In this document: positions 1-39,726 of the stretch, one piece after another
Numbering within the stretch: the stretch's first letter is position 1
How the letters are laid out: each line of letters opens with the position of its first letter
Origin: Acidobacteriota bacterium
GTDB taxonomy: Bacteria; Acidobacteriota; Terriglobia; Terriglobales; Acidobacteriaceae
Length of the DNA stretch: 39,726 bases
Assembly: GCA_021810625.1 (NCBI GenBank)
Contig: JAJZIJ010000022.1
Span: 1 to 39,726, forward strand
Reading direction: 5' to 3'
Translations under genes and position numbers: made by a program
The notes under the pieces: generated by a model
What the model was told of the DNA's origin: nothing
The model's database searches: none
The model's input: only the letters and a program-made list of their open reading frames with translations

Positions 1-79
1 CATCCAGATTCTCCTTTTCGTGTGCTTGGCGGCTCACGTTCTGGAGTTTCTTGGATGGACTCCCGCAAATGTCAAACTG

Positions 80-313
80 CTACTGCCTCCCCGGCAGAGC
101 CGGGGGAACTCCCGATTGGATTAGGGATGCAGGTGAACATGTACTCGGCACTGTGTTGCTCCCGCCCATCCATGTCCATTTTCCTTGGGCTGCACCACCG
201 AAAAATCCCCCGCCACAGGCGGTGAGGAGCAGCGGAACCGAGAAAGCGAAGATCGCAGACAGGCCCAACAGCACGGCAGGAACTTTCCTGACAGAAAGAT
301 GGGACGCGAACAT
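80..313 (-). pseudogene. Truncated lipoprotein-like ORF, possible kelch-protein remnant
   Basis: A 77-residue minus-strand ORF. The chosen ATG has an AGAGG ribosome site six bases upstream; an in-frame ATG 14 codons earlier has none. Residues 11-30 are hydrophobic and are followed by a lipobox L30-T-A-C33, so this reads as a type II signal peptide with acylation at Cys33. The mature part is only about 45 residues and contains WTWMGGSNTV, which resembles the start of the kelch/galactose-oxidase-like secreted proteins common in acidobacteria (their repeats carry W-x-W-M-x-G-S). The frame stops after PALPGRQ, and no other frame restores a kelch repeat in the 80 bases left in the window. Lipoprotein export is well supported. 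The kelch link and the view that the gene is broken are inference; it could be an intact small lipoprotein. Confidence 0.4.
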
Positions 314-443
314 GGAATTACCTCTTGCAATTCGGGGGAACAGACTCATTGTCAAGGTGTGTTGTTCGAGAAGTCAAGAACAATGCGATCCGTCGGACGT
401 ATACGCATTGGCTGCGCGACTCGCTGATTTAGCGGATGCTACA

Positions 444-518
444 TGGTAGCGCTAACGGGAATCGAACCCGTGTTTTAAGATTGAGAATCTCACGTCCTAA
501 CCCCTAGACGATAGCGCC
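444..518 (-). tRNA. tRNA-Glu (anticodon CTC)
   Basis: On the minus strand a full cloverleaf can be folded. The acceptor stem is GGCGCTA/TAGCGCT with a closing G-T wobble. The D arm is GTC-TAGGGGTTAG-GAC, the anticodon stem TGAGA/TCTTA with loop TTCTCAA, and the T arm ACGGG-TTCGATT-CCCGT. The variable region is four bases. The discriminator A is followed by an encoded CCA. The anticodon CTC (complement at 483-485) reads GAG codons, so the charge is glutamate, and the D-arm sequence is the usual bacterial tRNA-Glu type. The gene is 75 bases including CCA. Confidence 0.95.
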
Positions 519-533
519 ACGGCGACTCTTTCC

Positions 534-562
534 AATATACGGAACCTTGCGCCTTTGGACAA
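534..562 (-). promoter_or_regulatory. Sigma70-type promoter of the tRNA-Glu gene
   Basis: Reading the minus strand, TTGTCC (557-562, four of six matches to the -35 consensus) is followed after exactly 17 bases by TATATT (534-539, five of six matches to the -10 consensus). Transcription would start near position 527, about nine bases before the mature 5' end of the tRNA at 518. The match is by eye. Confidence 0.6.
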
Positions 563-644
563 TACTCCCGCTGCGGAAATCGCGCTCGCTGTCTCTCCCT
601 ACCACGACAGCCGAGCGTTGCTCCGTTTAGTATTTGAGTCAGCC

Positions 645-1934
645 ATGCTGACCGACGAGCCGACTTCCTCCGCCCCACCTTTCCGAAGCCGTGTGCGTTG
701 GGCGATCTGCGCCATGCTCTTCTTCGCCACGTCGAAAAACTATCTGGATCGGCAGGTGCTCGGCATTCTGGCCGACACGCTGCAACAGCAATTCCACTGG
801 ACAGAAGCCCAGTATGGCTACATTATTGGCAGCTTTCAACTGGCGTATGCCGTCGGGTTGACCTTCGCTGGGCCGCTGATTGACCGCATCGGAACGCGCA
901 TTGGGTACGCCGTGATGGTTGCGGTTTGGAGTCTGGCCTCCGCAGCCCACGCGCTGGCGCATTCGATCCTGGGCTTTGGTATTGCGCGGTTCTTTCTCGG
1001 TCTGGGCGAGGCGGGAAACTTTCCTGCGGCCATCAAAACCACAGCGGAATGGTTTCCACAATCGGAGCGCTCCTTTGCCACGGGAATCTTCAATGCTGGC
1101 GCGAACGTAGGAGCGATTCTGGCTCCGCTATGCGTGCCCTGGATCGCGCTGCGTTACGGCTGGCGCGCGGCGTTTCTGTTTGTTGGCGGATTGGGGATGA
1201 TCTGGCTGGTCTGGTGGCTGGCCTACTATCAGCCGCCAGAGAAGCATCCCGACGTGTCTCCAGCGGAGTTTGCCTATATTCGCGCCGGACAGTCGGAGGC
1301 CGTGGAGTCCGAGCGGCTGGACTGGCGCGCGCTGCTGCGCCACCGCCAAAGCTGGGCTTTTATGCTGGCCAAAACACTCACCGATCCCATCTGGTGGTTC
1401 TATCTGTACTGGCTGCCCAAGTTTCTGGATCAAACCTACCATTTGGGTCTCCGCCACTTGGGATTGCCCTTGATCGTGATTTATGTCCTCTCCGACATAG
1501 GCAGCGTGGGCGGCGGCTGGCTGCCCAAGTGGTTTCTGCGGCGCGGCGCAAGCATGGTGCAGGCGCGCAAGGCCACGTTGTTGCTCTGCGCTCTGGGCGC
1601 GCTCCCGGTGCTGCTCATCAGCCACACGCATCATCTATGGATGGCGGTTGGCATTTTGGGCGTGGTCACGGCGGCGCATCAGGGATGGTCGGCAAATTTA
1701 TTTACGACAGCTTCAGATATGTTTCCGCGTGGTACGGTGGGCACCATCGTCAGCATGGGAACGTTATGCGCCTCGTTGAGCGCCATCTTCTTCTCCATTC
1801 TGGTCGGATGGGTGCTCCAATGGACGCATCAATATACGCCGTTGTTTATGATCGCGGCCTTTGCCTATTTGTCAGCTATGCTGGTAATGCAGTGGCTTGC
1901 GCCGCAGCAACTGCATGTTGTCAAAACATCCTGA
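645..1934 (+). CDS. MFS transporter, ACS family, hexuronate transporter-like
   Basis: A 429-residue inner-membrane protein with about 12 hydrophobic segments and the features of the anion:cation symporter branch of the major facilitator superfamily (ExuT/GudP-like). The N-terminal part has NYLDRQVLGIL in TM1, a loop-2/3 signature GPLIDRIGTRIG, and RFFLGLGEAGNFPAAIK in TM4. The family imports hexuronates, glucarate or galactonate with protons. The ATG at 645 is preferred over an in-frame TTG at 555 because the family usually starts shortly before the first helix; the ribosome site is weak (TTGAG). It heads a run with KDG kinase and KDPG aldolase, which supports uptake of a uronic or aldonic acid. 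A paralogue lies at 15710-17053. The exact substrate cannot be read from sequence. Confidence 0.85.
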   Translation: MLTDEPTSSAPPFRSRVRWAICAMLFFATSKNYLDRQVLGILADTLQQQFHWTEAQYGYIIGSFQLAYAVGLTFAGPLIDRIGTRIGYAVMVAVWSLASAAHALAHSILGFGIARFFLGLGEAGNFPAAIKTTAEWFPQSERSFATGIFNAGANVGAILAPLCVPWIALRYGWRAAFLFVGGLGMIWLVWWLAYYQPPEKHPDVSPAEFAYIRAGQSEAVESERLDWRALLRHRQSWAFMLAKTLTDPIWWFYLYWLPKFLDQTYHLGLRHLGLPLIVIYVLSDIGSVGGGWLPKWFLRRGASMVQARKATLLLCALGALPVLLISHTHHLWMAVGILGVVTAAHQGWSANLFTTASDMFPRGTVGTIVSMGTLCASLSAIFFSILVGWVLQWTHQYTPLFMIAAFAYLSAMLVMQWLAPQQLHVVKTS

Positions 1935-1973
1935 CGCAATAAAACTATGAATAGAGAAAGAGGGAACGAAGCA

Positions 1974-3083
1974 ATGATCCAACAGAAGGAATTGGCGCTC
2001 CGCCCCAAAGAGGAGTGCCGTTGGGATTTGGTCAGCCTGGGCGAGGTGATGTTGCGTCTGGATCCCGGCGAGGAGCGCGTTGCCACAGCGCGCAACTTCC
2101 GCGTCTGGGAAGGTGGCGGCGAATATAACGTTGCGCGTGGTCTGCGGCGCTGCTTCGGCATGAAGACCGCCGTTGTGACGGCTCTGGCGGACAATCCCGT
2201 AGGCCGTTTGGTGGAAGACCTGATGCTTCAAGGCGGCGTCGATCTTTCCCATCTGATCTGGGTTCCCTATGACGGCGTGGGTCGCGCGTCGCGAAATGGA
2301 TTGAACTTTACCGAGCGCGGATTTGGCGCGCGCGCGGCGCTGGGCTGCTCCGACCGTGGCCATACCGCTATCGCGCAGATGAAGCCGGGCCAGATCGATT
2401 GGGACAACATTTTCGGCAAGGAAGGCGCGCGCTGGTTGCATACCGGCGGCATCTTCTGCGCACTCTCCGAGACCACACCGGAGGTGGCGCGTGAGGCCAT
2501 GCAATCGGCCCGCAAGCATGGCGTCATTATTTCTTATGACCTGAACTATCGTGACTCCCTGTGGAAGGCGATTGGCGGACAGAAACGCGCCACAGAGGTA
2601 AATCGCGAACTGGCGCAGTATGTTGATGTAATGCTCGGCAATGAAGAGGATTTTACCGCCGCGCTTGGATTCAAAGTGGAGGGCGTGGATGAAAATCTCT
2701 CGCATCTCAGCACGGATAGCTTTCGCAAAATGATTGAGCAGGCCGTCGCCGCCTATCCAAACTTCAAAGTAGTTGCGACTACGCTGCGCAATGCAAAATC
2801 GGCCACTATCAATGACTGGGGCGCAATCTGTTACTCCAGCGGCGAATTTTACGAGGCGCGCCCCATGCCTGATCTGGAAATCTTTGATCGCGTCGGCGGT
2901 GGCGATTCTTTTGCATCGGGGCTGATCTATGGCTTTCTTACGGGTCGCGGGCCACAGTACGCCGTCGATTGCGGCTGCGCCCACGGAGCGCTGGCCATGA
3001 CCACTCCTGGAGATACCACGATGGCCACGCTGAGTGAAGTTGAGCGCCTGATGAAAGGCTCCTCCGCGCGCGTGGTGCGGTAA
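1974..3083 (+). CDS. kdgK: 2-keto-3-deoxygluconate kinase, PfkB family
   Basis: A 369-residue cytoplasmic sugar kinase of the PfkB/ribokinase family. It would phosphorylate 2-keto-3-deoxygluconate with ATP to give KDPG. Near the N-terminus is the family's substrate-binding part (LGEVMLRLDPG, then GGGEYNVARGLRR). The C-terminal PfkB signature reads DRVGGGDSFASGLIYG, with Asp311 as the expected catalytic base; the usual DTxGAGD is changed to DRVGGGD, as in many KDG kinases. The ATG at 1974 is chosen because GAGGG lies upstream of it, while the in-frame ATG at 1947 has no ribosome site. The gene starts 39 bases after the transporter and ends 32 bases before the KDPG aldolase, an operon-like layout that supports KDG rather than fructose as the substrate. 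Confidence 0.88.
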   Translation: MIQQKELALRPKEECRWDLVSLGEVMLRLDPGEERVATARNFRVWEGGGEYNVARGLRRCFGMKTAVVTALADNPVGRLVEDLMLQGGVDLSHLIWVPYDGVGRASRNGLNFTERGFGARAALGCSDRGHTAIAQMKPGQIDWDNIFGKEGARWLHTGGIFCALSETTPEVAREAMQSARKHGVIISYDLNYRDSLWKAIGGQKRATEVNRELAQYVDVMLGNEEDFTAALGFKVEGVDENLSHLSTDSFRKMIEQAVAAYPNFKVVATTLRNAKSATINDWGAICYSSGEFYEARPMPDLEIFDRVGGGDSFASGLIYGFLTGRGPQYAVDCGCAHGALAMTTPGDTTMATLSEVERLMKGSSARVVR

Positions 3084-3115
3084 AAATGATTCAATAGAAA
3101 AAGGAATATCCAACG

Positions 3116-3766
3116 ATGAAAAAAGCTGAAGTTCTCTCGCGTATCCATCAGATTGGTATTGTGCCGGTGTTGCGGGCCTCCTCCACCAAGGAAGCGCTGG
3201 CGATTGCCAAGGCCATTGAAGCCGGGGGCGTGCCGATTCTCGAAGTCACGATGACCGTGCCGGGCGCGATTCGTGTTATCGAGCAACTGGTGGAGCATGG
3301 CGGCGACCGCCTGTTGGTGGGCGCTGGCACGGTGCTGGATGCCGAGACGGCTCGCGCCTGCATTCTGGCCGGAGCGCAGTTTGTGGTCAGTCCCGCGCTT
3401 GACCTTCGCACCATTGAGCTATGCCGCAAATATGGTGTTCCCATCCTGCCCGGCGCGTTGACGCCAACAGAAATTGTGACTGCATGGCAGGCGGGCGCGG
3501 ATGCCGTGAAGGTTTTTCCATGCAGCGCTGTGGGCGGAGCCAAGTACTTGAAGGCCGTGAAAGCTCCTTTGCCGCAGATTGATCTGATTCCCACGGGCGG
3601 AGTTTCGCTGGCTACGGCAGAGGAGTTCCTCGAATCCGGAGCCTTTGCTTTGGGCGTTGGCGGAGATTTGGTGGATAACAAGGCCATCGCCAACGGCCAT
3701 CCAGAGATCATCACGGAGAACGCGCGCAAATATCTCGCCATTACGCAGAAGGCGCGGGCGCGATAA
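3116..3766 (+). CDS. eda: KDPG/KHG aldolase
   Basis: A 216-residue class I aldolase that splits 2-keto-3-deoxy-6-phosphogluconate into pyruvate and glyceraldehyde-3-phosphate. It has the usual length of the family and its motifs: GIVPVLR (residues 14-20), the catalytic Glu43 in LEVT, VGAGTV (68-73), Lys132 in DAVKVFP as the Schiff-base lysine, and the phosphate-binding IPTGGV. An AAGGA ribosome site lies 11 bases before the ATG. It sits directly after kdgK, so the two give the last two steps of uronate/aldonate breakdown. The same enzyme would serve the Entner-Doudoroff pathway, but no edd gene is nearby. Confidence 0.93.
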   Translation: MKKAEVLSRIHQIGIVPVLRASSTKEALAIAKAIEAGGVPILEVTMTVPGAIRVIEQLVEHGGDRLLVGAGTVLDAETARACILAGAQFVVSPALDLRTIELCRKYGVPILPGALTPTEIVTAWQAGADAVKVFPCSAVGGAKYLKAVKAPLPQIDLIPTGGVSLATAEEFLESGAFALGVGGDLVDNKAIANGHPEIITENARKYLAITQKARAR

Positions 3767-3773
3767 CCAAAAG

Positions 3774-3805
3774 CCTAGGGTGTCTCTGATTCGAGATGCC
3801 CTGGG
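3774..3805 (+). terminator. Intercistronic hairpin between eda and alpha-galactosidase
   Basis: Arms 3774-3786 (CCTAGGGTGTCTC) and 3793-3805 (GAGATGCCCTGGG) can pair over all 13 positions as RNA, three of them G-U, around a six-base loop. Only TCTTC follows, so it may be a weak terminator, an mRNA-stabilising or a processing structure that separates expression of the metabolic genes from the secreted hydrolase. Confidence 0.5.
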
Positions 3806-3875
3806 TCTTCATACTATGCGGACGAACAATATCACGAAAAATTTATACTCTGAGACGCAAAGAAGGGGAAGTTAC

Positions 3876-6386
3876 ATGGGAAGCAGCAGAATAAGTGGAG
3901 TGCGTACTAACACCTATGCGCGTATGGTTCTTGGGGTTCTTGCAAGCATTTTCTGTCATCTCACCATTCTGGCTGCGCAAAACAAAGGGAATGCGCTACA
4001 AGTGACGGTTGATCCCACGAATGGGAGTTACACAGTCGGAGTGTCTGGCTCCGCGTCTCCCGTACTGAAATCTGGCGTTGCCGTGCAGTTGGAAAATCGC
4101 TGGTTGAAATCTGCGGATTACCCGAAACATGAGGTAGTCCATGCAAAGGTATCGGATGATTTGGGAACAGCAGCGCAATGGACGGTGACCTTTTCCGGCC
4201 TGTCTGGCGAGCCAGACCTTATCTACATCTTGCGCGCATACCCAGATCAACCCTTCGCGGACATACAGGTGTTTGTTAAGAATTCAACGACGAAACCCAT
4301 ACAGGTTGAAGATATTCGTTCTGTTGATGAATCGGGTAACTCTGTTCTCGATTTAGGTGGGCCAGCCCTTGAAGATCGCGTCCTTTCCGATAGTTTCAGT
4401 GAGGATCAGCCCCCTCTAAAGATTCACGATCTGGCAGAAGCGGAAAACCAAATGCAGCGCGGGTTTGGCAGCCAGCTTATCTACAATCGACAGAGTCACC
4501 GGAGTATCTTTCTTGGAGCGCTAACATCTGATCGTTTTCTGACGATTCTGCGGATTCATCTTGCCGGGGATGCCAAGCAACCCCATATCGCCTCGTATGA
4601 GGTGGATGCCACGGGCACCACGGAGATCACAAAAGAAGGATCGCTTCTGGATTCTCCCCCCGAAGACAAAATGCCGTTGAAGCTGCAAGTTGATCCTGGG
4701 GCAGAGTTGCCATCGGAGAGATTGCTCCTTGGCGTGAATACGGAGTACCACCGACAGCTAGAGACCTATGGCTCGATTATCCGAAAACTCCATCATGCGC
4801 GGGTAACGACGCCCACGCCTATGGGTTGGTGGAGCTGGGCTGCTTATTACAATGGATTGAATGAAGGAACAGCCATGACGAATGCCCAATGGCTCACGCA
4901 GCATTTGAAGCCGCTTGGCTATAACTTCTTTTTCATCGACGATGGATACATGTATGCCAGAGGAGAATATGCCACGCCGGATGCCACGCTCTTTCCGCAT
5001 GGCATGGATAGTTTGGAAAGAAAGGCAAGTGGCCTGGGACTTATCACCGGGGTATGGACGGCACCGTTTGAAGTTTCCGAGCGTTCCTGGGTATATCAAA
5101 ATCACCGCGACTGGCTGGTTCACAACGCCAAAGGCGATCCCATCCACCTGGGCTGGGTGAGTGATGACAAGGATGACCGTCTGTTCGCTCTGGATACTAC
5201 AAATCCAGGCGCCCAGGACTACCTGAGAAAGACCTACTCCGAGATGGTAAACGTCTGGGGACTTCGCTATATCAAGATGGATTTTATGGATGATAGCTCG
5301 GTCGAAGGCAAGTTTTATCGACCGAATACAACCGCGATGGAAGCGCAGCGGATCGGATTTAGCATCATCCGCCAGACCGTTGGGAATGATGTTCTGCTGG
5401 ACAAGGATGGGGGCATGATGCTGAACCCCGTTGGCTATTTTGATCTAGGACGTATCTCGCAGGATACGGGACACGCATTTGAATCCAGCACCAAGGTCGC
5501 AGCGCCGGGAATTGCCGCGCGATATTACATGAATCGCAATTTCTATGTGTCAGACCCAGATGCTTTCTCCGTATCTACCCAGACACTAAAAGATCAATTG
5601 GCCTGGCATGGCGGCCATCGCCCACTTACATTGGATGAGGCCAAGGTTTCCCTGGCGCTTGCTGCCGTCGCAGGCGGCATGTATGAGATCGGCGACGATT
5701 TGCCCACTTTGGGGTCGGAGCCGGAACGGCTGGCGTTGATCCAGAACAAAGATATGATCAACATGGTGCGCCTGGGTCGGGCGGCCACTCCCGTGGATTT
5801 GATGACATACCTTCCCGAAGATGAGCAGCCAAGCATTTTCTTTCTTAAGGAAGATGGAAGGCAGAGTGTTCTTACCATTTTCAATTGGACGGAGCATGCA
5901 AGAACCCATGCGATCAAACTTGCCGATTTTGGACTCACGGGAAAAGGGCCATACACGGTCTTTGACATTTTGGATAAGAAGAAAATCCACATTTCGGCAT
6001 CAAATTCTATGGTTATAAGTCAACCGCTCCACTCGGTTCGCGTGCTGAAGATTGTCAATACCGGAATCGCAGCAAAAGCCCCAGTTATTCAAGCGCAACA
6101 TCCATCCACCGCAAAGACGGGAGAGACCGTGGAGTTCTCTGCCAACCTTGCCACCTCGGAAACAGCGGTTGTTTCGTATCGCTGGGATTTTGGGGATGGT
6201 GTAATTCTGGAGGGCGCGAAAGTCAGCCACGCATATACATACGCGAACACCTACCATGTAAAACTCACTGCGCTTGGCCTGGACGGACTGACGGGGAAGG
6301 ATGATTTCCGCATTCCTGTAACGGGAACGATTCGCACGAAGTTCCTCCCTGTAGCAGAGCAGCGGCGATACACAGGAAGCGAATAG
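3876..6386 (+). CDS. Secreted clan-D alpha-galactosidase (GH36/GH27-like) with PKD domain
   Basis: An 836-residue exported glycoside hydrolase. The ATG at 3876 has AGAAGGGGAAG just before it. A signal peptide spans about residues 1-35 (basic start, hydrophobic core, cut near ILAAQ). Residues ~40-320 form a beta-sandwich-like N-terminal domain. The TIM barrel starts at PMGWWSW and carries NFFFIDDGYMY and GVWTAPFE. Asp469 in YIKMDFMDD is the expected nucleophile, and Asp530 in GRISQDTGH fits the R-x-S-x-D acid/base of clan GH-D. A PKD fold (YRWDFGDG; SHAYTYANTYHVKLTA) lies at about 735-815. The family retains anomeric configuration and usually removes alpha-galactose; galactose as substrate is inferred. 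Its paralogue at 18830-21352 shares the same architecture. It follows kdgK-eda, and a hairpin terminator lies downstream. Confidence 0.82.
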   Translation: MGSSRISGVRTNTYARMVLGVLASIFCHLTILAAQNKGNALQVTVDPTNGSYTVGVSGSASPVLKSGVAVQLENRWLKSADYPKHEVVHAKVSDDLGTAAQWTVTFSGLSGEPDLIYILRAYPDQPFADIQVFVKNSTTKPIQVEDIRSVDESGNSVLDLGGPALEDRVLSDSFSEDQPPLKIHDLAEAENQMQRGFGSQLIYNRQSHRSIFLGALTSDRFLTILRIHLAGDAKQPHIASYEVDATGTTEITKEGSLLDSPPEDKMPLKLQVDPGAELPSERLLLGVNTEYHRQLETYGSIIRKLHHARVTTPTPMGWWSWAAYYNGLNEGTAMTNAQWLTQHLKPLGYNFFFIDDGYMYARGEYATPDATLFPHGMDSLERKASGLGLITGVWTAPFEVSERSWVYQNHRDWLVHNAKGDPIHLGWVSDDKDDRLFALDTTNPGAQDYLRKTYSEMVNVWGLRYIKMDFMDDSSVEGKFYRPNTTAMEAQRIGFSIIRQTVGNDVLLDKDGGMMLNPVGYFDLGRISQDTGHAFESSTKVAAPGIAARYYMNRNFYVSDPDAFSVSTQTLKDQLAWHGGHRPLTLDEAKVSLALAAVAGGMYEIGDDLPTLGSEPERLALIQNKDMINMVRLGRAATPVDLMTYLPEDEQPSIFFLKEDGRQSVLTIFNWTEHARTHAIKLADFGLTGKGPYTVFDILDKKKIHISASNSMVISQPLHSVRVLKIVNTGIAAKAPVIQAQHPSTAKTGETVEFSANLATSETAVVSYRWDFGDGVILEGAKVSHAYTYANTYHVKLTALGLDGLTGKDDFRIPVTGTIRTKFLPVAEQRRYTGSE

Positions 6387-6430
6387 AACAAGGATGACGG
6401 TGTAAAGATCGTGCTTTGCCCAACAAAAAT

Positions 6431-6461
6431 TTCAGGCCCAGCAGCTATTGCCGGGCCTGAA
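6431..6461. terminator. Bidirectional hairpin terminator
   Basis: A nine-base-pair perfect stem TTCAGGCCC/GGGCCTGAA around a 13-base loop, placed between the convergent alpha-galactosidase (+) and TonB-dependent receptor (-) stops. It has A's on the left side (CAAAAA), which become T's for minus-strand transcription, so it suits the receptor gene best. Confidence 0.7.
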
Positions 6462-6479
6462 TTGTAAGTAGGTCTTTTG

Positions 6480-9245
6480 TTAGAAGTGGACGTTGACGCT
6501 GCCGTAGGCCGTGACCGGAGCGCCGGGGTAAGCCGTCACGTAGTTGTAGGCGTATTGCGATCCAGCCGGAGCTGTTGATGAGGTGTTAAAGTAGCTGCCA
6601 GCGGATATATATTCAAACTCATTGTACCCAGTATTGAATACATTCAGCGCCATAAATTTAAAATCCAAGAGTTTGTAGGGAACCTCCGCGCCAAGGTTGA
6701 ACGTAGCGTAGGCTGGCATGGTTACAGTTTTGCTGGGTGCTGGACTCGTACAAGCCCCCGACACTTCGGCGCAGTTATCGAAGAGATGCTGGCTTCCAAT
6801 GAACTGGAACGAAGCAGTAGGCTCGAGGGTAAAACGCTTTGCAATATGCGTAGTATAAATGGCACCGACATTTAACGTGGAAGTCGGCACATAGGATACT
6901 GGGTAGCCGTTATAGTTCAAGCAACCAGCAACAGGTGTTCCATTGGGATTTGTACAGGTTGCCGCGCCATTTACGAAAAGTCCGCCCGTAACATAACTGC
7001 TATAGCTGGCAGCCTCGATGTTTGCATTGGCGAAGAGGTGTAGGTTCAGGATTGGGTCATCATCGGCAAAGATGTTGACGCCGTTATAGTTGGAAGTTCC
7101 ATTGGCATCATAGGTGTCGCCGTTGGCCAGAGTGGTGTCAATCTCCTGGTTGGCAAACTGCTGATGGTAGTAAGCCGCGCCGAAGATGAAATTGTTGCGG
7201 AAACCGCTTCCTTCGGTGTGTATCTTGAATCCACCTTGATAATAGGTTCCGCGCTCCAAGTGATAACTGACGGGATCGACGGCCTGAAACATTCCGCCGC
7301 CTCCGCCCAGCTCCGGCGTGCGCAACGCCTCGTAGAATCCGCCGTAAAGGTTCAGCCACGGGCGCACATTCACTGTAGCGTCCACGGATGGCTCAACCCC
7401 ACTGCGATTTTCGTTGGCGGCGGGACAGGCATCTTGCACGCCAACGTAGGCGGATGCTGAAGTTCCGGGGGCGGGATTAGACCCTGAAAATCCAGAGTTG
7501 GGGATGTACCGACAGTGCGTGCTCAGGGTTGTGGTGTAGTTTAGACCTGAGGTTTGCGGGGTTGGGTTGGGTGCAAGGTTAAAGTCCTGCTGCACGGCGC
7601 TGTAGAAGCCTGTGGCAAATCCAACGTAACGAATGCCAGGCGTGATGTGCAGCGATGAGATGGGGTGAATGTCATCCTGCAGAAAGAGGGAAAAGTCGTT
7701 GGTGTTGAAGTAGCTGGAACGGATATTGCCGCCCACGTTCGCGATCGTTTTGGAGCCACCCCACGCGGGTCCCCAGAAGTTATTTCGGCTGTTGTATAGA
7801 TCGTGAATAAAGTAGCCGCCACCACTGACCGTGTTCCAAGGAAGTCTTTTCGTGATAAGGAGCTTGTCTCCAATGGTGTCGGAGTATGGATTGTTGTATT
7901 CGTTCTGCTGCTGGTTGCCAGTCGATCCCGAAAGATCCTGATAGGCATCGTTGAGGCGATTGTGTAAGCGTGCGATGTGCATGTACCATGACGTGTTTTG
8001 CACGGTGGTGGTGGTGTCCAGCTTCACATTCTCCCGCCCGTAGATCAGCCCCATTTGGTTGACATCGTATTTGTTGTAGATGTTGTACGCCAAGGTACTG
8101 TACTCGCCCGATGTTGGCTGGCTGTACTGCTGGCTGCCCAGGGTACCATCCACCGTGATGTACGGGTTGGCTGCAATCGGGATCACCTGCGACCGATAGC
8201 CGCCAGCATAGGAGTAATAGCCTCCCAATTCCAAGCTGCTCCCCTGAAAGGTTTTCAGCGCCTTGGCCTGAACGGCCCAATCTTTACTGGGATTGGCAAA
8301 TCCATCCGGGGCCACGCGGAAGTCGTTGCCGCTTCCCGTGCCGCCGGAAACTACTGCCGACCAGCCGTGATATAGGCCAGTGCTGCCGCTGGCAACAACA
8401 TCTTTTTGCTGATAGCTACCGTATGTGGTGGTTACCGTTCCATGTAGCGTTGCGGTTGGTTGCAGCGGAGTGAACTCAATCGAGCCGCCGACATTGGTGT
8501 ACCAGCGATCCGTAGGATTGCCGGGGCCATAAGTAACGTTGGTATTTTGGATGAGGCCATTTTCCGGGAGGGTAGCTGACGGCCACAGATCTGTTCCAGG
8601 ATCGACGATGGGCACGCCATCAAACGTAACGCCCAGAGCGCCGCCGCCGGTGTACCCACCGTAGCCGCCCCAGCCTTGGTTCAATCCGTTGAGGGTAATG
8701 GTGTATTTGGTGGCACCTGTGTCGCCGTAGCCCGTGACGATGGCACCCGGAGCGGTGGAGATGACCTGCGCGCCACCGGCGACCGGGCCGACCATGTTCA
8801 TCTGTTGACGGTCAATTACGCGAACGGACTGGGCGGATTCAAAGACTTTTTCCTGTGAAGGCTGCGTGGTGACTCCATCCAGACCCCCATGCACCGTCAC
8901 CGTCTGCTGCGCAACCTGAACCAGCAGCTTGGCATCAGCGTCAACCATCTGACCGGAATGTAATTCCAGAGATTCGGAGAAGGCTTGAAATCCATCCTTG
9001 GTGATAATCAGCGTGTAGCCATCCGGGTTCGGGATGGAAATGCTGTAGCTTCCATTCTCTCCCGTCGTTGCTGTTATCATCTTTTGCGACATGGAGTTGG
9101 TCAGCGTTACCAGCGCGCCCGACACCACGTTTCCCTGTTCATTGGTGACGGTGCCCCGAACAATAGCCGGGCTGGCTGCGAACACAGATGCTCCACTGAC
9201 CAGGAAGAGGATGAAAGCGCCTGCAAGTTTCCAAAATTTGGACAT
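6480..9245 (-). CDS. TonB-dependent receptor with N-terminal carboxypeptidase-regulatory-like domain
   Basis: A 921-residue outer-membrane receptor, expected to bring oligosaccharides into the periplasm using TonB and the proton gradient. The start at 9245 (MSKFWKLAG) has GAGG seven bases upstream; an in-frame start 19 codons earlier does not. A signal peptide (residues ~1-24, VSGASVFAAS) is followed by a CarboxypepD_reg-like beta domain (VRGTVTNEQGNVVSGALVTL) at ~28-110 and a plug domain (VRVIDRQQM; LNGLNQGWGGYGGYTGGG; FDGVPIVDPG). The remaining ~600 residues are a beta-barrel rich in Y, N, G and T, ending in a terminal Phe (SVNVHF) as BAM substrates do. No SusD gene is adjacent, as usual in acidobacteria. 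It is the last gene of a minus-strand run of sugar-acid genes, so its cargo is probably the same glycan. Confidence 0.9.
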   Translation of the reverse strand: MSKFWKLAGAFILFLVSGASVFAASPAIVRGTVTNEQGNVVSGALVTLTNSMSQKMITATTGENGSYSISIPNPDGYTLIITKDGFQAFSESLELHSGQMVDADAKLLVQVAQQTVTVHGGLDGVTTQPSQEKVFESAQSVRVIDRQQMNMVGPVAGGAQVISTAPGAIVTGYGDTGATKYTITLNGLNQGWGGYGGYTGGGALGVTFDGVPIVDPGTDLWPSATLPENGLIQNTNVTYGPGNPTDRWYTNVGGSIEFTPLQPTATLHGTVTTTYGSYQQKDVVASGSTGLYHGWSAVVSGGTGSGNDFRVAPDGFANPSKDWAVQAKALKTFQGSSLELGGYYSYAGGYRSQVIPIAANPYITVDGTLGSQQYSQPTSGEYSTLAYNIYNKYDVNQMGLIYGRENVKLDTTTTVQNTSWYMHIARLHNRLNDAYQDLSGSTGNQQQNEYNNPYSDTIGDKLLITKRLPWNTVSGGGYFIHDLYNSRNNFWGPAWGGSKTIANVGGNIRSSYFNTNDFSLFLQDDIHPISSLHITPGIRYVGFATGFYSAVQQDFNLAPNPTPQTSGLNYTTTLSTHCRYIPNSGFSGSNPAPGTSASAYVGVQDACPAANENRSGVEPSVDATVNVRPWLNLYGGFYEALRTPELGGGGGMFQAVDPVSYHLERGTYYQGGFKIHTEGSGFRNNFIFGAAYYHQQFANQEIDTTLANGDTYDANGTSNYNGVNIFADDDPILNLHLFANANIEAASYSSYVTGGLFVNGAATCTNPNGTPVAGCLNYNGYPVSYVPTSTLNVGAIYTTHIAKRFTLEPTASFQFIGSQHLFDNCAEVSGACTSPAPSKTVTMPAYATFNLGAEVPYKLLDFKFMALNVFNTGYNEFEYISAGSYFNTSSTAPAGSQYAYNYVTAYPGAPVTAYGSVNVHF

Positions 9246-9370
9246 GTAAGACCTCGCCGAAAGATTATGTTGCGTGGGCATGCGCGGGTCTGCTTTGATC
9301 ATTGCCTCGGAATCATAGAGCGCAATGCGCAGCCGTGGCTTATCCCACGCATCATGGGAACAGGTGTATG

Positions 9371-9385
9371 TGTAAGCGCGTTAAA
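9371..9385. promoter_or_regulatory. Possible LacI-type operator upstream of the TonB-dependent receptor
   Basis: TGTAAGCGCGTTAAA is an imperfect palindrome with a central CG step. On the minus strand it reads TTAACGCGCTTACA, close to the AAnCGnTT-type core of LacI/GalR-family operators. It lies about 125 bases upstream of the receptor start. No regulator gene is in the window, and the match is by eye only. Confidence 0.3.
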
Positions 9386-9441
9386 TGCGGCGTGAATTTA
9401 GGGTGAGAGGAAGATGAAAGGAATGTTACCGGGGCAGGAGA

Positions 9442-9473
9442 ATCCGCCAATCCCGATTCTTTGAGTTGGCGGA
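9442..9473 (-). terminator. Hairpin downstream of the large UxaA-type subunit
   Basis: ATCCGCCAA (9442-9450) and TTGGCGGAT (9465-9473) form a perfect nine-base-pair stem with a 14-base loop, starting 10 bases after the stop of the minus-strand dehydratase gene. There is no T run after it, so it may be a weak terminator or a stabilising end. It would separate dehydratase from receptor expression. Confidence 0.5.
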
Positions 9474-9483
9474 TAGCCCGGTT

Positions 9484-10668
9484 CTACACATTTGCGCAGA
9501 GACTACTCTGGTGCTTGTAAGGGATGCAGTATTCCTGATGTCCAAGAATCTCCGCAGCGGTGCGCTTTCCGGCGGCTACGTCCAGGATCGTGTCGTATAT
9601 TTCCCGTCCCACCTCGGCCAGCGTCGCCTCGCCAGTAATGATGCGCCCCGCATTCACATCCATGTCGCCGCTCATTCGCGCATAGGTCTTGGGATTGCCG
9701 CACACTTTTAGAACCGGCGCGATCACGCTTCCAATCACGCTTCCGCGCCCGGTCGCAAAGACGACAAGATGCGCGCCACTGGAGATCAGGTCGAGAATTC
9801 CTTCCGAGTCATTGGGATTGCTGTATCCGAACAGAAACGGGGATGGGTCTGGCACAGAATCAAGCACGAACAGTCCCTTCCCTGAAGGTTTCTCCGCCAC
9901 CTTGATGACACCCGATATGTCCCGGCTCCCGCACTTCATAAAAGCGCCCATAGACTTTTCTTCGATGGTGCTCAGCCCGCCACTCTCATTTCCAGGAGCA
10001 ATCGAGAACTGGCCAACCTGTTGTGAAAAATGCTCTGCCTTTTCAATTGCCCTGGAAAGCTGCGCCGCAACGTCAGGGTTCTTCGCCCGTCGCGCAATGA
10101 TGTCCCTGCACCCCACCATCTCCAGTGTCTCTTCGATGATGGCCGTCGCCCCGGCATCGACAAGCAGGTCGAAGGCGTGGCCAATTGCGGGATTGGCCGC
10201 GATGCCCGATGTTCCGTCTGAGCCTCCGCATTCAGTGCCCACGATCAAATCCGACACACGAAGTTGCACGCGGGGCGCAGTCTCGATCTCCGCCAACATG
10301 CGCGCCACGATCTGGCGTCCCTGGGCAATGCTCGCTTCCGTTCCGCCCGCCTCCTGAATGCGAAGCACCTCCACCGGCCTGCCTGTGGCGCGGATGGCAT
10401 CAGCAAGCGCGCTTGCGTCTGTCCCCTCGCATCCCAGGCTCACCAGTAGAGCCGCGCTGACGTTGGCATGTGTGGCCAGCGCAACCATGAGCCGCGAGGC
10501 GTATTCGTTCTTATAGCAGCCTGGAAATCCCACAGACTGGACGCGAGGATCAATCTCCGCAATTCTCTGGGAGACGAAGGAGGAACACTCGACCGTGTGA
10601 ATGCAAATCACATAGTTGCGAATGCCGGGGACTCCCGTCGGACGAGCGTATCCCAAAATATGATCCAT
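9484..10668 (-). CDS. UxaA-family dehydratase, large (C-terminal) subunit
   Basis: A 394-residue cytoplasmic enzyme subunit of the altronate/galactarate dehydratase (UxaA/GarD) superfamily, which also includes sulfolactate sulfo-lyase SuyB. It covers only the catalytic C-terminal part: GYARPTGVPGIRNYV at the start, cysteines in HTVEC and LGCEGTD, and the signature GTECGGSDGTSGIAANPAIG. The family removes water from a sugar acid to give a 2-keto-3-deoxy acid. Its start codon overlaps the stop of the small subunit by one base (TAATG), with GGAGG upstream, so the two are translationally coupled. In the other copy in this window (17102-18769) the same two parts are fused. The sugar acid is not known; altronate, galactarate or a deoxysugar acid are all possible. 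Confidence 0.85.
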   Translation of the reverse strand: MDHILGYARPTGVPGIRNYVICIHTVECSSFVSQRIAEIDPRVQSVGFPGCYKNEYASRLMVALATHANVSAALLVSLGCEGTDASALADAIRATGRPVEVLRIQEAGGTEASIAQGRQIVARMLAEIETAPRVQLRVSDLIVGTECGGSDGTSGIAANPAIGHAFDLLVDAGATAIIEETLEMVGCRDIIARRAKNPDVAAQLSRAIEKAEHFSQQVGQFSIAPGNESGGLSTIEEKSMGAFMKCGSRDISGVIKVAEKPSGKGLFVLDSVPDPSPFLFGYSNPNDSEGILDLISSGAHLVVFATGRGSVIGSVIAPVLKVCGNPKTYARMSGDMDVNAGRIITGEATLAEVGREIYDTILDVAAGKRTAAEILGHQEYCIPYKHQSSLCANV

Positions 10669-10970
10669 TACTTCGCCTCCTTTTTCTCTGCGTAATACGA
10701 GCCAACATTATGGGTGTGTACCCACTCGCCCGCAGCCACCGGGGCTGTCGCAAAGCCAACGGGGATGCCATACTTCAGAATGGCCTCCCCGGCGGCAATG
10801 GGTCGCATAGCCAGCTTGTGGGCAAACTGTATCCCCTGCTGGGCGGTCAAACGCAACGGTGTCTCCGCGCCAAGGACGGCAACGACAGACTTCGTTGCAA
10901 TGTCATCCAGCGCCACAGCAACGTTGTCTTTTGGATGCAATAGCAAAACCCGCGCCACGTTTTCCTCCAT
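10668..10970 (-). CDS. UxaA-family dehydratase, small subunit (SAF domain)
   Basis: A 100-residue protein that corresponds to the N-terminal SAF domain of UxaA/GarD and to the small subunit of split members such as SuyA. It opens with RVLLLHPKDNVAVAL and ends with YGIPVGFATAPVAAGEWVHTHNV, the family's conserved loop with two His residues that helps form the active site with the large subunit. The ATG at 10970 is chosen because AGGA lies nine bases upstream; an in-frame GTG at 11009 would add 13 residues. Its stop overlaps the large-subunit start. A copy of the dispersed repeat (11028-11147) separates it from the next upstream gene. Confidence 0.83.
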   Translation of the reverse strand: MEENVARVLLLHPKDNVAVALDDIATKSVVAVLGAETPLRLTAQQGIQFAHKLAMRPIAAGEAILKYGIPVGFATAPVAAGEWVHTHNVGSYYAEKKEAK

Positions 10971-11027
10971 CTGATCGAATCCTAATTCCCTGCCGCCCGC
11001 CTCAGCCACAAATTAGAGAACTCCGGC

Positions 11028-11147
11028 ACAAGTCCTTCTTGAGAAGTCGCATTCCCTCAGGGGCTGAAGCCCGCGTTGACTTGACTGCGTTTACGGCGCG
11101 GCTGAAGCCGCGCCCCTTCAAAACGCAAACCTGCTCAGAGATTCTTT
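11028..11147 (+). repeat. Dispersed REP-like repeat, copy 1
   Basis: About 120 bases present again, inverted, at 39271-39390. The 77-base core from CCCTCAGGGGCTGAAGCCC to ACGCAAAC differs at six positions between copies. It holds two hairpins, GGGGCTGAAGCCC and GGCGCGGCTGAAGCCGCGCC. Copy 1 fills the gap between the TIM-barrel gene, whose stop it touches, and the small dehydratase subunit. It has no coding potential and looks like a non-autonomous, REP/BIME-like element. Confidence 0.85.
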
Positions 11148-12039
11148 ACATGCTATGCTTCCGTTCCATTTCCTTCAGAAACACCAAGGACTCCCGATAC
11201 TGCTCTTCCAGATCAGGAACCATGAGGACATCGACAGCAAAGTACCCGGAGTATCCATGCTTCTTCAACGCCTGAAAGAGTCCATCCCAGTCCACGGTTC
11301 CACGACCCGGTGCCAGGTGTTCATTGGTCTTTCCGTCATTGTCCGCCACATGGACGGAGAAGATGCGCTTGCCCAGCTTTTCCACGCTGAGGGGAAGAAT
11401 TTCCTTCTGAGCATACAGATGCGCCGCGTCGAGCACCGCGCCAAAGCTCTTATGCGGCACCGCGTCGATCATGCGCAGAAGGGAATCCGTGTTGCTCAAC
11501 ATTTCTCCAACCCGCGGCTCAATGCAAAAGAGCAGGCCCGCTTTCCCCGCCTCTTCCGCGCAGAAGCTGCAACTTTCAACCAGCACATCCCACTGGCGAT
11601 CCCAACGAAAGGCAGGATCCACTTCCACCGCGAAATGGCCGCCGTAATTCATGGCTTTTTTGTAGGGAACGTCTCCGCGAAACTTGAGCGGCGGAGGGAA
11701 GCTGTCTCCCAGGAGGGTCGAGCATCCAAAGAAAGATGCGATCTCAATGGCGCGTTTGTACAGATCGCGGGCCTCGGCGCGCAGCGCGGAATCCATGCTG
11801 GCTAAATTCGGCAGAATGGGGGAGAAGTTGTTGATGTACAGTCCTTCCTGATCGCAAACAGCCTTCAGTTCCTTGCGGACGGCGTAGACCGCGAGAAGGT
11901 TGTCTTTGCCCAGGCCTTCAATCTCCATGCTGTCAAAACCCAAGGCTTTTGTTTCCCGCAAACCTTTGATGATGTCCGGTACCGATGGCGGATAGCCATA
12001 TTTGGTAATGACGTAGCCCCACGTACTTCCAATCTTCAC
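11146..12039 (-). CDS. Sugar phosphate isomerase/epimerase-like TIM-barrel protein
   Basis: A 297-residue protein of the xylose-isomerase-like TIM-barrel (AP endonuclease family 2) superfamily. Typical elements are the first strand MKIGSTWGY, GFDSMEIEGLG, the metal-ligand Glu in CIEPRVGEM, DAAHLYAQ, HVADNDGK and HLAPGRGTVDWDGLFQAL with FAVDV at the end. Members bind a divalent metal and interconvert keto/aldo sugars or epimers, or act as keto-sugar dehydratases. The GTG at 12039 is chosen because GGAGG lies eight bases upstream, and because the family starts at this strand; an ATG 15 bases earlier and a TTG at 12084 lack such a site. It sits in a minus-strand run between the SGNH hydrolase and the split dehydratase, so it may supply an isomerisation step for the sugar acid, but the substrate is unknown. 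Confidence 0.75.
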   Translation of the reverse strand: MKIGSTWGYVITKYGYPPSVPDIIKGLRETKALGFDSMEIEGLGKDNLLAVYAVRKELKAVCDQEGLYINNFSPILPNLASMDSALRAEARDLYKRAIEIASFFGCSTLLGDSFPPPLKFRGDVPYKKAMNYGGHFAVEVDPAFRWDRQWDVLVESCSFCAEEAGKAGLLFCIEPRVGEMLSNTDSLLRMIDAVPHKSFGAVLDAAHLYAQKEILPLSVEKLGKRIFSVHVADNDGKTNEHLAPGRGTVDWDGLFQALKKHGYSGYFAVDVLMVPDLEEQYRESLVFLKEMERKHSM

Positions 12040-12104
12040 GACGACGACCTCCATTGGCGGTTGAGAGTTGAGAAATACCAACAAAGAAAGCTAATAAAAG
12101 CTTT

Positions 12105-12116
12105 TAGTGGTTCTTT
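12105..12116. promoter_or_regulatory. Short AT-rich palindrome upstream of the TIM-barrel gene
   Basis: TAAAAGCTTTTA is a perfect 12-base palindrome in the 172-base gap between the SGNH hydrolase stop and the TIM-barrel start. It could be an operator or a weak hairpin. Nothing else in this gap was recognised. Confidence 0.2.
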
Positions 12117-12211
12117 TAGTACATCATTGTCCGCCGTGTTTACGCAAATAAAAAGAAAGCCGCCCAAGGTTGAGACGCATAGCCTCAGGAATTCCTGGGG
12201 CGAAATCCACG

Positions 12212-13453
12212 CTATTGGAAGAGCTTCAGATCAATGGCATCGCTCATGGCCTGGTATCCGGCATCACTCGGATGCAGGTGGTCTCCGTGGTCATACCGGG
12301 GCAGGAATTGTTTTGGATTGTGAGGATCGCGCACGGCTGCATCGAAGTCGATCACGCCGTCAAAAACTCCGCTGGTACGAATCCACTGATTGACCTCTTC
12401 GCGGATGGCTTCTCCTTTTTCGGAGTAATAATCCGCTCCTTCATAAGGCGTTATCGTCGCGCCATACACTTTGATTCCAGCGTTGCGCGCGCGACCTGCC
12501 ATTTGAGCAAGGGCCAATTCCAGTTGCTGCGCGGTGATCTTGAAAACGGGCCTTCCGACAAGATGCCCAATGTCGTTGATCCCTTCCAGAACGATCAGAT
12601 ATTTGATGCCGCTCTGCGACAGCACGTCCCGATCAAAACGAGAGAGCGCGTTTGGCCCATACCCCTGGCTCAAGACGCGATTGGCTCCAATCCCTTCGTT
12701 CAGAACCGACACCTGGGCCGTTTCCTTTTGTCCTTGTAGTCGTTTGGCAAGAAAATCCGTCCATCGATGATTTTCATTCAGCGCGGAATAGGCTCCATCC
12801 GTGATGGAATCTCCTATCGCAACGATGGCCCCAGCGTGGGGGGCGCTGGCAACAACATCCACGCCATCGAAGAAATACCAGGATTCAAGCTTTGTCGCTC
12901 CCGCCAGAGTTGGCGAGGCTACAGCATTGCCCTGAACAAGATAATTTTCTTGGAAGGCGGCGTCGTGAAAGGTTCCGTTGCGGATGTATTGCGTAGGAAG
13001 ATAGAAGCTAACAGCAACGTTGGAAAGGGCCGGAACATTCAGTTCCACCGGATCGCTGAGCAGAATGGCCCCAGCAGGAATTTGGACGCTCGTCGCGCCA
13101 CCAAAGGTGAGTGGCCTGTCTGTTCCCGGTTGAATCGCGCCTCCTCCGGCGCTGAGGGCAATATGCGCCGCAGAAATTGTGAGCGAGGACACGCCAAATT
13201 CATTCGTCAGCCGAACACGTACCTGATCTCCGCCTACGGAGACGTGCGCGATTTCGCGCAGCGTGACATCACAAAACGCGCGCTGATCGTCCACGTTTGG
13301 AGTCATGGGTGCAGTTGCCCACGTTCCAATCCAGTGAGGCTGCTGCGGCTGCGTGGTTTGCTGCGCTCCGGCTGCGTTGTGGAAAGCGGATGCGGCCAAG
13401 ATCAGTAGCAGTGCCGCCATCGTCCGGCATGGATTGTTCTGTGGTGTTTTCAT
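12212..13453 (-). CDS. Secreted SGNH/GDSL hydrolase (esterase-like)
   Basis: A 413-residue exported hydrolase. A signal peptide spans residues 1-30 (hydrophobic core LLLILAASAF, cut near AGAQ). Residues ~40-200 form a beta-rich N-terminal part. The C-terminal SGNH domain has all four blocks: nucleophile Ser216 in GDSITDG, oxyanion Asn258 in GIGANRVL, Asn293 in EGINDIG, and Asp391/His394 in DHLHP. The order and spacing match the XynE-like group of SGNH esterases, which in gut and soil bacteria remove acyl groups from plant glycans; deacetylation is therefore likely but not proven. It follows the APC permease by 18 bases on the same strand, so the two are probably co-transcribed. The next gene starts 172 bases downstream. 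Confidence 0.85.
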   Translation of the reverse strand: MKTPQNNPCRTMAALLLILAASAFHNAAGAQQTTQPQQPHWIGTWATAPMTPNVDDQRAFCDVTLREIAHVSVGGDQVRVRLTNEFGVSSLTISAAHIALSAGGGAIQPGTDRPLTFGGATSVQIPAGAILLSDPVELNVPALSNVAVSFYLPTQYIRNGTFHDAAFQENYLVQGNAVASPTLAGATKLESWYFFDGVDVVASAPHAGAIVAIGDSITDGAYSALNENHRWTDFLAKRLQGQKETAQVSVLNEGIGANRVLSQGYGPNALSRFDRDVLSQSGIKYLIVLEGINDIGHLVGRPVFKITAQQLELALAQMAGRARNAGIKVYGATITPYEGADYYSEKGEAIREEVNQWIRTSGVFDGVIDFDAAVRDPHNPKQFLPRYDHGDHLHPSDAGYQAMSDAIDLKLFQ

Positions 13454-13471
13454 GGTTCTTCAATCATCCTT

Positions 13472-14854
13472 TTAATCTTCAGCGGGAATATCGAAATTGA
13501 CCAGCCTGGCTTGAAATCCGCGTGTCTTAATTGCCCCGTAGAGAATACCGGCGGTCATCCAAACCGAACCAAGCAGCAATGCCGTATGACTGAGATTCAG
13601 CCATATAAATCCGCAGATAGAAAATCCCAGAAATGGAATGAGAAAATTTCCAAGCGTCCTCTTCTCCGCGCGCAGCCAATAGCGAACGAAGGCCGCAGCA
13701 TTCACGCCCATGAAGGCAATGAATGCTCCGAAATTGACTGCCTGCGCGCCGATTTCATAAGCGCCGCCGCCCAACTGTTTCGCAAAAAACTCCAGGATTC
13801 CCGCGCCCAGCAGCGCAAAAACACCCACGGCAATGATGTTGTTTCGTGGAATCCTGCTTTTCGGCTCGATCACGCCAAAGAAGGATTTTGGTAGCGCATC
13901 GCTGCGCCCCATTCCATAGAGCAGGCGGCCTGCCGCCAACTGCGCGCCCATGCCAGAGCCAGCATTGGCAACGAGGAGCGTAAAGTTAACCAACTGGAAC
14001 AGAATCACCCCGCCCGCCTTTTGGGAAACCATAGCAAAGGCCGACTCCACCTGGCTGCTGAGAAACGGCTTGGCTCCCCAAACCAATTGCGCCGCGTACA
14101 CTTCCAACCCAGAAAGCAGGCCGGTAATCAGGCAGACGAGCACGGTGGCCAGAAGAATGTTGCGTCGTGGATTCTCCGCCTCTTCTGACAGGGTTGAAAT
14201 TCCATCAAAGCCGATGTACGTAAGAACCGCGACCGAAGTTCCGGCAAACAGGCGCGAGGTCTTAAAGGTTTGTGGATTGTAAAACGGATCCGTGTAGAAG
14301 GCGGCCCCATAATGGTGCATACCCCACACAAACCTGACGACTGCGCCAAGAAAGATGAGCACCACGACCACCATTGCCGCGCACATGGTTTCGTTGATGC
14401 GAGCCGATGCTTTGATGCCCCGCAGATTCCCCCAGGTAAAGAGCGCGGCAAAGATCAAAATCCATGCGTAATAGGGCAATACGGGAAGAATGTTCATGGC
14501 CGCTTTTGCGGCGAAGGCCGTACAGATCAGCGGATTCAGGATGTAATCCATCACCATGCTCCAACCGGTGATGTATCCCAGGGCCGGATGGATTTCCTGT
14601 CCAACGTAGGTATAGGCCGATCCCGCGCTGGGATAGATGCGCGCCATTTTCCCATAGCTGACGGCGGTAAAGAGCATCGCGACCATCGCGATCATAATGG
14701 TCGTGACAACGTGGCCATGCGCCTTGTTACTGATGACGCCATAAATTCCCATCGGGGCCGTTGGCTGGATGATGACCATCCCGATAATAATCAGGTTCCA
14801 CAGGCTGAGCGTGCGGTTTAGCCGTGGAGCTGCCCCACTGGTTGTTGATGCCAT
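13472..14854 (-). CDS. APC-family amino acid permease
   Basis: A 460-residue inner-membrane transporter of the amino acid-polyamine-organocation superfamily with about 12 hydrophobic segments. Family hallmarks are the unwound TM1 (IQPTAPMGIYG), the helix 2 motif SYGKMARIYPSAGSAYTYVG, and YIGFDGISTLSEEAENP in the TM6 region. The ATG at 14854 has GGAG seven bases upstream. It is the first gene of the long minus-strand run and is transcribed away from the hemerythrin gene, with a dyad-symmetric sequence between them. An amino acid permease is unexpected in a sugar-acid locus; it might carry an amino acid, an amine or a related acid. The substrate cannot be assigned. Confidence 0.85.
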   Translation of the reverse strand: MASTTSGAAPRLNRTLSLWNLIIIGMVIIQPTAPMGIYGVISNKAHGHVVTTIMIAMVAMLFTAVSYGKMARIYPSAGSAYTYVGQEIHPALGYITGWSMVMDYILNPLICTAFAAKAAMNILPVLPYYAWILIFAALFTWGNLRGIKASARINETMCAAMVVVVLIFLGAVVRFVWGMHHYGAAFYTDPFYNPQTFKTSRLFAGTSVAVLTYIGFDGISTLSEEAENPRRNILLATVLVCLITGLLSGLEVYAAQLVWGAKPFLSSQVESAFAMVSQKAGGVILFQLVNFTLLVANAGSGMGAQLAAGRLLYGMGRSDALPKSFFGVIEPKSRIPRNNIIAVGVFALLGAGILEFFAKQLGGGAYEIGAQAVNFGAFIAFMGVNAAAFVRYWLRAEKRTLGNFLIPFLGFSICGFIWLNLSHTALLLGSVWMTAGILYGAIKTRGFQARLVNFDIPAED

Positions 14855-14905
14855 CGAATACTCCGGGGAAAGTGAATGCTTTCGATTCGCTTCCGATTTT
14901 CTTCT

Positions 14906-14930
14906 AGTATTCTAGGTATTCTAATATACT
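14906..14930. promoter_or_regulatory. Dyad-symmetric operator candidate between APC permease and hemerythrin genes
   Basis: Left arm AGTATTCTAG and right arm CTAATATACT are reverse complements at eight of ten positions, separated by five bases. The left part also holds a direct repeat TATTCTA, nine bases apart. It lies 52 bases upstream of the permease start and about 97 bases upstream of the hemerythrin start, a suitable place to control both. The size and symmetry suit a GntR-type dimer, but no regulator gene lies nearby. Confidence 0.4.
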
Positions 14931-15026
14931 GGCGCGCCAGGCACGTATCCGACGTGGAGCACACGTCCCGTCGCCGTGGTTTGTGTGGCTGTGTATCAGG
15001 CGAATGTAGAGGAACAGGGATCGTTC

Positions 15027-15602
15027 ATGCTTACTCAAATTGGCGGCAAAATCGAAAGCGACTTTACTCAACCGCTTGGAATGCTCAGCGATTGCCACAA
15101 ACGCATTCGGTATTTCCTGAACGCGCTTCTCGCAACGGTAGACCACGCGAATCGGGGATCGCTTACGCCACACCAGCGTACTTCCCTGGAGGCGGCTCTT
15201 CGTTATTTCCGCGAGGCCGCCCCCAAACATACGGCGGATGAGGAGCAGTCGCTGTTTCCACGATTACGCCGCACGGACACTCCTGAGATGCGGGTAACCC
15301 TGGAAAAAATTGAGCGTCTTGAGGCAGAGCACAGAAAAGCCGAATTGCAACATCAAGAGGCGGACGCGATCGTTCATCTGTGGATGACGGAGGGTGGCAT
15401 ATCGCCAGAAGCCCATGCAAGATTGACAGATATTTTGACTGAGTTATCGGAACTCTATGAGCGCCACATAGCTCTGGAAGAGGCCGAAGTATTTCCTTTG
15501 GCAGCGGTTTTGTTGTCGGATGTTGAAAAGAATATTGTGGGGCGGGAGATGGCGGCGCGTCGTGGAATTGAAAGTAATAATTCCAACTTTGGATCGCGAT
15601 AA
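15027..15602 (+). CDS. Hemerythrin-domain protein
   Basis: A 191-residue soluble four-helix-bundle protein with the di-iron ligand pattern of bacterial hemerythrins: His24 (SDCHKRIRYF), His68 with Glu72 (HTADEE), His102 (EAEHRKAE), and His147 with Glu151 (RHIALEE). Such proteins bind O2 or NO, or handle iron and oxidative stress. The ATG at 15027 has AGGGA seven bases before it; possible upstream in-frame starts have none. It stands alone between the divergent permease gene and the second MFS gene. A role linked to the sugar locus is not evident, and it may simply be an inserted single gene. Confidence 0.82.
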   Translation: MLTQIGGKIESDFTQPLGMLSDCHKRIRYFLNALLATVDHANRGSLTPHQRTSLEAALRYFREAAPKHTADEEQSLFPRLRRTDTPEMRVTLEKIERLEAEHRKAELQHQEADAIVHLWMTEGGISPEAHARLTDILTELSELYERHIALEEAEVFPLAAVLLSDVEKNIVGREMAARRGIESNNSNFGSR

Positions 15603-15709
15603 ATCTTTGGCGTATGCAAACAGTGGAGAATACATACAAAGGCCATGAAGCATATCGTGGATATTTGCTGGCATCACGGCGATAGATTTGACCGTATGAG
15701 GTGATTTTC

Positions 15710-17053
15710 TTGAATCAACAGGTGGAGCAGGTGGCACCAGAAGTGGCGCCGTCGAAAAAAGTAGGACACATTGGGCGGACGCGGTGGTGGATTGTCTGGA
15801 CGCTTTTTCTTTCCACGACGATCAATTACATCAGCCGCCAAACCTTCTCGGTGCTGTCGCCGATGATTACGGCCCAATACCACTTCAGCCATACGGACCT
15901 GGCCAGGATTTTTGGCGCATTCCAGATTTCCTATGCAATCGCATGGCTCCTTGGAGGCATCTTTCTGGATGCCGTGGGCACTCGAATCGGCTTGTCGTTG
16001 GCGGTCGTCTTCTGGTCTGTGGTGAACATCCTCACGGGCTTCGCCAGCTCCGTTTTTAGTTTCGCGGCCTTTCGATTCATGCTGGGCCTTGGAGAAGGTT
16101 TCAACTGGCCGGGAGCAAGCAAGGCGGTCGCCGAGTGGTTCCCCGGCGAGGAACGCAGTCTGGCTGTGGCGATCTTCGACAGTGGCTCCAGCGTAGGGGG
16201 AGCCTTGGCCGCCCTGATGATTCCCTGGATCGCGCTGCGGTTCGGCTGGCGATGGGCGTTTACTTTTTCAGGAATGCTCGGTTTTCTTTGGCTGCTTACA
16301 TGGTTGCGCGCCTACCATACGCTGGATCGTCATCCGCGAGTGACGCCGGAGGAGGTTGCCTTTATCCGTGCAGGTCAGGACGTAACTCCAAAATCGGAGA
16401 AGCCCGTACTGCAACGGTGGCTGAGCCTGATGAAGGATCGAAATGTTTGGGGCATTGTGCTGGGCCGCGCGCTCACCGATCCTATCGGATGGTTTTACGT
16501 TTTCTGGCTGCCACAGTACCTGAGCGATGCTCGCGGATTCAGCCTGAAACGGATCGCCCTGGTTGCCTGGATACCCTTTGTTGCCGCTGATCTTGGGAAC
16601 TTTACTGGCGGCTGGCTCTCCGGCTATTGCATCCGGCGAGGCTTTTCGGTCATTCGCGCCCGCCTGTGGATATGTACTCTCAGTTGCCTGCCGATTCTGG
16701 CCAGCATGTATGCTGCGCGCGTCCACAATGTTTATGCGGCATTGGCTCTGGTTTGCGTGGCGATGTGGGGCTTCGCGAGCTGGTCAACGATGGGCCTGAC
16801 TTTGCCTGCGGATCTTTTTCCGCAAGACGTGGTGGCCACGGTTACAGGATTCGGCGGGCTGGCCGCAGGTCTTGCGGGCGCAGCCTTCACGCTGGGGGTG
16901 GGAAGCTCGATTCATCACTTCCATTCCTACGGCCCCGCATTCATGGCTGCCGGATTGCTGCCGCTCTTTGCAACCGCCTTCCTGTTTTTGTTGATCCGTC
17001 CATCAAACACGCAGCAAACAACAATTCTGGGCGAGGGCTTGCACGGGCTATAA
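15710..17053 (+). CDS. MFS transporter, ACS family, second hexuronate transporter-like
   Basis: A 447-residue inner-membrane protein with about 12 helices, clearly related to the transporter at 645-1934. Shared features are NYISRQTFSVL in TM1, LLGGIFLDAVGTRIG in the loop 2/3 region, FMLGLGEGFNWPGASK in TM4 and RALTDPIGWFYVFWLPQYL in the second half. A TTG at 15710 is the likely start because a strong GAGGTGAT ribosome site lies just before it; an in-frame GTG at 15701 overlaps that site. It is followed 48 bases later by a UxaA-type dehydratase, so it probably imports the sugar acid used by that enzyme. Confidence 0.85.
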   Translation: MNQQVEQVAPEVAPSKKVGHIGRTRWWIVWTLFLSTTINYISRQTFSVLSPMITAQYHFSHTDLARIFGAFQISYAIAWLLGGIFLDAVGTRIGLSLAVVFWSVVNILTGFASSVFSFAAFRFMLGLGEGFNWPGASKAVAEWFPGEERSLAVAIFDSGSSVGGALAALMIPWIALRFGWRWAFTFSGMLGFLWLLTWLRAYHTLDRHPRVTPEEVAFIRAGQDVTPKSEKPVLQRWLSLMKDRNVWGIVLGRALTDPIGWFYVFWLPQYLSDARGFSLKRIALVAWIPFVAADLGNFTGGWLSGYCIRRGFSVIRARLWICTLSCLPILASMYAARVHNVYAALALVCVAMWGFASWSTMGLTLPADLFPQDVVATVTGFGGLAAGLAGAAFTLGVGSSIHHFHSYGPAFMAAGLLPLFATAFLFLLIRPSNTQQTTILGEGLHGL

Positions 17054-17101
17054 CTGCGAGGGTCGCCGTCTCAGGGATGCAAACACAACAGGGATAAAAC
17101 T

Positions 17102-18769
17102 ATGAGTGATTTTCCATTTCTACAGAAGAAAGTTCTGAAACTTGACCCGGCGGACAATATCGCCGTCGCGATTGTTGCCTTGTCCGCCGGGGACAAGGTC
17201 GCCATTGCGAACAAAACCTACACGCTCGTCTCCGATATTCCAGCCAAGCATAAGTTCGCGCTGCGCGACTTTGCCGTGGGCGATTCCGTCCTGATGTATG
17301 GAGTTCTCGTGGGAGAAGCCTGCAAGCCGATCCGCGCCGGAGAGCGAATCGACACGGCCAACGTGCATCACCAAACAACGGATTTTCATGCGAAAACGCA
17401 AAGTTATTCGTGGACTCCTCCCGATGTTTCCCGCTGGAAGGAAAGGACGTTTTTGGGATACCATCGGCCCGATGGACAGGTGGGCACGCGCAATTACTGG
17501 CTCGTGATTCCCTTGGTGTTTTGCGAAAACCGCAATGTCCGCGCACTGCAAGAGGCATTCGAGCATGGAATGGGGGTTGCGTCCGGGGGAGCCTATCATC
17601 TCCAGGTTGCAGCGCTTTCCACGCTCTACGCGCAGGGGAAGATTGAGCAAATTCGCAACTACAAGCCAGATCCAAGCAATGTTGCGTCCCACCATCGCCA
17701 ACTCTTCTCCAATGTTGACGGCATTAAATTTCTCCAGCATGAAGGCGGCTGTGGCGGAACCCGCGAAGACGCACAGCTACTCTGCGCGCTGCTTGCCGGA
17801 TATATTCACCATCCAAACGTGGCAGGAGCCACCATTTTGAGTCTGGGCTGTCAAAATGCACAAATTTCCATGTTGCGACAGGAGCTTGCCAAGCGATCGC
17901 CAGACCTCCGCAAGCCACTTCTGATCTTCGATCAACAGGAGAGTGGTCTGGAATCTGCGATGCTCTCTCGCGCCATTCGAGAGACATTTCTTGGCTTGAT
18001 TGACGCAAATAAAATGAGTCGCGCTCCTGCTCCTATTTCCAAACTTTCCGTGGGATTAAAGTGCGGAGGGTCAGATGGATTTTCCGGGATCACGGCGAAT
18101 CCGGCTATCGGGCATGTCTCCGACTTGGTGACAGCGCTGGGCGGACGCGGCATTCTGGCGGAGTTTCCAGAGCTTTGCGGTGTCGAGCAGAGCCTGATTG
18201 ATCGTTGCGTGACGAGTGATCTGGGAGAGCGCTTTGGCCGGATGATGAAGGAGTATGCAGCGCGGGCAAAAGCAATCGGCAGCGGATTCGATATGAATCC
18301 ATCGCCGGGAAATATCAAGGACGGGATCATTACGGATGCTATGAAGTCGGCTGGCGCTGTAAAAAAGGGAGGGACTTCGCCCGTGGTCGATGTTCTCGAC
18401 TATCCAGAGTATGCGACCCGACCCGGCCTGAATCTTCTATGCACTCCGGGCAACGATGTGGAGGCCGTAACCGGACAGGTGGGCGCTGGCGCGAATATCG
18501 TTCTCTTTACCACCGGACTGGGAACTCCAACCGGGAACCCCATTGCTCCGGTCGTCAAGCTGTCTACAAACTCCGTCCTGGCGAAGCACATGTCGGATAT
18601 TATTGACTTCGACTGCGGAACAATCCTGACGGGGGAGCAGACCATTCAGGAATCTGCCGAGGCCATTCTGGAATACATTCTTCAAGTGGCGAGCGGCGAC
18701 AAACAGACGAAGGCGGAAACATTGCGTCAGGATGATTTTATTCCCTGGAAACGCGGGATATCCCTCTGA
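17102..18769 (+). CDS. UxaA-family altronate/galactarate-type dehydratase, fused full length
   Basis: A 555-residue cytoplasmic enzyme with both parts of the UxaA/GarD family in one chain. Residues ~8-95 are the SAF domain (VLKLDPADNIAVAIVAL; ANVHHQTTDF with the paired His). Residues ~115-555 are the catalytic part: GYHRPDGQVGTRNYW, PLVFCENRNV, HEGGCGGTREDAQ, SLGCQNAQ and KCGGSDGFSGITANPAIG with conserved Cys. The family uses Fe2+ or another metal to dehydrate altronate, galactarate or similar acids to 2-keto-3-deoxy acids, which KdgK and Eda could then process. AGGGA lies upstream of the ATG. It lies between the transporter and an alpha-galactosidase on the same strand. Slightly longer than E. 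coli UxaA or GarD (about 500-520). The name uxaA is not given because the substrate is unproven. Confidence 0.87.
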   Translation: MSDFPFLQKKVLKLDPADNIAVAIVALSAGDKVAIANKTYTLVSDIPAKHKFALRDFAVGDSVLMYGVLVGEACKPIRAGERIDTANVHHQTTDFHAKTQSYSWTPPDVSRWKERTFLGYHRPDGQVGTRNYWLVIPLVFCENRNVRALQEAFEHGMGVASGGAYHLQVAALSTLYAQGKIEQIRNYKPDPSNVASHHRQLFSNVDGIKFLQHEGGCGGTREDAQLLCALLAGYIHHPNVAGATILSLGCQNAQISMLRQELAKRSPDLRKPLLIFDQQESGLESAMLSRAIRETFLGLIDANKMSRAPAPISKLSVGLKCGGSDGFSGITANPAIGHVSDLVTALGGRGILAEFPELCGVEQSLIDRCVTSDLGERFGRMMKEYAARAKAIGSGFDMNPSPGNIKDGIITDAMKSAGAVKKGGTSPVVDVLDYPEYATRPGLNLLCTPGNDVEAVTGQVGAGANIVLFTTGLGTPTGNPIAPVVKLSTNSVLAKHMSDIIDFDCGTILTGEQTIQESAEAILEYILQVASGDKQTKAETLRQDDFIPWKRGISL

Positions 18770-18829
18770 TCGACAATATATTCAATTGGAGTTTTACTGA
18801 AAACACTATGCACCGATAAGGAGTTCCTT

Positions 18830-21352
18830 ATGAATCTCATGCACTCTCGGTTGATTCAGCGGGCGCGATGCTTGTCGCTTGCTGCGCTCCTGTTTTCTAT
18901 TCCATGTCAGGCGAGTCAATCTCCGCAGGCGGCGGCAACCGATGCCCCACTGCAAGTGACCGTCGGCGCGACCGATGGCTCGTATGCGATTGGCACGGCA
19001 GGTCTGACGGGGCCAGCGCTACAGGCGCAGTTCGCCGTCAAGGTGGATCATCGCTGGATTTCTTCGCGGGATTATCCCAAACATCAGGTAAGTCAATCCA
19101 CCGTCGCCGACGATCTGGGCGCGGCGCGGCAGTGGATCGTGCAGTACTCCGGCCTGCGCGGAGAGCCGAATCTTACACTCATCCTTCGCGCCTATTCTTC
19201 CATCCCATTCGGGGATGTTCAGGTCATCGCGAGTAACTCAACCTCCCGTATCTTTCATGTTCAGGCCATTCGCCCCGTAATGGCAGAAGGAAATAACATT
19301 CTGAATCTAGGTGGAGCTGCTTCCCTGGATCGGGTGCTCTCCGACAGCTTCAGCGAGGATCGTCCAGAGATGCAAATTCTCGATCTGAAAGATGCCACCA
19401 ATGGAATGCACCGTGGCGTGGGCAGCCAGTTGATCTACAACCAGCAAAGCCATCGCAGCTTGTTTCTCGGTGCGCTTACTTCTGATCGTTTTCTCAGTAT
19501 TCTTCGGCTCCGAGTCTCCAACGCAAAGAGCGGCGAGCCACAGATTACTTCCTACCATGTGGATTCCACGGGAACCACAGAGATGACAAAAGAGAATTCT
19601 CTGAAGCATTCCCCCGCAGAGGATCAAATCGAATTGTCGCTTCCATTAAAACCCGGAGACAAGCTGGCCTCCGAGCGGCTTCTCTTCAGCGTGGGTACGG
19701 ATTACCATCACCAGCTTGAGACCTACGGGGCGCTGATTAAACAGTTACATCATCCACGACTCTCCGCAACGACCACCACGCCGATGGGCTGGTGGAGTTG
19801 GACGGCGTACTATTTTGGCCTGAATCAAGGGGCCGCGCTCACCAACGCGGAGTGGCTCTCGCAACACCTGGAACCCCTCGGATATAACTTCTTTTTTATT
19901 GACGAGGGATATCAGTACGCGCGCGGTGAATATACCGCAACGAATGCGAAGTCATTTCCCGATGGAATGCGCCCGCTGGAACAAAAAGCGCGGGCAAAGG
20001 GGTTGATCCCAGGGGTGTGGACCGCGCCCTTTGAAGTGTCGGCGCGCTCCTGGGTCTATCAGCATCACAAAGACTGGCTGGTACACAATGCAAAGGGAGA
20101 GCCGATTTCCTGTGGTTGGGTGATGCATCATACTGATCCCCTGTTCAGCCTCGACACCACAAACCCCGGAGCGCAGGAGTACCTGCGCCAGACTTACTCG
20201 ACGCTGGTGCATAAGTGGGGCATTCGCTATATCAAGATGGACTTCATGGAAGACAGCGCGATCGAAGGCTATTACTACCGTCCCAATACGACAGCGCTGG
20301 AGGCGCAGCGCATCGGCCTCGACGTGATCCGAAAGACGGTTGGCGACAAAGTTCTGTTGGATAAGGACGGCAGCGAAATGCTGAACCCCGTGGGGTATGT
20401 GGACATGGGACGCATCTCCAACGACACGGGCCACACGTTCTACGCCAGCAAGGTGTCCGCTCCGGGGATTGCAGCTCGTTACTACATGAATCACAATTTT
20501 TTCCTGAGCGACCCGGACGCGTTTACGGTATCAGATCAACTGGTGCGTGATCCGGATCCAGACCCGGAAGCCAACGATGGAGTTCGCCCTCTTACGCTGA
20601 ATGAGGCTGAGGTGTCGATTGCGCTGGCAGCGGTCTCCGGCGGGATGTTCGAGATTGGCGACGATCTGACCATTCTCGGCGCCGATTCAGACCGTATGGC
20701 GCTGGTGACGAACCGCGAATTGATCCGCATGGCACAATTCCAACACGCTTCAACTCCGCTGGATTTGATGAACTACGCGCCAGAGGACAAGCAACCCAGC
20801 ATCTTTCTGCTGAAAGAGGACAGCCGTACAAGCATTCTTACGGTCTTCAATTGGACGGAGGAACGTCGAACCCATGTGTTCGACCTGCCCACACTGGGAC
20901 TTTCCCCTGCGCACCACTATCAGGTTATTGATGCGCTGTATCCAGATATGGGGCAGCCTTTGACCGGGGGCCATTTGACCGTTGGCCAGCTTGCGCGCTC
21001 CGTGCGCGTCCTCAAAATTGTGGACACCAGCGTCCCCGCCGTTCCAATCAATCTGGATGTGCAGGTTCCACACGATGGAAAAGCCGGGAGCACACTCAGC
21101 TTTTCCGCTCACGAGAAGGATGGCTCCGAACCTGTTCTTGCCTACTTTTGGAATTTTGGGGACGGAGTGGTGGCCAAAGGCAGCGCCGTAACGCATACCT
21201 ACACGCATCCGGGAAGATTCCGGGTGATGTTGCGCGCCGAAGGGGTCACGGGAACCCCATCAGTGCAAGCGTTCCCGCTTTCGATCACTGGGCACCTGTC
21301 CACGCAATTCGTCCCCGCTCCAAGCCGCAGCGGTACGGGCGTGGCTAACTGA
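18830..21352 (+). CDS. Secreted clan-D alpha-galactosidase (GH36/GH27-like) with PKD domain, second copy
   Basis: An 840-residue paralogue of the protein at 3876-6386 with the same domain order. There is a signal peptide (residues 1-29, LAALLFSIPCQA), an N-terminal beta domain from about 40, and a TIM barrel starting at PMGWWSWTAYY with NFFFIDEGYQYARG. The nucleophile is Asp471 in YIKMDFMED, the acid/base Asp532 in GRISNDTGH, and a C-terminal PKD domain carries FWNFGDG and THTYTHPGRF. In the barrel the DDGY of the other copy is DEGY here, and the segments after SVSTQ/TVSDQ differ in length, so specificity may differ. AAGGAG lies six bases before the ATG. It is the last gene of the MFS-dehydratase run and ends before a strong hairpin. 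Confidence 0.82.
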   Translation: MNLMHSRLIQRARCLSLAALLFSIPCQASQSPQAAATDAPLQVTVGATDGSYAIGTAGLTGPALQAQFAVKVDHRWISSRDYPKHQVSQSTVADDLGAARQWIVQYSGLRGEPNLTLILRAYSSIPFGDVQVIASNSTSRIFHVQAIRPVMAEGNNILNLGGAASLDRVLSDSFSEDRPEMQILDLKDATNGMHRGVGSQLIYNQQSHRSLFLGALTSDRFLSILRLRVSNAKSGEPQITSYHVDSTGTTEMTKENSLKHSPAEDQIELSLPLKPGDKLASERLLFSVGTDYHHQLETYGALIKQLHHPRLSATTTTPMGWWSWTAYYFGLNQGAALTNAEWLSQHLEPLGYNFFFIDEGYQYARGEYTATNAKSFPDGMRPLEQKARAKGLIPGVWTAPFEVSARSWVYQHHKDWLVHNAKGEPISCGWVMHHTDPLFSLDTTNPGAQEYLRQTYSTLVHKWGIRYIKMDFMEDSAIEGYYYRPNTTALEAQRIGLDVIRKTVGDKVLLDKDGSEMLNPVGYVDMGRISNDTGHTFYASKVSAPGIAARYYMNHNFFLSDPDAFTVSDQLVRDPDPDPEANDGVRPLTLNEAEVSIALAAVSGGMFEIGDDLTILGADSDRMALVTNRELIRMAQFQHASTPLDLMNYAPEDKQPSIFLLKEDSRTSILTVFNWTEERRTHVFDLPTLGLSPAHHYQVIDALYPDMGQPLTGGHLTVGQLARSVRVLKIVDTSVPAVPINLDVQVPHDGKAGSTLSFSAHEKDGSEPVLAYFWNFGDGVVAKGSAVTHTYTHPGRFRVMLRAEGVTGTPSVQAFPLSITGHLSTQFVPAPSRSGTGVAN

Positions 21353-21362
21353 ATGCCTAACG

Positions 21363-21400
21363 AGATGTACAGACCCGGCAATTGCCGGGCCTGTACATCT
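21363..21400. terminator. Near-perfect 38-base palindrome, bidirectional terminator
   Basis: AGATGTACAG (21363-21372) pairs with CTGTACATCT (21391-21400), and CCCGGC with GCCGGG inside, with one mismatch pair. It lies between the stops of the alpha-galactosidase (+) and the unknown 139-residue protein (-). The core CCGGCAATTGCCGG resembles the loop side of the terminator at 6431-6461. TCTTCC follows on the plus strand. Confidence 0.7.
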
Positions 21401-21406
21401 TCCGCC

Positions 21407-21826
21407 TTAAAAAATCCTGTTGATCAGATCGTCGCCCAGACCGAAGCCGAGGCCCATCTCCACAGCGCGACCAAAGCCGGAGTTCAAAAATCCGCCCAGC
21501 GCGCCGCCCAGCCCGCCTTGCGGTTGCATCGGAGTGCCCATCATGGGCTGGCCATAGCTCGGTTGCGGATAGCCGGACTGCCCATAGGCCTGATTCTGGC
21601 TGGCGACAAAGCCGTGGATGGCCTGCAATAAATTGGCCGTTTGTTGCTGTTGTTGTTGAATGGCCAGCGCGACCTCTTTCAAGTCCAGCAGCCACTCGCG
21701 CGCATTTTGGTTGCCGTTGTTCTGCTCGGCTTGCAACTTGGCAGCAAGGTCTTTGATCTCCTGTATCACCTGCTGCGAGGCTGTTTGCATCTGGTTGTAC
21801 TGCTGGTCGATGGTCTGGATGTCCAT
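21407..21826 (-). CDS. Unknown small protein, coiled coil plus Gly-rich tail
   Basis: A 139-residue protein I do not recognise. The ATG at 21826 has GGGAG ten bases upstream; an in-frame start 15 codons earlier is weaker. Residues ~1-75 are rich in Q, A, E, K and L with a helical, coiled-coil look (QQYNQMQTASQQVIQEIKDL) and a run of five Gln. Residues ~85-110 are low complexity, rich in Q, G, P and Y (PQPSYGQPMM). The C-terminus is glycine-rich and hydrophobic (GGLGGALGGFLNSGFGRAVE; GLGFGLGDDLINRIF). There is no signal peptide. It might be membrane- or assembly-associated; no function is claimed. It is divergent from the glucose-6-phosphate isomerase gene. Confidence 0.6.
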   Translation of the reverse strand: MDIQTIDQQYNQMQTASQQVIQEIKDLAAKLQAEQNNGNQNAREWLLDLKEVALAIQQQQQQTANLLQAIHGFVASQNQAYGQSGYPQPSYGQPMMGTPMQPQGGLGGALGGFLNSGFGRAVEMGLGFGLGDDLINRIF

Positions 21827-22006
21827 ATTTTTTTGCTCCCTGGGGAAGGCGGTTTCTCTTTGCTGCTGCATTCATCATAAAATGGCATTGCGAATCGCGT
21901 TTGGAAACCGCAGATCGTCCATCCGCATCCCATGAAGAGAACGTTCGCTCCAGCAACGTGAGCGAGAACACACAATCCATCTTCTGAAATGAGACAATCG
22001 CGCCGT

Positions 22007-23734
22007 ATGAAAATTTCTTTTATGCTTCCCGCAAGCCTACAGGCGGAGACCACCGCCACCGTTGCCGATTGGCAGAGCGCCAACAAAGTAGCCCGCTTCT
22101 GGTCACGCGATGCCGCTCTCTGGACGGGCACCGACGAATCGAAATGGATGGGCTGGCTGGACATTGTTGAGCGCCAGCAGAAAGACCTGGCGCAGTTCCG
22201 CGCGCTGGCCGAGGACGCGCGGCAATCGGGCTTCAAGCACGCGCTGCTGCTTGGCATGGGCGGCTCCAGCCTGTGCCCGGAGGTACTCTCGCTCACCTTT
22301 GGCCGACAAAAGGGATTCCCCCATTTGCAGATTGTGGACTCCACCGATCCGGCGCAGATTCGCGCTGTCGAGCAGAGTGTCGATCTGAAGAAAACGGTTG
22401 TCATCGTCTCCAGCAAATCCGGCTCCACGCTGGAGCCAAACATTCTGAAGCAATACTTTTTTGCGCAAATGCAGAAGGCCGTGGGCGCGGACAAGGCGGG
22501 CAGTCACTTCATCGCCGTTACCGATCCCGGCTCCAAAATGGAGCAAGTGGCCAAGGCCGACAACTTCCGTAAAATCTTCTACGGCGATGCGTCGATTGGC
22601 GGACGCTATTCGGCGCTGTCGAATTTTGGCATCGTTCCCGCAGCGGTGATGGGCCTGGATGTCGAAAAATTTCTGGCGCAGGCCAAGCTCAGCGTGGACG
22701 CATCGAAGTCCGCCAACATTACCGACAATCCGGGCGTGCATCTGGGCCTGATGTTGGGAGTTGCGGCCAATGCGGGCCGCGACAAGATCACCTTCTTCAC
22801 TTCGCCGGAGATACACGATCTGGGCGCGTGGTTTGAGCAGTTGATTGCCGAATCCACGGGCAAGCAGGGCAAGGGCATCACGCCGGTGGATCGCGAGGAG
22901 ATTGCCTCGCCCGATCACTATGGTAGCGACCGCATTTTCGCGCACATTCGTTTGCAGGGAGCAGACAATGCCGCCACCGACGCGGCGGTGGAGAAGCTGG
23001 CGCAGGCGGGTCATCCTGTCATCCGCATCGACATGGCGCAGACCTACGACATGGGGCAGCAATTTTTTCTTTGGGAGATGGCAACCGCTGTCGCCGGATC
23101 TGTTATTGGCATCAATCCGTTCAACCAGCCCGATGTCGAGGCCAGCAAAATTGAAACCAAACGCCTGACCTCCGCGTATGAGGAGACGGGCAAGCTCACC
23201 GAGGACGCGCCCATTTTTGAAGAAGGCGGCATCTCGCTCTTCTCCGGGAAAAAATATGCTGCCGTATTGCAGGGCGCGCTGCCAACCGGCAAGGCTGATC
23301 TAACAGCCTATCTGCGGGCGCATCTGTCGCAGATTCATGCAGGCGATTACTTCGCCACGCTGGCCTACATTCAGATGAATGACACGCATGAGGCGATCTT
23401 GCAGCGCTTTCGTCATGCAGTGCGCGATGCCAAGCGCGTGGCAACCTGCCTCGGCTTTGGCCCGCGCTTTCAGCACTCCACCGGGCAGGATTACAAAGGT
23501 GGCCCCAACACGGGCGTCTTTCTCCAGGTCACGGCAGACCATGCGCCAGACCTGGAAATTCCAGCGCAGAAGTACACCTTTGGCGTGGTGATTGCGGCGC
23601 AGGCTGCGGGCGATCTGGCCGTGCTCGACCAGCGGGGCCGTCGCGCGCTGCGCGCGCATCTTGGCAGGGATGTCGAAGGCGGGCTAAAGAAGCTGAATGC
23701 GGCCATCCACCAGGCGCTGGGACTCACCACCTAG
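22007..23734 (+). CDS. pgi: Glucose-6-phosphate isomerase
   Basis: A 575-residue cytoplasmic enzyme that interconverts glucose-6-phosphate and fructose-6-phosphate. It has the two SIS-type sugar-phosphate domains and their marks: LLGMGGSSLCPEV (81-93), VSSKSGSTLEPN (134-145), GGRYSALS (198-205), AESTGKQGKG and, near the end, HSTGQDYKGG. Its sequence style is that of the isomerase half of bifunctional transaldolase/phosphoglucose isomerase proteins, but no transaldolase domain precedes it: the upstream 180 bases are intergenic and the gene beyond is on the other strand. The start is uncertain, since neither the ATG at 22007 nor the one at 21989 has a clear ribosome site. Confidence 0.88.
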   Translation: MKISFMLPASLQAETTATVADWQSANKVARFWSRDAALWTGTDESKWMGWLDIVERQQKDLAQFRALAEDARQSGFKHALLLGMGGSSLCPEVLSLTFGRQKGFPHLQIVDSTDPAQIRAVEQSVDLKKTVVIVSSKSGSTLEPNILKQYFFAQMQKAVGADKAGSHFIAVTDPGSKMEQVAKADNFRKIFYGDASIGGRYSALSNFGIVPAAVMGLDVEKFLAQAKLSVDASKSANITDNPGVHLGLMLGVAANAGRDKITFFTSPEIHDLGAWFEQLIAESTGKQGKGITPVDREEIASPDHYGSDRIFAHIRLQGADNAATDAAVEKLAQAGHPVIRIDMAQTYDMGQQFFLWEMATAVAGSVIGINPFNQPDVEASKIETKRLTSAYEETGKLTEDAPIFEEGGISLFSGKKYAAVLQGALPTGKADLTAYLRAHLSQIHAGDYFATLAYIQMNDTHEAILQRFRHAVRDAKRVATCLGFGPRFQHSTGQDYKGGPNTGVFLQVTADHAPDLEIPAQKYTFGVVIAAQAAGDLAVLDQRGRRALRAHLGRDVEGGLKKLNAAIHQALGLTT

Positions 23735-23765
23735 CATTGGGGAGTTTGCATCCCGGCCACGCGAA

Positions 23766-24878
23766 TCAATAAATGTGGAAGTCCACTTCAACATCGATTT
23801 CCACGGGCACGGCATGGCCTTGGAATTGCGCGGGCTTGAAGCGATATTGCTTGACCGCAGCGACAGCCTTTTCATCCAGCCCCATGCCCAAGGCGCGAAC
23901 CACGCGAATGTTTTGCGGCAGGCCGTTGGTATCCACAATCAAAGCGACCACGCTCGTCCCCTGATACTTCGCCTTGCGCGCTTCGTCGGAGAACTCCGGG
24001 TCAACGGAGTAGATCAACCTGGGTGGCAATACGCCGCCGCCAACGTGCATCACGCCGCCGCCGTAGCCGCCACCGGTGCCGGGGCCAAGTCCCGCGCCAG
24101 AGCCAGAACCGATGCCGCCGCTCTTGCCGGAGCCAATGCCGCCATTCGCGCCCGTGCCATTGGAGGTTGGCCCGCGCACCGTCGTCGTTGGATTGCCCAG
24201 GTCGGGCATCGGAGTATTGGGCAACTGGATATTTTGCGGCATCACAATGGTGGGAGCCACGGCCAGCTTGGGATGGTCATTGCGAATGATCTCCTCCGGC
24301 GGAACAAACTGTGTTTTGGCAATCGTCGGCAACTTCCCCTTCGTTGCCTGTAACAAATCGTGGTCGCCGCCACCACCGCCGCCACCCATCGCCTGCAACA
24401 TGTCTGGCGTAAAGGGGAGGAACGGCACAACTTTGACTGGTTGCACGGGCTGCGCCACGACAGGCCGCTTGGGGTGCCAAAGCGACAGCGCAATTAAAAT
24501 CGCGATGATGAGAATGTGGACGACGGCGGAGATGATACTCGACTGGCGATCACGCGGCACGGCCAGCATGTCCGGCACGGGGATTTCATGGGATTGCAAT
24601 TGCAGCGGCGGCAGTTTTTCCGGAAAGAGCAGATCACGAATGTCCTTCCAAACAGCGATCCAGAGCGGCTCCTGCGCAAGGAGATCGGGCACGGGAATGG
24701 GCTTCGAGACCAGGTGCAGCGGCGGCTGTTTGACGGGGAAAAACACATCCCGCAGGTTGTCGCGCAGTGATCTCCAGAACGCGACCTCCTGGCCGAGATC
24801 GTGCCATAGCTGGGGTTCGTCGGGTTGCTGCTGCTCGTTGGTCTCCAGTTCTGGAGGCATCAAAACCTGATTCGACAT
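23766..24878 (-). CDS. TonB-family energy transducer with duplicated N-terminal block
   Basis: A 370-residue inner-membrane protein that transmits proton-motive force to outer-membrane receptors. Residues 1-112 are cytoplasmic and hold a 27-residue block twice (42-68 and 80-106; 17 identical), each with FFPxK/LFPEK, PPLxL and IPVPD. One transmembrane helix lies at ~113-134. A periplasmic Pro/Gly-rich linker follows, with eight consecutive Gly and a long GSG-type stretch at ~235-275. The C-terminal TonB domain (~285-370) has DPEFSDEARKAKYQGTSVV and the final YRFKPAQFQGHAVPVEIDVE. A cytoplasmic N-terminus of over 100 residues is unusual against the classical TonB, where it is about ten residues. 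It converges with pgi (31-base gap). No ExbB or ExbD gene is nearby. Confidence 0.87.
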   Translation of the reverse strand: MSNQVLMPPELETNEQQQPDEPQLWHDLGQEVAFWRSLRDNLRDVFFPVKQPPLHLVSKPIPVPDLLAQEPLWIAVWKDIRDLLFPEKLPPLQLQSHEIPVPDMLAVPRDRQSSIISAVVHILIIAILIALSLWHPKRPVVAQPVQPVKVVPFLPFTPDMLQAMGGGGGGGDHDLLQATKGKLPTIAKTQFVPPEEIIRNDHPKLAVAPTIVMPQNIQLPNTPMPDLGNPTTTVRGPTSNGTGANGGIGSGKSGGIGSGSGAGLGPGTGGGYGGGVMHVGGGVLPPRLIYSVDPEFSDEARKAKYQGTSVVALIVDTNGLPQNIRVVRALGMGLDEKAVAAVKQYRFKPAQFQGHAVPVEIDVEVDFHIY

Positions 24879-25088
24879 TCTGCTCGCTTATGCTTCCCTT
24901 GTGCCCGCCACGCAGACACGCAAGACCGCACATCTAAATTATGAAGGATTCGCCGTGCTTTGTCGTCCCACTTCTCTTTATCGTTCCACTTATATAGACG
25001 CAATGTCTGCCCATTCTGTTTGCTCCAATTCGGGAAGGAAGACAGAAACCATTTATCATGACCACATATCGTTCATTCTGGAGCCAAC

Positions 25089-27938
25089 ATGCCCGCCGGG
25101 CACGACCTGAAGGCAACACTGCATCTTCCGCAAACCGATTTCCCCATGAAGGCCAACCTGCCGCAGAACGAGCCTGCGCGTCTGGCCGCATGGGAGTCCA
25201 TGCATCTGTATCAACAGATTCGCGAAGCACGCAAAGGCGCGCCCGTCTATCTGCTGCACGATGGCCCTCCCTACGCCAATGGAGCGATTCATCTGGGCCA
25301 CGCGCTCAATAAATGCCTGAAGGATTTCATCGTCAAGTCACGCACGATGGCCGGATACGACGCGCCCTACGTTCCCGGATGGGATTGCCACGGTCTGCCC
25401 ATTGAGATCAAAGTAGATGAGCAGTTAGGCCGCAAAAAACTGGAGATGGCCCCCATCGCCGTTCGTCAGGCCTGCCGCGAGTACGCACAGAAATTTCTCG
25501 ATCTGCAAAGCGCGCAGTTCCAACGCCTCGGAGTTCTGGGCCAGTTCGATCGACCTTATTCCACGATGTCGAAATCCTACGAGGCGCGCATCGCGGAGAC
25601 ATTTTTTGCCTTTTTTGAGCGCGGCTTCGTCTACAAAGGATTGAAGCCTGTCTACTGGTGCATCCATGACCGCACGGCTCTGGCCGAAGCTGAGGTCGAA
25701 TATGAAATGCACACCAGCCCCAGCGTCTACGTGCGCTACGCGCTGACCAGCGATCCGACAACGCTGGATGCAAAGCTCGCGGGCAAAAAAGTTTCCGTCA
25801 TCATCTGGACGACCACGCCCTGGACGCTGCCTGCATCGCTTGCTGTCGCCTTTCATCCTGAATTTGAATATGTTGCGCTGGAACAGGATGGCAAAACTTA
25901 TATTGTCGCCGCATCGTTGGCCGCAGCGACGCAGGAGGCCTGCGGCTTGCAGTCGGCAGTCGAGATCGCCCGCTTCTCTGGCGCGAAGATGGAGCGCGCA
26001 ACCTTCCAGCATCCCTTTCTGGATCGCAGCGTCCTCGGCGTACTCGCCGGCTACGTCACCGCCGATCAAGGCACGGGAGCCGTCCACACCGCGCCCGCGC
26101 ATGGAGCCGACGATTTCTACACTGGCGCGCGCTACGGCCTCGACCCCACCTGCAACGTGGATGAAAGCGGTCGCCTGCACAATGGATTGCCGGAGTACGA
26201 TGGCCTCGCCATCTTCAAGGCGAATGAGCCGATCATCGACTTGCTCAAAGCCCGTGGCGCATTGCTTGCTCGCAAAGACCTGCACCATTCCTATCCGCAC
26301 TGCTGGCGCTGTCACAAGCCCGTCATCTTCCGGGCCACGGAGCAATGGTTCATCCGCATGGAAACGCCGATGCAGAATGCGGATGGCTCCGCGACAACCT
26401 TCCGCGAGCGCGCGCTGAATGAAATTAAAAAAGTAAAGTGGGATCCGGCGTGGGGCCAGGAGCGCATCTCCAACATGATCGCCACGCGCCCCGACTGGTG
26501 CATCTCGCGCCAGCGCATCTGGGGCGTGCCCATTGCGGTCTTCCTCTGCAAGCAGTGCCGCAAGCCTCTACTCTCGCCGGAGGCGCATCGCCGCGTGGTC
26601 GCGCTCTTTGAGCAGGAAGGGGCCGACGCCTGGTACACGCGCCCGGTCATCGATTTCCTCCCGGCAGATACAGCCTGCCCGCACTGCGGCGCGACCGAGT
26701 TCGACAAGGAATTCGACATTCTCGATGTCTGGTTTGAGTCAGGAGCCAGCCAGGCCGCCCTACTCGGCGAGCAGGCAGGCTTTGGCCTTCCCTGGCCCGC
26801 GGATTTATACCTCGAAGGCGGCGACCAGCATCGCGGCTGGTTCCATTCTTCGCTTTTGTGCGCGGTGGGCATTCAAAACGCCGCGCCATATCGCAGCGTG
26901 GCTACCTGCGGATGGACACTCGACGAGCAAGGCCGCGCGCTCTCGAAATCGCTGGGCAACAATGTTGATCCCGTCCAGATTGCCGAGCAACTCGGCGGCG
27001 ATATCATTCGCCTCTGGGTCGCCTCAGTCGATTTCCGCGAGGATGTCGTCGCCAGCGTTCCGCTGATGAAGCGGCTGGCCGAGGAAATTTATCGCAAGCT
27101 GCGCAATACATTTCGTTTCCTGCTCGGCAATCTGCATGGCTTCGATCCCGCGCTGCACGCAGTTCCGTTTGAGCAGATGGAGCCACTCGACCAGTACATG
27201 CTGGCGCGAACGGCGGAACTTACCGCCAATGTACGCGACTGGTACGACGCAATGGAATTCCATCGCGTCTATCACGCGATCAACCAGTTCTGCGTCTCCG
27301 ACCTGAGCGCGGTGTATCTCGACGTGCTGAAGGATCGCATGTACACCTTCGCGCCGTCGAACCCGCAGCGGCGCTCCGCGCAGACCGCCATCTGGAAGAT
27401 TACCGAAGCGCTGGTGCGACTGATCGCGCCGATTCTCAGCTTCACTGCCGAGGAAATCTGGCAGTATCTTCCAAAGGTCGAAGGCCGCGAAAGCAGCGTG
27501 CATATCGCACACTTTCCCAAGCCGGAGGAACTGGCGCAGAACACCGCCGCGCTCCTCGCCGATTGGACGCAGATTTTTGCCGCGCGCAATGAAGTTCTCA
27601 AGAGCCTCGAAGAAGCCCGCAAGGAGAAGCACATCGGCAAGGCGCTCGAAGCTAAGGTCGTCTTGCAGGTTCCATCTACTCTGGAAGCGGTGCTTGTTCA
27701 ATATAGCGCCAGCTTGAAAGAACTTTTCAATGTCTCGCAGGTCGAGATGAACATCGTCCCTGTTACCACTGGAGTCAGTCTCGCCGTCATCGCCACCACG
27801 CTGCCCGCTGATGGAAGCAAGTGCGAGCGCTGCTGGAATTACTCCACCCGCGTGGGCGAAAGCAAGGAATGGCCCACGCTCTGCGAACGCTGCCTTGTAG
27901 CCCTGGCGGAAATGAACCTTACCGGAGAAATTAAATGA
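25089..27938 (+). CDS. ileS: Isoleucine--tRNA ligase
   Basis: A 949-residue cytoplasmic class I aminoacyl-tRNA synthetase that charges tRNA-Ile. The class signatures are HLGH (68-71, in PPYANGAIHLGH) and LSKSL (618-622, the KMSKS loop). Between them is the editing CP1 domain (IWTTTPWTLPASLAVAF; GTGAVHTAPAHG), which hydrolyses Val-tRNA-Ile. The anticodon-binding domain follows, and a C-terminal zinc finger CERCWNYS...CERCL is present. GGAG lies six bases before the ATG. Its stop overlaps the lspA start (ATGA), which is the common ileS-lspA pair in bacteria. Confidence 0.97.
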   Translation: MPAGHDLKATLHLPQTDFPMKANLPQNEPARLAAWESMHLYQQIREARKGAPVYLLHDGPPYANGAIHLGHALNKCLKDFIVKSRTMAGYDAPYVPGWDCHGLPIEIKVDEQLGRKKLEMAPIAVRQACREYAQKFLDLQSAQFQRLGVLGQFDRPYSTMSKSYEARIAETFFAFFERGFVYKGLKPVYWCIHDRTALAEAEVEYEMHTSPSVYVRYALTSDPTTLDAKLAGKKVSVIIWTTTPWTLPASLAVAFHPEFEYVALEQDGKTYIVAASLAAATQEACGLQSAVEIARFSGAKMERATFQHPFLDRSVLGVLAGYVTADQGTGAVHTAPAHGADDFYTGARYGLDPTCNVDESGRLHNGLPEYDGLAIFKANEPIIDLLKARGALLARKDLHHSYPHCWRCHKPVIFRATEQWFIRMETPMQNADGSATTFRERALNEIKKVKWDPAWGQERISNMIATRPDWCISRQRIWGVPIAVFLCKQCRKPLLSPEAHRRVVALFEQEGADAWYTRPVIDFLPADTACPHCGATEFDKEFDILDVWFESGASQAALLGEQAGFGLPWPADLYLEGGDQHRGWFHSSLLCAVGIQNAAPYRSVATCGWTLDEQGRALSKSLGNNVDPVQIAEQLGGDIIRLWVASVDFREDVVASVPLMKRLAEEIYRKLRNTFRFLLGNLHGFDPALHAVPFEQMEPLDQYMLARTAELTANVRDWYDAMEFHRVYHAINQFCVSDLSAVYLDVLKDRMYTFAPSNPQRRSAQTAIWKITEALVRLIAPILSFTAEEIWQYLPKVEGRESSVHIAHFPKPEELAQNTAALLADWTQIFAARNEVLKSLEEARKEKHIGKALEAKVVLQVPSTLEAVLVQYSASLKELFNVSQVEMNIVPVTTGVSLAVIATTLPADGSKCERCWNYSTRVGESKEWPTLCERCLVALAEMNLTGEIK

Positions 27939-28492
27939 ACGACAACCTCAAACCAACCCGCGACTGGCGACTACCGCTGTTGCTCATTTCTGTTGCCGTT
28001 TTTGTCGCCGACCGGATCACCAAAACGCTGATCCTGCTCCATCTGAAACCCAGCGACGTGATCGCAGTCATTCCCGGATGGTTCCACCTGACGCACGTCT
28101 ACAACAATGGCGCGGCGTGGAGCCTTTTTGAGGACACCCGATCGCCAGAAAAAGTGCGCTGGCTGCTGATTGCTTTTTCTGTCTTTGCCATCAGCGTTGT
28201 CTTCGCGCTTTTCTGGAACGTGGGCAAACGCCTCAGCATGACCAGCGTGGCGCTGGCCATGATTCTCGGCGGAGCAATGGGAAATCTCTACGACCGGCTG
28301 GCTTATCACTTCGTCATCGACTTTCTGGCCTTCAGCCACTGGGGCTACCACTATCCCGACTTCAACGTCGCCGACTCCTGCATCGTCATCGGCGCGTGTC
28401 TGCTGCTGCTGGAGGCCATTCTCGGCCCGAACCAGCTCTTTGCCGATCCGCAGCCGCCACAGCCACAGCCGCCACAATCTCCACAACCCTAA
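27935..28492 (+). CDS. lspA: Lipoprotein signal peptidase (signal peptidase II)
   Basis: A 185-residue inner-membrane aspartyl protease that removes the signal peptide of diacylglyceryl-modified prolipoproteins. Four hydrophobic helices are visible. The catalytic pair is Asp120 in GNLYDR (NxxD motif) and Asp129 in FVIDF, and THVYNNGAAWSLF is the other conserved block. The start overlaps the ileS stop by four bases (ATGA). The C-terminus carries an unusual low-complexity tail (PQPPQPQPPQSPQP) coded by near-identical CAGCCGCCA units; this probably lies in the cytoplasm and is absent from typical members. It works downstream of Lgt (33744-34529). Confidence 0.94.
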   Translation: MNDNLKPTRDWRLPLLLISVAVFVADRITKTLILLHLKPSDVIAVIPGWFHLTHVYNNGAAWSLFEDTRSPEKVRWLLIAFSVFAISVVFALFWNVGKRLSMTSVALAMILGGAMGNLYDRLAYHFVIDFLAFSHWGYHYPDFNVADSCIVIGACLLLLEAILGPNQLFADPQPPQPQPPQSPQP

Positions 28493-28569
28493 CCTGCACC
28501 GCTGCCTATAATGAGGGGGATGAGGTCGCGTGGCGCGCGCCTCTCTATCTCCTTATGAGGGGTTCTGTA

Positions 28570-31619
<3,050 letters not shown>

Positions 31620-31623
<4 letters not shown>

Positions 31624-32996
31624 AAGGAACCATGCGCGTACAGATTTTTTTCCTCGCCGCGATTTTTCTTGTCGCGCTGACCAGCTCGTTGATCGCGCAA
31701 GAGCCTGCGCTCCCACCGGGAACTTCCTCGGTCGATAGCACCCATGCAACAACCAGCAGGCCAAGCCTGACCGCGCAGGCCGAAGACGATCTTGCACGCG
31801 GCAACATACAGCAGGCGATTCCACTACTCAACAGCGCTCTCGCGTTTGAACCCAACAATGCGCGCGCGCTCTACGACCGTGGCTACGCAGAACAAAGCAC
31901 GCAACACGACGATGCCGCCATTGTGGATTTTCAAAAGGCCATCGCCGCCGATCCCAAACAATATGAATCTCGCGCTGCGCTGGCCAGCCTCTACGCCGGC
32001 CAGGGAAAATTTAACGAGGCGCGAGTACAGTTGGAAATCGCCGCAACCTTGACACCCGCAGATGCGCATCCCGCGCAGACCAAGGCGTATGCGCTTCGCC
32101 TGCTGGCGAACGTGGACAACCAACTCCACGACCCTGCCGCTGCCGCCAACGCCTTGGTCGCCGCATTAAAGTTGACTCCAGAACAGCCGGAGGACACGCT
32201 GCTGGCCGCGCAGTTGGCCGAGGAGCAAGGCTATCCGCAGGATGCAGCAACAGAGTATCGCAAGGCCATCGCCGCGATCCCAAACAACAGCCCTCTTTTT
32301 GTCGATGCCCTCTCCGGCCTCGCCCGCGCACTGAGCGCAGAGGGAAAGTTCAGCGACGCGGAACCGCTGTTGCGACAAGCATTGGCGCAGCAGCCACAGA
32401 ATCCGGCGCTCATGGCGCAATTGGCAACGGTGCTGGCAGGCGAAGGAAAAAATTCCGATGCCATCGCGCAACTGGCGACACTGCATCAGGCGCATCCCAA
32501 CCAGCCTGCGGTCACGCGCATGTTGGCCGATCTGTACACACAGGCGGGCGAGGCAGCAAAGGCCAATCCACTCTACGCGCAACTCCTGGCGCAGGGCCAT
32601 CCAGATGCAGACCTGTTGACGGCGCGTGGAGAGAATCTGATTCGCCAGCAACGGTACGCAGAGGCGGTCGCCGTGCTGCAACGGGCCGTCGCGCTGCAAC
32701 CGAACCTGCCCGATACGTGGAGCGATCTGGCCTTTGCCGCTTCGCGGAACAACCAATACGCGCTCGCGCTGCAAGCACTCGATCATCGAGCCAAGTACAA
32801 GCCGGAGGTGCCAGCCACGCTGTTTCTGCGCGCCACGGCACTCGATCATCTGCATCAGACCAGGCAGGCGATTGCCTATTACAAACAGTTCATTCAGGCA
32901 GCGCAGAATACAGCAGCGCAGGATCCATCGGCGCACGATACATTTTCCGATGAAGTCTGGCAGGCGCAACATCGACTCATCGCGCTGGAGAAATAA
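31620..32996 (+). CDS. Exported tetratricopeptide-repeat protein
   Basis: A 458-residue protein. A signal peptide covers residues 1-27 (MRVQIFFLAAIFLVALTSSL, then IAQE). From about residue 50 to the end it is made of alanine-rich helical TPR units (for example NIQQAIPLLNSALAFEPNNA, ARALYDRGYAEQ, YAEAVAVLQRAVALQPNLPD). TPR folds bind other proteins; a scaffold role in the periplasm is the most that can be said. Its ATG overlaps the uvrA stop (ATGA), so translation is coupled; a second ATG four codons later follows AAAGGA closely and could also serve. The SprT-like gene begins four bases after its stop. Confidence 0.83.
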
Positions 32997-32999
32997 CAG

Positions 33000-33749
33000 G
33001 TGTCCCTTTCGCTGCCATCGCAACTGGCAATTTTTTCTGACGACGTGTTGGCTCACGCGCCACATCCGCGCAGCCTGACGGAAATCTTCGCCGCCGAATA
33101 TCGCGCGCTGCGCCCTCGCGCTCCCATGCCCGCCTTTGAAATTCGCTTCTATCGCTTCACCAGCATCAACACCACGATCCGGCTGCGCGAGGGCAAGGCG
33201 CTGGTTCGCCTGTCCGATGTGCTTGAAGGCGCGCCGGAGAGCGTGCTGGCCGCCATCGCGCACATCCTGCTGGCCAAGCTCTACCGCAAGCCCATCGAGC
33301 CAGCACACGCGCATCGCTATCGGCGGCATCTGAGCAGCGCCGCCATCACCGAGCGCGCCGAGCAGCTCCGCCGCAACCGTGGAAGAAAACGCATCAGCAC
33401 CGCGCAGGGCCATTATTATGATCTGGAGAAAATCTTCGATGACCTGAATCTGCGCTTCTTTCAAGGACTGCTCGGTCGTCCCGTACTAACGTGGAGCGCG
33501 CAGCGCGCGCGCCGACTGCTGGGCCATTACGATGCTGCGCACAACACCATCGTTGTCAGCCGCGTTTTTGACACCGCGCACACGCCACGCCTGGCCATTG
33601 AATATCTGGTGTATCACGAGATGCTGCACCTCAAGCATCCGGTACGCGTGCGCGGCGGACGCCGCTGCGTCCACTCGCGGGAGTTTCAGCAGGACGAAAA
33701 ACTCTTTCCAGATTTGGACAAGGTCAAGGAATTTCTGAAGACGTTATGA
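33000..33749 (+). CDS. SprT-like zinc metallopeptidase
   Basis: A 249-residue protein with no signal peptide. The C-terminal third has a zincin site: His206-Glu-Met-Leu-His210 in YLVYHEMLHLKHP, with a further His (RRCVHSREF) as a plausible third ligand, in the layout of SprT/YgjP-like domains. The preceding part has FDDLNLRFFQGLLGRPVLTW, the usual lead-in of SprT-like folds (region of NxxFF). A GTG start is supported by GGAG nine bases upstream. It lies four bases after the TPR gene. Its stop overlaps the convergent lgt gene by six bases. The substrate is unknown. Confidence 0.8.
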   Translation: MSLSLPSQLAIFSDDVLAHAPHPRSLTEIFAAEYRALRPRAPMPAFEIRFYRFTSINTTIRLREGKALVRLSDVLEGAPESVLAAIAHILLAKLYRKPIEPAHAHRYRRHLSSAAITERAEQLRRNRGRKRISTAQGHYYDLEKIFDDLNLRFFQGLLGRPVLTWSAQRARRLLGHYDAAHNTIVVSRVFDTAHTPRLAIEYLVYHEMLHLKHPVRVRGGRRCVHSREFQQDEKLFPDLDKVKEFLKTL

Positions 33750-34529
33750 GTGCGCCTCGTGCATCACAGCCGTCGCCGTTGCCACTCGCGCCTGCGCGCG
33801 CCGCCGCGACCAGAGCATCAGCAGCAAGCCCGCAATCATTGACCCGATGCTGGCGATCTGCGCGTTGCTCATGCCCATGTAGATTTTTGGATTGATGCGG
33901 ATAAACTCCACCAGAAATCGGCCCAGACCGCTCCATAGCAGATACTCCCCGGTCAGCCAGCCGACCGGCTTGCTGGTCTTGCCACGCTGCCACAAATACG
34001 CCGCCAGCACGATGGAGAAAATAAATTCATAAATTGGCGTTGGATGCACCGGAACCACGGTCGGCACCAGCCCATGCGGAAAGCTCATGCCCCACGGCAT
34101 CGATGTCGGAATGCCATAATCGCCATCGCCGGAGATCAGGCAACCGATGCGGCCCACGCCATAGCCCACCGCCGTCGCTGGAGCGGCCAAATCCAACATT
34201 CCCAGCCCACCAACCTTGGCCACGCGCCCCTGCCACAACAGCACCAGTACGCCAAGCACCAGCCCGCCAAACCAGGCGAACCCGGCGCGATCCAACAGCA
34301 TGTGCGCGGGTTGGGCCATCAGCTCTCGCGGAGCCTCCAGCACATGCCACAGCTTCGCGCCGACAACTCCGGCCACCGTGACCATCGCGGCCACGTTGAT
34401 GGCATCCGCCGCCACGCCATTGCGCTCAAAATTCTTGTGCAGCACCCAGCAGGCGCTTACCGCCGCCAGCCAAAGCAGGATGCCAAAGGTGCCAATCTCG
34501 TAGTGTCCAATATGAATAAAGGGATACAT
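33744..34529 (-). CDS. lgt: Prolipoprotein diacylglyceryl transferase
   Basis: A 261-residue polytopic inner-membrane enzyme that moves diacylglycerol from phosphatidylglycerol to the lipobox Cys. It has about seven hydrophobic segments, the N-terminal HIGHYEIGTFGILLW, AGFAWFGGL (the conserved H/W-G-G part) and the Lgt signature region VGYGVGRIGCLISGDGDYG with the essential Arg127. TPIYEF and GLGRFLVEFIR follow. The signature lacks the GNFxN of E. coli Lgt and has GCLISGDGDYG, a variant also seen outside Proteobacteria. The ATG at 34529 has GAGAG five bases upstream. Together with lspA it makes this window's lipoprotein-processing set. Confidence 0.9.
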   Translation of the reverse strand: MYPFIHIGHYEIGTFGILLWLAAVSACWVLHKNFERNGVAADAINVAAMVTVAGVVGAKLWHVLEAPRELMAQPAHMLLDRAGFAWFGGLVLGVLVLLWQGRVAKVGGLGMLDLAAPATAVGYGVGRIGCLISGDGDYGIPTSMPWGMSFPHGLVPTVVPVHPTPIYEFIFSIVLAAYLWQRGKTSKPVGWLTGEYLLWSGLGRFLVEFIRINPKIYMGMSNAQIASIGSMIAGLLLMLWSRRRAQARVATATAVMHEAHS

Positions 34530-34682
34530 GGTGTCTCTCATCTCCAGTATATGGGACGTGTGGGTTGCCTGCGATGCCACTCCGTTGGCTGGATAGATTT
34601 TATCGTTGGAAGCTCTTATTGTGAGCAATCTCTAAAAATTACACGCTAAAATAACGTGTTGCAGTATAAACGAGGGACTCAA

Positions 34683-35957
34683 GTGCGAATCGACCACCTT
34701 AAGCTAACAAACTTCACCGGATTTAAATCCTGTGAGTTCACATTTCATCCGAATTTCAATCTTCTTGTAGGCGATAACGCCACGGGAAAGACCTCTGTCC
34801 TTGATGCACTTTCGATCGCGCTGGATAGCTGGGTTCTTGGCATCAAGGGGGATGAAAAAGGAGGTGGCATTGATTCTGACCAGGTTCGCATTGTTCCGTA
34901 CCCGCATCAAGATAGTTTTTCTTTTGAAAAGCAGTTCCCGTCCCGAATCGAAGTCTGCGGACTTGTGGGGGAACAGGAATTTACCTGGGCAAGAGAGTTG
35001 GCCCGCGAAGGTGGCAGAACTTCTACCAAGGAAGCCAAAAATGTCACGAATGCAGCCGGTGAAGCGGCACAGAAAGTACGAGACAATCAGGATATTACGC
35101 TTCCCATAATCAGTAGCTACGGCGTCGAAAGATTGTGGTTTCAATCCACGCCCAGAAAATCCAAAAAAGAGGGAGGGGCGCGGAGCCTCTCACTATCGAG
35201 ACTCGATGGATATCGCAATTGTAATTTCTTCGAGATTCAGGAAACTGAACTCCTTGATTGGATTCGAGCACAGGTATCCGTCGGACATCAGCGCAAAAAA
35301 GAAACATTAGCATTCGGGGCAATGAAGAACGCAATTATCGATTGTGTAGAGGGAGCTACTGACCTTTACTACGACGAACGCTATAGAGATGTTGTAGTTG
35401 TCATGGGACAACAGAACGAGCAGTTGTTTAGAAACCTGAGCGCAGGACAACGCATCATGCTGACCCTGGTTGGAGAATTGGTAAAGCGGGCCACAACACT
35501 CAATCCACAATTGGGCGACGAGGTGTTGAGGAAAACTCCCGGAGTTGTCCTCATTGACGAACTCGATCTTCATCTTCATCCAACATGGCAACGCCGTGTA
35601 ATTCACGACCTCAGGAGAACGTTTCCATCGATCCAGTTCATTGCTACGACACACTCACCCCAATTGATAGGCGAAGCTAAACCCGAAGAGATTCGGGTAA
35701 TAAGTGGCGGCGCGGTGACGATACCTTCGCATTCCTTTGGCATGGACTCAAATCGCATCCTTGAAGAGGTGATGGGCGCAAAGCCCCGGAACGAGGACAC
35801 GGAAATACTACTATCAAATTTGGCAAAATCGATTGACGAAGAAAACTTGGATCAGGCTCGGAATCAATTGCAGGAAGTGGAGAATACGCTGGGGCAAGAT
35901 TCTCCAGAGGTTACTGGAGCAAATACGTTGATCCATCTTCTGGATTCCACCCGATGA
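34683..35957 (+). CDS. ptuA: Septu-like PtuA ATPase (AAA/SMC-type)
   Basis: A 424-residue ABC/SMC-like ATPase. It opens with RIDHLKLTNFTGFKSCEFTF, as OLD/RecF-type ATPases do. It has Walker A GDNATGKTS (30-38), the ABC signature NLSAGQR (251-257), Walker B VVLIDELDLHLHP with Asp292-Glu293, and an H-loop ATTHSP with His324. This arrangement is that of the PtuA component of Septu anti-phage systems and of retron-associated ATPases. The GTG at 34683 has GAGGG six bases upstream and starts at the conserved first strand. Its stop overlaps the HNH gene start (ATGA). Base composition is visibly lower in GC than the flanking lgt and hppA, a sign of transfer. No reverse transcriptase is nearby, so it is a plain Septu-type pair. 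Confidence 0.83.
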   Translation: MRIDHLKLTNFTGFKSCEFTFHPNFNLLVGDNATGKTSVLDALSIALDSWVLGIKGDEKGGGIDSDQVRIVPYPHQDSFSFEKQFPSRIEVCGLVGEQEFTWARELAREGGRTSTKEAKNVTNAAGEAAQKVRDNQDITLPIISSYGVERLWFQSTPRKSKKEGGARSLSLSRLDGYRNCNFFEIQETELLDWIRAQVSVGHQRKKETLAFGAMKNAIIDCVEGATDLYYDERYRDVVVVMGQQNEQLFRNLSAGQRIMLTLVGELVKRATTLNPQLGDEVLRKTPGVVLIDELDLHLHPTWQRRVIHDLRRTFPSIQFIATTHSPQLIGEAKPEEIRVISGGAVTIPSHSFGMDSNRILEEVMGAKPRNEDTEILLSNLAKSIDEENLDQARNQLQEVENTLGQDSPEVTGANTLIHLLDSTR

Positions 35958-36628
35958 GAAAAATCGTTAAAGGGAAAGAGCCAACCAGCCTTACGGAGCA
36001 TCGTGCCACGCTCCACACGAATTACGACAACTACCCAGGCAAAGAAACTTTAAGAGAATTTCTGATCAAAGAGCAACGCGGAATTTGTTGCTATTGCCTT
36101 TCGCGAATACCTACAAAATTAGGAAAAATGAAAATCGAGCACTGGCACAGCCAAGCAAATTTCCCTATCGAACAGCTTGATTACTCAAACATGTTGGGGG
36201 CCTGCATGGGGAATGAAGGTCAGCCCGGATCGGATCAGCACTGCGACACATACAAAGGCGAGAAGAATCTCACATTGAATCCTGCAAATCCTCTGCATAG
36301 TATCGAGGATCGAATTCATTTCCTATCCGACGGCAAAATTTCCTCCCCTGATGCAACTATTGATGCAGAACTGAACGCTGTACTCAACCTCAACGTTGCA
36401 CATCTAAAAAATAACCGCAAAGCCGTACTTGATTCGTTCAAGAAATTTCTAGGAAAACGGAAACTTCTGTCTCAATCCCAATGGGGGAATTTACTGAGGG
36501 AATGGAACGGAGAATCATCCACTGGCGACCTTCGGCCCTTTTGTCAGGTTATTGTTTATTGGATACGAAAACGTCTCGCAGGCTATGGGTCGAGCGTTTC
36601 TTCGTCGCCAAACGTTCCTCAATCGTAG
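35954..36628 (+). CDS. ptuB: Septu-like PtuB HNH endonuclease
   Basis: A 224-residue HNH nuclease of the group found in Septu and in retron Ec78-type systems (TIGR02646-like). The N-terminus MRKIVKGKEPTSL matches that family's conserved start. Zinc and catalytic elements are CCYC (45-48), the ββα-metal His63 in IEHWHSQ, Asn79 in LDYSNMLGAC, and His96-Cys97-Asp98 in HCDTYKG. The ATPase is thought to form a complex with the nuclease and release or activate it on infection, degrading DNA. Its ATG overlaps the ptuA stop by four bases. GC content is low, like ptuA. Confidence 0.84.
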   Translation: MRKIVKGKEPTSLTEHRATLHTNYDNYPGKETLREFLIKEQRGICCYCLSRIPTKLGKMKIEHWHSQANFPIEQLDYSNMLGACMGNEGQPGSDQHCDTYKGEKNLTLNPANPLHSIEDRIHFLSDGKISSPDATIDAELNAVLNLNVAHLKNNRKAVLDSFKKFLGKRKLLSQSQWGNLLREWNGESSTGDLRPFCQVIVYWIRKRLAGYGSSVSSSPNVPQS

Positions 36629-36922
36629 CTACATTCTGGCACCGAGAGGAACCAGCGGCTACATCTGCCAGCGAAGCAGGCACGCGCCCACGGTGAAGCC
36701 TACGCCGACCGAGCCAGCAGCACGCGATCTCCGTTCTTGAGGCGATGCTCCTCCCACCCCGTCTGCATTGCCCTTGTTTTTGCGCCGCGCCCTGGCAGCG
36801 CCGTTCCAGATATGCTGGCTTTACCGGGTCGCCAATTCTTTTGCAGCGGCGCGTACACAACAGGCATGGATTGATTCATACTAGATAGCAGCATCTTGTT
36901 TCCCCATTTTCTGGAGGCAGTC
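36629..36922. other. Gap between ptuB and hppA with a doubtful minus-strand ORF
   Basis: About 294 bases without a confident gene. A minus-strand frame from ATG at 36879 to a stop at 36700 would code 59 residues (MNQSMPVVYAPLQKNW..., with WEEHRLKNGDRVLLARSA at the end). It has no clear ribosome site and no recognised family. It could be a remnant of DNA that lay here before the Septu pair arrived. No terminator was seen after ptuB. Confidence 0.3.
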
Positions 36923-39190
36923 TTGGAAGCTTTCTTTTTGAGTGCGGCGATGTTCCTGTGGCAACCCTTCACTTGTTCCGCATCCACGCAGGATCAAAAA
37001 TATCTTTGGATTGCGCTCGGTGTCGCTGTCCTGGCCTTGCTGGTCGCGCTTCTGTTTGCGCGCTCCGTCCTTGCATCGGATACCGGGACTCCGGAGATGC
37101 AGGCCATCTCCAATGCCATCCGCGAGGGCGCAGAGGCATTCATGCGCCGCCAATACAGCACCATCGGCGTACTGGCTCTGGTGATCGCCGCCATTCTGTA
37201 TGTCAGCTACCACCTGTATCCGCGCACAGCCCCGTATGCAGGCATGACGGTGGTCAGCTTTTTAATTGGCGCCATCTGCTCCGCCATTGCCGGATATACC
37301 GGCATGTATGTTTCCATCCGCGCCAACATTCGCACCGCCAGCGCGGCGCGCACCAGCCTGAATCGCGCCCTGCAACTCGCGCTGCGTGGCGGAGCTGTGA
37401 CCGGACTCGTCGTCGTCGCTCTGTCTTTGATTGGCATCGGTCTTCTGTTTTTCGTTTTTGGTGGTCTCACCCACCCGCGGGAAGTTCCCTATCGACTGGT
37501 TGGCTTTGGCTTTGGCGCGTCTCTGGTGGCGCTGTTTGCCCAACTGGGTGGAGGCATCTACACCAAAGCCGCTGATGTTGGCGCGGATTTGGTCGGCAAG
37601 GTCGAAGCTGGCATTCCAGAGGATGATCCGCGCAACCCTGCCGTCATTGCCGATCTGGTGGGCGACAACGTGGGCGACTGCGCTGGCCGTGGCGCTGACC
37701 TCTTTGAATCCACCGCTGCGGAGAATGTCGGCGCGATGATTCTGGGCGCGGCGCTCTATCCCGTCTTCGGGATCAAGGGTATTCTGTTCCCTCTGATCGT
37801 CCACGCCATCAACCTGATTTCCAGCGTGGTTGGCGTCAGCGTCGTGCGCTGCGGCGAAAAAGAAGACCCCATGCACGCGCTGGATCGCGGCTACTACGTC
37901 ACCACGCTGCTGGCGATGGCGGGTTTTGCCGCAGCCGTCTACTTTATGCTTGATGCCCGCTGGTGGCTCTTTGCCAGCGGCGTGGCCGGCATCATTACCT
38001 CGTTCCTGTTTGTCCGCATTACGGAGTACTACACCGAATGCCGCTATCGCCCAGTTCAATCCATTGCGCGGGCATCCCTGACAGGGCCAGCGACCAACAT
38101 CATCAGCGGCTTGGCCGTTGGCATGGAAACGCCGGCCATGCCCGCTGTTGTCATCAGCGTAGCCCTGTTGTTGAGCTATTACTTCGGCGTACACGGCTTG
38201 GCCGATGTGCATGGCATCTCCAGTTATGCCAAAGGAATTTACGGCACGGCGATTGCCACGATGGGCATGCTCTCCTCCGCCGCCTACATTCTGGCAATGG
38301 ACACCTTTGGCCCCATCACGGACAACGCAGGTGGCATTGTCGAAATGTCCAACCAGCCGGAGCATATCCACCAGAGAACGGACCAATTGGATGCCGCAGG
38401 CAACACCACGAAAGCGCTGACCAAAGGCTATGCCATCGGCTCGGCGGCGCTGGCAGCCTTCCTGCTCTTCTCGGCCTACATGGAAGAAATTCGCGGCATC
38501 GTTGCCGATAAAGTCGCAGCAGCAGGAGGCGTGATGCCAAGCGACTGGCACTTCACCAACGTGAATCTGGCCAGCGTTCCGGTTTTTGTTGGCGGACTGC
38601 TGGGCGCGATGCTGGTCTTTCTCTTTTCCTCAATGGCCATTCATGCCGTGGGACGCACCGCGCAGTATGTGATTGAGGATGTACACGCGCAGTTCAAAGA
38701 AAATCCCGGCATCATGCTGGGCACCTCCAAGCCGGACTACGGACGCTGCGTCTCGATTGTGACCGCTGCCGCGCTACGCGAAATGGTCTTGCCGGGATTG
38801 CTGGTTGTCGGTATGCCATTGGCAGTGGGCCTCATCTTCCGCAATTTTGGAGATACCTTCCACGTCTCCTCCATCGTCAACATGCCCACCATTCACGGCA
38901 TTCCGATCGACCTGAGCGGCCCGGAGTCCGTGGCAGCCCTGCTGATGGTCGGCACCATCGCGGGCATTCTGATGGCCATGCTGATGAACAATGGCGGCGG
39001 CGCGTGGGACAACGCCAAAAAGCTGATTGAGACGGGCGAGTATGGCGGCAAGCGCTCCGAAGCGCACAAGGCAGCCGTGGTGGGCGACACCGTCGGCGAT
39101 CCTTTCAAGGACACCGCCGGGCCTTCCCTGCATGTGCTCATCAAATTGCTGGCGACCATCACGTTGGTTCTGGCACCGCTGTTCTTATAG
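36923..39190 (+). CDS. hppA: Membrane-bound H+-translocating pyrophosphatase, K+-independent type
   Basis: A 755-residue integral membrane pump that couples pyrophosphate hydrolysis to proton export, with about 16 helices. The substrate site is DVGADLVGKVEAGIPEDDPR with the adjoining VGDNVGDCAGRGADLFES, and near the end GDTVGDPFKDTAGPS. Lys497 in GNTTKALTKG is the lysine that marks K+-independent H+-pumping enzymes; K+-dependent ones have Ala here. The start is uncertain: TTG at 36923 has GGAGG five bases upstream and is preferred; ATG at 36950 is the alternative. It saves energy by using the PPi made in biosynthesis, for example by the IleRS reaction. Confidence 0.93.
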   Translation: MEAFFLSAAMFLWQPFTCSASTQDQKYLWIALGVAVLALLVALLFARSVLASDTGTPEMQAISNAIREGAEAFMRRQYSTIGVLALVIAAILYVSYHLYPRTAPYAGMTVVSFLIGAICSAIAGYTGMYVSIRANIRTASAARTSLNRALQLALRGGAVTGLVVVALSLIGIGLLFFVFGGLTHPREVPYRLVGFGFGASLVALFAQLGGGIYTKAADVGADLVGKVEAGIPEDDPRNPAVIADLVGDNVGDCAGRGADLFESTAAENVGAMILGAALYPVFGIKGILFPLIVHAINLISSVVGVSVVRCGEKEDPMHALDRGYYVTTLLAMAGFAAAVYFMLDARWWLFASGVAGIITSFLFVRITEYYTECRYRPVQSIARASLTGPATNIISGLAVGMETPAMPAVVISVALLLSYYFGVHGLADVHGISSYAKGIYGTAIATMGMLSSAAYILAMDTFGPITDNAGGIVEMSNQPEHIHQRTDQLDAAGNTTKALTKGYAIGSAALAAFLLFSAYMEEIRGIVADKVAAAGGVMPSDWHFTNVNLASVPVFVGGLLGAMLVFLFSSMAIHAVGRTAQYVIEDVHAQFKENPGIMLGTSKPDYGRCVSIVTAAALREMVLPGLLVVGMPLAVGLIFRNFGDTFHVSSIVNMPTIHGIPIDLSGPESVAALLMVGTIAGILMAMLMNNGGGAWDNAKKLIETGEYGGKRSEAHKAAVVGDTVGDPFKDTAGPSLHVLIKLLATITLVLAPLFL

Positions 39191-39270
39191 CTGTATGAGG
39201 ATTCTTCAACCTGGAGCATTTTTAATTTAGAGAAGCCCTGATCCAGTTCGACCACTGTCCATCAGGAGCC

Positions 39271-39390
39271 AAAGAATCTCTGAATAAGTCTGCGTTTTGA
39301 AGGGGCGCGGCTTTAGCCGCGCCGCAATCGCAGCCAAATCAACGCGGGCTTCAGCCCCTGAGGGAATGTGGCCTCGCAACAAGGACTTGT
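39271..39390 (-). repeat. Dispersed REP-like repeat, copy 2 (inverted)
   Basis: Inverted copy of 11028-11147. Both hairpin parts (GGCGCGGCTTTAGCCGCGCC and GGGCTTCAGCCC) are kept, and the flanking AAAGAATCTCTG and AAGGACTTGT also match. It lies in the gap after hppA, and the left end of an insertion sequence begins six bases past it. Confidence 0.85.
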
Positions 39391-39395
39391 TTAGG

Positions 39396-39726
39396 TGTGA
39401 AGTCTCAATAGGTTGTCCATTCGAGCCAAACCAGAGAAGCTGATTGTGATGAGCAATCCAGATTCAAGGAAAGGAACGAATGGACTATCACCAGAATGCA
39501 CGACTGACGATTCACAGTCGAGAGCAATTAGCCAGGAAAGTTCTTGCGGAAGGATGCACGCTGAAGCTGGCCGCGGCCAGCTTCAGCGTGAGCGCGAAGA
39601 CCGCCGCCAAGTGGGTGCGCCGCTATCGCGCTTCGGGGGCAGGCGGGCTGCGCGACCACAGTTCGCGTCCGCATCGGCTGCATCGACCTACCTCCGCTGC
39701 CCAGATCGAGCGCGTGGAAACGCTGC
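39396..39726 (+). mobile_element. IS481-type insertion sequence, left end (cut by window edge)
   Basis: TGTGAAGTCTCAATAGG at 39396 begins with the TGT typical of IS481/IS3-like terminal repeats and lies 84 bases before a transposase start. The right end, the other terminal repeat and any target-site duplication are outside the window, so the exact boundary is inferred. Confidence 0.55.
39480..39726 (+). CDS. IS481-family transposase, N-terminal part
   Basis: The first 82 residues of a transposase, running off the window. MDYHQNARLTIHSREQLARK is the usual start of this family. A helix-turn-helix (LAAASFSVSAKTAAKWVRRY) follows, then GLRDHSSRPHRL, the conserved link to the DDE integrase core that should lie beyond the edge. 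AAGGA lies before the ATG. The reading frame is intact as far as visible, so the element may be active. Confidence 0.85.
   Translation, partial: MDYHQNARLTIHSREQLARKVLAEGCTLKLAAASFSVSAKTAAKWVRRYRASGAGGLRDHSSRPHRLHRPTSAAQIERVETL

What the first reader, a model, noticed from the sequence alone, without database searches (positions are those of the whole stretch)
34683..36628. Septu-type ptuAB pair as a lone defence insert between lgt and hppA
Overlapping genes for an ABC-type ATPase and a TIGR02646-like HNH nuclease, with lower GC than their neighbours, no reverse transcriptase or other defence genes nearby, and an unexplained 294-base gap downstream. It points to horizontal gain into a housekeeping region.
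Basis: partly seen in the sequence, partly recalled or inferred. Interest (0 to 1): 0.55.

Follow-up and report, generated by a model that had tools for sequence, protein, structure and literature searches.

The report
Imported two-gene phage-defence pair (Septu)
A bacterium carries an imported two-gene anti-phage system between two housekeeping genes, and comparing it with relatives suggests that its cutting enzyme is passed around together with the tail of its partner protein, like a plug-in cartridge.

Summary
In detail: ptuA (34683-35957) and ptuB (35954-36628) overlap by 4 bases and are a clear Septu type I pair. Horizontal gain is supported. The one same-genus genome in the set, 92% identical on both sides, lacks the pair; 2 of the other 60 relatives match PtuB, one with a fragment; the pair is the GC minimum of the window. 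The 'unexplained' gap is in good part a decayed copy of the 3' end of the genome's own fabH. As a locus this is an ordinary new Septu. Less ordinary is its ancestry: PtuA residues 1-240 group with lone pairs of the same phylum, one of which (a broken gene) nests inside the window's clade, while the PtuA tail and PtuB group with another set that includes pairs inside type I restriction-modification operons. Across 47 pairs PtuB distances follow the PtuA tail (rho 0.88), not residues 1-320 (0.17). In the solved PtuA entries listed, the tail is aligned only in those titled as complexes. The signal is absent among 73 more divergent pairs.

The parts
34683..35957 (+). ptuA, RecF/SMC-type ABC ATPase of Septu type I, 424 aa
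34770..34793 (+). Walker A GDNATGKT (PtuA residues 30-37; G30, N32, G35, K36, T37 invariant in 24 rows)
35544..35567 (+). Walker B VVLIDELD (PtuA residues 288-295; D292, E293 invariant in 24 rows)
35733..35954 (+). PtuA C-terminal helical tail, about residues 351-424 (helices 356-362, 371-385, 389-403, 408-423); the part that is inherited with PtuB
35954..36628 (+). ptuB, HNH nuclease with CCYC...MKIEHW core, 224 aa
36086..36256 (+). HNH core of PtuB, residues 45-101; C45, C46, C48, H63, N79, C84, C97 invariant in 26 rows
36642..36772 (-). decayed copy of the 3' end of fabH, about 89% identical to the genome's own fabH (contig C22)
36759..36765 (.). CCGTCTG, present in fabH and in the sister's hppA upstream DNA: likely right junction (inference)
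34579..34641 (.). left junction zone: 92% identity to the sister ends at 34578, weak resemblance goes on to about 34641
33744..34628 (-). lgt, left flank, shared with the sister
36896..39190 (+). hppA, right flank, shared with the sister

Best explanation
A complete, probably working Septu type I anti-phage system, gained by the window's lineage at the lgt-hppA junction as one fragment of about 2.1 kb that also carried a fabH 3' end. Inferred action, from studied E. coli relatives: PtuA oligomers hold PtuB through the PtuA tail; infection upsets this state; the HNH nuclease then cuts nucleic acid (a tRNA in one E. coli Septu, phage DNA reported for another) and the phage fails. Shown here: family membership, intact motifs, empty sister site, mixed ancestry. 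Inferred: the trigger, the substrate, activity in this host, the way in. The pair descends from an older exchange in which one kind of PtuA head was combined with a PtuA tail plus PtuB from another Septu lineage.
For: Families and motifs. Fold: PtuA model (mean pLDDT 85.7) best matches 8eea, E. coli PtuAB, Z 40.6; PtuB model (93.7) matches PtuB chains of 9e8z, 9u9y, 9nnb and 8eea. Empty site. Right edge in a fabH fragment. Patchy distribution. Mixed ancestry: the head tree puts L057 inside the window clade (99/94), the PtuB and tail trees put it far away; 'window clade + L057' is rejected on PtuB (lnL 132 worse, p 7e-101) and on the tail (60 worse, p 3e-5); 'window clade + 12 other lone KIEHW pairs' is rejected on the head (p 0.004). 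Need for ATPase and HNH residues and tRNA-Tyr cutting in an E. coli Septu: passages of PMC13096335.
Against: No phage data. One same-genus genome only, so loss in the sister is not fully excluded. The left junction is blurred. L057 is a broken PtuA read in two pieces from one draft genome; without it the conflict rests on L054, L055, L056 and L249. The clade tests were set up after identities had been seen, on rows that I chose. Head data reject 'window clade without L057' only at p 0.0275. Among the 12 rows with related heads, heads follow PtuB too (rho 0.69 and 0.79 for residues 1-120 and 121-240, tail 0.91). The tail signal is absent in 73 other, more divergent pairs. Long branches meet in the PtuB and tail trees.
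Confidence: 0.85

Rival explanations
1. The pair is ancestral at this site and the sister lost it by a deletion; no gain in the window lineage.
For: Only one same-genus genome in the set, draft assemblies, blurred left edge.
Against: The local alignment of the sister starts at 36754, so it lacks the fabH-like stretch 36642-36753; the joint lies on a 7-base identity between fabH and the sister's own upstream DNA, as expected for an insertion and not needed for a deletion. Composition and patchiness favour gain.
Confidence: 0.15
2. It is the effector part of a type I-A retron whose reverse transcriptase and non-coding RNA have been lost or lie elsewhere.
For: NCBIfam's best names are retron Ec78 effectors (NF041760, NF041761; PtuB 103 bits). 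Some retron PtuB are of the same KIEH type.
Against: No RT match in the window; Rfam's only match is a tRNA; PtuA scores 234 bits against a cut-off of 500 and has 424 aa, not 542-552 as in most solved retron PtuA; the three retron heads form their own branch. No RT match in 7 of 7 closest loci.
Confidence: 0.04
3. The head/tail conflict is an artefact of unequal rates, a short tail alignment or misalignment, and ptuAB evolved as one unit.
For: The tail has 87 columns and long branches are flagged. No rise of the tail correlation among 73 divergent pairs.
Against: 300 random 87-column draws from residues 1-320 reach at most 0.32 against 0.88 for the tail; bootstrap over loci of the difference 0.46 to 0.90. 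Raw identities show it: L057 51-69% in blocks of the first 240 residues against 29% in residues 353-424 and 33% in PtuB; L058/L060 18-42% in the first 240 residues against 47%/44% in PtuB.
Confidence: 0.12

Closest known systems
Septu type I (ptuAB, no RT), E. coli PtuAB 8eea/8ee4
   Same: Same two genes; PtuA 28-32% identical in structure alignments; fold Z 40.6.
   Different: PtuA of 424 against 465 aa; KIEHW-type PtuB; lone insert between lgt and hppA; substrate unknown.
Septu pairs of the window clade: L069, L070, L073, L076, L078, L087, L106 (Acidobacteriota by record title)
   Same: PtuA 54-66% and PtuB 48-64% identical; no RM or RT match in the locus.
   Different: The L076 PtuB frame has one internal stop; positions in their genomes were not compared.
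ptuAB inside type I restriction-modification operons (hsdM-hsdS-ptuA-ptuB-hsdR), e.g. L060, L058
   Same: PtuB 44% and 47% identical to the window's; PtuA tail 36% and 35%.
   Different: First 240 residues of PtuA only 18-42% alike by blocks and on a separate branch.
Type I-A retrons (Ec78/Eco7, Ec83), 9nnb, 9e8z
   Same: Homologous PtuA and PtuB effectors.
   Different: RT present there; PtuA about 550 aa with another head.

Membership tests
Septu type I | PtuA-type ATPase with Walker A, signature and Walker B | tested here: met
   PADLOC PtuA1 7.7e-121; motif residues invariant in 24 rows
Septu type I | PtuB-type HNH nuclease encoded directly downstream | tested here: met
   PADLOC PtuB1 1.1e-74, 4-base overlap, PtuB fold
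Septu type I | No reverse transcriptase in the operon | tested here: met
   (phmmer with one retron RT)
Septu type I | Anti-phage activity that needs both active sites | not testable with these tools
   no wet-lab data
Septu type I | PtuA hexamer with two PtuB | not testable with these tools
   only single chains could be predicted
Retron type I-A (Septu type II) | RT plus msr-msd next to ptuAB | tested here: not met
   no RT match; msr-msd tested only through Rfam
Retron type I-A (Septu type II) | NCBIfam NF041760 equivalog cut-off (500 bits) | tested here: not met
   234.1 bits
ptuAB embedded in a type I RM operon | hsdM, hsdS upstream and hsdR downstream | tested here: not met
   lgt and hppA are the neighbours; no hsd match in the window

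The most novel reading that the evidence does not exclude
PtuB and the PtuA tail form one exchangeable cartridge. Exchange in the very conserved stretch before the tail (about residues 285-350) joins this cartridge to different PtuA heads, and the head, not the nuclease, goes with the setting: alone, beside a retron RT, or inside a type I restriction-modification operon. The head would be the sensor or partner-coupling part, the cartridge the effector with its docking tail.
Probability: 0.5. Interest if true: 0.55.

Novelty: new member of a known kind. Interest (0 to 1): 0.4.

Why it matters
The locus itself adds a Septu pair whose gain can be placed in its lineage. The wider comparison gives a rule that can be tested at the bench: tail and PtuB should be interchangeable as a unit between lone, retron-linked and RM-linked systems, while PtuB alone should not. 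It would separate what the ATPase head does (choice of trigger or partner) from what the nuclease does.

Tried and rejected
Transposition as the way in: the repeat search of 34400-37100 gave one 20-base direct repeat (80%) and one palindrome, neither at both edges, and no transposase frame was recognised next to the pair. Retron remnant: no RT match, no Rfam hit but a tRNA. A real gene in the gap: the 95-aa minus-strand ORF (36700-36987) is fabH remnant plus hppA upstream DNA. Regulatory sites: promoter-like 1 found against 2.7 expected, terminator-like 4 against 2.8. A mosaic made in the window's own lineage: rejected, because seven relatives have the same combination, so the exchange is older. 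A general rule for all Septu: not borne out by 73 divergent pairs. Viral carriage: the single-protein PtuA scan confirmed nothing; alignment scans kept 10 and 80 loci; best PtuB 50% (L149, PtuA not covered), top-ranked PtuA 34% over 384 residues (L159). Papers: searches listed nothing, by title and start of abstract, on co-inheritance of the PtuA tail with PtuB or on ptuAB inside hsd operons; in six papers I saw passages only. Two main structure papers (PMC12318543, PMC12673091) are not held and may describe the tail contact.

Full report
WHAT IS THERE. Two genes on the plus strand, ptuA 34683-35957 and ptuB 35954-36628, overlap by ATGA. ptuA encodes a 424-residue ABC ATPase with Walker A GDNATGKT, signature LSAGQR, Walker B VVLIDELD and the H-loop histidine (motif names recalled); ptuB a 224-residue HNH nuclease with CCYC and KIEHW. 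PADLOC gives PtuA1 E 7.7e-121 and PtuB1 E 1.1e-74. NCBIfam TIGR02646 passes its cut-off narrowly (53.6 against 52.15 bits), the retron-named equivalogs do not. No Pfam model matches PtuB at E<=0.01. The closest solved sequence is PtuA 8ee4, E 2.5e-50. The predicted PtuA (mean pLDDT 85.7) matches the E. coli PtuAB complex 8eea at Z 40.6; the predicted PtuB (93.7) matches PtuB chains of retrons and of 8eea.

THE SITE. The window is one whole contig of a 2.45-Mb draft genome. I take its phylum to be Acidobacteriota: contigs of its unnamed relatives have the same lengths as named acidobacterial records (33,355, 28,132, 9,018 and 189,087 bases); this is inference. The only same-genus genome in the set, G001 (locus L035), is 92.2% identical to window 30001-34578 and again to 36754-39269, and has 66 bases where the window has 2,175. 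Weak resemblance on the left goes on to about 34641. The pair has the lowest GC of the window (2-kb minimum 0.469 at 34601; median 0.566); in 7 of 7 closest relatives ptuAB is also poorer in GC than the rest of the locus, so low GC is partly a trait of the genes. PtuB is matched in 3 of 61 genomes of the relatives set, its own included, one of the three by a fragment without PtuA; PtuA at E<=1e-20 in 11 of 396 genomes of the phylum, its own included.

THE GAP. Bases 36642-36772 are about 89% identical to the 3' end of the genome's own fabH on contig C22, minus strand. The sister's alignment begins only at 36754; the stretch CCACCCCGTCTG (36754-36765) is common to window and sister, and its last seven bases, CCGTCTG, are in fabH too. 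The simplest reading is one insertion of ptuAB plus a fabH end, closed at this short identity, from a donor in which ptuAB lay tail to tail with fabH. That is inference. FabH-like sequence was not found in 21 other ptuAB loci searched, at E<=1e-3, so no such donor was seen. The sister's fabH is cut by a contig end and could not be compared.

THE MIXED ANCESTRY. Seven, all Acidobacteriota by title, match both proteins well: PtuA 54-66%, PtuB 48-64% (L069, L070, L073, L076, L078, L087, L106). L071, L072, L074, L075, L077 and L113 share PtuB (48-60%) and the PtuA tail (51-57%) but only 29-32% in residues 1-240. L057's PtuA is broken (a stop and a change of frame), so it was used in two pieces.

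TREES. Forty-eight rows that I chose (window; 7 window clade; 12 lone with the same PtuB type; 17 RM-linked; 3 retron; 8 others) gave separate trees for PtuA residues 1-240, PtuA tail and PtuB. The head tree places L057 inside the window clade (99/94) and L055 next to it (100/97). The PtuB and tail trees place L057, L055 and L054 far away; L056 and L249 sit there on a very long branch. AU tests: on PtuB, 'window clade + L057' lnL 132 worse, p 7e-101; 'window clade + L054, L055, L056, L057, L249' 76 worse, p 2e-5; '12 lone pairs as one clade', as in the head tree, p 0.034. On the tail, 60 worse, p 3e-5, and 31 worse, p 4e-4. On the head, 'L054, L055, L056, L057, L249 as one clade' p 0.003, 'window clade + 12 lone KIEHW pairs' p 0.004, 'window clade without L057' p 0.0275. 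The groups were named after identities had been seen. Long branches were flagged in all three trees, and joins between them in the PtuB and tail trees.

THE TAIL GOES WITH PtuB. Over 47 pairs, 1,081 comparisons, the Spearman correlation of PtuA distance with PtuB distance is 0.13-0.31 in 60-residue windows that end by residue 320, 0.39 and 0.65 in the two that straddle it (281-340, 301-360), and 0.78-0.88 from residue 321 on. Tail 0.879; 300 random draws of 87 columns from residues 1-320 have mean 0.20, maximum 0.32; bootstrap over loci of the difference 0.46-0.90. Within the window type and its RM relatives, head 0.35 and tail 0.64; RM only, 0.48 and 0.70. Among the 12 rows with related heads the contrast is weak: 0.69 and 0.79 for residues 1-120 and 121-240, 0.91 for the tail. 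On a wider set, 180 pairs, 168 full length, 141 after removal of near-copies, all pairs give 0.25-0.59 up to residue 330 and about 0.7 beyond; the 68 KIEH-type pairs 0.25-0.44 and up to 0.73; the 73 others 0.23-0.50 and 0.41-0.44, that is no rise. So the rule is shown for this part of the family only.

STRUCTURAL SUPPORT. The tail is four helices, 356-423, after the ATPase core in the model. Of the 21 PtuA entries listed (best chain of each), the 4 whose titles name PtuA alone or a complex without the HNH nuclease (8ee4, 8sux, 9e91, 9n6c) align only to model residue 348-373; the other 17, titled as complexes, align to 424. In 8eea two PtuA chains have 445 and 456 residues and two others 372 and 375. 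I infer that the tail becomes ordered where PtuB is bound. I did not see coordinates or the structure papers.

SETTING FOLLOWS THE HEAD. Of the 80 loci, 47 have hsdS or hsdR within 200 bases of ptuAB; 2 more (L097, L109), not caught as pairs by the script, also have hsd genes; 31 have neither hsdS, hsdR nor RT that near (L082 has an hsdM 775 bases away, and some of the 31 are cut short by the contig end). Pfam confirms HsdM, HsdS and HsdR in L060 and L068. Labelled lone, RM or RT, the 48 rows need 2 changes on the head tree, the least possible, and 4 on both the tail and PtuB trees. K. vulgare plasmid L068 is telling: RM setting and RM-type head, but a PtuB of the other type.

MECHANISM. Passages of PMC13096335 report that an RT-free E. 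coli Septu needs Walker A/B and HNH residues, acts like abortive infection and cuts tRNA-Tyr in the variable loop; passages of PMC11555353 say that another E. coli Septu was reported to target phage DNA; passages of PMC12948488 give the 6:2 PtuA:PtuB complex and the release of PtuAB in the Ec83 retron. For the window's pair I infer the same: PtuA holds PtuB by the tail, infection frees or activates it. Which substrate it cuts is open.

KNOWN OR NEW. By PADLOC's scheme (passages of PMC8565338) this is Septu type I, RT-free; a new member of a known kind. In the held library I did not find the cartridge pattern or RM operons with ptuAB (searches, listings only); the key structure papers are not held, so this is no claim that they are unpublished.

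Noticed in passing
window 39271-39390 (second copy 11028-11147, minus): A dispersed repeat of about 120 bases: 41 matches in the own genome and 27 in the sister at E<=1e-8, a lower bound because only 40 candidates per genome were scored; 2 of 200 shuffles fold at least as well.
   Followed up: partly
window 39480-39725: N-terminal part of an IS481-type transposase that runs off the contig end.
   Followed up: no
L060, L058, L068 and many of L081-L148: ptuAB next to type I restriction-modification genes, often between hsdS and hsdR, in several phyla and on a conjugative plasmid; 49 of the 80 loci of the scan.
   Followed up: partly
L057:5744-7014, L063:8244-8554, L076:1298-1915: Decaying Septu in relatives: a broken ptuA beside a ptuB, a ptuB fragment without ptuA, and a ptuB frame with one internal stop.
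   Followed up: partly
G000:C17:21640-22626 and G001:C191:16567-17550: A second FabH-like frame, 38% and 37% identical to FabH, listed with one TAG inside in both genomes of the genus.
   Followed up: no
L150-L152 and L153-L155: RM-linked and RT-linked ptuAB on contigs of the viral collection.
   Followed up: no
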